DNA of 64,000 nt. It comes from Dyella lipolytica (GTDB lineage Bacteria > Pseudomonadota > Gammaproteobacteria > Xanthomonadales > Rhodanobacteraceae). Shown one piece after another: positions 1-64,000 of this stretch. Position 1 is the first letter of the stretch; each line of letters opens with the position of its first letter. Where the stretch lies: assembly GCF_030160075.1 (NCBI RefSeq), contig NZ_BSNQ01000009.1:182295-246294 (forward strand), given 5' to 3'. The translations under genes were made by a program, and so were the position numbers. Under the pieces are notes generated by a model. The model saw only the letters and a program-made list of their open reading frames with translations, did no database searches and was not told the origin of the DNA.

Positions 1-183
1 ATCGAGGCGGATGCGCCCATCCTCGGCCATCAGATATGGGCCTCGCTACACGGTGCGATGATGCTGGAGATCGCCGGCCTGTTGCCGACAGGCTTCGATG
101 CCGCATCGCTGCATTCGCGCACGTTCGCCGCGCTGATGGAGGCGTATCGTCCTTCACCGCGCAAGAACAAGCCTTCGGCGTAA
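1..183 (+). CDS. TetR/AcrR-type transcriptional regulator, C-terminal fragment
   Basis: Only the last 60 codons lie in the window; the DNA-binding N-terminus is upstream of base 1. The visible part contains a motif of the form QIWASLHGAMMLEIAGL, which resembles the C-terminal ligand-binding/dimerisation helix of TetR regulators of the WHG type (W-x-x-x-H-G). It ends in a basic tail and a TAA stop. It converges with the DUF817 gene, with about 50 bases between the stops. The ligand and targets cannot be judged from this fragment. The family assignment rests on one motif and is moderately sure. Confidence 0.6.
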   Translation: MEADAPILGHQIWASLHGAMMLEIAGLLPTGFDAASLHSRTFAALMEAYRPSPRKNKPSA

Positions 184-234
184 GCCTCTTGTTTTCCTGG
201 GCAAAGACAGGGCGCTGCCGGATCGAGAAAAGCA

Positions 235-1134
235 TCAATTGCGTGGATCTTCTCCCTCCCTCCCATCCGACGCCGGTCGCCGCGCCGCCACCGCGCTCAC
301 CATCACGTAGCTGATGATCATCAACAACAACCACGCGCCGAGTTTCGACAGCGGGACCATGCTCCACGCATGACGCTGCGCCGGATATCGCCACACCGAA
401 GTGAATGTGCCCACGTTCTCGGCGAACCAAATAAACAGCGCCACCAGCACAAAACCCAGCAGCAACGGCATGCGCCGATGCACGTCGCGAATACGGAAAT
501 AAACCCAGGTTCGCCCGAACAACGCGAGCACGGCGACGAACAGCAGCGGACGCACATCGGGCAGGAAATGATGGCTAAAGAAATTCACGTAGATCGCTAT
601 GGATAGCCACACCGTCGCCATAAAAGGCGGATGCCGCGTAAAGCGAAAATCGAACAGCCGCCAAGCACGGGCGATATAGCTGCCGACCGATGCGTACATG
701 AAGCCGCTGAACAACGGTACGCCGCCGATATGCAATAGCGATGGTTCGGGATAGATCCATGAGCCCGCCGCGGTCTTGAACACTTCCATCGCCGTACCGG
801 CCGCGTGGAACATCAGGATGACCTTCGCCTCATCGCGGCTTTCCAGGCGGGTGGCAATCAGTACGCACTGGATCGCCACTGCCGCCAATGTCAGGAAGTC
901 GTAACGTGGCAGCACGGTGCCGTGCGGATAAAAAGCCCAGGTCAAACCCAGCAAACCGACCATACAGCCGCCGAACAGGCAAGCTGACGCCTGCTTGACG
1001 CCAAAGCACACCAGCTCGTGCAAGGCGACTGCATGGCGGCCGCGCGAGTGCGCCCACACGCCTATGCGTTCGTCCAGTTGCCGGACTCTTACCAGCAAAC
1101 CGCTCGGGTATTCGAGTCCGCTGGCGTCTTCCAT
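235..1134 (-). CDS. DUF817 family integral membrane protein (YoaT-like)
   Basis: A 299-residue protein with a hydrophilic N-terminus of about 40 residues followed by seven or eight hydrophobic segments. It matches the pattern I know for DUF817 (YoaT-like): an early F-x-x-K-Q-A-x-A-C-L-F-G-G stretch, a charged loop with RDEAKVILMFH, the MEVFKTAAGSW segment, a SYIARAWRLF stretch and a late ENVGTFTSVWRYP motif. The family has no established function and is predicted to sit in the inner membrane. The ATG has an AAGGTGA ribosome-binding sequence five bases upstream. It is transcribed away from ettA and nothing nearby suggests a pathway. Confidence 0.8.
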   Translation of the reverse strand: MEDASGLEYPSGLLVRVRQLDERIGVWAHSRGRHAVALHELVCFGVKQASACLFGGCMVGLLGLTWAFYPHGTVLPRYDFLTLAAVAIQCVLIATRLESRDEAKVILMFHAAGTAMEVFKTAAGSWIYPEPSLLHIGGVPLFSGFMYASVGSYIARAWRLFDFRFTRHPPFMATVWLSIAIYVNFFSHHFLPDVRPLLFVAVLALFGRTWVYFRIRDVHRRMPLLLGFVLVALFIWFAENVGTFTSVWRYPAQRHAWSMVPLSKLGAWLLLMIISYVMVSAVAARRPASDGREGEDPRN

Positions 1135-1289
1135 CGGTCACCTTCGCCCGTCATTGACTAGGAAGTCTGACACCCGGAAATGACCAAACCCTCATAGGAA
1201 GTGGCGCCACCATGGCTGTCCGGTTGCACCCTGCCGGCAGGCAAATGCCTGGGTGCCATCGCCGTAACCGGGATTTGCAGTTGAGCCGC

Positions 1290-1295
1290 TATAAT
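1290..1295 (+). promoter_or_regulatory. Candidate -10 box for ettA
   Basis: A perfect TATAAT hexamer lies about 75 bases before the ettA ATG, in the intergenic gap between divergent genes. No good -35 hexamer is found 16-18 bases upstream, so this is a partial promoter match. Confidence 0.4.
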
Positions 1296-1369
1296 GCCCG
1301 GCTTGATACCCACGCCCCGCGTGTTGCCCATCCATCCGGGCCGGCCGCGCGCACGCCCACGGAGACTCC

Positions 1370-3037
1370 ATGAGCTCGCAATACATCTACACCATGAACG
1401 GGGTTAGCAAGATCGTCCCCCCGAAACGCCAGATCATCAAGGACATCTCGCTGAGCTTCTTCCCCGGCGCCAAGATCGGCCTGCTGGGTGTCAACGGCTC
1501 GGGCAAGTCCACGGTGCTGCGTATCATGGCCGGCGTGGATACCGATTTTCAGGGTGAAGCCCGCCCGCAGCCGGGCATCAAGGTCGGTTACCTGGCGCAG
1601 GAACCACAGCTGGATCCGGACAAAACCGTGCGCGAGGTGGTGGAGGAAGGTGTATCCGTCGTCCTCGACGCGCAAAAGCGTCTGGAAGAGGTCTATGCCG
1701 CCTACGCTGAGGAAGGCGCCGACTTCGACAAGCTGGCGAAAGAACAGGAACAGCTGGAAAGCATCCTCGCGGTGAACGATGCTCACGCCCTGGAGCGCCA
1801 GCTCGAAGTGGCCGCCGACGCGCTTCGCCTGCCGCCGTGGGACGTGAAGGTCGGCCCTCTATCTGGCGGTGAAAAGCGCCGTGTGGCGCTCTGCCGCCTG
1901 CTGCTATCCAAGCCGGACATGCTGCTGCTGGACGAGCCCACCAACCACTTGGACGCCGAGTCGGTGGAATGGCTGGAGCACTTCCTGCAGGACTATCCCG
2001 GCACCGTGGTGGCGGTCACCCACGATCGCTACTTCCTGGACAACGCCGCCGAATGGATTCTCGAACTCGACCGCGGCCGCGGCATTCCGTGGAAGGGTAA
2101 TTACACCGAGTGGCTGGAGCAGAAAGACGCCCGCCTGAAGCAGGAAGCTCAGCAGGAAAAGTCGCGCCAGAAAGCCATCGAAAAGGAACTGGAGTGGGTG
2201 CGTTCGGCCGCCAAGGGGCGTCAGTCCAAGGGCAAGGCACGCTTGAACCGCTTCGAAGAACTGAACTCGGTCGAATACCAGCGCCGCAACGAAACCAACG
2301 AGGTCTTCATTCCGCCGGGCGAGCGCCTGGGACAGGAAGTGATCGAGTTCAAGAACGTCAGCAAGTCCTTCGGCGATCGCCTGCTGATCGACGATCTGTC
2401 ATTCAAGGTACCCCCGGGCGCCATTGTCGGTGTGATGGGTCCGAACGGCGCGGGTAAGTCCACCCTGATGAAGCTGATCACCGGTGTCGAAACACCTGAT
2501 TCGGGCGAAGTGAAGTTGGGTCACACTGTCAAGCTCGCTTACGTTGACCAGTCGCGCGGCGCGCTCGATGCGAAGAAGAACGTGTGGCAGGAAGTGTCGG
2601 GCGGTGCAGACATCCTCACCATCGGCAACTTCGAAATCCAGTCGCGCGCTTACATCGGCCGCTTCAACTTCAAGGGCGTGGACCAGCAGAAGATCGTCGG
2701 CAGTCTCTCCGGTGGTGAGCGCGGTCGCTTGCACATGGCCAAGACGCTGCTACAGGGTGGCAACGTGTTGCTGCTCGACGAGCCGTCCAACGACCTCGAC
2801 GTGGAAACCCTGCGTGCGCTGGAAGACGCGCTGCTGGAATTCCCCGGCTGCGCGATGGTGATCTCGCATGACCGCTGGTTCCTCGATCGTATCGCCACGC
2901 ACATCCTGGCGTTCGAGGGCGACTCGCACGTGGAATTCTTCCCCGGCAACTACAACGAATACGAAGCCGACAAGAAGCGTCGCCTGGGCGAGGAAGCTTC
3001 GAAGCCGCATCGCGTGAAGTACAAGAAGCTGGCTTAA
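1370..3037 (+). CDS. ettA: Energy-dependent translational throttle protein EttA (ABC-F)
   Basis: A 555-residue ABC-F ATPase with two nucleotide-binding domains and no membrane segments. Domain 1 has Walker A GVNGSGKST (about residue 40), signature LSGGEKRR and Walker B LLLLDEPTNHLD. A charged linker follows, with the P-site tRNA-interacting motif region (about 240-310). Domain 2 has GPNGAGKST, LSGGERGR and LLLDEPSNDLD. Length and N-terminus (YIYTMNGVSKIVPPKRQI) fit EttA, which binds the ribosomal E site and gates the first peptide bond according to the ADP/ATP ratio. GGAGAC lies just before the ATG. It is monocistronic, followed by a palindromic repeat pair. Confidence 0.95.
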   Translation: MSSQYIYTMNGVSKIVPPKRQIIKDISLSFFPGAKIGLLGVNGSGKSTVLRIMAGVDTDFQGEARPQPGIKVGYLAQEPQLDPDKTVREVVEEGVSVVLDAQKRLEEVYAAYAEEGADFDKLAKEQEQLESILAVNDAHALERQLEVAADALRLPPWDVKVGPLSGGEKRRVALCRLLLSKPDMLLLDEPTNHLDAESVEWLEHFLQDYPGTVVAVTHDRYFLDNAAEWILELDRGRGIPWKGNYTEWLEQKDARLKQEAQQEKSRQKAIEKELEWVRSAAKGRQSKGKARLNRFEELNSVEYQRRNETNEVFIPPGERLGQEVIEFKNVSKSFGDRLLIDDLSFKVPPGAIVGVMGPNGAGKSTLMKLITGVETPDSGEVKLGHTVKLAYVDQSRGALDAKKNVWQEVSGGADILTIGNFEIQSRAYIGRFNFKGVDQQKIVGSLSGGERGRLHMAKTLLQGGNVLLLDEPSNDLDVETLRALEDALLEFPGCAMVISHDRWFLDRIATHILAFEGDSHVEFFPGNYNEYEADKKRRLGEEASKPHRVKYKKLA

Positions 3038-3056
3038 GCATGGCTTTTTGCGTTTG

Positions 3057-3095
3057 CCTCCCCTCCCCTCCGGGGGAGAGGATTGAGGTGAGGGG
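3057..3095 (+). repeat. REP-like palindrome with G-rich tail, left copy of an inverted pair
   Basis: An imperfect palindrome (CCTCCCCTCC facing GGGGGAGAGG) is followed by the tail ATTGAGGTGAGGGG. Its reverse complement matches the element at 3158-3193 almost base for base. It lies 20 bases after the ettA stop and may also act as a transcription terminator. Confidence 0.75.
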
Positions 3096-3157
3096 CCAAG
3101 GCTTGCCCGAACCTCCAAATAGAACCACGCTCTGATCTAACGACACCGCAAGACTGT

Positions 3158-3193
3158 CCCCTCACCCCAACCCTCTCCCCGGAGGGGAGAGGG
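3158..3193 (-). repeat. REP-like palindrome with C-rich tail, right copy of the inverted pair
   Basis: The tail CCCCTCACCCCAA is followed by a perfect 10-bp stem, CCCTCTCCCC / GGGGAGAGGG, with a GGA loop. It is inverted relative to 3057-3095, with tails pointing inward and 62 bases between them that contain no coding sequence. The layout matches the pair flanking the DUF559 gene at 36.7-37.1 kb. Confidence 0.75.
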
Positions 3194-3220
3194 AGTAGAT
3201 GGCGGCAAAGGGAGAGCTCG

Positions 3221-4033
3221 ATGCACTTCATGCAAGCACTGCAACACGCATGGACCCGCAACAACTCACTGGTCTGCGTCGGCCTCGATCCAGAGCCCGC
3301 GAAGTTTCCGGCACATCTGAAAGGACGGCCGGATGCCGTCTTCGAATTCTGCTGCGCCATCGTCGATGCTACGGCGGATCTCGTCTGCACCTATAAACCG
3401 CAGATCGCCCATTTCGCGGCACTGCGCGCCGAAGACGCACTGGAACGGTTGATTGCGCACGTCCATGCCAAACATCCAGGTGTTCCGGTCATCCTCGATG
3501 CCAAGCGCGGCGATATCGGCAGCACCGCGCAGCACTACGTCACCGAAGCGTTCGACCGCTACGGCGCCGACGCGGTAACACTCAATCCCTACCTCGGCCG
3601 CGACTCCGTACAAGCGTTTCTGGATCGCGCCGACAAGGGCGTGATCCTGCTCTGCCACACCTCCAACCCCGGTGCGGCCGACCTGCAGGATCTCGATGTG
3701 GGCGGCAAACCGCTGTATCAGCATGTGGCGCAAATGATCGCGCGCGACTGGAATACGCACGGTAATTGCGCGCTCGTCACCGGTGCCACCTGGCCGGAAC
3801 AATTGGCCGAGGTGCGCGCGCTGGTGGGCGATGTGCCTTTACTGGTGCCCGGCATCGGTGCGCAGGGTGGCGACGTGGAGGCGGTGGTCCGCAACGGTCG
3901 CACGCCGGCGGGCACCGGTCTGATGATCAGTTCATCCCGCGCAATTCTTTACGCCGGCAACGGCGAAGATTTTGCGCAAGCTGCCCGCGCGGCCACCTTG
4001 GAATTACGCGACACCATCAACCGATATCGCTGA
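3221..4033 (+). CDS. pyrF: Orotidine-5'-phosphate decarboxylase (type 2)
   Basis: A 270-residue protein catalysing the last step of UMP synthesis, OMP to UMP plus CO2, in the cytosol. The active-site loop LDAKRGDIG (about residue 91) supplies the Lys/Asp catalytic network. The length and the segments [18 protein letters not shown] and [11 protein letters not shown] are those of the longer type 2 subfamily rather than the roughly 235-residue E. coli type. An AGGGAGAG ribosome-binding sequence precedes the ATG by about eight bases. It stands alone after the repeat-bearing gap; no other pyrimidine gene is nearby. Confidence 0.93.
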
Positions 4034-4135
4034 AGCACCAGACCTTTCGGCCCTCCCCCGGATCATGGGGCTATGTCAGTATCCGCCATGGTGAATCGGC
4101 TTTGTGCCGGTCGGGCGATCATACGAAGGGAACGT

Positions 4136-6160
4136 ATGCAGGCATTGAATAGGTGGGCTCGAAACGTGGCCGCAAGAATGGCCAAACTTTTTCATCCGTG
4201 GTCGCTGACGCTTTGTGGGGTGATCATTGCCCTAGGCATGATTGGCGGCGCGCACGCTGCCAGTCCCGATCCCGAACTGGTATCGAAGATCAACGCGGCG
4301 ACGTTCGAAGTAGTCATTCCCAAGGCGGTCGACGATCCGCTCACGTATGAAAAGCCGCTGCCGCTGGATTTGCTGCCCTACCAGGAACGCACAGACAAAT
4401 ACTTCTCCGTTGGCACCGCCTTCGCGCTAGGCAACAATCGCTATGTCACCGCCGGCCATGTGCTGATGGTCGCCATCGGCGATCTCACTGGCCCGCCTGC
4501 GCTGCGCGACGCCAGCGGTCATGTGTATGCCCTCGACAAGATCGAGAAGTTTTCGCTGCAGCAGGACTTCGTGATGTTCTCGCTGAAGGAACAACCCGGC
4601 GGCGGCGCGCTCGAAACCAACACCAAGCCCGCGTTGAACAGCGTGGTCTACGCGGTCGGCAATGCACTCGGCACGGGCGTCGTGATTCGTGATGGCCTGT
4701 ACACCTCCGACACTCCGGAGGAAGAAAACGGCCGCTGGAAATGGATGCGCTTTTCCGCTGCCGCCTCGCCGGGCAACAGCGGTGGGCCGCTGTTGGATCA
4801 GGAGGGCAAGGTGATCGGCGTCGTGTTGATGAAATCGGCCAACGAAAATCTCAACTACGCGCTGCCGATCGGCGAGGTGCTGAAGGCGCCGGACAATCTA
4901 GCGGTCATGGACAAGCGCATGTCTTATCAGCTGGACGTGCTGGATTACGATCAGAACGGCACCTTCAAGTCCCAGTTTCCGCTGCCGGAGAGTTACGCCG
5001 ACTTCAGCAGCACTTACCTGAAGCTGCAGAACACCTATAACGAACAGCAGCTGCAAGCGTTGTTGCAACAGCAGAGCGGCGATCTGTTCCCGCATGGTGC
5101 TGGCTCCAACGAGATCTTGCACGATACGCCGCAGTTGAGCTTTTTCCCCGAGCTCATCGGGCACAACCGCAGCGGTCAATGGGAATACGGCGGACGAGAG
5201 CTCAACCGCGTTCCACTCACCGGCAACGGCTATGTCGCCAGTGGCTATGTCGGCCACAATTTCCTGATGCATCTGCGGCGGCCCGACGATATGAAGGCAT
5301 CCGCGTTCTATCACGATCCCAAGCAGATGATGGATCTGGTCCTTAAGACCGGCTACTGGTATCGGCAGGTCGGTCCGGAAAAGATCAAGATCACTTCCAT
5401 GGGCAAACCCACCACCGATTCGACGTACACCGACAGTTGGCAGCGTCACTGGAAGGTGTATGTGTGGCCGCAACCGCACATCAATGCGGAAGTGGTCGTC
5501 TTCGCGCTGCCGGTGCCGGATGGCTACGCGATCATGATGCGCGTCAATCCCGCGATGATCACGCACGACAGCATCATCGACATGAAGGCGCTGACCGATT
5601 TCTTCAACGTCGATTACGGCGGCACGCTCGCGCAGTGGAAGGAGTTCCTTGCCGATCGCTCGCTGCAGCCGGACGCATTGAAAGACACGCGCATCGACGT
5701 CGACTACGGCAAGCGCCTCAGCTACGACGCGAACAACGTTGCCTTCAGCTATCCCTCGACGCTGCAGACCGTGGCACCCGACAATATGCTCGCGGTGGGT
5801 TTCGGCTATTACGACAATCACGGCAAGTTCGCGCTGGAAGCGGGCCTCATACAGATTCGCTTGAACGTCACCGATCCGGATCGCATCAGCATCAAGCGAC
5901 ATGTCGCGCCGAGTTCAGACCTCAACGACAACTTCAAGGAAGGCTGGGGCAAACTACTGCACAAGCAACATCCGTTCGATGGCGTGGCGTACAACGATGG
6001 CGACGAGATGGATATCGCCCGTGTTATCGACACACCGGCAGCTGATGCGCCTACCGAGCTGTACACCGCCTTCTATGGAACGCAGGGCACGCATAAACCT
6101 GAAGACATGAAGACGAAGCTCGATCTTCTCACCCAGCAGTTCAAGATCAAGTCGCATTGA
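4136..6160 (+). CDS. Secreted trypsin-like serine protease with a large C-terminal region of unknown function
   Basis: With this start (ribosome-binding GAAGGGA a few bases upstream) the product is 674 residues; an in-frame ATG at 4073 would add 21. A basic N-terminus, hydrophobic core and AHA|AS site indicate a Sec signal peptide, so the protein is likely periplasmic. An S1/HtrA-like peptidase domain spans about residues 70-260, with a visible triad: His108 in TAGHV, Asp144 in QQDFVMF and Ser215 in GNSGGP. There is no PDZ domain. The remaining 400 residues are soluble, rich in aromatic and charged residues, and match nothing I recognise. Substrate unknown. Confidence 0.75.
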   Translation: MQALNRWARNVAARMAKLFHPWSLTLCGVIIALGMIGGAHAASPDPELVSKINAATFEVVIPKAVDDPLTYEKPLPLDLLPYQERTDKYFSVGTAFALGNNRYVTAGHVLMVAIGDLTGPPALRDASGHVYALDKIEKFSLQQDFVMFSLKEQPGGGALETNTKPALNSVVYAVGNALGTGVVIRDGLYTSDTPEEENGRWKWMRFSAAASPGNSGGPLLDQEGKVIGVVLMKSANENLNYALPIGEVLKAPDNLAVMDKRMSYQLDVLDYDQNGTFKSQFPLPESYADFSSTYLKLQNTYNEQQLQALLQQQSGDLFPHGAGSNEILHDTPQLSFFPELIGHNRSGQWEYGGRELNRVPLTGNGYVASGYVGHNFLMHLRRPDDMKASAFYHDPKQMMDLVLKTGYWYRQVGPEKIKITSMGKPTTDSTYTDSWQRHWKVYVWPQPHINAEVVVFALPVPDGYAIMMRVNPAMITHDSIIDMKALTDFFNVDYGGTLAQWKEFLADRSLQPDALKDTRIDVDYGKRLSYDANNVAFSYPSTLQTVAPDNMLAVGFGYYDNHGKFALEAGLIQIRLNVTDPDRISIKRHVAPSSDLNDNFKEGWGKLLHKQHPFDGVAYNDGDEMDIARVIDTPAADAPTELYTAFYGTQGTHKPEDMKTKLDLLTQQFKIKSH

Positions 6161-6167
6161 CACATCA

Positions 6168-6195
6168 CGTGCACGCGACCCCGGTCGCGTGCACG
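6168..6195. terminator. Perfect 13-bp hairpin between convergent genes
   Basis: CGTGCACGCGACC and GGTCGCGTGCACG form a perfect stem around a CC loop, in the 42-base gap between the protease and acyltransferase stops. There is no U-tract on either strand, so it may be a barrier or RNA-stability structure rather than a classical intrinsic terminator. Confidence 0.55.
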
Positions 6196-6202
6196 GGTAG
6201 TC

Positions 6203-7414
6203 TCAGACCGTTTCGCTGGAAGACGCCGTTACAATCTCGCGCGAAGGCTTGGAGGCAGACGCCAATAGCCGCGCGCGCAACCAGCGCTCACAAGGCATGG
6301 AAATCCAACGGGACACCACGTTGCCGAGCAGCCAGCAGAGTGGCACAGCTGGCACATACCAGAGCACGCCCCACTTCATGTCGGCACCATACATCCGGAA
6401 CAGACGGACCACGGCAACCACCACGAACATGTGGCTCAGGTAGATCTCGTAACTCAACCTACCGAACGAGCGCAGCCATTCCATGCCGCGCCACGCATGC
6501 CATGCGCCGTCGGCCTGCCGCCATTGCAGCCCGATGAGCAGACACATCACCGACACCGTGAGCAGCAGCAAACACCCGTCGTGTATCGCAGGCCAGAGCC
6601 ACTGCTCAATCAGAAAAATGGCGGCTAGCCCAACACAACCCACTTCGATCCACGCTCGTATGGCCCAGCGCTCACGGGGTTGCCAGCGTCGCGCAATCAA
6701 CGCTCCAAGCACTCCAGTCGCAATCGCTGCCATGCCAGGCAGATAGGCCTTCTCCTGCCATATTTCGTTATGGACCAACGCAGCATGCGTCCACGGCAAA
6801 GAAAGCGCGAGCAGGATCAGCATCAGCACCAAGACCCACGTGCGGCGTATGAGCAGGCAGACCACAGGAAACCCAAGATAAAACGTCTCCTCGATCGACA
6901 ACGACCAAAGCACGTCCCAATTGCCGGGTAGATAGCCGAAATGACCTTCGTACCAATTCAGATGCAACCCAAGCGCAGCCAACAAAGCGCGCGGCAAGGT
7001 CTGTCCTGCGCGTTGAATCACGAAGTCCTGGACACCCAGCAGGTGCAGTGCGGCGAGCACCGCCAACAACGCGATCAGGCAAGGCGCAATACGTGCGAAA
7101 CGACGCGCATAAAAAGCCCGTGCATCCACACGATCCAGGCTGCCCCAGCGACGCAGGGTATTGCCGGCGATCAAGAACCCTGAGATGACGAAAAACACGA
7201 AGACCGATTCGTAACCGTTGTAGTTGACGGCGCCGAGCAACCATTCGGGTAAATATCCCGCCAGAACGCCACGCTTTAGCGGAATCCGTAAACCGATGTG
7301 GTGCAACACGACCAACAGAATCGACACGCCGCGCAGCAGATCGATGCCTGGATTGCGCGGCCCGGCGCCCCTCATTCCAAGCTCATCTCCAGCCGCAACC
7401 AACATCTTCCCCAT
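6203..7414 (-). CDS. Acyltransferase-3 family membrane protein (OafA/YrhL-like)
   Basis: About 403 residues with ten or more hydrophobic segments. The N-terminal motif IDLLRGVSILLVVLHHIG carries the family's conserved histidine. The segments FVFFVISGFLI, ARRFARIAPC and SLSIEETFYLGFP are characteristic of acyltransferase-3 proteins, which O-acylate extracytoplasmic polysaccharides or lipids. The frame is open to 7465, but GGAG seven bases before the ATG at 7414 favours the shorter form. It is divergent from uppP. The acceptor is unknown; O-antigen or another surface glycan is plausible because a nucleotide-sugar dehydrogenase and a glycosyltransferase occur elsewhere in the window. Confidence 0.85.
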   Translation of the reverse strand: MGKMLVAAGDELGMRGAGPRNPGIDLLRGVSILLVVLHHIGLRIPLKRGVLAGYLPEWLLGAVNYNGYESVFVFFVISGFLIAGNTLRRWGSLDRVDARAFYARRFARIAPCLIALLAVLAALHLLGVQDFVIQRAGQTLPRALLAALGLHLNWYEGHFGYLPGNWDVLWSLSIEETFYLGFPVVCLLIRRTWVLVLMLILLALSLPWTHAALVHNEIWQEKAYLPGMAAIATGVLGALIARRWQPRERWAIRAWIEVGCVGLAAIFLIEQWLWPAIHDGCLLLLTVSVMCLLIGLQWRQADGAWHAWRGMEWLRSFGRLSYEIYLSHMFVVVAVVRLFRMYGADMKWGVLWYVPAVPLCWLLGNVVSRWISMPCERWLRARLLASASKPSREIVTASSSETV

Positions 7415-7458
7415 GCGCGATCTCCATCCTGAATCGAATGATGATGGCCAGCCGGCTC

Positions 7459-7489
7459 TTGTCACGCAAGTCGCTCAGGCTGACATAAT
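7459..7489 (+). promoter_or_regulatory. Candidate uppP promoter
   Basis: TTGTCA (7459-7464) and CATAAT (7484-7489) are separated by 19 bases, slightly longer than optimal, and lie 28 bases before the GTG start of uppP. Confidence 0.35.
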
Positions 7490-7517
7490 GGCCTACCGAC
7501 TTTAAAAGGAACGATGC

Positions 7518-8348
7518 GTGAGCTTGTGGTTTCTGATCTTCCTGAGCGTGTTGCAAGGTGTCACGGAACTCTTTCCCGTAAGCAGCCTTGGCCACACCCT
7601 GCTGGTGCCCGCGCTGTTCGGAATGCATATCGACAAGCATGCGCCGCAACTCATCCCCTTTCTCGTTGCCCTGCACCTGGGCACGGCGCTCGCGCTGCTC
7701 GGATACTTCCGCCATCGCTGGGTCGCCTTGACGCGTGGTTTTTTCGGATCGTTGACCGGGCGCCCCAACGACGACGGCCACATGATGTGGTCGCTGATCA
7801 TCGGCACCATTCCTGCGTGCGTCATCGGGCTGCTGCTGGAGAAGCGGCTGGAAGCCCTGTTCCATGATCTCAAGATCGTCGCGTTAGCATTGATGGTCAA
7901 TGGTGTGCTGCTGTTGTTCGGTGATCGCCTGCAACGCACGCGTGCCCACAAGCCGCCGGAAAAGCTGACGTTCCGGCAAGCGTTTCTGGTTGGATTGGCG
8001 CAGATCGGCGCACTGATTCCCGGCTTTTCGCGCAGCGGCCTCACCATGATCGCCGGCTCGGCTACTGGCCTGGACAAGGAAAAGGCCGCCGAATTTTCCT
8101 TTCTGCTCGGCACGCCGATCATCCTCGCCGCCGGGCTGCTCGAAATACCCAAACTGTTCCACGCGCCAGGACAGCTCGCGGACGCGTTCCTAGGCGGAGT
8201 GCTGACGGCCATCGCCGCCTGGCTCAGCCTGAAGTTCCTGATGCGCTACTTCGAAGGTCGCGGACGACTAGCGTCGTTCGGCATTTACTGTGCTGCTGCA
8301 GGTGCGCTCTTTATGATTTGGTTTGTGCTGCATCCGCAGCCGGTGTGA
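7518..8348 (+). CDS. uppP: Undecaprenyl-diphosphatase (BacA family)
   Basis: A 276-residue multi-pass membrane enzyme that dephosphorylates undecaprenyl pyrophosphate to recycle the lipid carrier for peptidoglycan and O-antigen synthesis. The N-terminal signature [13 protein letters not shown] and the late [10 protein letters not shown] motif are the two conserved BacA active-site regions. The first deviates slightly from the common E-F-L-P-V-S-S-T-G-H form. Translation starts at GTG with AAAGGA seven bases upstream. The stop is three bases from the convergent def gene. Loss or overexpression of BacA is known to affect bacitracin sensitivity. Confidence 0.93.
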
Positions 8349-8351
8349 TGG

Positions 8352-8888
8352 CTATTCATCCACCACCTCCATGCCGGGAAAAAGCGCTTCGGTAAAGCCG
8401 AATTTGCTGAAATCGGTGATCCGCGACGGATAAAGCCGGCCGATCAGATGATCGCATTCGTGCTGGACCACGCGTGCGTGGAAACCATCGGCATTGCGAT
8501 CGATCCGCCCGCCTTTGGGGTCGACACCCTCGTAGCGGATCAGCGAATAGCGACTCACCGCACCACGCATGCCGGGCACGGACAGGCAGCCTTCCCAGCC
8601 TTCTTCCATGTCCTGCGATAGCGGCGTAATGACCGGATTGAGCAGGATGGTTTGCGGTACCGGCGGGGCGTCCGGATAGCGTTCGGAGCTATCGAAGCCG
8701 AAGATGACCAGCTGCAAATCGACACCGATTTGCGGTGCGGCAAGTCCGACGCCTCCCGCAGCATGCATGGTCTCGAACATGTCGGCGATCAGCGTGTCGA
8801 GTTCGGCGCTACCGATCATGGCATTGGGCACGGGTGGCGCAACGCGCAGCAAGCGCGGGTCGCCCATCTTCAGAATCTCGCGGATCAT
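8352..8888 (-). CDS. def: Peptide deformylase
   Basis: A 178-residue metalloenzyme that removes the formyl group from nascent N-terminal methionine. All three signature motifs are present: [18 protein letters not shown] (metal-ligand Cys) and the QHECDH form of HExxH. The frame is open upstream to 8957, but [13 protein letters not shown] is the usual deformylase N-terminus, with GAGG just upstream. The gene is not beside fmt, so a second copy may exist elsewhere, as is common in this order. Confidence 0.93.
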
Positions 8889-8954
8889 GCCGACCTCATG
8901 CAAGGAACCCTTAGGTCTGTAACTGTGGACGGAACGAGGTGAACGCAAGCCTTC

Positions 8955-8986
8955 CATGCCTCACCTTTCCGAGTCTGTGAGGCATG
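8955..8986. promoter_or_regulatory. 10-bp dyad between divergent def and cstA
   Basis: CATGCCTCAC and GTGAGGCATG form a perfect inverted repeat around a 12-base spacer. It lies in the 275-base gap that must hold both promoters. It could be an operator or an RNA hairpin; no regulator gene is adjacent. Confidence 0.35.
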
Positions 8987-9163
8987 TCCAATGCAGGCAT
9001 GGTCGCACGGTATTGACCCCCGCCGTAGACAGGACGAACCTAAGCGCTTGTCCGAGGCTCCGCGCCGCCCGGACGATAGCTGTTTGCCCGCAGCGTAGTC
9101 CGTTGCCGCATAACACGCACTGCGCGGCGACATTGAACAGGCTCTTCGAACCGGAGATCTTCA

Positions 9164-11248
9164 ATGGAAACCATCGCAACGAAGCCGGCCAGTGTGACGA
9201 GCAAGATCCTGTGGATCATCGTCGCCGTCATCGGTGCCGCCTGTCTTGCCGTTGTTGCGCTGCGGCGCGGCGAACCGGTCAACGCCATTTGGGTAGTGGC
9301 TGCTTCGATTGCGGTGTTGATGATCGGCTACCGCTTCTATAGCCGCTTTATCGATCGCCACGTGCTGCAGATGGACCCGGGTCGCGCCCCGCCATCGGTG
9401 TTGCGCAATGACGGGTTGGACTACGTGCCCACCGACAAATGGGTGGTTTTCGGCCACCATTTCGCCGCGATCGCCGGCGCAGGGCCACTGGTGGGCCCGG
9501 TGCTGGCGGCGCAGATGGGTTATCTGCCCGGTACGTTGTGGATTCTGTTCGGCGTGGTGTTTGCCGGTGCGGTGCAGGATTTCATGATCCTCGGCCTGTC
9601 GATTCGTCGCGATGCGCGCTCGCTGGGACACATGTTGCGGGAGGAGCTTGGGCCATTCGCCGGTGTCGTTGCGATGTTCGGCTTGCTGGCGCTCATGATG
9701 ATCGTGCTGGCGGTGTTGGCGCTGGTAGTGGTGAAGGCGCTGACACATAGTCCTTGGGGCACGTTCTCGGTGGCCTGCACGATTCCGATCGCGCTGCTGA
9801 TGGGCGCGTACCTGCGCTGGCTGCGTCCGGGGCGCATTCTGGAAGTGTCGTTGATCGGCCTGGTGCTGCTGCTGGTTTCCATCGCGTATGGCGCCCATGT
9901 GGCCGCCACGCCGGAACTCGCGGCGATGTTCGATTTCGACGCAAAGGCCCTTGCATGGCTGCTGATCGCTTACGGCTTCTGCGCATCGGTGTTGCCGGTA
10001 TGGCTGCTGCTGGCGCCACGCGATTATCTTTCTACCTTCCTAAAGATCGGCACCATCGTGCTGCTGGCGATCGCAATCCTGTTTGCCGCGCCGCAACTTC
10101 AGATGCCGGCGATCTCTCGCTTTATCGATGGCACTGGCCCGGTCTTCCAGGGCCAGCTGTTCCCGTTCCTGTTCATCACTATCGCCTGCGGTGCGGTGTC
10201 GGGCTGGCATTCGATCATTGCCTCGGGCACCACGCCCAAACTGCTTTCGAACGAAGGCGAGGCACGCATGGTCGGTTACGGCGGCATGCTGATGGAAGGG
10301 TTTGTGGCGATCATGGCGTTGATCGCCGCTGCTTCGCTGCATCCGGGAGTCTATTTCTCGATGAACGCGCCAACGGCGCTGATCGGCAACACCGTGGAGC
10401 ACGCCGCCAGTGTGATCAGCCAATGGGGCTTCGTGGTGACGCCGGACCAGCTGTCGCAAACAGCGCACGACATCGGCGAAACCAGCATCCTAAGCCGCGC
10501 TGGCGGCGCTCCCACGCTGGCAGTGGGCATGGCGCAATTGCTGCACAACATTCTTCCGGGCGAACGCATGATGGCGTTCTGGTACCACTACGCGATTCTG
10601 TTCGAGGCCTTGTTCATTCTCACTACGGTAGATGCCGGTACGCGCGTGGGACGCTTTATGATCCAGGAGATCGCCGGCCTCATCTACGCGCCATTGAAAG
10701 GCACCGAATCGTGGATCGGTAACGTGCTCGCCACATCGATCTGCGTGGGCCTGTGGGGTTATTTCCTCTACCAGGGTTCGGTCGATCCGCTGGGCGGCAT
10801 CAATACCTTGTGGCCCCTGTTCGGCATCGCCAATCAAATGCTTGCCGCGATTGCGTTGATGCTCGCCACTGTCGTGACAGTGAAGCTCAAGCGCGAACGC
10901 TACGTATGGGTACCGGGCATTCCCGCCATGTGGCTGGTGGTGTGCACGCTTACGGCCGGTTGGGAAAAACTCAGCGGGCCGATCAGCTTCACTGTGGCGG
11001 CACAGAAGTACACCGAGGCCATGCAAGCGGGCACGTTGTTGGCGCCAGCGAAAAACATGGCACAGATGCAGCAGATCATCACCAACAACAGCGTGGATGC
11101 GACGCTTACCGCCGTCTTCATGTTGCTGGTCGTGACGATGAGCGGTTTCAGCGTCTACGCGATGGTTCAGGCCTGGCGCAGCCGTTATCCGACGGCGCAA
11201 GAGGCGCCGCGTGTCGCATTGACCAGCGTGGTGGCGCAACGCTCATGA
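9164..11248 (+). CDS. cstA: CstA family carbon-starvation / pyruvate transporter
   Basis: A 694-residue inner-membrane protein with about 16-18 hydrophobic segments. The stretches DYVPTDKWVVFGHHFAAIAG, GPLVGPVLAAQ and SGWHSIIASGTTPKL are hallmarks of the CstA/BtsT family, which imports pyruvate (BtsT) or peptides/pyruvate (CstA) during nutrient limitation. GGAG lies a few bases before the ATG. The stop overlaps the start of a YjiX-type small gene in an ATGA junction, the arrangement seen for cstA-ybdD and btsT-yjiX in E. coli. I cannot distinguish cstA from btsT orthology here. Confidence 0.9.
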   Translation: METIATKPASVTSKILWIIVAVIGAACLAVVALRRGEPVNAIWVVAASIAVLMIGYRFYSRFIDRHVLQMDPGRAPPSVLRNDGLDYVPTDKWVVFGHHFAAIAGAGPLVGPVLAAQMGYLPGTLWILFGVVFAGAVQDFMILGLSIRRDARSLGHMLREELGPFAGVVAMFGLLALMMIVLAVLALVVVKALTHSPWGTFSVACTIPIALLMGAYLRWLRPGRILEVSLIGLVLLLVSIAYGAHVAATPELAAMFDFDAKALAWLLIAYGFCASVLPVWLLLAPRDYLSTFLKIGTIVLLAIAILFAAPQLQMPAISRFIDGTGPVFQGQLFPFLFITIACGAVSGWHSIIASGTTPKLLSNEGEARMVGYGGMLMEGFVAIMALIAAASLHPGVYFSMNAPTALIGNTVEHAASVISQWGFVVTPDQLSQTAHDIGETSILSRAGGAPTLAVGMAQLLHNILPGERMMAFWYHYAILFEALFILTTVDAGTRVGRFMIQEIAGLIYAPLKGTESWIGNVLATSICVGLWGYFLYQGSVDPLGGINTLWPLFGIANQMLAAIALMLATVVTVKLKRERYVWVPGIPAMWLVVCTLTAGWEKLSGPISFTVAAQKYTEAMQAGTLLAPAKNMAQMQQIITNNSVDATLTAVFMLLVVTMSGFSVYAMVQAWRSRYPTAQEAPRVALTSVVAQRS

Positions 11249-11454
11249 ACAACAGTCCTTTGCACGGTAGGCTCTCCCATGTTTGGCGTCGCCTGGTACA
11301 GACCGCGCGATTGAGCTGCGGCATTCCCGACTACGACGTCTACGTCGCGCACCTGCGCGCCCATCATCCCGAACGGAAAGTACCGAGCTATGCCGAGTTC
11401 TTCCGCGACCGGCAGACGGCGCGCTACAAGGGGACCGGCGGACGTTGTTGCTGA
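11245..11454 (+). CDS. YbdD/YjiX family small protein (DUF466)
   Basis: A 69-residue protein without membrane segments, containing the family pattern G-I-P-D-Y-D-V-Y-V-x-H and P-x-x-E-F-F-R-x-R-Q, and ending in Cys-Cys. The start overlaps the cstA stop (ATGA), so it is translationally coupled to the transporter. The same pairing occurs in enterobacteria, where the small protein is thought to be needed for transporter function. The C-terminal CC is typical of the family. Confidence 0.88.
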   Translation: MNNSPLHGRLSHVWRRLVQTARLSCGIPDYDVYVAHLRAHHPERKVPSYAEFFRDRQTARYKGTGGRCC

Positions 11455-11487
11455 ACCCTTCTCTCCTGCCAACCTTGGAAAACTCAG

Positions 11488-11516
11488 GCCATGTCCTTAT
11501 ACAGACATGGTCTTTC
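11488..11516 (+). terminator. Weak intrinsic terminator after cstA-yjiX
   Basis: GCCATGTC pairs with GACATGGT across an eight-base loop and is followed by TCTTTCC. The position, about 35 bases after the YjiX stop, fits transcription termination. Confidence 0.45.
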
Positions 11517-11569
11517 CGTATCCCCTACCCGCTAAACTTGCTTCTCACGCCCGCACGTGACCGGTCCCC

Positions 11570-12112
11570 ATGTCCCCCAGCGATCATCGCATCACCAAGC
11601 CGAGCTCCGAGATCGAGGCGCAACATAGCGTCGGTTTGCGCATCATCGCTATCTACAAGGCGATCAAAACGGTTTGCCTGATCTTTGTGGCGATCGTGGC
11701 ATTCGGGTTACACCAGCAGCAGAACTTCGAGCATCTTGTGCATTCGCTGGAACATCTGTCGTTGACCGACAGCAGCGGTCTGCGCTGGCAATTGGTCGGG
11801 CTGCTGGAACAGATGGGGCCGAGCAAGTTCGTGGCCGTTGGCATCGTGGCATTGGCTTATGCCGTCATCTTCGCCACTGAAGGCACCGGCCTGTGGTTAC
11901 GCAAGCACTGGGCTGAATGGTTTACGGTGATCGCCACCGGCTCGCTGATCCCGGTCGAAGTTTACGAAGTGCTGATGCGCTTCAGCTGGCTGAAACTCGC
12001 CGCGTTGATCGCAAACGTCGCCATTGTGTTGTACCTGATACGCATTGCCATGCAGCCGCACGTGAAACGCTCGGATAACTCCTCGACTTCGGTAGTTTCG
12101 CGAGAGGGGTAG
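11570..12112 (+). CDS. DUF2127 family membrane protein
   Basis: A 180-residue protein with four predicted membrane helices. The N-terminal GLRIIAIYKAIKTV and the later LWLRKHWAEWFTVIATGSLIPVEVYE segments are recognisable DUF2127 features. It has a short polar C-terminal tail. No function is established for the family. It stands alone, convergent with the EamA gene seven bases downstream. Confidence 0.82.
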   Translation: MSPSDHRITKPSSEIEAQHSVGLRIIAIYKAIKTVCLIFVAIVAFGLHQQQNFEHLVHSLEHLSLTDSSGLRWQLVGLLEQMGPSKFVAVGIVALAYAVIFATEGTGLWLRKHWAEWFTVIATGSLIPVEVYEVLMRFSWLKLAALIANVAIVLYLIRIAMQPHVKRSDNSSTSVVSREG

Positions 12113-12118
12113 GCGGCA

Positions 12119-13027
12119 TCACACTTCGTGATGCGCGGCTTCCGCGGGTTGCCCGTCGGCAACGCCGCGACGCGGTATCAATTCGACCAGGTACATCGCG
12201 GCCAATACCAATCCTCCGCCGACCAGCATGCGCCAGGTCAGCACATCGCTGCCCAAGGCTACGGCAAACCCTGCCGCAAAGACGGGCTCGGTCGTCATCA
12301 CGATGGCTGCACGCGTTGCAGGCAAATGCGCTTGCGCCCAGGTTTGCATCAGCATGGCGCCGGCACCTGCAATCAAGGCCATGTAAAGCACGGCCATCCA
12401 CGCGCTGCGGTCGGGCGGTAGCGTGGGGCCGCCATGACCTGCCGTGGCGAGCAGACAAACCAGTGCGATCACCGCCATCTGCACGGCGGACAGGCCGAAG
12501 ACTTCCTCCGCACGTGTCCAATGCCCGAGCGCCACGATATGCAAGCCGTAGAGCAACGCCGATAGCAGGGTCAACCACACGCCTTCGTCGACCGAAAGAC
12601 CATTGAGGGAAAGCAACCCGAGGCCCAAGGTCGCCATTCCCACCGCCAACCAGATGACCGCAGGCATGCGCTGACGCAACAACACCGTGGCAAGGATCGG
12701 CGTAAATACCACATACATACCGGTAACAAAGCCGCTGACGCTGGGCGAAATCATGGCCAGCCCCCAGGTCTGCAGCAACTGACCTGTGCCGTAAATCACG
12801 CCAAGTACGATGCCACGCAGCAACTGACGACGATCAAGTCGCATCACATGCCGATGGAACAACACGAACATGGCGAACGCGGCGACGATAAAGCGCACCG
12901 CGAGGAAATCCGCGACGGGCATGCGGCCCACGACGTCCTTGATCAGGACAAACGTCGAACCCCACACGGCAGTCATTGCCAGCAGACCGATCGTCGCCAG
13001 CGCACTCACGCGCGAAGCGGTCGTCAC
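12119..13027 (-). CDS. EamA/DMT superfamily transporter
   Basis: A 302-residue protein with ten predicted helices arranged as two EamA repeats. The first repeat starts MTAVWGSTFVLIK, and the second ends near FAAGFAVALGSDVLTWRM-type residues conserved in DMT exporters. The substrate is unknown (amino acids, metabolites or drugs in relatives). Its ATG overlaps the stop of the upstream glycosyltransferase (ATGA), so the two are co-translated and belong to the purL operon tail. Confidence 0.85.
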   Translation of the reverse strand: MTTASRVSALATIGLLAMTAVWGSTFVLIKDVVGRMPVADFLAVRFIVAAFAMFVLFHRHVMRLDRRQLLRGIVLGVIYGTGQLLQTWGLAMISPSVSGFVTGMYVVFTPILATVLLRQRMPAVIWLAVGMATLGLGLLSLNGLSVDEGVWLTLLSALLYGLHIVALGHWTRAEEVFGLSAVQMAVIALVCLLATAGHGGPTLPPDRSAWMAVLYMALIAGAGAMLMQTWAQAHLPATRAAIVMTTEPVFAAGFAVALGSDVLTWRMLVGGGLVLAAMYLVELIPRRGVADGQPAEAAHHEV

Positions 13028-13896
13028 CGGCTAGCCATCCGGATTAGCTGACCCGGAATTTGCAACAAGAAATGCGCCCACAGTCCCAGCCATACCGTAG
13101 CCGCCACGAGCGGCCTTTGCGCCGCCGGATCGAACTTGCGGAACCAGCGCCACATGCCGCGATGCTTGTGATAACTCACGAACACCGGGCGATGCCGGCT
13201 CGAGCTACCTTTGCCATGCAACACGCGAACATCGCCCGCCAGCAGTACGCGCCAGCCACCATCGCGTATGCGGCGGCACAGATCCAAATCTTCGCAATGC
13301 AGGAAATAGTTCTCGTCGAAGCCGTTCAACCATTCGAACACGCGCCGCGAGATGAGCATCACCGCACCGGAGACCGCTTCGGCCTCGACCAAGTGATCGG
13401 GCATGGCACCGTCGATATTCACACCTTCATCGCCACTTTTAAACAAAGTGGCGAGCGCCCGTTGCAACACAGGATCGCGACGATACGACGCGGGATCGGG
13501 CACACCTTTACCATCGCATACTACGGCGCCGACAAGGCCGACCTTGGGCTCAGTGGCGAGTACCTCCAGCAACCGCTGCAATGCGGGCTCTTTGAGCACG
13601 CAATCGGGGTTGAGAATCAGCAAGGCCTGACCACGCGACTGCTCCGCCGCGCGATTGACGGCCGGACCGAAACCGAGATTCGCGCGGTTGTAGATGATTT
13701 TGAGTCGATGGTCGCTTTCGTGCGCTCGGGCAATCGCCTGCGGCACCCCGTCGGATGATGCGTTGTCGATCAACACCAGTTCGAGTGGCACGGTGCAGGC
13801 CAGCACGCTGTTCACGCAGTCGCGCAAGCTGGGGCCACTATCGGCGGAAACCACGATAACGCTGAGCGCGGTTGCAGTCGTATCGAGTGCTGACAT
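13024..13896 (-). CDS. Family 2 glycosyltransferase (GT-A)
   Basis: A 290-residue GT2 enzyme. The Rossmann-like start VIVVSADSGPSLRDCVNSVLA, the VLIDNASSDG nucleotide-binding motif, LNPDC in place of the usual DxD, and HCEDLDLCRRIRDGGW (catalytic base region) are clear. The closest known style is the rhamnosyltransferase-like WbbL group, with a hydrophobic C-terminal segment suggesting membrane association. It lies between the unassigned membrane protein and the EamA transporter, pointing to envelope glycan work, although the lead gene of the operon is purL. The acceptor is unknown. Confidence 0.85.
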   Translation of the reverse strand: MSALDTTATALSVIVVSADSGPSLRDCVNSVLACTVPLELVLIDNASSDGVPQAIARAHESDHRLKIIYNRANLGFGPAVNRAAEQSRGQALLILNPDCVLKEPALQRLLEVLATEPKVGLVGAVVCDGKGVPDPASYRRDPVLQRALATLFKSGDEGVNIDGAMPDHLVEAEAVSGAVMLISRRVFEWLNGFDENYFLHCEDLDLCRRIRDGGWRVLLAGDVRVLHGKGSSSRHRPVFVSYHKHRGMWRWFRKFDPAAQRPLVAATVWLGLWAHFLLQIPGQLIRMASR

Positions 13897-13945
13897 AGCT
13901 ACCTTATGAAGATTGATAGGTCCAACGCATCGAGCGGAAATCTAG

Positions 13946-14701
13946 TCATTCCTCGACCTGATCCTGACCAAGCACATGCGAAAGCGCGAGCGGCGCCTGA
14001 TCCTCGCCACGCGTAAGCCATGCCTCCTCGTCGTGCCAACCGTAGAGCTGCCAGCCGCGCAGCCGGTATTGCCGGTCGTGGGCGCGATCGTACAGCACCA
14101 CACCGCGTCCGGCAGTGATGGGGAAGGCTATCCAGCCCTGCCCCGCGGTGATCGAGATCTGCGGTTCGACGTCATTGACCAGAGTACTCGCTCCGACGCG
14201 ACAACGGCGTTCGGCAACGAGCGCGACATCGACAGGAGCACGGGTCGCGGGTCCCTCCAGCATTATCCATGTGGGTGGCTTCAATTCGATGATGGCTGCA
14301 GATGGCCCGATCGGCGCCAACGCCAAGTCGCTCCATTCAGGCGATGCAGCCGCCGTGGCTGCGCTGTGCTGCGGCTTATGGTCCTGCCACGATTCGAGCA
14401 GAACCAGCAATGAAAACCCGATCAGCGCTGCCAGCAGCGTAAGCGTAAGGCCAAGTGCGTGGCCCCCGAGTGCTCGATAACTCGCTACCAACAAGCCCGC
14501 CAAACCCCAGCGAAGCGCACGCCTGATGATGCCGTTATAGCTATGCAACCGTGGAACCCGCGCCACCTGCGCTGCGGCGAGAGCCAGCAACAGCGGCAGA
14601 TCGATCCACCACGGCATACATGCAAGCAACAGAGCCCACCCGATGGCCAGTAACCAACCCGGCCATCGATGCAGTTGTGTGGCTAGGCTCAGCCGCACCA
14701 C
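13946..14701 (-). CDS. Unassigned membrane protein encoded immediately after purL
   Basis: About 251 residues. The GTG codons at 14701 or 14698 overlap the purL stop, giving translational coupling; the frame is open further upstream inside purL, but that part is a shadow. The N-terminal half (about 1-115) is strongly hydrophobic with three or four helices and Trp-rich turns. The C-terminal 130 residues are soluble and include a hydrophobic-aromatic pattern ([23 protein letters not shown] region) that suggests a small beta domain. I do not recognise a family. Its neighbours are purL, a GT2 enzyme and an EamA exporter. Confidence 0.65.
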
Positions 14702-17700
14702 ACCCTGGCGTTGCGGAACATGCGCATCCACGGTGAATCCTCGCCCCAGGCTTCCGGACGCCAACTCATCTGCACGCTGCGGAACACGCGTTCCGGATGC
14801 GGCATCAGGATCGTTACGCGGCCGTCGGCGGCGGTGAAACCTGCAAGTCCGCCGGGCGAACCGTTCGGATTGAGCGGGAAGTTTTCAGTCGGCTTGCCGC
14901 GGTTGTCGACGAAACGCAACGCACTGCCCGATTTGGCAGGGCTACACGTCTGCGGAAAACTGACTCGCCCCTCGCCATGCGCCACCACCACCGGAATGCG
15001 CGAACCCGTCATGCCCTTGAAGAAGATGCTCGGCGAATCGAGCACTTCGAGCGTAGTCAGGCGCGCCTCGTATTGCTCGGAAGCATTGCGCAGGAATTTC
15101 GGCCAGTGCTGTGCGCCAGGAATGATGTCCTTGAGCTGACTCATCATCTGGCAACCGTTGCACACACCCAGTGCGAACTTGTTGGGATCGGCAAAGAACG
15201 ACGCAAATTGCGCGCGCAGTTGTTCGTTGTAGAGGATCGACGCGGCCCAGCCGCGACCGGCGCCGAGCACGTCACCGTAGGAGAATCCGCCGCACGCCGC
15301 AAAACCACGGAAGTCATCCAGCTTGATGCGCCCGCTGACGAGATCCGACATGTGCACGTCCACCGCGTCGAAACCTGCACGGGTAAATGCCGCCGCCATC
15401 TCGACCTGGCCGTTCACGCCCTGCTCGCGCAGGATCGCCACGCGCGGACGCGTAAATTGCGTCAGATAGGGCGCGGCAATATCGTCAGTCGGATCGAAAC
15501 TGAGCTTCGGCGTGATGCCCGCATCGGCATCGTCGAGGCGCCACGCCAGCTCTGCATCGGCACTGACCGGATTGTCGCGCAGGCGCTGCATCGCGTGGCT
15601 GGTCTCGTTCCAGGCTTTGAACAACAGCGTCCAGTTCCACTTGAACAACGTGTCGCCATTGAGAAACAGTTTGATGCCGAGCTTTTCCTTCGGACGACCA
15701 ATGCGATTGCTCACACCGGCAAGACCGTGCTTGACCAGCAATGCCTCGAACGCTTCGCGATTGGCCGTGGCCACTTGCATCACCGCGCCCAGTTCTTCGT
15801 TGAACAATGCGCGCAGCGTGGCTTCCGCCCAGCCATCCAGAGTGATTTCCAGGCCGCAATGACCCGCAAATGCCATCTCCAGCAGAGTGACGATGGCGCC
15901 ACCGTCGGAACGGTCGTGATACGCCAGCAACAGGCCGCTGCGACTGCCCTCCTGCACGAGGTCGAACAACGCCTTTAGCTGCTTGGCATCGTCGAGATCG
16001 GGCGGTACGCCGCCGCCGCGATTGAAGACCTGGGTCAGCGACGATCCGCCAAGACGCGCGCGACCGGCACCGAGATCGATCAACCACAGGTCGGAATCGC
16101 CGCGATCGAGTTTTAGCTGCGGTGTGAGTGTGCGGCGCACATCGCTGACTCGCGCGAAACCGGTGATGACCAGCGACACCGGCGCCACCGTGCGTTGCTG
16201 CGTATCGCCGTCTTTCCACACGGTTTGCATGGACAGCGAATCCTTGCCGACCGGAATGGAAATATCCAGTTCGGGACAAAGCTCCATGCCCACCGCTTTG
16301 ACGGCATCGAACAGCGCGGCATCTTCGCCCGGATGATTGACTGCAGCCATCCAGTTGGCGGAAAGACGCACTTCGCCAAGACTCTCGATCGGTGCCGCGG
16401 CGAGATTGGTGATGGCTTCGCCAACGGCAAGGCGCGCTGCATCGGCGCTATTGAGCAAGGCGACAGGCGCGCGCTCGGCCATCGCCATCGCTTCGCCCTT
16501 GTAGCTGTCGAAATCGAGCAAGGTCACCGCGCAGTCGGCAACCGGCACCTGCCACGGACCGACCATCGGATCGCGCGCGCACAGGCCGCCCACGCTGCGA
16601 TCGCCGATCGTGATAAGAAAGCTCTTGCTACCCACGGTCGGCAGGCGCAACACGCGCATCAGCGCTTCGTCCATGCCGATGCCGCTCAAATCTGGCACCA
16701 GATCGATGCGCGGTTTGATGTGCTTGGCATCGCGATGCATGCGCGGCGGCTTGCCGAACAGCACATCCATCGGCAGATCGATCACGGTGAGGTTGCGGCG
16801 CGGGTCGGTGACGCGCAGCACGCGCTCCTGCGTGGCCGTACCGACTACGGCGTAAGGGCAGCGCTCACGTGCGCAGTACGCTTCGAATTCCGGCAAGTCC
16901 GCCGTGGCGATCGCCAGAACGTAGCGTTCCTGCGATTCGTTGCTCCACACCTGCATCGGCGACAGCGAGGGATCGTCGCAGGGCACCTTCGACAGATCGA
17001 TGTCACCGCCTACGCCGGCATCGTTGAGCAACTCGGGAATCGCGTTGGACAAACCGCCTGCGCCGACGTCGTGGATGCTGACGATGGGATTGCGTTCACC
17101 ACGCGACCAGCACGCATCGATCACCTGCTGGCAGCGACGCTCCATCTCGGCGTTATCGCGCTGCACGGAGGCAAAATCCAATGCCGCACTCGATGCACCC
17201 GACGCCACCGACGATGCCGCACCACCGCCGAGACCGATTAGCATGGCAGGACCGCCCAACACGATCACCGCGTGACCTGGCTGCACTTCGCGTTTCTGCA
17301 CGTGGTCATTGCGGATATTGGCGAGGCCGCCGGCAATCATGATCGGCTTGTCGTAACCGCGACGCACGCCGGCTTCGCCGGTTTCATGTTCGTAGGTGCG
17401 GAAGTAACCGCCCAAACACGGACGGCCGAATTCGTTGTTGAACGCAGCAGCGCCCAGCGGACCATCGCGCATGATTTCGAATGCGCTGGCCATGCGCGGC
17501 GGCAGCGGACGCTCCACTTCCCACGGCTGCGGATGACCGGGAATGCGCAGGTCCGATACCGAGAAACCCGTCAGGCCTGCCTTGGGTTTGGCACCGCGGC
17601 CGGTCGCACCTTCATCGCGGATTTCACCGCCAGCGCCGGTAGCGGCACCCGGCCATGGCGCGATCGCCGTCGGGTGGTTGTGCGTTTCAACCTTGATCGC

Positions 17701-18549
17701 GTAGTCGATGCGTTCTTCGTTGGAGCGCCAGACTTTATCCGGACCACTCGTAAAACGCTTGCCGACATGACCCTCGATGACTGCCGCATTGTCTTTGTAC
17801 GCGGAGAGCGTGTGCGCCGGCGAATGCTGGTGCGTGTTCTTGATCATGCCGAACAGGCTCTTGTCCTGCGCCTCGCCATCCAGCGTCCAGCTGGCGTTGA
17901 ACACCTTGTGGCGGCAGTGCTCGGAATTCGCCTGCGCGAACATGAAGAGTTCGGCGTCGGTGGGATCACGACCGAGTTCGGCGTAGCACGCAGCGAGATA
18001 ATCGATCTCGTCGTCAGCCAAGGCCAGACCCAATTCGCTATTCGCCTTGGTCAGCGCCACACGCGGGTCGTTGTCGAGTGCGATGTGCACCAGATCGCCA
18101 GGCTGACCGGCAAGGAACAAGCCCTGCGCCTGGTCGAGGTGGGTGAGCACCGATTGCGTCATCGCATCGTGCAGTACCGCCAGCACATCGTTGTAGCGTG
18201 CATCGCTCGCTGCGGGCAAGCCACTCACTTGCCAGGCGATACCCCTTTCGACCCGACGTACGTCGAAACCTGCGTCATGCAAGATGTCCGTCGCCTTGCT
18301 CGACCAGGGCGAGATCGTGCCCAGCCGCGGCACCACCCATAGCGAGGCCGTGTCGGGCCTGCTGTCTTTGGCCTCCAGCACCTCGAGCAGCCGTTTGCGC
18401 TGCTCGCCTTCGGGCGCGGTCGGGGCATCGATGAAGTAGACGAACCAGCACGCCTGCACCCGTGCGCCACGATGCAAGGCATCCAGGCGGGCGTTGAGAC
18501 GTTCCAGACGAAAAGGCGAGAGGGCGCTCTGCCCGTCGAGTGCGATCAT
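14689..18549 (-). CDS. purL: Phosphoribosylformylglycinamidine synthase
   Basis: A 1286-residue, single-chain FGAM synthase of the large proteobacterial type: FGAR plus glutamine and ATP gives FGAM, step four of purine synthesis. The N-terminal PurS-like domain (about 1-160) precedes the linker and the two AIRS-like halves; ATP-binding elements such as [19 protein letters not shown] are visible. The C-terminal glutamine amidotransferase (about 1030-1286) carries the Cys nucleophile in LGVCNGCQ and the His-Glu pair in PHPERVF. Full length and intact. It is followed by three overlapping or close minus-strand genes. Confidence 0.97.
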
Positions 18550-18582
18550 GCGGGGAAAAGGCGCTAAGCAGTGGAGCGGCCT

Positions 18583-18588
18583 ATTGTA
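18583..18588 (-). promoter_or_regulatory. Candidate -10 box for purL
   Basis: On the minus strand TACAAT occurs 34 bases before the purL ATG. The -35 region is poor (TTGGAC is present but only 11 bases away). Confidence 0.3.
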
Positions 18589-18712
18589 CCTTAGAGCCCG
18601 TCCAATATCTTCGCGTGGACGCTAAACAGCCCAAGGCGCGCTTCTCGCCGGCCGTTTTAGCCCGTTGTCCTGCCGACGCGGGCCCTCTCCCAAGACCGTT
18701 CAAGAATCTGTC

Positions 18713-19576
18713 TTACATCTCGTCACGAATACGCATAAAACGCGCGAAACGTGGTTTGCCGCCCGACGTCATGCCTTGATACCGATATGTCACCACGCTG
18801 CCCACCGGCGGCGGGTTGCGGCGCTGGGCATCGCTAAAGCCGGTACCGATACGAAAACGCGTACCGTTGGGCATCTCCACTAGCAGTGCGCCCATCATGC
18901 CGGTGTATTTGCCCTTGCCGGGCACCTGCTCGACAACGCGAGCTTCGGCGTCGTCGAACGGCTTGAATTTGAGCATGTCCTCGCTGCGGCCCGCGTGATA
19001 GCGCGATGCCCCACGGTGCAAGACGAGGCCTTCGCCGTCTCCCTGGACTACGTCGTCCAGCTGCCGCTGCAACTCGGCTTCATCGGCGACTTTGTATTGC
19101 CGCACTGCCCGCACCCAGGGAACATTGAGTTCGGCAATCAGTCGTTTAAGCGCGGGAAGGCGCTCGTCAAACGAACCGGGCTGCCCAGGCACGTCGAACA
19201 CCATGTATCGGATGTGTCGCCATGCCTCATCGTCGGCCGGTTGTTGGCGGATGGTGGCCGACGCCATGTCGAATTGACCGCGCCCGGCCCAAAGCTCGCC
19301 ATCCATCGGCGTTTTCGGCCAGTGCGCGGTAAACCATGCCGGTGGATGGATGACCGTGCCGCTACGCGTAAGAAGCTTTTCGCCATCCCAGTAACCGCGC
19401 ACGCCGTCGTATTTTTCGCTGACCCAGTAGTCGCCGAGCGCCACGCCCGAGTGATAGACATTCGCCAGCATCACCGGCGATAGCGTGGCCGCTGCCGTGT
19501 GGACGGGGTTGACGAGGAGCCCGATGACAAACGGCAGTGCACGAAGCACGCCCACCGATCGCGCAGATTTCCGCAT
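18713..19576 (-). CDS. ligE: Exported ATP-dependent DNA ligase, LigE type
   Basis: A 287-residue minimal ATP-dependent ligase with an N-terminal signal peptide (basic start, hydrophobic core, cleavage near HTAAA), so it is predicted periplasmic. Motif I is EKYDGVRG with nucleophile Lys55. Motif III lies in MDGELW, motif IV in GEGLVLHRG and motif V in MLKFKPFDD. The C-terminal OB domain ends at about 275. There is no additional DNA-binding domain, as is typical of LigE. LigE is known from Haemophilus, Neisseria and others and is thought to act on DNA outside the cytoplasm. It sits downstream of xerD-dsbC. Confidence 0.88.
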   Translation of the reverse strand: MRKSARSVGVLRALPFVIGLLVNPVHTAAATLSPVMLANVYHSGVALGDYWVSEKYDGVRGYWDGEKLLTRSGTVIHPPAWFTAHWPKTPMDGELWAGRGQFDMASATIRQQPADDEAWRHIRYMVFDVPGQPGSFDERLPALKRLIAELNVPWVRAVRQYKVADEAELQRQLDDVVQGDGEGLVLHRGASRYHAGRSEDMLKFKPFDDAEARVVEQVPGKGKYTGMMGALLVEMPNGTRFRIGTGFSDAQRRNPPPVGSVVTYRYQGMTSGGKPRFARFMRIRDEM

Positions 19577-19626
19577 GACACATCCCTGTGTAAGCCTCAG
19601 CGAGGCGAAATCAGGGCGATTCTGCG

Positions 19627-19645
19627 GACACGCTCAACGCGTGTC
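19627..19645 (-). terminator. Hairpin after dsbC
   Basis: GACACGC and GCGTGTC form a perfect 7-bp stem with a five-base loop, directly after the dsbC stop and before ligE. No U-tract follows, so it may be an attenuator or stability element between the two genes. Confidence 0.35.
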
Positions 19646-19651
19646 GATGGG

Positions 19652-20440
19652 TCAACCGCCCGCCGTGGAGTGCGCTTGCACCGCTTGCAGCATTTCCGCT
19701 GGCGACAGATAGCCGCCGATCTGGGTGCCGTCTTCGGTATAGATCGCCGGCGTACCGGTAACGCCGAGCTTCAGACCCAAATCGAACTGATCCTTCACCG
19801 GGTTTTTGCAGGAAACCGGCTTGGGATCACGGCCTTTCTTGGCTGCCGTGAACGCATCGTTGCGGTCGGCGGCACACCAGATCGATACCATTTCGTTGTA
19901 GACCGACGTGGGCTTGCCGTCATCGCCGATCACACCTGCACGCGGCCAAGCCAGGTATTGCACAGCGATGCCTTCCTTATTGAACGCATCGATCTGTTCG
20001 TGCAGAACACGGCAATACGGACAGGTCACGTCGGTAAACACTGTCACCGTGTATTTCGGATGCGGCGGTGCGAACACGATGCGATCTGACACTGGCACTT
20101 TGGCAAGTTCCGTCTTGCGATAGGTCGCCCAGGCATCGTCGGTAAGGCTGATGCCTTTGTTGGCATCGATCAGATCGCCATTCATCAGGTACTTGCCGTC
20201 GGCACTGACGTAAACAATGTGCCCGGAAGTAATGACCTGGTAAAAGCCCGGCATGGGGGAGAGCGTAACCTGCTCGATCTTTGCCTTCGGAACGAGCCGC
20301 ATGATCGTCTGGCGCACGATGTTTTCGGGCGTGGCGGCGACCGGCGGCGGTTGTGACACCGCGCTCTGCGCTATCGCTGCGCCTGCCTGGATCGCGAACA
20401 CCGCGGCGCAAAGCATCAACCAGAACTTCTTGGACATCAC
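19652..20440 (-). CDS. dsbC: Thiol:disulfide interchange protein DsbC
   Basis: A 262-residue periplasmic disulfide isomerase. It has a signal peptide ending near AIAQS, an N-terminal dimerisation domain (about 40-100) and a thioredoxin-fold domain with the catalytic CPYC in DVTCPYCRVLHEQ. The later TGTPAIYTEDGTQIGGYL segment carries the cis-proline loop. It corrects wrongly paired disulfides and is kept reduced by DsbD. The xerD-dsbC order is the same as in E. coli, where recJ follows; here a LigE-type ligase takes that position. Confidence 0.93.
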   Translation of the reverse strand: MMSKKFWLMLCAAVFAIQAGAAIAQSAVSQPPPVAATPENIVRQTIMRLVPKAKIEQVTLSPMPGFYQVITSGHIVYVSADGKYLMNGDLIDANKGISLTDDAWATYRKTELAKVPVSDRIVFAPPHPKYTVTVFTDVTCPYCRVLHEQIDAFNKEGIAVQYLAWPRAGVIGDDGKPTSVYNEMVSIWCAADRNDAFTAAKKGRDPKPVSCKNPVKDQFDLGLKLGVTGTPAIYTEDGTQIGGYLSPAEMLQAVQAHSTAGG

Positions 20441-20526
20441 AACCTCACTGAGGATCGGCGTCGTGCGGGGTCACGGGCCAAAAGAGGCTCCAAGTATCGC
20501 ATATCGCCGATAAAAGCCTGTTCCAA

Positions 20527-21450
20527 TCAGCCGCGCGGATGGTGCTGGGCATGCAGCCGCTTCAGCCCTTCCTTGGCGACCAGCGTGTAGATCTGCGTGG
20601 TGCTGAGCGCGCTGTGGCCGAGCAGCATCTGCAAGGCGCGCAAGTCCGCCCCGTGATTCAACAGGTGGGTTGCGAAGGAGTGCCGAAGCACATGCGGCGA
20701 AATGCGTTTGGCATTGATGCCGACCGAGGCGGCGTGACGCTTCACCAGCGTCCAGAACATCTGGCGCGTCATGCCCTCACCGCGCTTGCTTAGAAACAGC
20801 GCCTTTGGCTGGCGCCCCTTAGCCAATGCCGGACGCGCCTGGGCCAGGTAAGCCTGGATGTGCTCCAGCGCCACCTCACCCACCGGCACAAGCCTGTCCT
20901 TTCCGCCTTTGCCGGTCACGCGCAGTACGCCTTGTCGGGTATTCAGCGCCGCCAAAGGCAGCTCCACGAGTTCGGAAACGCGCAAGCCGGAGGCGTACAT
21001 CAACTCGAACATCGCACGATCACGAAGGCCCAGCGTGGTGGAGGCATCCGGTGCGTTGAGCAGACCTTCGATCTCGCGCTCCGCCAGCGCCTTGGGCAGG
21101 CTGCGCGGCATTTTGGGGCGTTCGATCAACAGGGTCGGATCGTCGAAACCCGGCTCGTTGCGCGCGACCGAGGCATAGTAGCGACGGAAGGCCGATTGCC
21201 GGCGCGCCATCGAACGCACGGCCACCGGTTGCGAGCCATGAAACGCGGACAGATCCTCGCGCCGCGCTGTACGCAGACGCCGTCCGCGGGTCGCCAGCCA
21301 GCGTGCCAATCCCTCCAGGTCGCGGCGGTAGGCTTCGAGCGTGCGCTCGGCCAGGCCGTCCTCCGACCACACGCGCTCGATAAACGCCTCGATATCCAGT
21401 GCATCGGCTTCGGCGATACTGGGAGGCTCTTTACTCAATGTCTCTTTCAT
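20527..21450 (-). CDS. xerD: Tyrosine recombinase XerD
   Basis: About 307 residues with this start; the frame is open to 21513 and the exact ATG is uncertain because no strong ribosome-binding sequence is visible. The SAM-like N-terminal DNA-binding domain (about 15-105) precedes the catalytic domain with Arg in YASGLRVSEL, Lys in TGKGGKDR, HxxR in SPHVLRHSFATHLL, His in LLGHSALSTT and nucleophile Tyr in TQIYT. With XerC it resolves chromosome dimers at dif. No dif-like site was identified here. Followed by dsbC, as in many gammaproteobacteria. Confidence 0.93.
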   Translation of the reverse strand: MKETLSKEPPSIAEADALDIEAFIERVWSEDGLAERTLEAYRRDLEGLARWLATRGRRLRTARREDLSAFHGSQPVAVRSMARRQSAFRRYYASVARNEPGFDDPTLLIERPKMPRSLPKALAEREIEGLLNAPDASTTLGLRDRAMFELMYASGLRVSELVELPLAALNTRQGVLRVTGKGGKDRLVPVGEVALEHIQAYLAQARPALAKGRQPKALFLSKRGEGMTRQMFWTLVKRHAASVGINAKRISPHVLRHSFATHLLNHGADLRALQMLLGHSALSTTQIYTLVAKEGLKRLHAQHHPRG

Positions 21451-21494
21451 GCGCACGATGCTGGGCATTGCGCACGCGCCATGCAAGCTATTCG

Positions 21495-21995
21495 ATGAGA
21501 ACAACAACGGCAACGAACACGATTTGTCCGCTCTGGCGGCGACTGACAGCCCTGGTCTACGACTTAGTGGCGGTATTGGCGATCGTGATGGTGGTCGGAT
21601 TGCTGTGCCAAATCGCGACGCATGGGCAGTTAATCACCACCGGCCCGCAAGTACATATCGCGTGGTGGTATCAACCTTTGCAGGCGCTGGTCGTGGCGGC
21701 GTATTTCGTGGTCTCGTGGCTGCGTGGCGGCCAGACGCTCGGCATGCGGCCGTGGCGAATCCGGGTAACCACGCGCTCCGGCATGCAACCATCGTGGCGG
21801 CAGGCATTCGTTCGGGCGATCGCAGCTGCCCTCCCCTTGCTATTGCTGCTCCTTGCTCCGGCCTTCGGACTGCACGCTGCGCTTTGGGCCGTGGCGGGAG
21901 GCTGGATGGTCTGGTTTGCTGCGGCCTTGTTCGACCCAAGCCGTCGCACTATCCACGATCTGGCCGCCGGTACCGAGGTCCGTCGCATCGGGTGA
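21495..21995 (+). CDS. RDD family membrane protein
   Basis: About 166 residues with three to four helices. The defining Arg-Asp-Asp motif region appears as RRLTALVYDLV near the N-terminus. Later GGQTLGMRPWRIRV and SRRTIHDLAAGTEV are the usual RDD-family landmarks. Some RDD proteins are ion antiporters or act in stress; no specific role can be assigned. It diverges from xerD across 44 bases, so the two promoters overlap closely. Confidence 0.85.
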   Translation: MRTTTATNTICPLWRRLTALVYDLVAVLAIVMVVGLLCQIATHGQLITTGPQVHIAWWYQPLQALVVAAYFVVSWLRGGQTLGMRPWRIRVTTRSGMQPSWRQAFVRAIAAALPLLLLLLAPAFGLHAALWAVAGGWMVWFAAALFDPSRRTIHDLAAGTEVRRIG

Positions 21996-22052
21996 AAACC
22001 CGCCGTCACCGGCCGCTCCATGGCAATGAGACAACTCTCAATTATTAAGCTA

Positions 22053-22080
22053 TTGATTTATAAATAATTAATACTATTCT
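22053..22080 (+). promoter_or_regulatory. Candidate phaZ promoter in an AT-rich island
   Basis: TTGATT (22053-22058) and TATTCT (22075-22080), 16 bases apart, lie inside a 45-base AT-rich stretch that stands out from the high-GC surroundings, 64 bases before the phaZ ATG. Confidence 0.5.
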
Positions 22081-22089
22081 GCAATGCAG
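22079..22089 (+). promoter_or_regulatory. PhaR-like palindrome overlapping the phaZ promoter
   Basis: CTGCAATGCAG fits the pattern CTGC-N3-GCAG that I recall as the PhaR binding sequence of Paracoccus. It overlaps the end of the -10 box and the expected transcription start, a good position for a repressor. No phaR gene is in the window. Confidence 0.4.
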
Positions 22090-22143
22090 CAATACAGCGC
22101 GTAACCGGCTATGATGCAGCTTTAGACCCGCGGTCGATTTCTC

Positions 22144-23409
22144 ATGCTTTATCAACTCCACGAATGGCAACGCGCCTTTCTCGGCCCGCTCAGCCACTAC
22201 GCTGAAGCCAGTGCCAGGATGCTCACCGATCCCAGCAGTCCGCTGGCCCACGTACCCGGAGCGCAGCGTATGGCGGCCGGCTACGAGCTGATCCACCGGA
22301 TCGGCAAGGACTATGAGAAGCCGGCGTTCGACATCCACAGCGTCGATGCGCACGGTAACCAGATCGCCATCGTCGAACGCATCGACCTGGAAACGCCGTT
22401 CTGCCAACTCCGGCGCTTCAAGCGTTTCAGCGACGACCCGGCCACCATCGAAAAGATGAAGACCGAGCCGGTGGTGCTGGTGGTCGCACCGCTGTCGGGT
22501 CATCACTCCACTCTGCTGCGTGACACGGTGCGCACGCTGCTGCTCGACCACAAGGTGTACATCACCGACTGGATCGACGCGCGCATGGTGCCTGCCTCAG
22601 CGGGTCCGTTCCATCTGGATGATTACGTCGCGACCATCGAGCAGTTCATCCGCCATATCGGCGCCGAATCGCTGCATGTGATCTCGGTGTGCCAGCCGAC
22701 CGTGCCGGTGCTGGCGGCGATTTCGCTGATGGCCGCACGCGGCGAAGCGACGCCGCGCAGCATGACGATGATGGGTGGCCCGATCGACCCGCGCCGCAGC
22801 CCGACGCAGGTCAACAATCTCGCCACGACCCAGCCGCTCAGCTGGTTCAGAGGCAACGTGATCCACACCGTGCCGACGAACTATCCGGGTCACGGCCGCG
22901 AGGTCTATCCAGGTTTCTTGCAGCATGCCGGTTTCGTGGCGATGAATCCCGGTCGCCACCTCAATTCGCACTGGGATTTCTATCTCAATCTGCTGCGCGG
23001 AGATCTGGATGATGCCCACGCGCATCGCAAGTTCTACGACGAATACAACGCGGTGCTGGACATGCCGGCGGAGTATTACCTCGACACCATCAGCACCGTG
23101 TTCCAACAGTTCCTGCTGCCGCGCGGCTTGTGGGATGTGGCGGGTGAGCGCGTGAATCCTGCGGCGATCAAGCGCACCAGCCTGCTCACCATCGAAGGCG
23201 AGCTGGACGATATCTCCGGCATTGGCCAGACCGAAGCGGCGCATGATCTGTGCACCGGCATTCCGTCGACACGCCGCGTGCATCGGGTGATCCAGGGCGC
23301 GGGCCACTACGGCATCTTCAGCGGCCGTCGCTGGCGCGAAGTCGTTTATCCGCAGGTACGCGACTTCATTCGTCGATCGGATCTGGCGCTGATATCGAAG
23401 CGGGCCTGA
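22144..23409 (+). CDS. phaZ: Intracellular polyhydroxyalkanoate depolymerase
   Basis: A 421-residue cytosolic enzyme with no signal peptide that mobilises stored PHB/PHA granules. The nucleophile is in SVCQPTVP, the cysteine form typical of intracellular PhaZ proteins rather than the lipase-box serine of extracellular ones. The VVLVVAPLSGHHSTLLRDTV and VYITDWIDARMVP stretches and the C-terminal GAGHYGIFSGRRWR (catalytic His) are family signatures. It is monocistronic, ending at a strong hairpin. PHA synthase genes are not in the window. Confidence 0.92.
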   Translation: MLYQLHEWQRAFLGPLSHYAEASARMLTDPSSPLAHVPGAQRMAAGYELIHRIGKDYEKPAFDIHSVDAHGNQIAIVERIDLETPFCQLRRFKRFSDDPATIEKMKTEPVVLVVAPLSGHHSTLLRDTVRTLLLDHKVYITDWIDARMVPASAGPFHLDDYVATIEQFIRHIGAESLHVISVCQPTVPVLAAISLMAARGEATPRSMTMMGGPIDPRRSPTQVNNLATTQPLSWFRGNVIHTVPTNYPGHGREVYPGFLQHAGFVAMNPGRHLNSHWDFYLNLLRGDLDDAHAHRKFYDEYNAVLDMPAEYYLDTISTVFQQFLLPRGLWDVAGERVNPAAIKRTSLLTIEGELDDISGIGQTEAAHDLCTGIPSTRRVHRVIQGAGHYGIFSGRRWREVVYPQVRDFIRRSDLALISKRA

Positions 23410-23433
23410 TCTGAAGTAGGAATGATCTCTTTT

Positions 23434-23456
23434 CTCCTTCCCTATCAGGGAAGGAG
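23434..23456. terminator. Bidirectional terminator between phaZ and ltaE
   Basis: A perfect 10-bp stem, CTCCTTCCCT / AGGGAAGGAG, with an ATC loop, flanked by TCTTTT upstream and TTTC downstream. It lies 24 bases after phaZ and three before the convergent ltaE stop. Confidence 0.7.
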
Positions 23457-23458
23457 TT

Positions 23459-24475
23459 TCAAGCAGCAAAAAATGTTCTGAATGCCTCGATGACGCGCGC
23501 CACGCCCGCGTCATCGATATCCAGATGCGTCACCAGACGCAAGGTCGGTAAGTAGCCGATGCTGATGCGCACCGCCGCGGCGCGCAGATGCGCATCCAGC
23601 TCGCGCAATCGGTCAGCCGGCACATCGACGAACACCATATTGGTGTGCAGTCCAAGTAAGTTGACGCCAGGGATAGTCCGCAACCCTTCGGCCAGACGAG
23701 CGGCGCGCGCATGATCGTCGGCCAAGCGCGTGACGTGATGATCCAACGCATAGACGCACGCTGCAGCCAGCATGCCGGCCTGGCGCCAACCGCCGCCGGT
23801 TACCTTGCGCCAGCGTCGCGCCTTGTCGACCAGTGCCGTGGAACCGACCAGCACGGAGCCCACCGGCGCACCCAGTCCTTTCGACAGACACACCGACACA
23901 CTATCGAAATGTTGTGCGATCTCACGCGCCGGCACGCTGCTGGCGACAGCGGCGTTGTAAAGCCGCGCACCGTCCAGATGCAATGCAAGCCCGCGTTCGC
24001 GTGCAAAGTCACGCGCGGCACGCAGGTAATTCATCGGTAAAACGCGTCCGTGCCAGGTGTTCTCCAAGGCAAGCAAACGGGTGCGTGCGAAGTGCGGATC
24101 GATCGGCTTGATCGCCGCCGCCACTTTGTCCAGCGGCAGCGAACCGTCGGCGTCTTGCACAATCGGCTGCGGCTGGATCGAACCAAGCACCGCCGCGCCA
24201 CCACCTTCGAACTTGTAGGTATGCGCGTCATTGCCGACGATATATTCGTCGCCACGCTCGCAGTGCGACATCAGTGCAAGCAAATTCGATTGCGTGCCGG
24301 AAGGCACGAACAGCCCCGCCTCGAAACCAAGGTCGTCAGCCAGACGCTGTTGAAGCGCATTGACAGTGGGATCTTCGCCATAGACGTCGTCGCCGACGTC
24401 GGCATCCAGCATGGCTGCGCGCATCGCCGGCGTCGGCCTGGTCACCGTATCACTGCGCAGATCGACCCAATTCAT
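23459..24475 (-). CDS. ltaE: Low-specificity L-threonine aldolase
   Basis: A 338-residue PLP enzyme of fold type I that cleaves threonine or allo-threonine to glycine and acetaldehyde. The N-terminus VDLRSDTVTRPTPAMR and the GDDVYGEDPT motif are highly characteristic. The PLP-binding lysine lies in SVCLSKGLGAPVG. The GTQSNLLAL segment binds the cofactor phosphate. It is convergent with phaZ and followed upstream by the PIN-domain gene. Intact. Confidence 0.92.
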   Translation of the reverse strand: MNWVDLRSDTVTRPTPAMRAAMLDADVGDDVYGEDPTVNALQQRLADDLGFEAGLFVPSGTQSNLLALMSHCERGDEYIVGNDAHTYKFEGGGAAVLGSIQPQPIVQDADGSLPLDKVAAAIKPIDPHFARTRLLALENTWHGRVLPMNYLRAARDFARERGLALHLDGARLYNAAVASSVPAREIAQHFDSVSVCLSKGLGAPVGSVLVGSTALVDKARRWRKVTGGGWRQAGMLAAACVYALDHHVTRLADDHARAARLAEGLRTIPGVNLLGLHTNMVFVDVPADRLRELDAHLRAAAVRISIGYLPTLRLVTHLDIDDAGVARVIEAFRTFFAA

Positions 24476-24538
24476 GCCGCACCTCTTACCAGCGAAGAAT
24501 GCATCACTTTGCCGTTCTAGCCGGCAATCGGCAAGTCG

Positions 24539-24994
24539 TTATCGACTGATTATCGCCTCTCGCCATAACGCCGGGGGCAAGATGGCAAAGAGGCCTTCGC
24601 GCCTGGCACGGCGCGCGAGACGCAGCAAAGCGTCATCGCGCGTGAGCAGCGCAACCGCGCCCGCTTGTTGCGCCAGTTCCAGAAATTTCTGATCGTCGCG
24701 ATCGCTGCAGCGTGGCAGGATGACATCGCTTTGCATCGCCGTATCCAATGGACGCACGCATCGCACCCACGTGTCGAAGGCCGTTAACGCTTTAGCACGT
24801 TGCTCGTCGCTCAACGCCAGCCGGGGATACGCCAACACGGCCTGCCACTCGGCATAGCAGTCCTCGCGCGTAACGAGTTCGATATCGCCAGCACTGACGG
24901 AAGCAAGCAACGACGCGCACTGCGAATCGTCAAACACGAACAGATCCAGACAGACATTGGTGTCTAGCACATAGCGAGGTGGACCAGGCGACAT
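24539..24994 (-). CDS. PIN-domain protein, putative ribonuclease
   Basis: About 151 residues. The N-terminal YVLDTNVCLDLFVFDD gives the first PIN acidic residue, and DRDDQKFLELAQQAGA and LTRDDALL supply the later acids, fitting the group often annotated as toxin component of a putative toxin-antitoxin system. The start lies about 13 bases after lptG, with TGAGGCGGG upstream, so it is probably co-transcribed with lptFG. No antitoxin-like gene is adjacent, which argues against a classical VapBC module; an RNase role is equally possible. Confidence 0.75.
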   Translation of the reverse strand: MSPGPPRYVLDTNVCLDLFVFDDSQCASLLASVSAGDIELVTREDCYAEWQAVLAYPRLALSDEQRAKALTAFDTWVRCVRPLDTAMQSDVILPRCSDRDDQKFLELAQQAGAVALLTRDDALLRLARRARREGLFAILPPALWREAIISR

Positions 24995-25007
24995 CACGTC
25001 GCCCGCC

Positions 25008-26108
25008 TCACGCGTTCTTGCGGAAATAGAACCAGGCCAGGAACACCAACAACATCGCCGGCAATACATTCGCCAGCATCGGCGGAATGCCATACACCGT
25101 GCCGAAACTGACGATGGCCTTCTGCACGAAATACCAGCTGATCGCCAGAATCATGCCCATGAAAATACGTTTGCCCAGACCACCCGAACGCAAGGCACCG
25201 AAAGCGAACGGCATCGCGCACAACACCAGTACCAGCACGTTCAGCGGATACATGACGCGCCCCCAGAACGGGGTCTCGTAGGCGTTGGTGTTCTCGCCAT
25301 TCTGTTGGAGGTAGCGGATGTTGCGCTGGAGGTCGCGCATCGCCAGGTATTGCGGCTGGATCACTGATTGCTGCAGCACATCCGGATCAAGCCGCGAATC
25401 CCAACGCTCGCTTTCGGACGTACTGCTGTGCACCCCGCCTTCGTCCAGCATGCTGCTTCGCACATGACTCAGTACCCACTCGTTGCCAACATGCTGGGCC
25501 GTGTTGGCCTGGTCGAAGCGTGTCAGCTGCTGACCGTCGTCGGTCAAGGTGAATACCCGTACTTCGGCCAGTTCTACGTACTGGTGCCCATCGTTGGCGG
25601 TGCGCAACACACTGCTCTTGGCATTGATGACACGATTGCCGTCACGCGCCCACAAACCGCTGCTGGTGGTAAGCCCCATATTGCCCGAGCGCAACCGCAA
25701 CTCCATGGCCTGCGCCTGCTGATCACCCCAAGGGCCGATCGTTTCCCCCATGATCACCACACCGGCGATCAGCACCGCCACCACACCCACCGCCGATACA
25801 GCGATGCGCAAACGCGACATGCCCGAGGCGCGCAGCGCCGTCAGCTCGCCCGTGGAAGCAAGGCCACCCAGACCGAGCAAACCGCCAATCAGTGCGGCGA
25901 AGCCAAACATCTCGTACATGCGGCGAGGAATCGTCACCAGGATGTAGAAGATTGCGTTACTCAGCGTGTAACCGTTACGGCCGATATAGCCGAGCTGCTT
26001 CACGAACTGCAGCATGGCGTCCAGACCGACCAACACCAGCCAGACGATCAGCATCGAGCCGAGCACAGTCAGGCCGATCAGCCAGTCCACGCGCTTGATA
26101 CGGAACAT
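25008..26108 (-). CDS. lptG: LPS export ABC transporter permease LptG
   Basis: A 366-residue inner-membrane permease with six helices and a large periplasmic beta-jellyroll domain between helices 3 and 4. With LptF and the LptB ATPase it extracts lipopolysaccharide from the inner membrane and passes it to LptC/LptA. The conserved cytoplasmic coupling region ELTALRASGMS, which contacts LptB, is visible near residue 90. Its ATG overlaps the lptF stop (TGATG). Followed by the PIN gene. Confidence 0.93.
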   Translation of the reverse strand: MFRIKRVDWLIGLTVLGSMLIVWLVLVGLDAMLQFVKQLGYIGRNGYTLSNAIFYILVTIPRRMYEMFGFAALIGGLLGLGGLASTGELTALRASGMSRLRIAVSAVGVVAVLIAGVVIMGETIGPWGDQQAQAMELRLRSGNMGLTTSSGLWARDGNRVINAKSSVLRTANDGHQYVELAEVRVFTLTDDGQQLTRFDQANTAQHVGNEWVLSHVRSSMLDEGGVHSSTSESERWDSRLDPDVLQQSVIQPQYLAMRDLQRNIRYLQQNGENTNAYETPFWGRVMYPLNVLVLVLCAMPFAFGALRSGGLGKRIFMGMILAISWYFVQKAIVSFGTVYGIPPMLANVLPAMLLVFLAWFYFRKNA

Positions 26109-27211
26109 CAGGCGCTCGCTTTGCGCGGCTTGCGCGCGATGTAGTTATTGCGGAAACCCCAAGCTGCAATGGCAAACAATGCGATGCTGAGCAGCCACAT
26201 CGGCGTGGGATGATGCCAGTGTCCTTTGGCCAACTGACCGCGGCACAGCGCAAGCAAGTTGTAGTAAACGAAGAAGCCCAGCACCGCGATCAGCATGCGT
26301 CCGTATTTCGGCTCACGCGGACTCTGACGCGCCAACGGAAGCGCCATCATGAGCAAGGCCAGCGTCATAATCGGTACCACAGTGCGCCAAGCGAACTCGG
26401 CACGCGCGTCAGGCGTATCCGTACGCATGAGGTCGAGCATGTCCAAATTGTGGATCGGATCTTCGGGATCGTCGGACTGCACTGAGGAAAGCGCGCTGTC
26501 GTTGCGCTCGTACTGCATGCGACGCCAGTTGTCCGCACCCAGCGGAATTTCGTACTGCCAGCCGGTGTACAACGCAAGGTAGCGATTGCTGCCATCGGTG
26601 CTCTGATACAAACGGCCATGCTTGCCGCTGATCATCTTCATGACCACGCTGCCATCGCGATTGGTGCGCTCGGCGGCAATAAAGGTATTGCCCAGCGTGC
26701 TGCCGTCGCGGCTGAGCGCGTCGACGAAAATGATGCCGCCCTTACCAGGCAATTCGGTAAAACGACCGGCGTCGAGACCCGCGGCGATCACCGAGCGGTT
26801 GGCGGCGGCGACGAGGCTGTCCGACGTACGCGCAGCCATCGGCCCCAGCCACATCGACACCATGCCGACCAGCGCGATCATCACCACCGCGACGATCGCC
26901 ATCGGCCGCAGCAGTCCACCCATGCCCATGCCGGAGGAGGACAGCACGTGCATCTCGCTTTCGCGATACATGCGTCCAAATGCCAATAGCACGCCGAGGA
27001 AACCCGCCAGCGGCAGCATGTTCGACAAGCCGTCGACCATCTGCAGACCCAGCACCTGGAACATCACGCTGGCCGGAAAGCTGCCCTTGGCCACCTGCTC
27101 CAGCACGTGGGCGAAGGCGGTACCGGCCATGATCACCAGCAGCACGATGATCGTGGCGCCAACGGTCTGGCCCAGTTCGCGCAGGAAGTACCGGTCTAGG
27201 ATGCTCAGCAT
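26108..27211 (-). CDS. lptF: LPS export ABC transporter permease LptF
   Basis: A 367-residue partner of LptG with the same six-helix plus periplasmic-domain layout. The N-terminal LDRYFLRELGQT and the coupling helix region RESEMHVLSSSGMGMGGLLRP are diagnostic. It is the first gene of the lptF-lptG(-PIN) operon and diverges from pepA across about 95 bases, an arrangement conserved in many gammaproteobacteria. Confidence 0.94.
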   Translation of the reverse strand: MLSILDRYFLRELGQTVGATIIVLLVIMAGTAFAHVLEQVAKGSFPASVMFQVLGLQMVDGLSNMLPLAGFLGVLLAFGRMYRESEMHVLSSSGMGMGGLLRPMAIVAVVMIALVGMVSMWLGPMAARTSDSLVAAANRSVIAAGLDAGRFTELPGKGGIIFVDALSRDGSTLGNTFIAAERTNRDGSVVMKMISGKHGRLYQSTDGSNRYLALYTGWQYEIPLGADNWRRMQYERNDSALSSVQSDDPEDPIHNLDMLDLMRTDTPDARAEFAWRTVVPIMTLALLMMALPLARQSPREPKYGRMLIAVLGFFVYYNLLALCRGQLAKGHWHHPTPMWLLSIALFAIAAWGFRNNYIARKPRKASA

Positions 27212-27306
27212 GCGATAGAATCGTGGGTTCCATGCCCCTCCAGCCCTGGGGAGGCAAACCCTAAGTCTAGCCGGTTCGACGCGTTCCGGCCTCCCGCAGG
27301 AACTTG

Positions 27307-28797
27307 ATGATGACGCTTCAATTCAGCCTCGGCTCCGTCGCCCCCGAAACCGCCGATACGCCTTGCGTGGTCGTCGGCGTCTACGAAAACGGGCTGCTGA
27401 CCAGCGCGGCAGCGCGCGTGGACAGTGCAGCCGGTGGTGCGATCAAGCGTCAGGTGGAAAGCGGTGATATCAACGGCAAGGCGGGTAGCACCACGGTATT
27501 GTTTGCACCCGAGGGCGTGCAGGCCAAACGCGTGCTGGTGGTCGGCCTGGGCTCGCAGAAGGCCTTCGACGCCGCGCGTTTTCAGAAAGTGAATGTCGAA
27601 GCGGTGCGTGCGCTCGCTCGCTTGCCGATCGATGCCGCCGTGTCGTTTCTTGCCGAAGTGGATGTTCCCGGCCGCGATGCCGCCTGGCGCGTACGCACCG
27701 CCGCGCTGGCCGCCGATCACACCACCTATCGCTACACCGCGACCTTCAAGCCGCGCGAGAAAAGCAGCCAGCCGGAATTGGGCAGCATCACATTTGCCGG
27801 CGGAGACGATGCGAAATCTGGCCTTGACCAGGCCCGCGCCATTGCCGAAGGCGTGCGCTTCGCCCGCGAACTGGCCAACCTGCCGCCGAACATCTGCAAC
27901 CCTGCTTATATCGCCGACCAAGCTGTGCAGTTCGCCGAAAATCAGGCGAACGTAAGCTGCAACGTGCTCGACCACGAGGAAATGGCCAAGCTCGGCTTCG
28001 GTTCGCTGCTTGCCGTCGGCCGCGGCTCGGCCAACAAGCCGAAGCTAATCGTGCTCGAGTACAAAGGCGGCGCAGCCGATGAAAAGCCCTATGCCTTCGT
28101 CGGTAAAGGCATCACCTTCGACACCGGCGGCATCAGCCTCAAGCCCGGCCCGGGCATGGAAGAAATGAAATTCGACATGGGTGGCGCTGCTGGCGTGCTC
28201 GGCGCCTTCGTATCCGCCGTAAAAATGGGTCTGAAGCTCAACCTGGTCTGCGTGGTACCGGCGGTGGAAAACATGCCCGACGGCGACAGCTACCGTCCCA
28301 GCGATGTGCTCACTAGCCTGTCCGGCCTTACCATCGAAGTGCTCAACACCGACGCCGAAGGCCGCCTGATCCTGTGCGACGCGCTGACCTACACCGCGCA
28401 AACCTTCCAGCCGCAAACCATGATCGACGCGGCCACGCTTACCGGCGCCTGCGTGATCGCGCTAGGCAAACACGCCAGCGGTCTGATGAGCAAGCACGAC
28501 GATCTCGCCGAAGAATTACTTAGCGCAGGCGAACACACACTCGACCGTGCCTGGCGCCTGCCGTTGTGGGATGACTATCACGCGCAGCTCGATTCCGGTT
28601 TCGCCGACGTCGCCAATATCGGTGGCAAGAATGCCGGTGCCATCACGGCAGGTTGTTTCCTTTCGCGCTTCACCGAAGGTCAGCGCTGGGCGCATCTGGA
28701 TATTGCCGGTACCGCGTGGGACGAGGGTCGCAAAGGACTCGCCACCGGTCGCCCGGTGCCGTTGTTGGCGCAGTGGCTGATCGATCGCGCTGGTTGA
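27307..28797 (+). CDS. pepA: Leucyl (cytosol) aminopeptidase
   Basis: A 496-residue M17 metallopeptidase that forms hexamers. The N-terminal macro-like domain (about 1-165) precedes the catalytic domain with the metal- and substrate-binding motifs VGKGITFDTGGISLKPG and the signature NTDAEGRLIL, followed by DAATLTGAC. It removes N-terminal residues from peptides; E. coli PepA is also a DNA-binding cofactor for XerCD at cer and a transcription factor. CAGGAA precedes the ATG used here; a TTG just upstream is in frame. holC follows. Confidence 0.94.
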   Translation: MMTLQFSLGSVAPETADTPCVVVGVYENGLLTSAAARVDSAAGGAIKRQVESGDINGKAGSTTVLFAPEGVQAKRVLVVGLGSQKAFDAARFQKVNVEAVRALARLPIDAAVSFLAEVDVPGRDAAWRVRTAALAADHTTYRYTATFKPREKSSQPELGSITFAGGDDAKSGLDQARAIAEGVRFARELANLPPNICNPAYIADQAVQFAENQANVSCNVLDHEEMAKLGFGSLLAVGRGSANKPKLIVLEYKGGAADEKPYAFVGKGITFDTGGISLKPGPGMEEMKFDMGGAAGVLGAFVSAVKMGLKLNLVCVVPAVENMPDGDSYRPSDVLTSLSGLTIEVLNTDAEGRLILCDALTYTAQTFQPQTMIDAATLTGACVIALGKHASGLMSKHDDLAEELLSAGEHTLDRAWRLPLWDDYHAQLDSGFADVANIGGKNAGAITAGCFLSRFTEGQRWAHLDIAGTAWDEGRKGLATGRPVPLLAQWLIDRAG

Positions 28798-28809
28798 TGG
28801 ATCAATCCC

Positions 28810-28836
28810 GTCATTCCGGCACACGTTCGGAATGAC
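28810..28836. repeat. Intergenic inverted repeat between pepA and holC
   Basis: GTCATTCCG and CGGAATGAC form a perfect 9-bp stem around a nine-base loop. GTCATTCC-type palindromes are a widespread intergenic repeat in proteobacteria. It overlaps an alternative upstream ATG of holC. Confidence 0.55.
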
Positions 28837-28858
28837 CGGTACCCAGGACGCTGACCCT

Positions 28859-29281
28859 ATGCCTCGCGCCGACTTCTACCTGATCGCCAAACCGCGCTTC
28901 AGCGAACAACCGCTATTGCTGGTGTGCGAGTTGGCGCGCAAAGCCTGTGCGGCACAGCAACCCACCCTGATCCTCACGCGCGACTTCGCACAAGCCGAAG
29001 CGCTCGACGAACTGCTGTGGGCTTTCGATGAAGACGCCTTCATCCCGCATCAACTTGCCGGCGATGAAGACGACGAACACACCGCGGTACTGATCGCGCC
29101 ACCTGGCGTAGATACGCCCACACGCGCGCTGACCATCAACCTGCGCGAACAGTGTCCGCAGAGCTATGGCGATCGCATACTCGAAGTGGTGGCCGCCGAT
29201 CCTGCCGAACGTGAAGGTTCACGTTTGCGTTGGCGCGAATATCAACGCCTTGGCTTCGAAGTAAACAAGTTCGACATGTAA
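28859..29281 (+). CDS. holC: DNA polymerase III chi subunit
   Basis: About 140 residues beginning MPRADFYLIAKPRF, the usual chi N-terminus. It is small, acidic and soluble. Conserved LTRDFAQAEALDELLWAFDEDAFIPHQ and a C-terminal RWREYQRLGFEVN support the call. Chi bridges the clamp loader (through psi) and SSB. The pepA-holC order is standard; the valS gene that usually follows is absent here, and a convergent sensor kinase lies next. Confidence 0.9.
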   Translation: MPRADFYLIAKPRFSEQPLLLVCELARKACAAQQPTLILTRDFAQAEALDELLWAFDEDAFIPHQLAGDEDDEHTAVLIAPPGVDTPTRALTINLREQCPQSYGDRILEVVAADPAEREGSRLRWREYQRLGFEVNKFDM

Positions 29282-29282
29282 G

Positions 29283-29305
29283 AACCCGGTGCTGCGCGCC
29301 GGGTT
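29283..29305. terminator. Hairpin between holC and the hybrid kinase
   Basis: AACCCGG and CCGGGTT pair, with the stem extendable to ten pairs around TGC. It lies between convergent genes. No clear U-tract. Confidence 0.5.
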
Positions 29306-29323
29306 CGTGACGCTGTCTCCAGC

Positions 29324-32300
29324 CTACGCAGGATCCGTCTCCGATCGCGACGTCCATGCCGCCGCTAACGCCGCGGAAAGCTGCACGCCTGTCAACGGTT
29401 TGCGCAGGAAGCCGTCGATGCCTACCTGATGTCCGCGTGCCGTCTCTTCCGCACGGGTACGCGTGGTCATTGCAATAATCGGCACGTGTTCGCCGGCGCC
29501 TTCGCCTTGGCGTATTAGCTGCGCCACCTGGAACCCGTCGATACCCGGCAGATCGAGATCGAGCAAAATGACATCGCAAGACTCCTGGGCCAACTCGGCG
29601 AGCGCGTTCAATCCATGGGTCGCGCAACGCACGCGATGTCCTTGATGCTCCAGCATGCCGCGGATGGCGTTGGTCACGGTAGCGTCGCCTTCCACCAACA
29701 GCACGTCGAGCGCGCGGTTTTCGCATGAAGCCGAACGTTCCGGCCGTGCATGGGTCGTATCCGATGACACCTGCAACGGCAATCGCACACGGAAGGTGCT
29801 GCCTTCTCCGACCGTAGACTCCAGGGCCATGCTGCCGCCCATCAAGCTCACCAGTTCGTTGCAGATCGCCAGGCCAAGACCGCTACCGATGCTGCGCTGC
29901 GGCCCCTCGTCCTGTTCGAAGCGGCGGAACAAACGCACGCGGCTCGTTTCGGAAATGCCGGGACCGGTGTCGCTTACATCCAACCACAGATAGCCATCCA
30001 ACCAGCCCACGTGGATGCCGATGCTACCGCGCTCGGTAAATTTCACGGCGTTGTTGACGAGATTGAACAGCACCTGGCGGATGCGCATCGCATCGCCGAA
30101 CAGCGAAGCCGGTACGTTCACGTCGATATGCACACCGAGTGCCAGGCCCTTAGCCTGCGCGGAGCCTTTCTGCAGACGCTCCACGTCCTTCGCCAGCGAG
30201 CGCACATCGAAAGGCACCGACTCCAGCACCAATTTGCCCGCTTCGATGCGCGCCAGGTCCAACGCATCGTTCAACAGTTTGAGCAGTACGTTGCTGGCGC
30301 GTTGCATCGATTCGGCGTATTCGCGCTGCGTTTCGCTGAGCGGCGTGCTGAGCAACAGCTCGGCCATACCAATCACGCCGGTCATCGGCGTGCGGATCTC
30401 GTGACTGAGCGTGGCCAGAAACTGGCTTTTGGCCGCACTCGCCTGCTCGGCAATCTGGTGTCGTTGCTCAGCCAGCTGCATGCGATGCCGATGCGCCAGC
30501 CGGCGCCGCCAGGCCAGCAGCAGTAAAAAGGCCAGCGCTATCGCCAAAACCGCATACAGCAGCCACGCCCACCACCGCAGCCACGGTGGTGACTGCACAT
30601 GAATGAGCAATGGCGTATTCAGGTGCACCCATCCGCCATCGGCGCCACGAGCCATGACGTCCAAGGTGTAGTCGCCACTGCCGAGACCGGCAAATTCGCG
30701 TTCGCCGTGATTATCGCGATCGACCCAATCGGAATCGAAACCGTTAAGACGGAATCGGTACTGATTGGCCCACGGATCGATATAGGAGAAGACGCGTGCT
30801 TGAATATGCAGCTGACTGTCGCGCCAGCCGACTGTTACCGGCTGCGCGCTTAGCGGCAGGCTCTGCTCCACACCCTTGCGATGCACGGTGGCTTGCGTGA
30901 TCGACAGTATCGGCGGCACGGGTTTCGCTTCGATTTTGTCGGGATCGAAGCCGGCCACGCCGCCAAAGGTGGCGGCATACAGGTAACCGCTGGGCAGCAG
31001 AGCATAGCCACGCCCAAACTCGCCGTTCGCAAGGCCATCCTGCAGACCGATCTGATGGAAGCTACCCTTCGCGGGATTGAAGCGCCACAAGCCATCGTGC
31101 GTAAAAATCCACACCCGGCCGAAGCAATCGAGATCGAGATCAAGCGCCTTCAGCGAGGGCCAACCATGCGCCGCATCCACCGTCCGGTCCAGCACCATGT
31201 CGTGTCCCTGGGCGTGGTAGTGCATGAGGCCGTTTTCCGTGGCCACCCATAAGCCGTTGCGATCGAAGTCGAACGCGTCGATCAAATCGCCCGCCGGTCC
31301 GCCCGGCACCATCACGAATCGATCGCGCGCTTGGTCCAGCCACATCAGACCGCCATCGCTGGCGTACCAGAAGGTGCCCTTGTACAGCATCATCTGGCTG
31401 CCGAGCATCACCTTTTCGTTCGGCTTGTCCATCGCCACTTCCGATACGGCCAAGGTCTCCGGATCGATACGCATGATGCCTTGACCGAAGGTACGCGCAT
31501 ACATTTTGCCGTCCGGCCCCAGTTCCACTTCGAGCGGACGCCTGAGTTTGTCGCCCTGCGGATCGACCTGATCGAGCCGGTTGTGTATGTAGTCGTAGCG
31601 AAAGAGCGAACCTTGCAGAGCCACCCACAAGCGTTGATGGTTGTCTTCGGTCAGACCGAGTACGTCGCCGTGCAGACCACTGAGGATGTGTTCAACGATA
31701 CCCGTCACCGGATCCAATCGATCGACACGTCCTTCGCGCTCGCCGACCCAGACATGCCGCCCGTCGCGCCCTTTCGCCATGGTCGTCGCCACGGAATCGC
31801 GCAGACTGCTTGGATCGTCGGGAATATGCGTGAATCGGCTGAAACTGTTCCAACCCGGCGCAAGGTAGCCCACACCGCCATCGAGCAAAGCGACCCAGAC
31901 ACCGCCTTCGCGATCGACCAGTGTTTGCCAGACCCAGGCGCCCGGTAAGTCGCCGAACAGCAGCGGCTGGTCAATCACGCTGGTGATGGGCCCATCGCGA
32001 CGCGCCTGCAAATACATGCCACGCTGCGTACCAATCCATAGATGACCGGCCAAATCGCGCGTACTGGTCATGACGTTGACGCCGGGAATAACCGAAGCGC
32101 CGAAAGGACGCGCCAATCCATTGCTGTCCACCAGCAGCAAACCGCGATCGGTGGAGATGCGCACTTCGTCGTCCGTGCCATCGATGCGCCACGCGTCCAT
32201 CGATTGCGTTGGATCGGCCGGCTTGATGCGCACGAAATTTCCGTCGGTATCGCGGCGGAACACTCCCCGATCGGAACCCGCCCATAACCGGCCCCGCGGA

Positions 32301-32926
32301 TCGGCGTACAACGCGGCCACGGCACCGAAATCTTGCGGGTACAAACCGAGCACCGGGTTAGTCACGTGCTCAAATCCGCGACCGTCGGGCAGCATGCGGT
32401 CTAACCCTGCACTGGTGCCGACCCAGATCACGCCATCGGAGGTTTGCGCGATCACCCAGACACGATCGCTGGCCAAACTGTGGGGGTCGGAGGGATCGTG
32501 TCCCCAGTGCGTGAACTTGCCGGAAACGGCGTCATAGCGATTCAGGCCCGCATCCAGACCGCCGGCCCAGATGTCACCCTGACGATCGACGATCAGCGTG
32601 GAAATCTCGTTGTTGTAAAGCGAATCCGGATCGTTCTCGATGTGACGGAAAACCTGGAAGTGCACGCCATCGAAACGGCCAATGCCACCCTTGGTGCCAA
32701 ACCACATGGCGCCGCCATGGTCTTGCGCCACCGCATAAACGCTGCTGCTGGGCAGCCCGTCGTCGATGCCATAGCGGCGGAACTGGGGGGTGGGCAGCGG
32801 CGCGGCGTCCGGCGCATGCAAGGCGGCTGGCGGAATGGGTTCGGACGAAGCGAGCGACGCCGACGACTGTCCGCCTGGTGCGGAGGCACTCAGCAGGAAG
32901 GCCAGTCCCAACATGAAAACCGACAC
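29324..32926 (-). CDS. Hybrid sensor histidine kinase with two-component regulator propeller
   Basis: About 1200 residues from GTG 32926 (GAGGGGG upstream); ATG 32944 is an alternative. A hydrophobic start is followed by a periplasmic sensor of about 14 regulator-propeller repeats (about 40-690), a Y_Y_Y domain (about 710-780) and one membrane helix (about 785-806). The cytoplasmic part has HisKA with SHEIRTPM (His near 842), a HATPase domain with NLVNNAVKF, DTGPGI and GSGLGLAI, and a C-terminal receiver (about 1070-1190) with LDLDLPGID and FLRKPL. In the receiver, the acidic pair after strand 1 reads VEGD, so the usual second Asp is Gly. There is no DNA-binding domain. Such kinases often sense glycans. 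Confidence 0.88.
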   Translation of the reverse strand: MSVFMLGLAFLLSASAPGGQSSASLASSEPIPPAALHAPDAAPLPTPQFRRYGIDDGLPSSSVYAVAQDHGGAMWFGTKGGIGRFDGVHFQVFRHIENDPDSLYNNEISTLIVDRQGDIWAGGLDAGLNRYDAVSGKFTHWGHDPSDPHSLASDRVWVIAQTSDGVIWVGTSAGLDRMLPDGRGFEHVTNPVLGLYPQDFGAVAALYADPRGRLWAGSDRGVFRRDTDGNFVRIKPADPTQSMDAWRIDGTDDEVRISTDRGLLLVDSNGLARPFGASVIPGVNVMTSTRDLAGHLWIGTQRGMYLQARRDGPITSVIDQPLLFGDLPGAWVWQTLVDREGGVWVALLDGGVGYLAPGWNSFSRFTHIPDDPSSLRDSVATTMAKGRDGRHVWVGEREGRVDRLDPVTGIVEHILSGLHGDVLGLTEDNHQRLWVALQGSLFRYDYIHNRLDQVDPQGDKLRRPLEVELGPDGKMYARTFGQGIMRIDPETLAVSEVAMDKPNEKVMLGSQMMLYKGTFWYASDGGLMWLDQARDRFVMVPGGPAGDLIDAFDFDRNGLWVATENGLMHYHAQGHDMVLDRTVDAAHGWPSLKALDLDLDCFGRVWIFTHDGLWRFNPAKGSFHQIGLQDGLANGEFGRGYALLPSGYLYAATFGGVAGFDPDKIEAKPVPPILSITQATVHRKGVEQSLPLSAQPVTVGWRDSQLHIQARVFSYIDPWANQYRFRLNGFDSDWVDRDNHGEREFAGLGSGDYTLDVMARGADGGWVHLNTPLLIHVQSPPWLRWWAWLLYAVLAIALAFLLLLAWRRRLAHRHRMQLAEQRHQIAEQASAAKSQFLATLSHEIRTPMTGVIGMAELLLSTPLSETQREYAESMQRASNVLLKLLNDALDLARIEAGKLVLESVPFDVRSLAKDVERLQKGSAQAKGLALGVHIDVNVPASLFGDAMRIRQVLFNLVNNAVKFTERGSIGIHVGWLDGYLWLDVSDTGPGISETSRVRLFRRFEQDEGPQRSIGSGLGLAICNELVSLMGGSMALESTVGEGSTFRVRLPLQVSSDTTHARPERSASCENRALDVLLVEGDATVTNAIRGMLEHQGHRVRCATHGLNALAELAQESCDVILLDLDLPGIDGFQVAQLIRQGEGAGEHVPIIAMTTRTRAEETARGHQVGIDGFLRKPLTGVQLSAALAAAWTSRSETDPA

Positions 32927-33119
32927 AGTGGCCCCCTCAGGCATACAGGCAGCGCGCCCCCTTCGCGCGCACCGCTCCCGTCGATCATGCCAAATCCGGG
33001 GGCTAACCGCATGTCCCATCCGTGGGTTAACGCTAACTGATTGGGTGTCGCTACAACGGCAACGATCCGTTCCCGTGCCCGTGCTGGAAGCTCTGCACTG
33101 TTTCGGCCAGACTTCCGGC

Positions 33120-33773
33120 ATGACTCGCCGCCCCCCGTTCCCGGCCCTCAGAGGCTACGTCCTGGTACTAGGCATGGCCGGTGGCATCTCGATGTCGCTT
33201 GCCGCCCAAGCAGCAACCGATACCTATCGCTATGACACCGTGCACAGCCAGATCGTCTTCAGCATCGACCACGATGGCTTCTCGAGACCCATGGGACGGC
33301 TGCACGTGGCCCACGGCTGGCTGCGGTTAGATCCCGGCGACTGGTCCCGCTCCAGCACCGAGCTCGACATTGACGTAACGAGCGTGGACATGGGCGATGC
33401 GGCCTGGAACAACGCGGTGTGCAAGCCTTCATTGCTCGACTGCAAGGCCTATCCAACCGCGCATTTCGTAAGCAGTTCGGTGGAACGCAAGGACGCCACG
33501 CATGGTGTGTTGCACGGCGTGCTTACACTGCACGGCAGTAGTCAGCCAATCGACATTCCGTTTCGGGTCAATCGCGTCGGTAAGACGATCTACGGCATGC
33601 ATACCGTCGCTGGCTTTTCGGCCACTGCCACGCTCGACCGCACGGCTTTCGGCGTGACGGGTTTTCCTGAGGCCATCGGACATAACGTAGCGATCTGGCT
33701 CGAACTGGAAGGCATCCGCGATAGTCAGACATCGAGCGACGACAAACCGATCAACAACAAGGAGCAACCATGA
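33120..33773 (+). CDS. YceI family periplasmic protein (first copy)
   Basis: A 217-residue protein with a signal peptide (cleavage near LAAQA|AT). The YceI lipocalin-like fold is shown by YDTVHSQIVFSIDHDGFSRPMGRL, the AHFVSSSVERKD segment and LHGVLTLHGSSQPIDIPF. YceI proteins bind polyisoprenoids. The protein has a polar C-terminal extension of about 15 residues. Its stop overlaps the cytochrome b561 ATG (ATGA), making it the first gene of a three-gene operon. Upstream ORF length inside the divergent kinase region is a shadow. Confidence 0.87.
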   Translation: MTRRPPFPALRGYVLVLGMAGGISMSLAAQAATDTYRYDTVHSQIVFSIDHDGFSRPMGRLHVAHGWLRLDPGDWSRSSTELDIDVTSVDMGDAAWNNAVCKPSLLDCKAYPTAHFVSSSVERKDATHGVLHGVLTLHGSSQPIDIPFRVNRVGKTIYGMHTVAGFSATATLDRTAFGVTGFPEAIGHNVAIWLELEGIRDSQTSSDDKPINNKEQP

Positions 33774-34351
33774 GCTTGCGCAGTGACAACCGCCAATGGG
33801 GATCCATTGCCAAATTCTTTCATTGGGTCGTGGCGCTGGGAATCCTTGGCAACGGTGTGTGGGGACTGCTGATGACGGGTATGTCGCCCTCGATGAGCAA
33901 GATCAGCGTCTACGCGCTACACAAGTCGATCGGCCTGACCATTCTTGCGCTGTTTGCCTTGCGCGTGGCGTGGCGCCTGTTCGATCGCGCGCCACCGGAC
34001 GAGCCTGCTCCACGCTGGCAGCGCATCATGGCGCATGTCACACATGTGTTGCTGTACGGCTTCATCCTCGCTTTACCGCTGAGCGGCTGGTGGTACAACT
34101 CCGTCCACGGCTATCCGCTGCAGTGGTTTAAATTGTTCAATCTGCCTGCGTTCGCCGCAAAAAATGATGATCTGACGCGTACTGCGCACGCGGTTCACGA
34201 GTACCTTTTTTATCTGTTGCTGCTGGTGCTGGTGGGGCACGTGGGTGCGGCACTGAAACACCATGTATTCGATCAGGACAACGTATTGCGACGCATGCTG
34301 CCGTTTGGTCGTGTGCGTCCCGGCAAAGCCACTTCAGGAGAACTCCCATGA
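33770..34351 (+). CDS. Cytochrome b561 family protein (CybB-like)
   Basis: A 193-residue, four-helix inner-membrane dihaem cytochrome. It begins with the family pattern K-x-x-H-W, as KFFHWVVALGI, and shows further conserved haem-ligand histidines in ALHKSIGLTIL, HVTHVLLYGF and HEYLFYLLLLVLVGHVGAAL. It transfers electrons between ubiquinol and oxygen species or partners; E. coli CybB is a superoxide:ubiquinone oxidoreductase. ATGA overlaps on both sides tie it to YceI proteins. In E. coli yceI and yceJ (b561) also form a pair, but here a second yceI follows. Confidence 0.9.
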   Translation: MSLRSDNRQWGSIAKFFHWVVALGILGNGVWGLLMTGMSPSMSKISVYALHKSIGLTILALFALRVAWRLFDRAPPDEPAPRWQRIMAHVTHVLLYGFILALPLSGWWYNSVHGYPLQWFKLFNLPAFAAKNDDLTRTAHAVHEYLFYLLLLVLVGHVGAALKHHVFDQDNVLRRMLPFGRVRPGKATSGELP

Positions 34352-34911
34352 TCTTTCGCTTCAAGCATCGTCCGCTCGTGTTGCTGCTTGCGCTGACCCT
34401 GCCATGCATCGCCAGCGCTGCCGACTACACCGTCCAACCGACCGGCAGCACGCTCGGCTTCAGCAGCAGTTTCCAGGGCAGTGGATTCGACGGTCATTTC
34501 GACAAATGGACCGCCGCAATCAGTTACGACCAAGCCAAATTGGCTTCATCGAAGTTCGATGTCAGCGTGGACCTCGCCAGCGCAAAGACCGGCGACAGCG
34601 ATCGCGACAGCGCCTTGCCGGGCCCGGATTTCTTCAATGTGGCGAAGTATCCCCAGGCACATTTCGTCACCACCGCTTTCCATCAGCAAGGCAGTCAGGT
34701 GATTGCCGATGGCATGCTGACACTGCACGGTGTGACCAAGCCGGTGAGCTTGAATATCACCTTCAAGCCGCAGAGCAGCGGCGCAACCTTGGATGTGAGT
34801 GGCACTGTCAAGCGGCTGGATTTCGGCGTCGGTGGCGGCCAGTATGCCGACACGTCGGTGATCGGTGCCGATGTGAAAGTCACGGCGCATTTGGTACTTA
34901 GCGCGAAATAA
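34348..34911 (+). CDS. YceI family periplasmic protein (second copy)
   Basis: A 187-residue protein with a signal peptide ending SAA|DYTV. Its core has the YceI features STLGFSSSFQGSGFDGHFDKW, AKYPQAHFVTTAF and MLTLHGVTKPVSLNITF. It is clearly diverged from the first copy upstream of the cytochrome, so the duplication is not recent. It ends before a G/C hairpin. It probably binds an isoprenoid quinone or related lipid serving the b561 protein. Confidence 0.88.
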   Translation: MIFRFKHRPLVLLLALTLPCIASAADYTVQPTGSTLGFSSSFQGSGFDGHFDKWTAAISYDQAKLASSKFDVSVDLASAKTGDSDRDSALPGPDFFNVAKYPQAHFVTTAFHQQGSQVIADGMLTLHGVTKPVSLNITFKPQSSGATLDVSGTVKRLDFGVGGGQYADTSVIGADVKVTAHLVLSAK

Positions 34912-34925
34912 GCATGCCTGATGCC

Positions 34926-34947
34926 GGGCGCGCACCGCTGCGCGCCC
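34926..34947. terminator. G/C hairpin after the yceI-b561-yceI operon
   Basis: GGGCGCGCA and TGCGCGCCC form a perfect 9-bp stem with a CCGC loop, between the operon and the convergent glutaredoxin gene. No U-tract follows. Confidence 0.5.
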
Positions 34948-34949
34948 GC

Positions 34950-35183
34950 TCAGTCGCGGTCGAAGAAATCTCGTACCGACGATTCATCAAACGGCCAATC
35001 CAACTCGCGTCCGCTGCGCAAATCTCGCAGTACCGGTACGCGTGTGCCGTAGCGATCTTCCAGCTCTCGGCTGTCGTCCACCCATACGCTATCGAAATCC
35101 GGCGCACGCGCTTGCGCCAGCACGGCCAGCGCCTGGTCGCATAGGTGACAGTAATCCCGTTGGTAGAGCACAAATTCGGCCAT
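34950..35183 (-). CDS. Glutaredoxin-like protein (DUF836 type)
   Basis: A 77-residue thioredoxin-fold protein with a CHLC redox motif in QRDYCHLCDQALAVL, a TRVPVLR cis-proline loop and an acidic C-terminus. It is cytosolic with no signal. It is shorter than classical glutaredoxins and lacks an obvious glutathione-binding GG, fitting the small glutaredoxin-like family. It diverges from sdaA. Confidence 0.85.
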   Translation of the reverse strand: MAEFVLYQRDYCHLCDQALAVLAQARAPDFDSVWVDDSRELEDRYGTRVPVLRDLRSGRELDWPFDESSVRDFFDRD

Positions 35184-35259
35184 ACGTAGGCGAATAGACT
35201 GCTGTTAAGTGGACGCACGCGTAGAATAGCCAGTTCATCCCCGTCATCGCAGTACACCC

Positions 35260-36642
<1,383 letters not shown>

Positions 36643-36651
36643 CGCTTGACT

Positions 36652-36687
36652 CCCTCCCCTGCTTGCAGGGGAGGGTTGGGGTGGGGT
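36652..36687 (+). repeat. Left palindrome-plus-tail repeat flanking the DUF559 gene
   Basis: A perfect 11-bp stem, CCCTCCCCTGC / GCAGGGGAGGG, with a TT loop, then the tail TTGGGGTGGGGT pointing toward the DUF559 gene. It is nearly the reverse complement of 37074-37108 and of the same class as the pair between ettA and pyrF. Confidence 0.8.
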
Positions 36688-36697
36688 CGCTCTTGCT

Positions 36698-37039
36698 CTA
36701 ATGCCGCCCTGGCAAGTCCCGCAAAATCTCTTCAAGCACGCTCTCCGTGCGCAACAACACATCATCATTCCAGAAACGCAGCACGCGATAACCGCATGCT
36801 TCGATCATGTGAGTACGCATTGCGTCGTATTCACGCGTGCCCAAGTGTTGTCCACCATCCAGCTCCACAACAAGCTTCGCCGAGATACAGACGAAGTCGA
36901 CAATGTAGCCAGCGATGGGGAATTGGCGACGAAATTTGTAGTTCGCAAGATTTTCTCGACGGAGATAACGCCACAGACAACGCTCCGCATCGGTGGCAGT
37001 GAGGCGCAACTGGCGTGCGCGCTTCCATTTTTCTTGCAT
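36698..37039 (-). CDS. DUF559 endonuclease-fold protein
   Basis: A 113-residue protein from ATG 37039; a TTG inside the flanking repeat (37084) is also in frame and would extend it by 15 residues. DUF559 is a Vsr-like PD-(D/E)xK nuclease fold. Visible are RRENLANYKFRRQFPIAGY, Asp48 in IVDFV, Glu59 and Asp61 in VVELDGGQH, and the C-terminal ACGYRVLRFWNDDVL. The predicted activity is DNA nicking or cleavage; the biological role of the family is unestablished. It is bracketed on both sides by inverted palindromes, leaving almost no other sequence, which suggests a mobile or repeat-associated cassette. Confidence 0.85.
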   Translation of the reverse strand: MQEKWKRARQLRLTATDAERCLWRYLRRENLANYKFRRQFPIAGYIVDFVCISAKLVVELDGGQHLGTREYDAMRTHMIEACGYRVLRFWNDDVLLRTESVLEEILRDLPGRH

Positions 37040-37073
37040 GGCAGATCCGTTGCTTGATCGCGAGGTTGCTTTA

Positions 37074-37108
37074 CCCCCTCCCAACCTCCCCCTGCACGCA
37101 GGGGGAGG
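37074..37108 (-). repeat. Right palindrome-plus-tail repeat flanking the DUF559 gene
   Basis: The tail CCCCCTCCCAA is followed by a perfect 11-bp stem, CCTCCCCCTGC / GCAGGGGGAGG, with an AC loop. Inverted relative to 36652-36687. It lies about 14 bases before the stop of the neighbouring histidine kinase. Confidence 0.8.
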
Positions 37109-37122
37109 AGCCGAGCTAGCAC

Positions 37123-38418
37123 TTATGCCTCTCTACGGTCGAACACGATGCTGGCGATCGCACCATTGGTATCTGCGCGTGGCCTGATCGAAACATCCCA
37201 TCCATAGAGTTCGCAGAGGCGTCGCACAATGGCGAGGCCAAGGCCTGCGCCGCTGCCGCCCGCGCCCTCGCCACGCACACCTCGCTGGAATAAACGTTCG
37301 GCATCTTCTGGCTTGATACCCGGGCCGGTGTCGATCACATCGACCCGTCCTTTCTCCACTTTTACCGTAACGCGACCTTGAAGTGTGTACTTGATGGCAT
37401 TGCCGATCAGGTTAGTCAGCGCTACCGACAACACGGAGGCAGGTGCATTGACGCTATAGGGATCGTTCTGGATCAGCTCGACTTCGATCGGCTTATCGCG
37501 TACCTGCGGTCGCTGGCTCTCGATGACATCGGTGGCGACCTTCGTCACTTCGGTCGTTTCGCCTCGCGTCGGGCCGCGACGTTCGGCGCGTGACAACAAC
37601 AGCAAAGCTTCAATCAGCTCAGTAGCCTGACGCGACGCGCGTTCGATACGCTTAAGGCGTTCGCGCAACTTCTCCGTAAGATCGGGAGATCCTTGCAGCA
37701 ATTCGGTGGTACTGGAAATCACAGCCAACGGCGTACGCAACTCGTGACTCACGTCCGAGTTGAATTCGCGGTCGCGCTCGACCATCGCGGTAAGACGTTC
37801 GGAGTATCCATCGAGTGCCTGCGCCAACTCGCCGACTTCGTCGTCGGCGAAATGAGGCGCCAACGGTTCGGCCCGCCCCGCTTTGCGGAAATCGCGCAAG
37901 CGGCGGGCAAGTTCGCTGACGGGTTTGAGCACCTTGCGCGACAGCCATAAGCCGATCGCCAGCGACAGCAAGCTAAACAGAATAACGGCTGAAATCAGCG
38001 ATGTGATGAGCTGACGTTTGCCTAGATCTTCGTGACTGATGTCGTAGCTGATAAAGCCAATCAAGCCATATTTACGTGAAACGGCAAGCTTGTAATGCCG
38101 TGTACGGCCGTCCTTGTCCACGTCATGCATGTCGTACACGCCGGTAGCAAGATTCTGCCAGGCGAGAGGTGCTTTGTAGATCGTGCGATCGCTCCACATC
38201 CATGCGTCGATCAATCGGGATCCCACCGGCTGACTGGGATCCACATGCGTAGCCTCGACGGCTTGATTGACGTCGCTCTGCAGGCTCGCGTTGACCAGCT
38301 GGTTCTCCACCTTGGCTCGCACGTACAACGATGCCACGGCAAACAACGCGCTCAGGCCAAACCCAAACAGCGCGAACGAGACGATAAGGCGAAACCGCAG
38401 CTTACGCCTGGACTGCAT
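37123..38418 (-). CDS. Sensor histidine kinase of an OmpR-type two-component system
   Basis: A 431-residue membrane kinase. TM1 (about 9-31) and TM2 (about 139-160) enclose a 105-residue periplasmic sensor of no recognised family. They are followed by HAMP, HisKA with SDVSHELRTPLAV, and HATPase with LIGNAIKYT, DTGPGIKPEDAERLF and GAGLGLAIVRR. The start overlaps the response regulator end by 17 bases, so the pair is translationally coupled. The stimulus is unknown. The PhoQ/QseC-like layout is general. Confidence 0.9.
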   Translation of the reverse strand: MQSRRKLRFRLIVSFALFGFGLSALFAVASLYVRAKVENQLVNASLQSDVNQAVEATHVDPSQPVGSRLIDAWMWSDRTIYKAPLAWQNLATGVYDMHDVDKDGRTRHYKLAVSRKYGLIGFISYDISHEDLGKRQLITSLISAVILFSLLSLAIGLWLSRKVLKPVSELARRLRDFRKAGRAEPLAPHFADDEVGELAQALDGYSERLTAMVERDREFNSDVSHELRTPLAVISSTTELLQGSPDLTEKLRERLKRIERASRQATELIEALLLLSRAERRGPTRGETTEVTKVATDVIESQRPQVRDKPIEVELIQNDPYSVNAPASVLSVALTNLIGNAIKYTLQGRVTVKVEKGRVDVIDTGPGIKPEDAERLFQRGVRGEGAGGSGAGLGLAIVRRLCELYGWDVSIRPRADTNGAIASIVFDRREA

Positions 38419-39088
38419 CCGGATCGACCATGCGGTAACCGATGCCGTGTCTGGTGTGGATCAACGCCTTTTCGAACGGCTTGTCGATCGCGGCACGCAG
38501 ACCGTGGATGTGCACGCGCAGGCTGTCGCTGTCGGGCAGTTCCTCGCCCCACACTTTCTGCTCCAGATCTTGGCGCGTGACCACGGAAGGGCTGGACTCC
38601 ATCAGCGCTTGCAGCAGTTTCAGGCCGATCGGATTGAGCTGAATCGACTTGCCTTCGCGGGTGACCGTGAGCGTGTCGAGGTTATAGGTGAGGTCGGCGA
38701 CTTTGAGCACTCGGCTCTGTGGACCCTTGCCGCGTCGCGCCAGCACTTCCAGCCGCGCGGCCAGTTCCTGCAGAGCAAAGGGCTTGGTCATGTAGTCGTC
38801 GGCACCGGATTCGAAGCCGGTGAGCTTCTGTTCCAGCGCATCGCGGGCGGTCAGCATCAAGACCGGCGTCTGCTTGTGCGCCTCATGGCGCAGCTTGCGT
38901 GCTACATCCAGACCATCCATGCCCGGCAACGTCAGGTCGAGCACGATCACGTCGAAATCATGGACGACCGCCAGATGCAGGCCGGTGACGCCATCGCCGG
39001 CGAAATCCACCACATGGCCGCGATCTTCCAGGTAGTCGCCGATATTGGTCGCGATATCGCTGTTGTCTTCAATCACCAGAACGCGCAT
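38402..39088 (-). CDS. OmpR/PhoB-type response regulator
   Basis: A 228-residue regulator. The receiver (about 1-115) has the acidic pair in VIEDNSD, phospho-acceptor Asp in VLDLTLPGMDG and Lys in YMTKPF. The winged-helix output domain (about 130-222) ends with LRVHIHGLRAAIDKPF and TRHGIGYRM, the recognition helix and wing. Transcribed first in the operon with the sensor kinase. A candidate sRNA with a terminator lies 113 bases upstream on the same strand. Confidence 0.93.
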   Translation of the reverse strand: MRVLVIEDNSDIATNIGDYLEDRGHVVDFAGDGVTGLHLAVVHDFDVIVLDLTLPGMDGLDVARKLRHEAHKQTPVLMLTARDALEQKLTGFESGADDYMTKPFALQELAARLEVLARRGKGPQSRVLKVADLTYNLDTLTVTREGKSIQLNPIGLKLLQALMESSPSVVTRQDLEQKVWGEELPDSDSLRVHIHGLRAAIDKPFEKALIHTRHGIGYRMVDPDAVQA

Positions 39089-39200
39089 GCGTCTCTCCGA
39101 TACGCAACCGGCACACAGGCCGGCGGAGGCTCAAGCTTAACGAGGGAAGCCTGCAAATGTTAAGCGGAATCCTGAATAAGCCTTAGCGCCCTAAAACGGG

Positions 39201-39248
39201 CAAAGAAAAAGCCCGGGTGCTGCGACCGTGCGTCGCCGCATCCGGGCT
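39201..39248 (-). terminator. Rho-independent terminator
   Basis: Read on the minus strand, AGCCCGGATGC pairs with GCACCCGGGCT (one mismatch) and is followed by TTTTTCTTT. It terminates either the rimB-rimK transcript or the candidate sRNA. Confidence 0.75.
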
Positions 39249-39320
39249 GAAGCTACTGCCCCGATACCGTCGTCTGCTGTCACCGGACCTTGCGATTGAA
39301 GTGGCGAGCAAACAAACAGT
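39201..39320 (-). ncRNA. Candidate small RNA between rimK and the response regulator
   Basis: The 339-base gap has no gene. On the minus strand a TATAAA box (39327-39332) is followed about 110 bases later by a strong terminator. The interval contains no convincing short reading frame. The predicted transcript would run about 120 nt. It might instead be a leader with attenuation for the two-component operon. The -35 region is poor, so the promoter is uncertain. No known RNA family was recognised. Confidence 0.4.
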
Positions 39321-39427
39321 GGAGCCTTTATAGGAGTGGCGGGGTTACGCGGTAGTTAACGCGCGCTCACTGCTTGGTTAATGGGCGGCGAGGATCGCCT
39401 CTATACGGCACGACCCGCTTCATTGCC

Positions 39428-40321
39428 CTATTCCCGCTTGGCACCCTTTCCGGCGTGCTGTTCGAGATGACGGATGATTTTCTCGGACACATTGACCCCC
39501 GTGGCGGCCTCGATCCCCTCCAGACCCGGCGAGGCGTTCACCTCCAGCACCAGGGGTCCGCGGTTGGAGCGCAGCAAGTCCACGCCGGCGATGCCCAGCC
39601 CCAGCGCCTGTGCCGCGCTGACCGCAATACGTTTTTCGGCGACAGTCAGCTTGGCCGCGCTCGCCGTGCCGCCGCGGTGCAGATTGGCGCGGAACTCGCC
39701 TGGAACGGCCTCGCGCTGCATGGCGGCCACCACTTGCCCGCCGACCACGAAACAGCGCAGGTCGCTGCCTTTGGCTTCGGCAATGAATTCCTGCACCAGG
39801 AAGTTGGCGTAAAGACCTCGGAAGGCCTCCACCACGCTCTGCGAGGCGCTGCGTTTTTCCGCCAGCACCACGCCGGTGCCCTGGCTGCCTTCGTTGAGTT
39901 TGATGACGTGCGGTGGCTCGCCCAGCATCTCCAGCACATCGGTGGTGTCGTCCGGGTTGTCGCCGAAGACGGTCACCGGCATGTCCAGGCCCTTCGCGGA
40001 AAGAATCTGCAGGCAGCGCAATTTGTCGCGCGCGCGCAGCACCGCATCGGAAGAATTGGGAGTGTAGACGCCCATCATTTCCAGCTGACGCAATACCGCA
40101 GTGCCGTAGAACGTGCTGGAGGTGCCGATGCGCGGAATTGCGGCATCGATATCGTGCAGCGCTTTGCCCTTGTAACGGATTTCCACCGAACCAGGGGCAA
40201 TCCGCACATAGCAGCGCAAGGGATCGAGCACTCGCACGACATGCCCGCGCTCACGCGCCACTTCCACCAGGCGCTGCGTGGAATATAGCCGCGTGTTGCG
40301 CGAGAGGATGGCTATTTTCAT
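39428..40321 (-). CDS. rimK: Ribosomal protein S6 glutamate ligase RimK
   Basis: A 297-residue ATP-grasp ligase that adds glutamates to the C-terminus of ribosomal protein S6. The N-terminus [18 protein letters not shown] and the stretch [15 protein letters not shown] are close to characterised RimK. ATP-grasp elements are [32 protein letters not shown] and the metal-binding [14 protein letters not shown]. Its ATG overlaps the stop of the upstream RimB-type protease gene (ATGA). In Pseudomonas rimA-rimB-rimK tune ribosome composition with c-di-GMP; no rimA-like gene is seen here. Confidence 0.93.
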
Positions 40322-40770
40322 GGTTTGTCCATCGTCGTTTGCACAGGCCGTGGAAGGGTGTAGGAAAGAGCAGGATCGACTGTGAAGCGCCCCATCAACG
40401 CGGTGCGCCCCAGAAGCATAGGAAACAGCATGTGTCGGCGATCGGTCAGATTCATGTCAACCTCGAAACGTTCGCCAGCCAGCATCACTTCGGTGCGGAT
40501 GAACCAGCGCTCACTGCGGCCGCCGCCGGTATCGACCACCACGCGCCGGTCATGCGCCTGCGCTTCGCATTGCACGTTGCGCACCGAGCGCCGACCAAGC
40601 CCGACCATGAACCGCAACCACGTCGCGCCATCACGCGTGAATGTTTCCAGCTCATCGACATGCAGCGAGCTACTGCGCGCGCCGGTATCGAGCTTGGCCT
40701 TAAGCGTGGCGATGCCGAACTGCGGCAACGCCAGCCGCTCCCGCCAACCGAGGGTAATCACGTCCGCCAT
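40318..40770 (-). CDS. rimB: RimB-type retropepsin-like aspartic/zinc protease
   Basis: A 150-residue protein. The motif [14 protein letters not shown] contains the D-T-G-A catalytic core of retropepsin-like proteases in the family often annotated ATP-dependent zinc protease. Further conserved segments are [25 protein letters not shown] and [14 protein letters not shown]. It is upstream of and coupled to rimK, matching the Pseudomonas rimBK pair, where RimB modulates RimK activity. Cytosolic. Confidence 0.87.
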
Positions 40771-40825
40771 GTCAGCTCACGCTGTCGGGTTTGGAAACTC
40801 TCGGTGGGGAACCGGAAAGATGATT

Positions 40826-40899
40826 TGGAGCGGGTGAAGGGAATCGAACCCTCGTCAGTAGCTTGGGAAGCTACAGCTCTACCATTGAGCTACACCCGC
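40826..40899 (-). tRNA. tRNA-Gly (anticodon CCC)
   Basis: The minus strand folds as a cloverleaf: acceptor GCGGGTG / CACCCGC, D arm GCTC...GAGC, anticodon stem GTAGC / GCTAC with loop TTCCCAA (anticodon CCC), T arm GAGGG / CCCTT with loop TTCGATT, discriminator T and an encoded CCA. It stands alone. TTCCAA and TACCAT, 18 bases apart just upstream, may be its promoter. Confidence 0.95.
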
Positions 40900-41143
40900 A
40901 ACGTTCGGCGATGGTAACCCGGCGAGCGCGGCTTTTGGAATCCGTAGGTGCATATACAACCCTTTCACCGCTGGCAACGCTGCGTGAACCGGAGATAGCG
41001 TCGGACTGAATCGCCATTTCTAAACCGTCGGCAACCGCTGCCTGCGCCCTAAGCTAAAGCTCATAATTCGACCGCAGAATCGCCCTATACACGGACGAAT
41101 ACGGAAGCGCGACCGCATCGCGCGCCACAGCAGGGACAAACCC
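40900..41143. other. Gene-free 244-base gap before the FecR/DUF6600 gene
   Basis: No reading frame is convincing here. It must hold the divergent tRNA promoter and the promoter of the plus-strand FecR gene. CATAAT at 41062-41067 is a possible -10 box, 76 bases before the ATG. AGGGA precedes that ATG by eight bases. Confidence 0.4.
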
Positions 41144-43126
41144 ATGCGTGCACTCAATGCTGCACTTTCAGTTTCACGTGGCTGGCGGTTCGCGCTTGCC
41201 GCGTTGTTGTTGATTTGCGCCGGCTTCGCGTATGCCCAGTCGGACGACGGCCAAGGTGACGCCGGTGATCCGCCGGCGCGGGTGGCGCGACTCGCCTATG
41301 CGGCCGGCGACCTGGGTCTGATGCCGGCAGGCAGCACAGACTGGAGTGCCGCCGACGTCAATCGTCCGTTGACCAACGGCGACAAACTGTCCAGCGGGCC
41401 GGGGGCCAGGGCCGAACTGGAGCTGGGCGGCGCTTCCTTGCGCATCAACGGCCAAAGCGATATCGGCCTGCTCAATCTCAACACGCAGGTCGGCCAGTTC
41501 GAGCTGACCCAAGGCACGTTGAACCTGACAGTCCGCAACCTCGACCAGGGCGCGAGCTACGAAATCGACACACCGACGCTGGCGCTAGTGATCGATCAAC
41601 CCGGCAGCTTCCGGGTGGACGTCGGCAACGATGGCGTCTCCACCACGGTGACGGTGTTCCAGGGCGCCGGCGTAGTTTTTGGCGAGAACAATGCACAGCG
41701 TGACGTCTACAACGGACGCAGCTACTTGTTCAGCGATTCCACGCTGAACAGCGTCGCCGTGAGCGAGATCGAAGGTAGCGACGCGTTCGATGCCTGGTGC
41801 AGCGATCGCGATGCGCAGTATGAGAACACGGCCAGCGCTCAGTACGTGTCGGACGACGTAGTCGGCGCGCAAGACCTCAACCAGTACGGCAACTGGCAAG
41901 TGGACAACGATTACGGCGCCGTGTGGTACCCCGCCAACGTGGTGGTCGGCTGGGCACCTTATCGCTACGGTCATTGGGTATGGATCGCGCCTTGGGGCTG
42001 GACCTGGGTCGACGGATTGCCCTGGGGCTTTGCGCCATATCACTACGGCCGCTGGGCTTTCATTCGCGGCGCATGGGGATGGATACCTGGACCGCCGCGC
42101 ATACGCCCGATCTATGCGCCGGCGCTGGTGGCCTTCGTCGGTATCGGCGCTGGCGGCCCTGTGGGCTGGTTCCCGCTCGGTCCGCACGAGGTCTATAACC
42201 CGTGGTACCGCAGCTCTCGCAATTACTACACCAACGTCAATATCACCAACATCACGGTCGGCCGAGGCTACGACCGGGGTGCCTTGCTCGACAACATCCA
42301 TCACCAGTACGGCTTCTATCAGAGCGGACGCCCGGTACCGAATGCGACCTACGCCAACCGCAACGCGCCGCATGCCTTCACGGCGGTGCCCGCTCAGGCT
42401 TTTGCCAGCGCACGGAACGTACAGAGCAGTCAGGTGCACATGAACCCGCAGCAGATGGCTGCCGCCGCGGTGATCGCTCCTACCACCTTGCAGCGCCCAT
42501 CATCCGCCAGCTTCGGTCAGCCGCGATTGATAAACGCGCGGCCACTTCCGTCGACCAGTTTCAACCGACAGGTCGTGGCCGTCGGTAGGCCTGCGGCGGC
42601 AGTGGCGGCTACTGCTTCGTTCCGCTCGAGCCAGCCGGCTTCCAACGTGCGCGTGCTGGGTGTTCGCCCCAGGTCACCCAACCCCATCCCGGAGCCGATG
42701 CATCCGGAAAACTTCGCACGCCCTGCTGCACCCGTGGAGACGCAAGCCAATCCACCGCGTCCCGCTACCCTCCCGCAGGTACCGCACTTCGAGCCAGCCC
42801 AACAGGTTCGGCAGGTCGAACAGCCTCCACGTTACGCGCCCGCGCCGCGGCCCTATGCGCAGCCGCAGGAAAATGTCGAGCAGGAGCGTTTCGACGCCGC
42901 GCAGCGCGCGCACAACTACGTGCCTGAGCAACGTCAATACGTGCCCCAACAACGCCCGCCGGAGCCGAACCCCTCCTATCAGCCTCAGCCTTACCGATAT
43001 GAGCCCCAGCAGCAGATTGGGCGTCAGGAGCAGGGACGTCCTCCCGAGCAGGAATCGCACCCGCAAAGCGCACCAAGACCCCACCAAAGCGCACCGCCAT
43101 CTGGCAAGAACGACAATCAGCACTGA
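41144..43126 (+). CDS. FecR-domain / DUF6600 exported protein with Pro/Gln-rich tail
   Basis: A 660-residue protein with a signal peptide (cleavage near FAYAQ). A FecR domain (about 40-200) is followed by a Trp/Tyr/Gly-rich DUF6600-type region (about 240-370) with repeats such as YGNWQ, YGAVWYP, APYRYGHWVW and YHYGRWAF. The last 270 residues are low-complexity, rich in Pro, Gln, Arg and Ala. No kinase or sigma factor is adjacent, so it does not look like a FecIR anti-sigma pair. A periplasmic or surface scaffold role is possible, but the function is unknown. Confidence 0.75.
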   Translation: MRALNAALSVSRGWRFALAALLLICAGFAYAQSDDGQGDAGDPPARVARLAYAAGDLGLMPAGSTDWSAADVNRPLTNGDKLSSGPGARAELELGGASLRINGQSDIGLLNLNTQVGQFELTQGTLNLTVRNLDQGASYEIDTPTLALVIDQPGSFRVDVGNDGVSTTVTVFQGAGVVFGENNAQRDVYNGRSYLFSDSTLNSVAVSEIEGSDAFDAWCSDRDAQYENTASAQYVSDDVVGAQDLNQYGNWQVDNDYGAVWYPANVVVGWAPYRYGHWVWIAPWGWTWVDGLPWGFAPYHYGRWAFIRGAWGWIPGPPRIRPIYAPALVAFVGIGAGGPVGWFPLGPHEVYNPWYRSSRNYYTNVNITNITVGRGYDRGALLDNIHHQYGFYQSGRPVPNATYANRNAPHAFTAVPAQAFASARNVQSSQVHMNPQQMAAAAVIAPTTLQRPSSASFGQPRLINARPLPSTSFNRQVVAVGRPAAAVAATASFRSSQPASNVRVLGVRPRSPNPIPEPMHPENFARPAAPVETQANPPRPATLPQVPHFEPAQQVRQVEQPPRYAPAPRPYAQPQENVEQERFDAAQRAHNYVPEQRQYVPQQRPPEPNPSYQPQPYRYEPQQQIGRQEQGRPPEQESHPQSAPRPHQSAPPSGKNDNQH

Positions 43127-43137
43127 AGTTCGAAACG

Positions 43138-43166
43138 CACAGGCCCGGCCAACCGCCGGGCCTGTG
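43138..43166 (+). terminator. Strong hairpin after the DUF6600 gene
   Basis: CACAGGCCCGGC and GCCGGGCCTGTG form a perfect 12-bp stem with a five-base loop, 12 bases after the stop. It is followed by CCGTTAC, not a run of T. It separates the DUF6600 gene from thiS. Confidence 0.65.
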
Positions 43167-43170
43167 CCGT

Positions 43171-43176
43171 TACAAT
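43171..43176 (+). promoter_or_regulatory. Candidate -10 box directly before thiS
   Basis: TACAAT ends six bases before the thiS ATG. If used, transcription would start at or within a base or two of the ATG, giving a leaderless message. The -35 region lies in the upstream hairpin and matches poorly. Confidence 0.3.
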
Positions 43177-43182
43177 AGGCGG

Positions 43183-43383
43183 ATGCAGATCACGCTCAAT
43201 GGCCATCCGCGCGATTGCGGGCAAGGCACTACCGTTACCCAATTACTCCACGAAGCCGGTTATGCCGGCCGCCGCGTCGCGGTAGAAGTGAACCAGGAAA
43301 TCGTGCCGCGCAGCCTGCACGAGGGTCACGAGCTGCGCGAGGGCGATCGAGTGGAGATCGTCCATGCCATCGGCGGCGGCTGA
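43183..43383 (+). CDS. thiS: Sulfur carrier protein ThiS
   Basis: A 66-residue ubiquitin-fold protein ending in Gly-Gly-Gly, whose C-terminal glycine is thiocarboxylated and donates sulfur to the thiazole of thiamine. QGTTVTQLLHEAGY, VNQEIVPRS and HELREGDRVEIVHAIGG are standard. thiG follows; thiF, thiE, thiO and thiC are not in the window. Confidence 0.93.
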   Translation: MQITLNGHPRDCGQGTTVTQLLHEAGYAGRRVAVEVNQEIVPRSLHEGHELREGDRVEIVHAIGGG

Positions 43384-43452
43384 TACGTCACGCCACTTTT
43401 GCTCTTCCCCGCGCCCATGGCTCGTCGGCCCGCCCTTAGTGAATGTCACCCC

Positions 43453-44253
43453 ATGAATATCAAGACGCTCGACACCACCGATTCCCTGATCATCGCCGGC
43501 AAGAGCTACGGCTCCCGCCTGCTGACCGGCACCGGCAAGTACAAGGATCTCGATGAGACGCGTCGTGCCACTCAGGCCGCTGGCGCACAGATCGTCACGG
43601 CCGCGATCCGTCGCGTAAACCTCGGCCAGGATCCCAACGCACCCAATTTGCTCGATGCGCTGCCACCCCATGAGTTCACCCTGCTACCCAACACGGCCGG
43701 CTGCTACAACGCGGTCGACGCGGTGCGCACGTGCAAACTGGCGCGCGAACTGCTGGACGGCCACAAGCTGGTGAAGCTCGAAGTACTGGGCGATGAACGC
43801 ACGCTCTATCCCGATGTGCTGGAAACCCTCAAAGCCGCCGAGCAGCTGGTGGCCGACGGCTTCGACGTGATGGTCTACACCACCGATGATCCGATCCTCG
43901 CCCGCAAACTGGAAGACATCGGTTGCGTGGCAGTGATGCCGTTGGCTGCGCCGATCGGCTCCGGCCTCGGCATCCAGAACCGCTACAACCTGCTGGAAAT
44001 CATCGAGAACGCCAAGGTGCCGATCATCGTCGACGCCGGCGTGGGCACCGCTTCCGACGCAGCGATCGCCATGGAGCTGGGTTGCGACGGTGTGCTGATG
44101 AACACCGCCATCGCCGGCGCCAAAGACCCGGTGCTCATGGCGCATGCCATGAAGCTCGCGATCGAAGCCGGCCGCGCCGCCTTCCGCGCCGGTCGCATTC
44201 CACGCAAGCGCTATGCCTCGGCGTCCAGTCCGATCGACGGCACCATCGGCTGA
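43453..44253 (+). CDS. thiG: Thiazole synthase ThiG
   Basis: A 266-residue TIM-barrel enzyme that builds the thiazole phosphate from DXP, dehydroglycine and ThiS thiocarboxylate. [34 protein letters not shown], the Schiff-base lysine region VKLEVLGD and [21 protein letters not shown] are diagnostic. The ATG chosen gives the usual N-terminus; the frame is open 54 bases upstream. Its TGA overlaps the trmB ATG (TGATG). This thiS-thiG-trmB order is common in gammaproteobacteria. Confidence 0.95.
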
Positions 44254-44957
44254 TGAGCGACCGCGCCGGCCACGACGCGCCCGAATACATGCGCCGCATC
44301 CGCAGCTTCGTGCTGCGCGAAGGACGTATGACGCCCGCCCAGCAGCGTGCCTTCGAAACACATTGGGCACGCTTCGGCATCGATTACACCGGTGCCGAGC
44401 AGGACTTCGATACGCGCTTCGGCCGCCATGCACCCTGCGTGCTGGAAATCGGGTTCGGTAATGGCGAGGCGCTGGCCTGGGCCAGCGAGCATGACCTCGC
44501 CCGCGACTATATCGGCGTCGAAGTGCATGGCCCCGGTGTGGGTCGGCTGATGAATGCCCTGGCGGCGCGGGATGCCGCCAATGTGCGCCTCTACAAGCAT
44601 GACGCGGTGGAAGTGCTGGAGCAGGAGATTCCGCCCGGCACACTCGCCGAAGCACGTGTCTGGTTTCCCGATCCCTGGCACAAAAAGCGCCACAACAAGC
44701 GCCGCATCATTCAGCCGGAGTTCGTCGCCCTGCTAGCCACGCGCATGGCGCCCAACGGCCTGCTGCATCTGGCTACCGATTGGGAGCCTTACGCACAGCA
44801 CATGCTAGAGGTGATGGAAGCGGCGCCGGATTGGCGCAATGCGGTGGCTCCGGGCCAATACGCCGAAAAGCCGGACTGGCGCATCGAGACGCATTTCGAG
44901 CGGCGCGGCCTGAAGCTCGGTCATGGCGTGTGGGACCTGCTTTACCGGAAGGTCTGA
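44253..44957 (+). CDS. trmB: tRNA (guanine-N7-)-methyltransferase
   Basis: A 234-residue SAM-dependent enzyme that makes m7G46 in tRNA variable loops. The SAM-binding [29 protein letters not shown] and the catalytic [17 protein letters not shown] are signatures. The C-terminal [15 protein letters not shown] is also conserved. It is translationally coupled to thiG. Confidence 0.95.
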
Positions 44958-45106
44958 GCTTTAGAGCCAGTAATGCGGCAACGGTTCACCAGCTCGCCCG
45001 CGCAGACGCTTATACTTTCGCGTCAAACAGGGACGAGTCATAGCGTGAAGCATTCACTGCCCCGCCGTATCCAGCTTTGGCCAGCCCCCGACAGGGACGT
45101 TCGATA

Positions 45107-46948
45107 GTGGCACTCGCCCTCACCCCCGAAATGATCCTGGTACTCGGGCTGGTGTGTTTCACCATGCTCATGCTGGTGCTGGAATGGATTCGCGCCGACA
45201 TGGTGGCGCTGCTAGTGGTGGTGGTGATCGGCCTGACCGGCCTGATTCCTTCGGACCGTGTATTCAACGGCTTCGCCGGTAACGCCGTGATCGCGATCAT
45301 CGCGATCATGATCATGGGCGCCGGACTCGACCGCGCCGGCGTGCTCGCCCTGACCGCACAATTCGTGATGCGCATGGCGCGCGGCAAGGAGTCGCGCCTC
45401 GGGGTGGTAATCAACGCGGTCACCAGCCTGTTTAGCGCGGTGATCCCCAGCCAGGCACTGGCCGCACTGATGATTCCGGTGACCAGCCGTCTCTCCGCGC
45501 GCACCGGCGTGCCGATTTCGCGACTGTTGTTGCCGATGGCGTTCTGCATCCTCACGGCGACCAACACCACGCTGATCGCGAACTCGCCGCTGATCGTGTT
45601 GAACGACCTGATCGCCAGCGCCAACGCCAACCTGCCACCGGGCGCGCAGACGGTGCCCAAGTTCGGCCTGTTCAGCGTAACGCCGGTCGGTCTCGCACTG
45701 GCGATCACGGGTGTGCTGTTCTTCTATCTGTTCACCAACAAGCTGTTGCCCGAGCGCGAAGACGAACGTCAAAAAGTCACGCCGGGCCGTACCGAAAGCT
45801 ACTTTGCGGAAACCTACGGCATCGTCGGTGAAACCGCCGAGCTCACCGTCACCGCCGAAAGTCCGCTGGTTGGCATGAGCATCGGCGAAGTGGAGCAGCT
45901 GCATGGCGCACCACTGATCCTGGCGATCAAGAGCGGTAACGACGCACGCATGGCGCCGCCTGCGGATCAGGTGATTTGGGTCGGTTCGGTACTCGGCGTG
46001 CTGGGTCCGCGCGAAGAACTCAACCGGTTTGCCAACAACCAGCTATGCAAGGTTTCACCGCGCATGCGGCAGCTGGGTGAACTGTTCAATCCGACACGTG
46101 CGGGTATTTCCGAAGCGGTGATTCCGCCGAGTTCGCGCTTCCTCAAGCAATCCGTTGGCGACCTGCGTCTGCGCAAGCGCTACGGCATTTCCGTATTGGC
46201 CGTTACGCGCGGCGATCATATTTATCGCGACGACTTGCGCACGGTGAGCCTGCGCACCGGCGACACGCTGGTGTTGCATTCCAGCTGGCGCGCGCTGCAG
46301 GAAGTGTCCGAGGACAAAGATCTCGTCGTTGTCACCGACATTCCGCGCGAAGAGCAGCGCCCCAACAAGGTCTGGCAGGCAGTGGGCTTCTTTCTGCTCG
46401 CAAAGGGACTGGCGCTGTTCACCAATCTCGACCTTTCCATCGCCATGATGACCGGCGCCATCGGCATGCTGCTGAGCGGCGTGCTGAATATGGACGAGGC
46501 ATACAAAGCGGTGAACTGGAAAACGATCTTCGTTACTGCCTGCCTGATTCCGCTGGGCTGGTCGATGGATTCCACCGGCACCGCTGCGTGGTTGGCGCAG
46601 GAAGTGTTGCTGCACTTGGGACATGCTTCGCCATGGATTTTGCAAACGTCGCTGGCCGTGCTCACGCTGTGCTTCTCGCAGGTGATGTCGAACGTGGGCG
46701 CCACAGTGATGATGGTGCCGGTGGCCATCAGCGTGGCCGTTGCCACAGGCGGCAATCCTTCGGCGTACGCGCTGATCGTCGCAGTGTCCTCATCCAACAC
46801 CTTCCTGCTGAGCTCAGGCCATCCTGCCCTGATGATGGTGACCGGCCCCGGCGACTATCGCGCCAAGGATTTTCTACGTGCGGGCTTGCCGCTGACCTTT
46901 ATCGTGCTGGTGATTACGCTGGTTGCCATTAACCTCATGTTTCGTTAA
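45107..46948 (+). CDS. SLC13-type permease with two RCK_C (TrkA-C) domains
   Basis: About 613 residues from GTG 45107 (AGGGAC upstream); an in-frame TTG lies 30 bases earlier. The ArsB/NhaD-like membrane domain is split: five to six helices at the N-terminus (about 1-210) with QALAALMIPVTSRLSARTGVP and TATNTTLIANSP, and the remainder after about 420. Between them lie two RCK_C regulatory domains (about 240-390) with SPLVGMSIGEVEQ and LKQSVGDLRLRKRYGISVLAV. Substrate is probably an anion such as sulfate or dicarboxylate, sodium-coupled. TATACT about 90 bases upstream is a possible -10. Confidence 0.85.
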   Translation: MALALTPEMILVLGLVCFTMLMLVLEWIRADMVALLVVVVIGLTGLIPSDRVFNGFAGNAVIAIIAIMIMGAGLDRAGVLALTAQFVMRMARGKESRLGVVINAVTSLFSAVIPSQALAALMIPVTSRLSARTGVPISRLLLPMAFCILTATNTTLIANSPLIVLNDLIASANANLPPGAQTVPKFGLFSVTPVGLALAITGVLFFYLFTNKLLPEREDERQKVTPGRTESYFAETYGIVGETAELTVTAESPLVGMSIGEVEQLHGAPLILAIKSGNDARMAPPADQVIWVGSVLGVLGPREELNRFANNQLCKVSPRMRQLGELFNPTRAGISEAVIPPSSRFLKQSVGDLRLRKRYGISVLAVTRGDHIYRDDLRTVSLRTGDTLVLHSSWRALQEVSEDKDLVVVTDIPREEQRPNKVWQAVGFFLLAKGLALFTNLDLSIAMMTGAIGMLLSGVLNMDEAYKAVNWKTIFVTACLIPLGWSMDSTGTAAWLAQEVLLHLGHASPWILQTSLAVLTLCFSQVMSNVGATVMMVPVAISVAVATGGNPSAYALIVAVSSSNTFLLSSGHPALMMVTGPGDYRAKDFLRAGLPLTFIVLVITLVAINLMFR

Positions 46949-46974
46949 TTCCCCTTATGTTTCATTAATTGCCC
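46937..46974 (+). repeat. Tandem duplication across the end of the permease gene
   Basis: ATGTTTCGTTAATTCCCC is repeated 20 bases on as ATGTTTCATTAATTGCCC with two differences. The first copy includes the permease's last codons and stop; the second holds a duplicate stop. Confidence 0.7.
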
Positions 46975-46996
46975 GTCCACGCCGAGCGAATCTTCT

Positions 46997-48280
46997 ATGA
47001 CCACTCATCCGCGCGAACCTCGTCTTGCCATCATCGGGCTCGGCTATGTCGGCCTACCGCTTGCGGCGGAATTCGGTCGATTGTTCGATACGCTCGGTTA
47101 CGACATCGATGTAGCACGCGTGGACGCTTTGCGGCGCGGTGCGGATGACAATCAGGAAACCTCGGCCGACGAACTGGTCGCTGCACAACATCTGCGCTTC
47201 ACCACAGACGTAGATGCATTACGGGATCGCAACGTGTTCATCATCACCGTGCCCACACCGGTGGACGAGCACAAACGCCCCGATTTCACGCCGTTGATCC
47301 GCGCCAGCCAGATGGTCGGCAGCGTGCTTCACAAGGATGACGTGGTGATCTACGAGTCCACCGTATATCCCGGCGCTACCGAGGAAATCTGCGTGCCCGA
47401 GTTGGAACGCGCATCGGGCTTGCGCTTCAATATCGATTTCACGGTGGGCTACAGCCCCGAACGCATCAATCCCGGCGATAGGCAACGTCGGCTCACGACT
47501 ATTCCGAAGATCACGTCCGGCTCCACACCGGAGACGGCGGATTTCGTCGATGCGTTGTACACACGCATCATCACCGCTGGCACGCACAAGGCACCGAGCC
47601 TGAAGGTGGCGGAGGCGGCGAAGGTGATCGAAAACACGCAGCGCGATGCCAACATCGCGCTGATCAACGAATTCGCGCTGATCTTCCATCGGCTCGGCAT
47701 CGACACGCAGGATGTGCTCGCCGCCGCCGGCACCAAATGGAACTTCCTGCCGTTCAGGCCTGGCCTGGTCGGTGGACATTGCATCGGCGTCGATCCGTAC
47801 TACCTCATCCAGAAGGCGCAATCGACCGGTTACTACCCGGACATTCTGCTTGCCTGCCGCCGCATCAACGATGCGATGGGTCAGCATGTGGCGAGCGAAG
47901 TGATCAAGCTGATGGTGGGACAAGGTCACGCAATTCGTGGCTGCCGTGTGCTGGTGCTGGGCCTGACCTTCAAGGAAAACTGCCCCGACCTGCGCAATAC
48001 GCGCGTTGTCGATCTTGTACGCGAACTGGAAAGCTACGGCGCATCGGTCGACGTGCACGATCCATGGGCCGATGCAGACGAGGCGCACAAGAGCTACGGT
48101 TTGACGTTGCTGCCCAACGTCGAGGCGAATGGCAGTTATGCCGCCGTCGTACTCGCGGTCGCGCACGAACAATTCAATCATGGCGGCAGTTACGACACGC
48201 GTGCATTCGCCATGCCTAACGGCGTCGTGTACGACATCAAGGGCGTGCTGCCGAAAGAGCAAGTCCACGGTCGTCTTTAA
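46997..48280 (+). CDS. tviB: UDP-N-acetylhexosamine dehydrogenase (TviB/WbpO-like)
   Basis: A 427-residue nucleotide-sugar 6-dehydrogenase that makes UDP-hexuronic acids from UDP-GlcNAc/GalNAc-type sugars for surface polysaccharide. The NAD-binding LAIIGLGYVGLPLAAEFG, ESTVYPGATEEICVPELE, YSPERINPGD and the catalytic cysteine in LVGGHCIGVDPYYL are clear. C-terminal VLGLTFKENCPDLRNTRVVDLV matches the TviB/WbpO rather than the Ugd group. No other polysaccharide genes are adjacent, so it appears to stand alone. Confidence 0.88.
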   Translation: MTTHPREPRLAIIGLGYVGLPLAAEFGRLFDTLGYDIDVARVDALRRGADDNQETSADELVAAQHLRFTTDVDALRDRNVFIITVPTPVDEHKRPDFTPLIRASQMVGSVLHKDDVVIYESTVYPGATEEICVPELERASGLRFNIDFTVGYSPERINPGDRQRRLTTIPKITSGSTPETADFVDALYTRIITAGTHKAPSLKVAEAAKVIENTQRDANIALINEFALIFHRLGIDTQDVLAAAGTKWNFLPFRPGLVGGHCIGVDPYYLIQKAQSTGYYPDILLACRRINDAMGQHVASEVIKLMVGQGHAIRGCRVLVLGLTFKENCPDLRNTRVVDLVRELESYGASVDVHDPWADADEAHKSYGLTLLPNVEANGSYAAVVLAVAHEQFNHGGSYDTRAFAMPNGVVYDIKGVLPKEQVHGRL

Positions 48281-48282
48281 GA

Positions 48283-48300
48283 CTTCTCCTGAAGGAGAAG
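48283..48300. terminator. Short hairpin between the dehydrogenase and the Rieske gene
   Basis: CTTCTCC and GGAGAAG pair around TGAA in the 33-base gap between convergent genes. No U-tract. Confidence 0.35.
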
Positions 48301-48313
48301 GAAAAGAGGCGAA

Positions 48314-48658
48314 TCAGATATCGAGCAGCACGTCGCCGTGTTCGACGCGCACGGGCACGGTGCGCAGGCTTTCACCACGACACGGACCGCCGTTGCATTC
48401 GCCGTTGTCGATGTTGAAGGACGCGCCATGCGCCGCACAAACCAGCATGCCGCGCGAGATCAGGAATTTGCCCGGCGCCCAATCCAGGCGACGACCGGCA
48501 TGTGGACAGATGTTCAGCCATGCATTCACGCGCTCGCCCTGGCGTAGCAGGATCACGCTTTCCTCGCCATAAGGCAGCGTCACATCCAGCGCCATCGCTT
48601 CGCCGTCATGCATTTCGTCGAGCCGACATAAACGGCGGGGAGCGGTTGCTGTATCCAT
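48314..48658 (-). CDS. Rieske [2Fe-2S] ferredoxin-like protein
   Basis: A 114-residue soluble Rieske protein. The cluster ligands are the C-x-H of NICPHAGRRLD and the C-x-x-H of LVCAAHGASF. It resembles the small ferredoxin components of dioxygenases and nitrite-reductase small subunits. A GTG two codons upstream is possible, but GAGG is best spaced for this ATG. No oxygenase gene is nearby, so its redox partner is unknown. Confidence 0.87.
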   Translation of the reverse strand: MDTATAPRRLCRLDEMHDGEAMALDVTLPYGEESVILLRQGERVNAWLNICPHAGRRLDWAPGKFLISRGMLVCAAHGASFNIDNGECNGGPCRGESLRTVPVRVEHGDVLLDI

Positions 48659-48734
48659 CGGCACTTGCCTCGCGGGCCCGAAGGCCTCATTGTTTCACGC
48701 GTAAGTCATTGATTTTAACACACGGATTTTTAAC

Positions 48735-49001
48735 ATGCGCATCGTACTTCCGCTGATGCATCGCCGCCGCCATCCGCTCGCCCAGGCGCTTTCCCTGGTG
48801 TTGGGTTTGTTCGTCATCGCCATTTTGATGGTGTTCGGGCTGGTCGTTGCCGGTGTGCTGATGGTCGGCGGTGCGCTGTGGCTGGTGTGGCGGCAGTGGA
48901 AGCGCGCCCATCTCACGAGCCCTTCGCGCAAGACGAGTCAACCCGACGTGCTGGAAGGCGAATACGTCGTTATCCGCAGTTCCCGTCCGGTCGCCCATTA
49001 A
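48735..49001 (+). CDS. Small membrane protein of unknown function
   Basis: An 88-residue protein with a basic N-terminus (MHRRRH), a long hydrophobic stretch of about 35 residues (one long or two short helices), and a polar C-terminus ending EGEYVVIRSSRPVAH. No family recognised. It diverges from the Rieske gene across 76 bases. Codon choice and a proper reading frame from a sensible ATG support a real gene. Confidence 0.6.
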   Translation: MRIVLPLMHRRRHPLAQALSLVLGLFVIAILMVFGLVVAGVLMVGGALWLVWRQWKRAHLTSPSRKTSQPDVLEGEYVVIRSSRPVAH

Positions 49002-49070
49002 GCGCAAGATCCGGATGGTTAACGGACCCTACCGATCCTAAGCTGAAGGCATTCGCTATCGGATGCCGCC

Positions 49071-49961
49071 ATGTCTGATCTATCCGCCAACCTCGATCAT
49101 TCGCTGGAACGCGTCCGCGCGCTGATCGAACGCGCCGACGAAGCCCCCACCCTGGATGCCCTGGCCGACGTCGTGCGGCTCAGCCCTAGCCATCTGCAAC
49201 GTGCGTTTCGCCGCCGCTATGGCATGAGCCCGGCCGAATACCATCGCGCCCGCCGTTTTGGCCAACTGAAAACGGCGTTGCGCAAAGGCGCCGCTGTGAG
49301 CGACGCCGTCTACGACGCAGGCTTCGGTTCCGGCAGCCGCGTATACGAACACAGCGATCGCCTGCTTGGCATGACACCCGCCAGTTACCGCGCAGGCGGT
49401 GCCGGTGCCAGCATTCGCTACACCACGACCGATACACCGCTGGGCCGTCTGCTGGTGGCCGCGACCACGCGCGGCATCTGCTCGGTGACGCTGGGCGCGG
49501 ACGATGCCGAGTTGGAGACACGACTCGCCAACGAGTTCCCCAAAGCCACGCGCGAACGCGTGGATGCGGGCCGGGAGGAATGGCTCGACGCAGTGATTGC
49601 GCGCATCGCCAGCGAATTAGGTTGGAGCGATGCTGAAGCTCCCGCATTGCCACCGATCGACGTGGCCGCTACCGCCTTCCAATGGCGCGTGTGGCAAGCG
49701 CTCACGCGGATTCCTGCCGGCGAAACGCGCAGCTATAGCGAAGTGGCAGCCGAATTGGGCAGCCCGAAAGCGGCGCGGGCGATCGGGAATGCCTGTGGCA
49801 GCAACCGGCTGGCGCTGATCGTGCCCTGCCATCGCGTAGTACGTGAAGATGGCTCGCCCGGGGGCTGGCGCTGGGGGGTGGAGCGCAAGCGCGAACTGCT
49901 TGCCCGCGAGCATGGGCAGCTTGTCGATCCGCCACGGCAAGTCCGCGCAGCGCGCGCATGA
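49071..49961 (+). CDS. Ada-like AraC regulator fused to O6-methylguanine-DNA methyltransferase, without the Ada N-domain
   Basis: A 296-residue protein. The AraC-type helix-turn-helix (about 10-105) with LADVVRLSPSHLQRAFRRRYGMSPAEYHRARR is followed by an alkyltransferase domain (about 115-290) with the acceptor cysteine in IVPCHRVVREDG and the FQWRVWQALTRIPAGETRSYSEVA motif. The N-terminal zinc domain of E. coli Ada, which senses methylphosphotriesters, is absent, and the gene begins directly with the HTH. It would repair O6-alkylguanine and may regulate DNA-repair genes by other means. Confidence 0.9.
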   Translation: MSDLSANLDHSLERVRALIERADEAPTLDALADVVRLSPSHLQRAFRRRYGMSPAEYHRARRFGQLKTALRKGAAVSDAVYDAGFGSGSRVYEHSDRLLGMTPASYRAGGAGASIRYTTTDTPLGRLLVAATTRGICSVTLGADDAELETRLANEFPKATRERVDAGREEWLDAVIARIASELGWSDAEAPALPPIDVAATAFQWRVWQALTRIPAGETRSYSEVAAELGSPKAARAIGNACGSNRLALIVPCHRVVREDGSPGGWRWGVERKRELLAREHGQLVDPPRQVRAARA

Positions 49962-49968
49962 GCCATTC

Positions 49969-49992
49969 TGCTGGCGACCATCGCCGCCAGCA
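49969..49992 (+). terminator. Hairpin after the Ada-like gene
   Basis: TGCTGGCG and CGCCAGCA form a perfect 8-bp stem with an eight-base loop, starting eight bases after the stop and followed by CTATCTT. Confidence 0.45.
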
Positions 49993-50143
49993 CTATCTTG
50001 ACGGCGCCTCAAACCTGTCTTGCAAAAGACTCGCTACTGCATGCAGCCGCCCTCATCTATGTTGCATATACCCGTAGACTATGCCGCGTCTCCTCATGCG
50101 ACACACTGTCAATCATTGAGCCGTTATGTCGACGCAGGTCGGG

Positions 50144-51100
50144 ATGACGAGCCATTCCGCCCAAACCGTCATTGGCTTCTTCATGACCGATTCGTCCGCC
50201 ACGCCTGTTGCAACGTTGCCACCCCCCATAGCGAACACGCGCGTGTTTATTCCGCTCAGCCTGTTCGCGCTGTACATCATCTGGGGCTCGACCTATCTCG
50301 GCATTCGCTTTGCGCTGGAAAGCTATCCGCCGTTCTTGCTTGCGGGTATGCGCTTCCTGTGCGCCGGCGTGCTGTTGTTCGGCTATTTGTGTTTACGCGG
50401 CACACCACTGCCGACGCGGCTGCAGTGGCGCAACGCCGCGTTCACCGGCATCTTGCTGCTGGGCTTCGGCAACGGACTGGTGTGCTTTGCCGAGCAGCAC
50501 GTGAGTTCGGGTATCTCAGCGGTTGCAGTGGCCAGCGTACCGTTGTTTGCCGCGTTGTTTTCCGGTTTGTACGGCGCATGGCCGAATCGACGTGAAAACA
50601 TAGGACTGGTGATCGGCTTCATCGGCGTGATCGTGCTTAACCTCGGCAGCAATCTGTCCGGCTCGCGATTGGGTGCGGCGGCCTTGCTGATGGCTTCGTG
50701 TTGTTGGGCCTTCGGCTCGATATGGAGCAAACACCAGGACATGCCTGCCGGTCCAATGAACACTGCCGCGCAGATGCTCTGCGCTGGCATCGCACTGCTT
50801 GTCGTCGGCTTCGGCGGCGGTGAACAGCTGCCGGTGCATCCGACCCTGCGCGCTACGCTGGCCATCGGTTATCTCGTCGTGTTCGGTTCGCTTATTGCGT
50901 TCAGTGCTTACCTTTATGTGCTGAAGCATGCACGCCCGGTACTGGCGACCAGCTATGCCTATGTGAATCCGTCCGTGGCAGTGCTGTTCGGCGTGTTGCT
51001 CGCGGGCGAACATGTCGGGCCATTCGATCTCACCGGCATGGCGATCATTGTGCTTGGCGTGATCACCATCACTGTAGTGCGGCAGCGGCAGACGCGCTAA
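50144..51100 (+). CDS. yedA: EamA-family exporter (YedA-like)
   Basis: About 318 residues with ten helices in two EamA repeats. The segment FALYIIWGSTYLGIRFALESYPP and the later LATSYAYVNPSVAVLFGVLLAGE match YedA of E. coli closely. The start is uncertain: 50126, 50144 (AGG-TCGGG upstream) and 50183 are in frame. It is a drug/metabolite transporter of unknown substrate. Convergent with the ABC operon. Confidence 0.88.
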   Translation: MTSHSAQTVIGFFMTDSSATPVATLPPPIANTRVFIPLSLFALYIIWGSTYLGIRFALESYPPFLLAGMRFLCAGVLLFGYLCLRGTPLPTRLQWRNAAFTGILLLGFGNGLVCFAEQHVSSGISAVAVASVPLFAALFSGLYGAWPNRRENIGLVIGFIGVIVLNLGSNLSGSRLGAAALLMASCCWAFGSIWSKHQDMPAGPMNTAAQMLCAGIALLVVGFGGGEQLPVHPTLRATLAIGYLVVFGSLIAFSAYLYVLKHARPVLATSYAYVNPSVAVLFGVLLAGEHVGPFDLTGMAIIVLGVITITVVRQRQTR

Positions 51101-51131
51101 GAAACGGTAGCCTTATCTGATCCATAAGAAA

Positions 51132-51161
51132 CAGGAGCGCAAGCGAATGCCTGCGCTCCTG
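51132..51161 (-). terminator. Terminator of the ABC efflux operon
   Basis: CAGGAGCGCA and TGCGCTCCTG form a perfect 10-bp stem with a 10-base loop. On the minus strand it is followed by TTTCTTATGG, fitting termination of the efflux operon; it also separates the convergent yedA-like gene. Confidence 0.65.
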
Positions 51162-51169
51162 CCAACGCA

Positions 51170-52486
51170 TTACAGCTCACGCAACGCCGTCGTAACCGGC
51201 AATCGCGCGGCTCGCACGGCGGGGAACAATCCGCCGACGAAACCGATGGCAAGTGCCCACTTCAAACCTTCCCACAGCAGCTCTGGCGTCACTTTGAAGG
51301 TAAACGCGAGCTGCCCGGTGGAGCCGGTTGCCAAAGTGGAAGCCGTCCAGCCATTGAAGATGAGCCAAGCCAGCAAGCCGCCGACGAGCCCGCCAAGCAG
51401 GGCCAGCAGCATGGTTTCCAACATCACGGCCACCACGACCGGTACACCGCGAAAACCGATCGCGCGCAATGTGGCAATTTCCCGAGCGCGTGCAGCGACG
51501 GCTGCGAACATCGTGTTGAGCGCACCGAAGATGGCACCGATCGCCATGATCGAACCCACGGTGATGCCCATGATGCGCATCACCTTGCTCATCCCTTCGG
51601 ATTGCTTGCTGAAGTAGTTGAGCGTGGTGTCCACATCCACTTGCAGACGCGGATCGCCAGTCAGCGCGGCCTTGAACGCATCCATGGCTTTGGCGTCGGT
51701 GAGCTTGGCAAACACCGAAGTACGGCTGCTGCCGCGACGATAGGTTTCCGCCACGACGCCTGCATCGCCCCAAATTTCCGAGTCGTACGCATCGCCGGAG
51801 GCAAACACACCAACTACGCTCCAGGTTTGCGTGCCGAGTTTTACTTCATGCCCTGGCTCCAGACCCACGAACTGCCGCTGCGCACCCTGCCCTACCACCA
51901 GCTCGCGCATGCCGGGTTTGAACGCGCGGCCCGCGATGATCTTGACGTTGGGGCGCAATGCCCACGCCTGATCGTCGACGCCGCGCACCTGCACGCTGCC
52001 TTCATCGCCCGGCGCACCACGTTTCACGGGCAGATTGGCCGCCACGACGATCTCACCCGATGCGATCGGCTTGCCCTGCTTATCGTGCGCGATGCCGGGC
52101 TCTTGCTCGATGACCAGGATGCTGTCGCGCGTCAGCACCGAACTGACCTCGCTGGCCGAACCGCCGCGCAACACGATCGCGGTATCGTCACTGCCGGTCT
52201 TACGCAGGGTTTCGCTATAGCCCTCGCCCATCGCCAACAGCGCCACCAACACACCCACTACGCCAGCGATGCCGATGACGACCACGGACGAGGAACCCAG
52301 GCGCTGCCTGAGGGTGCTGACGCCCACGCCGGTCACCGACGCGGCCTGCCGACCACGCCGGCTAAGTGCCATCCATACTGCGAACACCACTACCAGTACC
52401 AGCACTGCATACCATGGCAATTGCACCCACACGTACAGTGTGACGACCAGGATCGCCAACACGAGAAGATTGAAAAGAAAGGTCAT
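51170..52486 (-). CDS. ABC transporter permease, FtsX/MacB type (second)
   Basis: A 438-residue permease. Two N-terminal helices (about 1-45) precede a third membrane helix (VVVIGIAGVVGVLVALLAMG), a periplasmic domain of about 200 residues and three C-terminal helices with the FtsX motifs REIATLRAIGFR and GLFPAVRAARLPVTTALREL. AGGAG eight bases before the ATG fixes the start. It is the last gene of a four-gene efflux operon, 14 bases after the other permease. The extra N-terminal pair of helices is unusual. Confidence 0.88.
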   Translation of the reverse strand: MTFLFNLLVLAILVVTLYVWVQLPWYAVLVLVVVFAVWMALSRRGRQAASVTGVGVSTLRQRLGSSSVVVIGIAGVVGVLVALLAMGEGYSETLRKTGSDDTAIVLRGGSASEVSSVLTRDSILVIEQEPGIAHDKQGKPIASGEIVVAANLPVKRGAPGDEGSVQVRGVDDQAWALRPNVKIIAGRAFKPGMRELVVGQGAQRQFVGLEPGHEVKLGTQTWSVVGVFASGDAYDSEIWGDAGVVAETYRRGSSRTSVFAKLTDAKAMDAFKAALTGDPRLQVDVDTTLNYFSKQSEGMSKVMRIMGITVGSIMAIGAIFGALNTMFAAVAARAREIATLRAIGFRGVPVVVAVMLETMLLALLGGLVGGLLAWLIFNGWTASTLATGSTGQLAFTFKVTPELLWEGLKWALAIGFVGGLFPAVRAARLPVTTALREL

Positions 52487-52500
52487 GATCTCGACTCCTG

Positions 52501-53670
52501 TCACCGGCCAGCCAGCGCATCGACAATGTTCAGGCGCATGGCCCGCCATGCGGGAATAGCACCTACCACCACACCTATCGCCAGCATCAACACGATGCCC
52601 AGCAACCAGCTGTTCGCGCCTACCGTGGGCAGATTCAGCATGCCGCCGCTGTTGGCGCTGACGCCGGGAATCAACACCGTCGCCAAACCGATACCGATCA
52701 CGCCACCCAGCAACACAAGCAGCACGGATTCGGCCAATACCATCGCCAGCACACCACGATCGGAAAAGCCCAGCGTTTTCAGCACGGCCAATTCCGATGT
52801 GCGTTCGCGTACCGCCTGCATCATCGTGTTGCCCGTCAACAGCAGCAACGTGAAGAACACTGCGCCCATGATCGAACCGACGATCAGGCCGATATCGGCC
52901 AACTGCTTCATCCAGGACGCTGTCGCTGCCGCTTCGGTCTGCGTGCGGGTTTCATGGTCGGAATTGGCCGATACGGCATCGATGGCCCTCGCCACCTGGT
53001 CCGCCTGATTCACGTCGTTGACGCGCGTGACGTACCAGCCCACCTGGCCATTGTTGTAGCCCTTCAATACGGCATCGTCGAAATACTTCCAGTGCATCAG
53101 GATGATCTGGCCGTAAAAACTCACACTCTGTTCCATGGGATGCAGAACCCCAACGATGTTGAACGTCCAGTTCTTGCTGCCGTTCTGCTGCGGAAAGATG
53201 TTCGATTGCAGCGGAATCTGGTCGCCGATTTTCCAGTGGTATTTCTCCATCAGCTTTTCGCCGACCAGGATGCCGGTGCGCGTGTTCGAGAACGCTTTGC
53301 GCGCGTCGTCGCTAACCGCCACCTCTGGATACTGGTCGATGTAGCTATCGCTAACGGCGAAGGTGAACACCTGATTGTGCGGATCCTGATACGCCCCGCC
53401 GAACCAGTTGGCATAGGCCACCGATTTGACGCCGGGCACAGTGGCGATCTTCTCGCCCAAGCCCTGCGGCAAGGTATCGATAAACGACAACTTGGAGCCC
53501 GTCTGCAAACGTTGCGCGCCGTTGGCGCTTTTGCCCGCCTGATCGAACGACATGCGCACTGCGTCAAGCATGCCGAATAGCAGAAATGCCGCCGCGATCG
53601 ATACCAGCGTGAGCAGCGTGCGGGTCTTGCGCCGAAACAGCGCAGCCCAAATGAGATGGAAGTATTTCAT
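52501..53670 (-). CDS. ABC transporter permease, FtsX/MacB type (first)
   Basis: A 389-residue permease with one N-terminal helix, a MacB periplasmic core domain (about 45-270) and three C-terminal helices containing RTSELAVLKTLGFSDRGVLAMVLAES and GAIPAWRAMRLNIVDALAG. GAGGAGA precedes the ATG. With the second permease it forms a heterodimer powered by the adjacent ATPase, differing from the single-chain MacB in which ATPase and permease are fused. Confidence 0.89.
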   Translation of the reverse strand: MKYFHLIWAALFRRKTRTLLTLVSIAAAFLLFGMLDAVRMSFDQAGKSANGAQRLQTGSKLSFIDTLPQGLGEKIATVPGVKSVAYANWFGGAYQDPHNQVFTFAVSDSYIDQYPEVAVSDDARKAFSNTRTGILVGEKLMEKYHWKIGDQIPLQSNIFPQQNGSKNWTFNIVGVLHPMEQSVSFYGQIILMHWKYFDDAVLKGYNNGQVGWYVTRVNDVNQADQVARAIDAVSANSDHETRTQTEAAATASWMKQLADIGLIVGSIMGAVFFTLLLLTGNTMMQAVRERTSELAVLKTLGFSDRGVLAMVLAESVLLVLLGGVIGIGLATVLIPGVSANSGGMLNLPTVGANSWLLGIVLMLAIGVVVGAIPAWRAMRLNIVDALAGR

Positions 53671-53680
53671 CACCGTCTCC

Positions 53681-54367
53681 TCAGGCGATCGCCTGTTCGA
53701 CCAGAGTGCCCTTGTCCAGATGCAGCGTGTGGTTGGCGTACTCGGCAGCCTTCGGATCATGCGTGACCATCACGATGGTCTTGCCATGCTCGCGATTGAG
53801 CTGACGCAGCAGTCCCAGCACTTCTTCGGCCGATTGACGATCCAGGTCACCGGTCGGCTCGTCGCACACCAGCAAGTTGGGATCTGAAACGATGGCGCGC
53901 GCGATCGCCACGCGTTGCTGCTGACCACCGGAGAGTTCGGTCGGCTTGTGCGACGCGCGGTCGGCCAATCCAACCAGCTGCAATGCAATGGATGCATTCT
54001 TGCGACGCTGCGAACCGGACAACTTGGTCAGAAGCAGCGGCAGCTCGACATTTTTCTGTGCGCTCAACATCGGCATCAGATTGTAGAACTGGAACACGAA
54101 GCCCACGTTCGATGCGCGCCAGCGCGCCAAGGCACCCGCGCCGAATTGATCGATGCGTTGTCCGGCAACCGTGATGCTTCCGCCTGTAGGCGTATCGAGG
54201 CCACCGACAAGATTCAACAAGGTCGTTTTGCCCGAACCAGAAGGTCCCATCAGCGCAAGGAAATCACCTTCGGCAATGTCGAGATTGATGTGATGCAGTA
54301 CTTCGACTTTTTGTTTACCGCGCTCGTAGACTTTGGAAAGATCGCGGATCTCAATCAACGTACCCAT
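53681..54367 (-). CDS. ABC transporter ATPase, MacB/LolD type
   Basis: A 228-residue ATPase. Walker A GPSGSGKTT (about residue 44), Q-loop FQFYNLMPMLSAQKN, signature LSGGQQQRVAIARA and Walker B LLVCDEPTGDLD are intact. It is typical of the MacB/LolD family. GGAGG lies about eight bases before the ATG. It lies between the adaptor gene and the two permeases. Confidence 0.92.
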   Translation of the reverse strand: MGTLIEIRDLSKVYERGKQKVEVLHHINLDIAEGDFLALMGPSGSGKTTLLNLVGGLDTPTGGSITVAGQRIDQFGAGALARWRASNVGFVFQFYNLMPMLSAQKNVELPLLLTKLSGSQRRKNASIALQLVGLADRASHKPTELSGGQQQRVAIARAIVSDPNLLVCDEPTGDLDRQSAEEVLGLLRQLNREHGKTIVMVTHDPKAAEYANHTLHLDKGTLVEQAIA

Positions 54368-54438
54368 AGCTACAGCCTCCAGAGTGGAACCAAATAAGGG
54401 CCGGCGCATCAGCAGCGCGAGCCGGTTTTCTGTCGTGG

Positions 54439-55674
54439 TTACTGGGTTTGTACGCTTACGTCCGAACCGTCATGCAAGTCTTCCGGTGGCGACACCACCA
54501 CGTTATCCCCAGCGTTGACTGACGCGGGGATCAGACGCAGATCGCCAAAATCCTGCGCCGCGGGCTGCACCGACTGGCGATGAGCCTTGCCATCCGTAAC
54601 GATGAAAACGCTGTCGCCGCCGTCACGTTTGACTATGGCCTTGGCCGGCACCAAAACGCCCTTCGTTGCTCGCGCGGCGGCGACAGGCTTCGCTTCCAGA
54701 AACGAGACGCGAACACCCATGTCAGGCACAATGCGCGCATCTTTTTGTTCCATCGCCACACGCACTTTTACCGTGGCCTTGCCGCGATCGGCAGCCGGTA
54801 CGATCGCGATGACATGTGCGGGGATCTTCCAGTCCGGATAGGCATCGAGCACTGCTTCGGCCGGCATGCTTGGCGTGACCCGCCCGATATAGGCTTCGTT
54901 GACGTCCACGTCGACTTCCAGCGAATCCATGTCCACGATGGTGCCGATACCGGTGCGCGTGAAGCCACCGCCTGCCGAGAACGGCGAGATGATTTCGCCG
55001 ACCTGCGCATCCTTGGTGGTAATCACGCCATCGAACGGTGCGTGTACAACGCAATAGTCGAAGTTCACTTGCGCTTCGACTACTTGGGCATCAGAAGCTA
55101 CGGCCTGCTTTTGTTGCGACGCCAGTTGGGCGCGAGTGCCATCGGCCAGCGTGTGTGCCTGTTCGGCGGTCTGTTTCGATACCAAACCTTGCTTGGCTAG
55201 TGCATCGTCACGCGCCGCATCACGCAGATTCTGAGTCAGCTGCGACTGGTATTGATTCACCAGCGCATGAGCCGCCTTGGCCTGCGCCACAGCGGTATCG
55301 AGCGCGGCCTTGTATTCGCTGTCATCCAGCTTTGCCAGCACCTGGCCCTTCTTGACGTGATCGCCCTCTTCGATCAGTACGGCGGTCAGCGTGCCGGTGA
55401 GCTGGGCTGAGACGGTTGCCTGGCGGCGCGCCGTGACATAGCCCGTCGCCTGTAAGACGGCGCCGGCGCCGGGATCATTCGCTGCTGGCACGGCCGCGAC
55501 GGTATGCACCGGTACGGCACGGTGGCCTAGCAGCCACCAGCTGCCGGCGCCGATCGCCAGCAAAATCATTACCGTTGCTCCGACGATCCACGGCCAGCGA
55601 CTGGGACCGTGGCCGTGGTCCTCGCGCTGATGGCGTTCGATACGTAGTTCCTTCAGAAGATCGGTATTGCTCAC
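54439..55674 (-). CDS. Periplasmic adaptor (HlyD/MacA-like membrane fusion protein)
   Basis: A 411-residue adaptor. It is anchored by one N-terminal helix (about 30-50) and has lipoyl halves near ATVSAQLTGTLTAVLIEEGDHVKKGQVLAKLDD and VVHAPFDGVITTKDAQVGEIISP, a coiled hairpin between them (about 115-190) rich in Ala and Gln, and beta-barrel and membrane-proximal domains. GTG start with GGAG seven bases upstream. First gene of the adaptor-ATPase-permease-permease operon; the outer-membrane partner is not in the window. Confidence 0.88.
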   Translation of the reverse strand: MSNTDLLKELRIERHQREDHGHGPSRWPWIVGATVMILLAIGAGSWWLLGHRAVPVHTVAAVPAANDPGAGAVLQATGYVTARRQATVSAQLTGTLTAVLIEEGDHVKKGQVLAKLDDSEYKAALDTAVAQAKAAHALVNQYQSQLTQNLRDAARDDALAKQGLVSKQTAEQAHTLADGTRAQLASQQKQAVASDAQVVEAQVNFDYCVVHAPFDGVITTKDAQVGEIISPFSAGGGFTRTGIGTIVDMDSLEVDVDVNEAYIGRVTPSMPAEAVLDAYPDWKIPAHVIAIVPAADRGKATVKVRVAMEQKDARIVPDMGVRVSFLEAKPVAAARATKGVLVPAKAIVKRDGGDSVFIVTDGKAHRQSVQPAAQDFGDLRLIPASVNAGDNVVVSPPEDLHDGSDVSVQTQ

Positions 55675-55975
55675 CCGTATGCTCCATGGTCCCTGTAGTG
55701 GCGCAAGATAGTAGGTTGCCCATGCGGCTACCACGTGCGCCCATCAACCGTTATCGATGACAGCTGTCATGTCTTATGACGTATGAATGGGGGGCGGATC
55801 GACAACATGTACGAATCATTGCTGCCGTGCAATGCAATTGGCACTGTCGCCACATGCGATCGCGACTTGGCTTGCGCGTGGCTGACCTTTGACGCGCACC
55901 CTTTCTGCAGTCCGCCGCCATACCGATCACGGCTACTGCTTCTGCGGAAAAGAGCATAGCTGCTAACCTTGACCG
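55675..55975. other. Gene-free 301-base divergent promoter region
   Basis: No convincing coding sequence. It holds the promoters of the efflux operon (minus) and the FAH-family gene (plus). TACTAT on the minus strand (plus 55708-55713) is a possible -10 box 34 bases before the adaptor start. A palindrome cluster lies at 55757-55780. Confidence 0.5.
55757..55780. promoter_or_regulatory. Candidate operator: cluster of ATGAC/GTCAT half-sites
   Basis: ATGACAGCTGTCAT is a perfect 14-bp palindrome (55757-55770). It overlaps a second inverted pair, GTCAT-N5-ATGAC (55766-55780). Three half-sites in alternating orientation are thus packed into 24 bases, 83 bases upstream of the adaptor start. This is a plausible regulator-binding site for the efflux operon or the divergent FAH gene. 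Confidence 0.5.
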
Positions 55976-56662
55976 ATGCGCTACGTTATCGATGCCCCCG
56001 CCGTCCCCAGCCTTCCGGTTATTGGCCGCGAAGAACGTTTCCCGGTTCGCCGCGTGTTCTGCATCGGCCGCAATTACGCCGAGCACGCGCGCGAGATGGG
56101 CGCGACCGTAGACGCCTCGATGCCCATGTTCTTCTGCAAGCCGGCCGATGCCGTGGTTACCGATGGCGCCGATGTGCCTTATCCCCAGGCTACGTCGGAT
56201 CTGCATCATGAAGTGGAAATGGTAGTGGCGTTGAAAGCCGGCGGCCGCGACCTGGATGCAACTCGGGCCGCTGCCGCGGTATTCGGCTATGGCGTCGGGC
56301 TCGACCTGACGCGCCGCGATTTGCAAGCCATCGCCAAAGCGAAGAGTCACCCGTGGGATGTCGCCAAAGGGTTCGATCATTCCGCACCGGTCTCTGCTTT
56401 GTGTCCGGCGAACGAGACCTCGCTGAACGCAGACACCGCGATCAACCTGTATGTGAATGATACGTTGCGCCAGCAGGGTCGGCTTGGAGAGATGGTGCAC
56501 GGTGTCGTTGAGATCATCGTAACCCTGTCCACCTTGTTTGAACTCAAGCCAGGCGACCTGATCTTCACGGGCACGCCGGCCGGCGTGGCTGCGCTTCAGC
56601 GTGGCGATCGATTCCATGCCGAACTGCACGGCGTCGCTACGCTGGATGGCCGCATCGTCTGA
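55976..56662 (+). CDS. Fumarylacetoacetate hydrolase family protein (YcgM-like)
   Basis: A 228-residue FAH-fold enzyme. The core VFCIGRNYAEHAREMG, the metal-binding acids in DLHHEVEMVVAL and GYGVGLDLTRRDLQ, and PGDLIFTGTPAGV are family features. Members hydrolyse or tautomerise acylpyruvates (fumarylpyruvate, acetopyruvate or oxaloacetate). The specific substrate cannot be read here. mscL follows in the same direction. Confidence 0.89.
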   Translation: MRYVIDAPAVPSLPVIGREERFPVRRVFCIGRNYAEHAREMGATVDASMPMFFCKPADAVVTDGADVPYPQATSDLHHEVEMVVALKAGGRDLDATRAAAAVFGYGVGLDLTRRDLQAIAKAKSHPWDVAKGFDHSAPVSALCPANETSLNADTAINLYVNDTLRQQGRLGEMVHGVVEIIVTLSTLFELKPGDLIFTGTPAGVAALQRGDRFHAELHGVATLDGRIV

Positions 56663-56765
56663 AGGCAACGTTTGCTGTCTTGCCGCAGCGAAAGCCCTGT
56701 CTGCACGCCACCTGCTGCGTTAAAGTCGGAAGCGCCATCCGGCTTACCACCTCGGGGAGATGACA

Positions 56766-57167
56766 ATGAGCATGCTGCAGGAGTTCAAGGAATTTGCCAT
56801 GCGCGGCAACGTGGTCGACATGGCGGTGGGTATCGTCATCGGTGCTGCGTTCGGCAAGATTGTGACCTCGCTGGTTAGCGACGTGATCATGCCGCCGATC
56901 GGCTGGCTCACCGGCGGCATCGATTTCTCGGCCATGAAATGGGTGATCAAACCGGCCGACGACAGTAACCCGGCGCACAAGATTGCTGAGATCGCCATCA
57001 ACTACGGTAGCTTCGTCAATACGATTATCGCGTTCGTGATCGTTGCATTCGCCATCTTCATCCTGGTCAAGATCATCAATAGGTTCTACACCAAGGCCGC
57101 CGCAGCTACGCCGGCGGACGTGGCCTTGCTCACCGAGATTCGCGATCTACTGAAAAATCGGCAGTAA
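56766..57167 (+). CDS. mscL: Large-conductance mechanosensitive channel
   Basis: A 133-residue, two-helix channel. The amphipathic N-terminal helix [20 protein letters not shown] and TM1 with [19 protein letters not shown] are near-invariant. TM2 is [21 protein letters not shown], and the C-terminal helix ends [16 protein letters not shown] at the right distance supports this ATG rather than the one six bases earlier. It opens on hypo-osmotic shock. Confidence 0.96.
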
Positions 57168-57255
57168 CGTCCGCTTGCCGCGCGGGCGTGACTTCCGGCC
57201 TAAGCACAGCTTGGCGCGAGCCCCATAATCGGGGCTCGCTACCAGGAGTCGCCCG

Positions 57256-58701
57256 ATGCAACGCCCCGCTTTAACCCTGATTGCCGCCAGCCTGATGCTG
57301 GCTAACGGCTTCGCCCATGCTGCCGATGCGCCCACCGCCATACCCGGCACCGCGGTTAAAACCGCGGAACAGTTGCGCGACAAGGCCATGCACGATGACA
57401 CGGCCTACAAGGTTGTCGAATCGCTGACCACCGAAGTCGGTTCACGTATGGCCGGTAGCGTAAACGACCCGCGCGCCCGCGAATGGGCCATCGCCAAGTT
57501 CAAAGCGCTGGGTTTCGACAAGGTCTATACGGAGCCGGTGACCTACCCGTTGTGGGAGCGCCACAGCGAGCATGGCGCGATCGTCGCGCCCTTTCCGCAG
57601 CCGCTCACGCTGATCGCCCTGGGCTATTCGCCGGGCACACCCAAGGACGGCCTCACTGCGCAAGTCGTGCAGTTCGTCAGCCTGGATGCCCTGAAGGCAG
57701 CCGATCCGGCCAGCGTAAAGGGCAAGATCGTCTACATCGGCGAGCGCATGCAGCGGCACAAGGAGGGGACCGATTACGGCCGAATCGGCTCGCCCATTCG
57801 CGTGCAAGGCCCGGTGATCGCGCAGGCGAAGGGGGCGGCTGGCTTCCTGCTGCGTTCGGCCGGTACTGACGCCAACAGCCGCACACCACACACGGGTGTC
57901 ACGGGCTTCACGGATCCCACCAAGGCGATTCCCGCCGCGGCGCTGTCGAACCCTGATGCGGATCAGCTCGAACGCGTATTGGCGTACGGCAAGCCGGTGA
58001 CGGTGAAGCTCGATCTGGACTGCGGCATCGTCGGCCAATACACCGGTTACAACGTGATCGGCGAGATCACTGGACGCAAATACCCCGATCAGGTGGTAGC
58101 CATCGGCGGCCATCTCGATTCCTGGGATCCGGGCACGGGCGCCATCGACGACGGCGCCGGCGTAGCCATTGCGCTGGGCGCTGCGAAGCTGATTCACGAT
58201 TTGCCTCAGCGTCCGGATCGCACGGTTCGCGTGATCGCGTTCGCTAACGAGGAAATGGGTCTGTGGGGCGGTCGCGCTTATGCAGACAAACATGCTGCGG
58301 AAGTCGGCAAGTTCCAGCTTGGTTCCGAGTCGGATCTGGGCGCTGCCCCCGTATGGCGGATGAGCGCGAGCGTGAAGCCGCAAGCGCGGAAAGCCGTCGA
58401 GCAGATCGCCAAGGTGCTCGCGCCGGTCGGCGTTGCCTACGATCCCAAGCGTCCAGGCGGCGGTGGATCGGATCTATCGCAGATGCACCAGAAAGGCATG
58501 GCTGCACTGACGCTTGACCAGGATGCCACCTATTACTTCGACTGGCATCACACCGCCAACGACACGCTGGACAAGATCGACCCGCAACAGTTGGCGCAGA
58601 ACGTGGCGGTGTACGCCGTGTTCACCTACATGGCTGCGCAGGCTGACGGGGATTTCGGCTCCGCACCAGGCGCCTTCGCTGGCGATGGCGCTGGCGACTG
58701 A
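57256..58701 (+). CDS. Secreted M28 family zinc aminopeptidase with PA domain
   Basis: A 481-residue protein with a signal peptide (FAHA|ADAP). A PA-type insert (about 140-240) interrupts the peptidase domain. Zinc ligands are visible: His and Asp in AIGGHLDSWD, Asp in GAIDDGAGV, Glu pair in FANEEMGLWG, Asp in GSESDLG and His in YFDWHHTANDT. It likely releases N-terminal residues from peptides outside the cytoplasm. It ends at a strong terminator. Confidence 0.9.
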   Translation: MQRPALTLIAASLMLANGFAHAADAPTAIPGTAVKTAEQLRDKAMHDDTAYKVVESLTTEVGSRMAGSVNDPRAREWAIAKFKALGFDKVYTEPVTYPLWERHSEHGAIVAPFPQPLTLIALGYSPGTPKDGLTAQVVQFVSLDALKAADPASVKGKIVYIGERMQRHKEGTDYGRIGSPIRVQGPVIAQAKGAAGFLLRSAGTDANSRTPHTGVTGFTDPTKAIPAAALSNPDADQLERVLAYGKPVTVKLDLDCGIVGQYTGYNVIGEITGRKYPDQVVAIGGHLDSWDPGTGAIDDGAGVAIALGAAKLIHDLPQRPDRTVRVIAFANEEMGLWGGRAYADKHAAEVGKFQLGSESDLGAAPVWRMSASVKPQARKAVEQIAKVLAPVGVAYDPKRPGGGGSDLSQMHQKGMAALTLDQDATYYFDWHHTANDTLDKIDPQQLAQNVAVYAVFTYMAAQADGDFGSAPGAFAGDGAGD

Positions 58702-58724
58702 GTAGGCGCGTCCGCCCATGAAGC

Positions 58725-58756
58725 AAAAAAAAGGCGGCCGATGGCCGCCTTTTTTT
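58725..58756. terminator. Bidirectional intrinsic terminator
   Basis: GGCGGCC-GAT-GGCCGCC is flanked by eight A's on the left and seven T's on the right, so it serves both the M28 peptidase (plus) and the convergent marR gene (minus). Confidence 0.92.
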
Positions 58757-58775
58757 GCTGGCATTCTGCGCAACG

Positions 58776-59246
58776 TTATTCGGCTTCGTCGCTTTCGGCA
58801 GGCGTTTCCGTAGTATCCAGCGCCTGCAAATTTTCTTTGAGGCGGGTCATCACGTCCATCGCCTGGGACATTTCTTCGAAGGTGATGCCTGTCGTGCATT
58901 CGCGGCGCAATTCGTAGGCGATCTGCTCCATATCGTCGATTACCCCGCTGGCCTGCGTGGTGGTGTACAGACGCCAGGCGCGGCGATCTTTAGGGTCCGG
59001 GCGCCGCTCGACGAATCCGGCCGCCTGCAGACGGTCGATGACGCGACCCACTGCGATCGGTTCCATTTCAAGGAATTCGGCCAGCTCCGTCTGGCGCAGA
59101 CCCTCGCGGTGATACAGCACTTTGGTGGCGCGCCACTGCGCGCGCGTCAACCCGAATTTCACCGCGCGCCGATCAAAATGTTTGCGGAACAGCAGAGTGA
59201 TGTCGTTGAGCAAGTAGCCGAAGGAAATGTCTTCCGTTTTCGCCAT
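58776..59246 (-). CDS. MarR family transcriptional regulator
   Basis: A 156-residue winged-helix regulator. The N-terminal dimerisation helix is followed by LTRAQWRATKVLYHREGLRQTELAEFLEMEPIAVGRVIDRLQAAGFVERR (the wHTH, about 40-90) and the wing DPKDRRAWRLYTT. The C-terminus is acidic. The frame is open upstream to 59375, but MAKTEDISFGYLLND fits the family start. It diverges from the macro-domain gene across 58 bases, so it probably controls itself and that gene. Confidence 0.9.
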   Translation of the reverse strand: MAKTEDISFGYLLNDITLLFRKHFDRRAVKFGLTRAQWRATKVLYHREGLRQTELAEFLEMEPIAVGRVIDRLQAAGFVERRPDPKDRRAWRLYTTTQASGVIDDMEQIAYELRRECTTGITFEEMSQAMDVMTRLKENLQALDTTETPAESDEAE

Positions 59247-59304
59247 GATGTGTAGCACTCTGGGTATCACGTTAGCCAAGCATAAGCCGAAACGGGCTGA
59301 ACTT

Positions 59305-59829
59305 ATGTCGTCTATGACCGTCGTTACTGGCGACCTTACCCGACTAACTCTGGACGCCATCGTAAACGCCGCCAATCCAGGCCTGCTGGGCGGTGGCGGG
59401 GTGGACGGGGCGATCCATCGCGCTGCCGGCCCCTCGCTATTGGCAGCCTGCCGTGCGCTACCGGAAATAGCGCCCGGCGTGCGCTGCCCTACCGGTGAAG
59501 CGCGATTGACGCCGGGTTTCGCATTGCCAGCCCGCTACGTGATTCACACCGTTGGTCCGGTATGGCACGGCGGTCATGATGGAGAGGACGAGCTGCTGGC
59601 AAGCTGCTATCGCGCCTGCGTGGTGCTGGCGATTCAGCACGATCTGCACAGCATCGGTTTTCCAGCCATTAGCTGCGGTGTCTACGGCTTTCCAGCGGAA
59701 CGTGCAGCGAACGTGGCGATCGACACATTGCGCGATCTTTTGGCCAGTCATTCTGATTTGGATGTGCGGCTCTGCTGCTTCGACGATCGCATGTCGGTCA
59801 TTTGGCAGCGCGCGCTCACTCAAGCTTGA
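59305..59829 (+). CDS. ymdB: Macro-domain O-acetyl-ADP-ribose deacetylase (YmdB-like)
   Basis: A 174-residue macro-domain protein. TVVTGDLTRLTLDAIVNAANPGLLGGGGVDGAIHRAAGP is the YmdB/macroD signature, with catalytic Asn/Asp and the ADP-ribose-binding Gly-rich loops; GVYGFPAERAANVAIDTLRD is the second. It removes acetyl or ADP-ribose groups. The start at 59305 or 59314 is ambiguous. It ends at a strong hairpin. Confidence 0.9.
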   Translation: MSSMTVVTGDLTRLTLDAIVNAANPGLLGGGGVDGAIHRAAGPSLLAACRALPEIAPGVRCPTGEARLTPGFALPARYVIHTVGPVWHGGHDGEDELLASCYRACVVLAIQHDLHSIGFPAISCGVYGFPAERAANVAIDTLRDLLASHSDLDVRLCCFDDRMSVIWQRALTQA

Positions 59830-59857
59830 GGGATATCAAGCATCGTTTATAACGAGG

Positions 59858-59885
59858 AAGGGGCGGCACTGTGGCCGCCCCTTTT
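59858..59885. terminator. Bidirectional terminator between ymdB and pilQ
   Basis: AAGGGGCGGC and GCCGCCCCTT form a 10-bp stem with a six-base loop, followed by TT on the plus strand and flanked by A-rich sequence, 29 bases after the ymdB stop and 25 before the pilQ stop. Confidence 0.75.
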
Positions 59886-59909
59886 CGTCTACTTCGATTT
59901 CTCTTTCGC

Positions 59910-62114
59910 TTACTGCAAGCTGTCGCTCAAGATGCGCGGCGTGACGAAGATCAGCAGCTCGTCCTTGTTGTTGATGCGCGACGTGCTGCGGAAGAGCACA
60001 CCCAAACCAGGAATATCGCCCAGTCCCGGCACCTTGCTGGTCGTATCGGTCTTGCTGTCCTCATAGATGCCGCCAAGCACGACGGTTTGACCGTTGTCCA
60101 CGAGTACCGACGTGTTGAGCGACCGCGTGTCGATGACAGGTACCTGGCCGCTGCCCGGCACTGTGATGTACTTGTCGAGCGAGTCTTTGTTCACGTTAAT
60201 GGCCAGATACACCCGATTGTCAGCGGTGATGGTCGGTGTGACCTTCAGCTCAAGCACGGCATCCTTGAACGCTACCGTTGCTGTACCACTCGCGCCACCT
60301 CCGCCAACACTGTTCTGATAGGTGACGTAGCCGATCTCCTGGCCCTGGCGGATATCCGCTTCCTGCTGATTGGCGGTGATCACGCGCGGGCTGGAAACCA
60401 GTTCGCTACGCCCTTCCAGCTGCGCAGCCTGGAGTTCCAAGTCCAATGCGTAGTTCTTGCCAAGGATGGCAGCAGCGAGCGTCGAAGGATTGCCTGACGT
60501 AGGGGTAATGGGCATGTTCACGTTCAAATTGCCTGAACCCAACTGGCTCGAACCTGGCGAGGTGTTATTACCCTGTGTAGCACCCAGGGCACCGCCGATC
60601 TGCAGAACCTGCCCGCTTGGATTGGTGCGATTCCCGTTGACACCCCACTGCACACCAAGGTCGCGCTCGAAATCATCAGTCGCAATCACGATGCGGGACT
60701 CGATCAGCACCTGCTGAACCGGGCGGTCGAGTTGCGCGACGATCCCACGCAGCTCCAACGTTTTTTCGGCTGTGTCATTGATCAACAGCGTATTGGTACG
60801 TATGTCGAAGCTAACGCTGCCGCGGGGCGAAAGGAATCCGCGATGCGACGACGCGGTGCTGGCTCCACCGGCACCACCGGCGATACTCTGCATGCTGCCA
60901 CTCGTCAACAGCTTGGCAATATCCTGCGCCTTGCCATAGCTGATCGGAACATAGGTCGTAACCAGCGGCGCGGTGTCTTCTGCCTTGAAACGTGCATCAG
61001 CCACATTCTGTTCGTAATCCGCCAATTCCTTCTGCGGCGCGATCCAAATCACGTTGCCGTCACGACGCTTGTCCAGATCCTTGGCACGCAGGATCACATC
61101 CAGCGCCTGATCCCAAGGGACATTGACCAATCGCAGCGTAACGCTACCGCCAACCGTATCCGAAGCCACCAGATTCAGTCCTGAAACATCCGCCAGCAAC
61201 TGCAATGCAGAACGCACCGGAATATCTTGGAAGTTGAACGTCACTCGGTTACCGGTGTAGACAGGCTCCGGACCCACGCCCAGCTTGTCGGACTTGGGAT
61301 CGTGCTTCTTGGGCGTGACTTCGACGACATACTGGTCGGCCGTCTGGTAGGACGAGGTTTCCACATCGCCGCTGAAGGCGATATCGAGATGTACGCCGTT
61401 AGACGTAGAACGCGGCGTGATCGATTGCACTGGTGTGGCGAAATCGAGCACGTTCAAGCGCTGCGCCTGGCCGGCCGGCAACTTCACATTGTCGATGTCG
61501 ACCGCAACATTGTCGCTCGAGCGATGCATGTTGGCGTTCGCACCCGAGCCGTTGAAGTTGACCAAGACGCGACCAGAACCATTGTTGCCACGCTGGAAAT
61601 CGATATTGGTGATCGCCGGACCGTTCATCGCCGACGGCAGCGCCTTGGACGGATCGATGGTCGATGCCGTAGTGACCGGCTGCGTCTGAGTGCCGTTATT
61701 GACGACCATCACCAGGCTGTTGCCCTCGACATGAGACCGATACGTCGAGGCTTGCATCAGCTCAACCACTACGCGCGTGCGTCCGCCGGCCGAGACGGCT
61801 GAAACGCCCGTAGTGGTACCGACGCCGATATCCTGATGGCGCGCCGCATCGTTGGCGGTATCCGGAAAATCGACCGCAATGCGCGGTGGGTTGTCCGTGG
61901 TGAAGACCTTCGGCTCGGGCACCTGCCCGTTGTCGAAGTTCATGCGCAACTCGACGCTACCACCCGGCAAGGTCTTGTAGGTGATGTTTTGAAGTGTGCT
62001 GGTCGCCGAAGCGGCGTTTGCCCAAGTGGCGGCTCCCAGCATCACGACGGTCATCAGGCAACGGCTTGCCAGGCTCATGGCTCGGCTCCGGACTGGTTTG
62101 ATTGGATTGGTCAT
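59910..62114 (-). CDS. pilQ: Type IV pilus secretin PilQ
   Basis: A 734-residue outer-membrane secretin forming the pilus exit pore. A signal peptide ends near WANA|AS. Two AMIN domains (about 40-260) are followed by the secretin N0/STN domain (NRVTFNFQDIPVRSALQLLADVSG, about 315-380), the NolW-type N1 domain and the secretin barrel with the VPGLGDIPGLGVLFRSTSR signature near the C-terminus. The protein ends DELLIFVTPRIL. It receives PilP and is the last gene of the pilN-O-P-Q operon. aroK, the usual downstream neighbour, is absent. Confidence 0.95.
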   Translation of the reverse strand: MTNPIKPVRSRAMSLASRCLMTVVMLGAATWANAASATSTLQNITYKTLPGGSVELRMNFDNGQVPEPKVFTTDNPPRIAVDFPDTANDAARHQDIGVGTTTGVSAVSAGGRTRVVVELMQASTYRSHVEGNSLVMVVNNGTQTQPVTTASTIDPSKALPSAMNGPAITNIDFQRGNNGSGRVLVNFNGSGANANMHRSSDNVAVDIDNVKLPAGQAQRLNVLDFATPVQSITPRSTSNGVHLDIAFSGDVETSSYQTADQYVVEVTPKKHDPKSDKLGVGPEPVYTGNRVTFNFQDIPVRSALQLLADVSGLNLVASDTVGGSVTLRLVNVPWDQALDVILRAKDLDKRRDGNVIWIAPQKELADYEQNVADARFKAEDTAPLVTTYVPISYGKAQDIAKLLTSGSMQSIAGGAGGASTASSHRGFLSPRGSVSFDIRTNTLLINDTAEKTLELRGIVAQLDRPVQQVLIESRIVIATDDFERDLGVQWGVNGNRTNPSGQVLQIGGALGATQGNNTSPGSSQLGSGNLNVNMPITPTSGNPSTLAAAILGKNYALDLELQAAQLEGRSELVSSPRVITANQQEADIRQGQEIGYVTYQNSVGGGGASGTATVAFKDAVLELKVTPTITADNRVYLAINVNKDSLDKYITVPGSGQVPVIDTRSLNTSVLVDNGQTVVLGGIYEDSKTDTTSKVPGLGDIPGLGVLFRSTSRINNKDELLIFVTPRILSDSLQ

Positions 62115-62133
62115 TGCATCAGCCCCTGTCATC

Positions 62134-62685
62134 CTATTTCGCGCCGAGCGCGATGCTGGCTGGACGTTCCATCCAGCCGCCATTGCCGTTGGAAACCAAT
62201 TCGACCAGATCGACCTTGTCGCCGCTGATGGCGGTGATGCGACCGTAGTTCTGGCCCATGTATTCGTTGTTGTGCACGCGATGGATGACTCCGCCCGGAT
62301 CCTTGATCAGGGCCTCCATCGACGCGCCGTTGCCGATCGTGCCTACCATCTTGAGGCTATCCAGCGAGTAGGCCTCAAGCGGTTGCCGGGCACGGCCCTC
62401 ATCCGGTCGGGGGCCGTTGTTTTGGTTCAGCTCGTCCGGACTTGGGCTGAACGGGTCGCGCTTGTCTTGATCGCTGTAGGTGAACGTCTCGAACGTCTTG
62501 ATCACCGGCAGCGGAGGAATGGGCGCACCGCGCTTGGCTTTTTCCTGCGCGACCCAGTCGCGCAGGTCGGACATGCCGCGAGTGCAGCCTCCGAGGACCA
62601 ACGCCGTACCAACCAGCAACACTAGTTTGGCTAAGCGCATAGACTTGACCAGACTAGTCGGCTTCATGGCAGTCATGGTTCTCAT
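62134..62685 (-). CDS. pilP: Type IV pilus inner-membrane lipoprotein PilP
   Basis: A 183-residue lipoprotein. The signal with lipobox LVLGGC puts an N-acyl cysteine near residue 34. A Pro-rich linker (APIPPLPVIKTFETFTY) is followed by a C-terminal beta domain (about 85-180) with DSLKMVGTIGNGASMEALI. It couples the PilNO complex to PilQ. The start overlaps the pilO stop (ATGA). Confidence 0.93.
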   Translation of the reverse strand: MRTMTAMKPTSLVKSMRLAKLVLLVGTALVLGGCTRGMSDLRDWVAQEKAKRGAPIPPLPVIKTFETFTYSDQDKRDPFSPSPDELNQNNGPRPDEGRARQPLEAYSLDSLKMVGTIGNGASMEALIKDPGGVIHRVHNNEYMGQNYGRITAISGDKVDLVELVSNGNGGWMERPASIALGAK

Positions 62686-63353
62686 TTCTGCCCCCCTGCT
62701 TTCTTGTTCTTCGCCTTGCCGCTCGTTTCGCCAGTTTCAGAATCGTCCATATAGCGGTAGGTCTTCACTGTGCCCTGCAACACCAGCAACTGGTTCGGAC
62801 CGGGCTCGGCGCCCTTGGCAGGGGCATTGAGTGGCGTCAAGGAAACATCGTGCATGGTGAGAATCACCACTCGCGGAAGCGACGCAACGCCACTGATGAA
62901 GGAACCGAATTGATGATAGGTGCCGATCATCTTCAGTTGGATCGGCTTCTCCGCGTAGAAGTCTTTCGATACCTCGGTGCCCGGCTGGAACAGCTCCTGC
63001 TGCAGGCCGGCGGACAAGGCCGTCTGCGATACGTCGACCAGCAATTCCGGCATTTCCGTCTTGCTGGGCAACTGACGCAGCAGCTGGCGCAGCATGTCTT
63101 TCATCTCGTCCAACTGTTGTTGCAGAGCTTCGAGATTGACTGACTTGGCCTGCTTTTGCGAAAACTCTGTCTTTAGCTGCTCTTCCTTGCCGGCAAGAGT
63201 CTGCAGATCGTTCTGCTGGTCGTTGATAAACGTGTACCAGCCAATGAGCACGATCACCGCAAACAACAATACGGTGAAGAACGTCTTGACCGATTTCGGC
63301 CAGCCACCGATGTTGTTGCGATCCAAACTGCGCAGATCGTCGAGGAGTTTCAT
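62682..63353 (-). CDS. pilO: Type IV pilus alignment protein PilO
   Basis: A 223-residue bitopic protein. One N-terminal helix (about 23-42) is followed by a coiled coil (about 45-105) and a ferredoxin-like periplasmic domain with FYAEKPIQLKMIGTYHQFGSFISGVASLPRVV. It forms heterodimers with PilN in the alignment subcomplex. Its start overlaps the pilN stop by one base (TAATG) and its stop overlaps pilP. Confidence 0.94.
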   Translation of the reverse strand: MKLLDDLRSLDRNNIGGWPKSVKTFFTVLLFAVIVLIGWYTFINDQQNDLQTLAGKEEQLKTEFSQKQAKSVNLEALQQQLDEMKDMLRQLLRQLPSKTEMPELLVDVSQTALSAGLQQELFQPGTEVSKDFYAEKPIQLKMIGTYHQFGSFISGVASLPRVVILTMHDVSLTPLNAPAKGAEPGPNQLLVLQGTVKTYRYMDDSETGETSGKAKNKKAGGQK

Positions 63354-64000
63354 TACTTGGCCCCTCCCTTGACTGGCGCTGCACTGGGTTGAATCGGTGC
63401 TTGTACAGATGCCGGAGGTGTCGCGGTCGGCTTGGTGGCTTGAGGAATTCCCGTTGCCATCGGTGCAACGATGGCCCCGCTGCTGCTCGATGCAGCAGGA
63501 TTGGTGGAACCCTGTGCTGCGCCGTCATCCTGCTTGGGCCGCTGCAGCGCAACCGTCAATCCAAAGCTGTACGGCATGCGCGATGCATCGTGACTGTTTT
63601 CAGTCTTGCTAAGGTCAGCCTGCCCCATCCACTGCGAAGCCTCGATGTTGCGCATGTAGTCGGCGACGCTGGCGTTCGATTGTGCGACGCCGCCCAGCAC
63701 CATCTGATCGCCGTTCTGCTTGATCGAGGTCAACCGTGCGCTGCCAGGAATCGTCTTAACCAGCTCGTCGAACAGATGCACCATCTGGGAACGGTTAGCC
63801 TGCAGCTGCTCAATGATCTGCTTGCGTGCCAGCAATTGCGCACGAACCTTTTCTAGATCGCTGATCTTGGCAAGCCGCGCGTCTACCTGCTTGATCTGAT
63901 CCTGCAGATAGGAGTTGCGGTCGTTTTGGTTATCGATGCGCATGCCCATCCAGAAGCCCCATAGCAGCAGGCATCCGATAGCGGCCAGGAGAGCAGCACC
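63353..64000 (-). CDS. pilN: Type IV pilus alignment protein PilN, N-terminus outside the window
   Basis: A 215-residue C-terminal part; the frame runs off the right edge, so at least the cytoplasmic N-terminus that binds PilM is missing. Visible are the membrane helix (GAALLAAIGCLLLWGFWMG), a coiled coil (LQDQIKQVDARLAKISDLEKV) and the ferredoxin-like domain. Unusually, about 50 residues of Pro/Ala/Thr-rich tail follow the core domain. PilM and pilus genes probably continue upstream. Confidence 0.93.
   Translation of the reverse strand, partial: GAALLAAIGCLLLWGFWMGMRIDNQNDRNSYLQDQIKQVDARLAKISDLEKVRAQLLARKQIIEQLQANRSQMVHLFDELVKTIPGSARLTSIKQNGDQMVLGGVAQSNASVADYMRNIEASQWMGQADLSKTENSHDASRMPYSFGLTVALQRPKQDDGAAQGSTNPAASSSSGAIVAPMATGIPQATKPTATPPASVQAPIQPSAAPVKGGAK

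Follow-up and report, generated by a model that had tools for sequence, protein, structure and literature searches.

Inverted triplex-motif repeats bracket DUF559 nuclease genes and may be substrates of their products

What links a small nuclease gene to the two inverted repeats that enclose it? The question arises at positions 36698–37039 (minus strand) of the window, the 64-kb stretch of Dyella lipolytica DNA analyzed here, where a 113-aa gene of the DUF559 family (PF04480) begins with an ATG start codon and is predicted, from its Pfam match, a structure prediction and fold comparison, to encode a PD-(D/E)XK/Vsr-like nuclease. Its neighbors are a gene at 35260–36642 (plus strand), which we take to be sdaA, and a gene at 37123–38418 (minus strand), presumably a sensor kinase; both names follow an earlier sequence-only reading of this DNA and the gene families concerned. 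On balance, we think that the locus is probably a two-part system, in which a DUF559 nuclease gene sits between inverted, non-identical ends of the triplex-motif type and the nuclease acts on the folded repeats, driving their copying or turnover. The repeat and the nuclease family were each already known; an open-access literature search found no report of their link.

The left repeat (36652–36686, plus strand), on the 3' side of the gene, is of the CCCTCCCC type. Its stem (36652–36675) consists of the arms CCCTCCCCTGC and GCAGGGGAGGG, which form a perfect 11-bp pairing around the loop TT, and is followed by the linker TTG (36676–36678) and the tail GGGTGGGG (36679–36686). The right repeat (37074–37108, minus strand), on the 5' side of the gene, is of the CCTCCCCC type, with a stem (37085–37108) of arms CCTCCCCCTGC and GCAGGGGGAGG, again perfect over 11 bp, the loop GT, the linker TTG (37082–37084) and the tail GGAGGGGG (37074–37081). 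Each of these types is common, on its respective side, to many A-clade relatives. In both repeats the 8-nt G-rich tail is directed toward the nuclease gene, with 11 nt between the left tail and the stop codon and 34 nt between the start codon and the right tail. The two are identical at 28 of 35 positions (counted by eye) and are not exact reverse complements; their differences are systematic, in that the A of the purine arm and the non-G base of the tail shift together by one position. The sequence-only reading had described a 113-residue gene between near-reverse-complement repeats, with perfect 11-bp stems on the outside, G/C tails pointing inward and an in-frame TTG start at 37084 within the right repeat, and it was accurate on each of these points; the alternative start falls in the linker of that repeat. 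A default repeat finder run on 36400–37400 did not list the pair. Our own finder identified three tailed repeats in the 64-kb window, namely the cassette pair and a solo B-type repeat far from the cassette and without a nuclease (3158–3193, minus strand), which a pattern search also returned.

Judged by sequence, the window repeats belong to an orphan repeat family that is already known, the intrastrand triplex motif (TM, earlier PIT); to judge from the wording of the 2015 survey by Holder and colleagues, these are probably the BoxC repeats of E. coli. Both have the TM order of pyrimidine arm, loop, purine arm, 3-nt linker and mirror purine tail. In the left repeat the arm GGGGAGGG mirrors the tail GGGTGGGG, and in the right repeat the arm GGGGGAGG mirrors the tail GGAGGGGG, an arrangement in which the base order would allow G.GC, A.AT or T.AT triples. 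Many dispersed copies are also present in this genome, with 68 matches to the B-type pattern (up to 3 mismatches) and none to the reversed pattern, while the shorter A-type pattern gave 35 matches against 7 for its reversed form. TMs were likewise described as intergenic and dispersed, at times in inverted pairs combining two linker types, and over 260 genomes were reported to contain them (Holder et al, 2015, PMC4666352, cited here and below from a partial text). E. coli MG1655 carries 23 copies, including five inverted pairs that each combine two types, and their presence in this species was described, without an agent, no later than 2000 (Hoyne, cited in PMC4666352). For the E. coli motif, and for that motif only, single-stranded DNA was shown to fold as a triplex in vitro, with NMR arguing against a G-quadruplex; in vivo footprinting in E. 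coli did not reveal the triplex (PMC4666352). The same survey reported raised variability and local genome instability around TMs and left the mechanism open. TMs were described there as orphan repeats, whereas here they accompany a nuclease gene. The main text of PMC4666352, as far as it was available, holds no words beginning with “nuclease”, “DUF” or “ycjD”, and the available text of PMC3733652 holds no Vsr, DUF or BOX-C. A search of the open-access literature, which included GGGTTGGGG palindromes, found no earlier report of a link between DUF559 and TMs, and papers outside it may hold one.

The mirror relation between stem and tail was quantified using TM-like repeats from the fetched loci, reduced to 87 distinct arm/tail combinations. 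At each of the seven positions, the occurrence of a base other than G in the stem correlated with its occurrence at the same position of the tail (r 0.26–0.45). The correlations summed to 2.44 in the mirror register; the direct register gave 0.57 and shifted registers −0.32 to 0.66, and none of 5000 permutations reached 2.44. For a stricter subset of 69 combinations the mirror sum was 2.67, but position 2 dropped to r 0.08. Where the stem carries an A (n = 190), the tail base was triple-compatible in 50% of cases, versus 32% in the direct register and 31% after permutation; the half of these positions that lack a triple-compatible tail base counts against the triplex model. As stem and tail covary in the mirror register, the tail is constrained to match the stem as a third strand would, and this is good but not fully independent evidence, because the subtypes are few and related. 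In some copies from Alphaproteobacteria, Coxiella and Rickettsiaceae (L095, L096, L073, L086, L117, L104, L203 and L205), a second hairpin replaces the 3-nt linker when viewed by eye, which suggests a branched variant of the motif.

We then considered DUF559 genes at other sites. In this genome, 3/3 DUF559 genes are bracketed by such repeats. At the second (L002), the closest repeat on the 5' side is outward-facing and the one beyond it inward-facing; the third (L003, G000:C9:363468-363779) has an in-frame stop codon, yet is repeat-bracketed. A first set consisted of the 80 best-matching named loci from one scan, of which 6 with short flanks were dropped and 74 used. An inverted-repeat score of at least 40 between the flanks was obtained for 54/74 loci versus 3/433 offset positions, and a threshold of 30 gave 63/74 versus 17/433. 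The order set (32 loci, including L138 despite its short-flank flag) scored at least 40 in 25 loci versus 1/126 offsets (25 versus 9 at 30), and the phylum set did so in 13/28 loci versus 1/110 offsets (15 versus 6 at 30). Tailed TMs were counted separately at those 130 of 140 loci that have at least 200 nt on both sides. An inward-facing tailed TM was present on both sides of 63/130 DUF559 loci, versus 0/656 offsets (taken from the same loci, and thus a control for local composition rather than for every kind of gene) and 0/30 sdaA genes (the sole other gene tested). DUF559 genes elsewhere are thus flanked by the repeat far above controls, as the sequence-only reading had led one to expect. 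Inward TMs outnumbered outward ones both upstream (83 versus 33) and downstream (81 versus 28), and outward TMs on both sides were seen at 12/130 loci. At about half of the 130 loci, one or both flanks lack a tailed repeat that faces inward.

A structural hairpin finder, which ignores end-to-end similarity and demands no tail, was applied to 350-bp flanks of all 140 loci. In this uncontrolled count, a hairpin was found on the 5' side of 110 loci, on the 3' side of 111, on both sides of 93 and on neither side of 12. Some of the 12 hairpin-less loci are located at contig ends or have stems too imperfect for this finder, and the imperfect stems of L063 and L075 are visible in the inverted-repeat comparison. 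The hairpin-less loci also include, in addition to L075, four from Legionella, of which one is situated at a contig end. At L075 itself (Legionella anisa), the DUF559 gene is flanked by similar inverted repeats of ~150 nt with a triplex-type motif at the inner end.

Across genomes, the number of repeats was compared with the presence of DUF559 using a net TM count (pattern matches minus reversed-pattern matches). The order survey covered 250 genomes, of which 72 were scored as DUF559-positive (best E ≤ 1e-9) and 11 with weak, mostly partial matches were counted as negative. A net count of at least 3 was reached by 49/72 DUF559-positive versus 5/178 DUF559-negative genomes (p 2e-28, which, like our other p-values, overstates independence because genomes and loci are related), and three of these five exceptions have weak DUF559 matches (G106, G173, G244). 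At a net count of at least 20 the contrast was 26/72 versus 0/178, and for a net count of at least 3 it was 24/27 versus 2/25 within the organism’s own family and 43/80 versus 18/219 across the phylum (299 genomes). The loci of the order, phylum and family surveys are the best-scoring ones of their searches rather than a random draw, and some genomes occur in several sets. In the order, 23/72 DUF559-positive genomes have a net TM count below 3. Conversely, no DUF559 match was obtained in the repeat-rich genomes G468 (net 104), G304 (net 35) and G410 (net 120 after subtraction of 48 reversed matches). G468 and G526, which belong to one genus and have 107 and 11 repeat matches and no DUF559 match, are among the clearest counter-examples. 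Many reversed-control matches were also seen in G003 (126 versus 99), G330, G334 and G523 (4 versus 88), so other G-rich repeats exist there and TM counts for these genomes need care.

Nuclease lineage tracks repeat subtype. The 140 loci yielded 138 distinct nucleases, and nearest neighbors were taken below 85% identity. Such neighbors share the class of the 5' repeat in 39% of cases (n = 108) versus 10% when permuted, and the class of the 3' repeat in 45% (n = 109) versus 19%, with 0/5000 permutations as high in either comparison. In this genome, each of the three cassettes has its own combination of classes. Among 97 family genomes, the A-type 5' repeat was present at a net count of 3 or more in 12/13 of those whose nuclease shares at least 64% identity with that of the window, versus 8/84 others. 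The eight exceptions include G260, where a nuclease of 60% identity has A-type ends, and G246, with its scar at the sdaA gap. They also include G250, which has 101 A-type matches and no A-clade nuclease (best 55%), a finding that could reflect a recent loss, an assembly gap or another enzyme. Identity alone does not separate the clades, as the nucleases of G130 and G060 (61–63%) have B-type ends. A single nuclease match, with A-type stems at its ends, was found in each of G257 and G260, and these genomes contain 47 and 27 A-type matches and 0 B-type matches, while G254, G085 and G214 have 281, 147 and 121 B-type matches and 0 A-type, although the B pattern at two mismatches can also capture some A-type 3' repeats.

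The two ends of the window cassette are distinct as well. Its end pair (CCTCCCCC type on the 5' side, CCCTCCCC type on the 3' side) is seen in only 7/14 A-type loci, with the arrangement always the same. One type is found at both ends in 4/14 (G594, G080, G584, G184), and 3/14 are incomplete or ambiguous (G202, G257, G039). Another fixed end pair occurs in several Rhodanobacter-type loci (L059, L061, L068, L084, L126, L146). Ends of this kind also occur at other places, either singly or in inverted pairs with no gene between them. The fetched loci contain 18 distinct gene-less inward pairs with a spacer of up to 250, a count made without a shuffled control and including a few degenerate pairs, and 15 of them combine two different stem classes, like the E. 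coli TM pairs of Holder et al (PMC4666352).

The window protein matches DUF559 (PF04480) with an E value of 6.8e-43 (145.4 bits against a gathering cut-off of 20.6), the domain spanning residues 5–109. Apart from a sub-threshold match to MTES_1575, Pfam returned nothing else for this protein, and Y1 (PF01797) was not matched. Residues invariant among 45 sequences include E19, D48, E59, D61, Q64 and H65. An AlphaFold model (pLDDT 89, pTM 0.84) aligned with NGO0050 (3hrl) at Z 15.4 and 48% identity in the fold alignment, this being the best solved relative (E 1e-39), with I-Bth0305I (3r3p) at Z 10.9 over 92 residues (rmsd 2.6), and with the Vsr entries 1cw0 and 1vsr at Z 9.2 and 8.7. Mitoribosomal chains rank beside Vsr (Z 9.0–9.3), and TnsA scored Z 6.5, where values below 8 may reflect only a common arrangement. 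The model thus suggests that the protein is likely to be a Vsr-like PD-(D/E)XK nuclease; the fold suggests its chemistry, not its substrate. Vsr, whose fold the window enzyme resembles, nicks T:G mismatches in methylated motifs, where the mismatches are made by cytosine methyltransferase (VSP repair). E. coli YcjD and Neisseria gonorrhoeae NGO0050 belong to the same DUF559 family and are known as predicted or putative nucleases, with no substrate assigned in the sources consulted. The likeness to the EDxHD homing endonuclease I-Bth0305I concerns the Vsr-like fold of the catalytic domain. I-Bth0305I is a multidomain dimer with a target of nearly 60 bp (PMC3943268, partial text), whereas the window enzyme is a single 113-aa domain, encoded between repeats, and is without the extra tethered DNA-binding regions of EDxHD homing endonucleases. 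A search with PADLOC for a role of the cassette in defense gave only weak matches, to parts of longer proteins.

The history of the site was followed by searching for the sdaA end in 59 family genomes, viewing the 130 nt immediately downstream at 30 loci and reading on at 8 of them. The cassette lies between sdaA and the kinase in this genome, in G238 and in Dyella dinghuensis (L044); being syntenic in at least three species, it is mainly inherited. The sequence-only reading had called for cassette-free alleles in relatives, and two were found within the same genus. In G246 a perfect palindrome is all that the sdaA–kinase gap contains, with neither tails nor gene. It looks like a loss scar, as would be expected had a deletion collapsed the two stems, each of which is also a direct repeat of the other. 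In G060 the gap holds other DNA. Both of these genomes share the position of the second cassette (L002) with the present one. Repeats without the nuclease were seen as well, with four TM-like repeats between sdaA and the kinase in G202 and TM-like pairs after sdaA in G085, G039 and G206, where the stretch read contains no kinase match. No pre-insertion allele or target-site duplication was found at the sdaA gap, where the relatives are 78–82% identical around sdaA and G246 is scarred. The DUF559 gene is under purifying selection: six pairs of relatives gave nuclease dN values of 0.17–0.20 with dS of 1.7 or more or saturated, and two Variovorax pairs gave dN of 0.04 and 0.09 with dS of 0.61 and 0.56. 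A stop inside the domain was found in 5/140 DUF559 copies. Overall, the history of the cassette looks like inheritance with losses rather than rampant transposition.

These observations suggest how the two parts might work together. A TM that becomes single-stranded during replication or transcription would fold into a hairpin whose groove takes up the G-rich tail as a third strand. This fold would be recognized by the cognate DUF559 enzyme, which would nick or cut there, and repair or copying of the cut ends could then spread, trim or remove TM pairs. A largely vertically inherited nuclease might in this way maintain a population of short repeats, as has been proposed for RAYTs and REP/REPIN. 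REP/RAYT systems likewise comprise a small gene between two inverted palindromic repeats, which also occur solo and as inverted doublets (PMC2817692, PMC3116915, partial texts), and the RAYT phylogeny has been described as largely congruent with that of the species (PMC3116915), in keeping with a window cassette that is itself mainly inherited. The enzymes differ, a Y1 tyrosine transposase (PF01797) in RAYTs and a Vsr-like PD-(D/E)XK nuclease in the window, as do the repeats, since REPs have a GT(A/G)G-type head and the window repeats have a mirror G-rich tail instead. The cassette therefore has the flanking inverted palindromes and the gene-less doublets of REP/RAYT without a Y1 gene or a GT(A/G)G head, and it would work like REP/RAYT but is not a member, because the transposase and the repeat tag both differ. 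The sequence-only reading had proposed a REP-like layout with a Vsr-like nuclease in place of the transposase, which the PF04480 match, the Vsr-like fold and the general bracketing support. Its idea of a REP-like element stands as regards the layout and the gene-less doublets; the repeat itself is the known triplex motif, which that reading had not recognized.

Other explanations were weighed against the two-part system. DUF559 might be a host DNA-repair enzyme of the VSP-repair kind, as proposed for Caulobacter VsrA, with repeats that merely insulate or regulate the gene and are independent of the nuclease. Purifying selection, synteny and the Vsr-like fold are compatible with this, and in Caulobacter a DUF559-containing protein is responsible for an SOS/fitness phenotype and VsrA contains a DUF559 domain (PMC12907096, partial text). 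We nevertheless consider it unlikely, as it leaves unexplained why the genome-wide number and subtype of the repeats follow the nuclease, and TM repeats had no promoter or terminator activity in earlier work cited by PMC4666352. The nuclease gene could also be a homing-type parasite of TM pairs already in place, cutting at them or between them and being copied in, while the repeats are spread by something else. This would account for the match to the catalytic domain of I-Bth0305I and for gene-less pairs, including those at the sdaA gap in relatives. The repeat class, however, follows nuclease lineage, and the differing ends keep the same arrangement (7/7 such A-type loci), more like the termini of an element than like targets, which makes a parasite of this kind decidedly unlikely.

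Since Y1 transposases are the agents of REPs, an IS200/RAYT-type Y1 transposase could in principle mobilize TMs in trans, with DUF559 as a passenger. Y1_Tnp matches are common in the order (171/250 genomes) and show a weak association with TMs (43/54 TM-rich versus 128/196 other genomes, p 0.048), but the association of DUF559 is far stronger, and 11/54 TM-rich genomes have no Y1_Tnp match, including G085, G184 and G214, each of which exceeds 120 pattern matches; we regard mobilization by Y1 as very improbable. The remaining alternative is an artifact of chance or composition, in which GC-rich palindromes are common and any short gene would seem flanked. The low complexity of the repeats and the few genomes with many reversed matches, such as G003 and G523, speak for caution, while the offset, sdaA and reversed-pattern controls and the mirror covariation speak against chance, and bracketing by chance was rejected on these grounds as scarcely credible.

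If the two-part reading is correct, the REP/RAYT way of life would have arisen a second time with an unrelated enzyme, triplex-forming DNA would have a natural case of being under selection, and a large nuclease family without an established substrate in the sources consulted would gain one. It would also offer a cause for the local genome instability around TMs described by Holder et al. A broader proposal, which we advance tentatively and hold to be possible rather than probable, is that such cassettes represent a new class of mobile or self-maintaining elements, in which a free-standing PD-(D/E)XK nuclease recognizes triplex DNA ends and employs them as its termini, and which has spawned MITE-like TM pairs in many bacteria, and that the E. 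coli TM/PIT repeats would be the non-autonomous family of YcjD. A candidate nuclease makes the question of an agent for TM/PIT repeats testable in a laboratory strain of E. coli.

E. coli YcjD matches PF04480 with an E value of 1.4e-49, and ycjD was detected in 3365/5426 complete E. coli genomes and, at that sensitivity, not in the remainder. In two ycjD-negative genomes that were opened, efflux genes adjoin sapF, and ycjD and eefRABCD have been described as alternatives at the same place, by phylogroup (PMC12817139, partial text). The E. coli fabI-sapF interval (L124, L184, L185) shows an allelic swap of ycjD and efflux genes beside a triplex repeat. In K-12, viewed by eye, a TM lies ~165 bp downstream of ycjD with its tail directed away, a decayed TM overlaps the end of ycjD and there is no upstream TM, and because of this outward, decayed and one-sided layout the K-12 copy is not a standard cassette. 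TM copies were counted with one query containing both ycjD and a TM, in 60 rows taken at even ranking steps, of which 2 plasmid rows were excluded. The 37 ycjD-positive chromosomes had 17–30 TM matching places (median 22) and the 21 ycjD-negative ones 2–23 (median 4), a pattern by lineage rather than 58 independent points, because the strains are related. Some ycjD-negative strains retain 11–23 TM copies, which would fit a recent loss of ycjD. The 2015 survey described TMs as having no plasmid association (PMC4666352); two places on the E. coli plasmid NZ_AP023207.1 match the triplex repeat.
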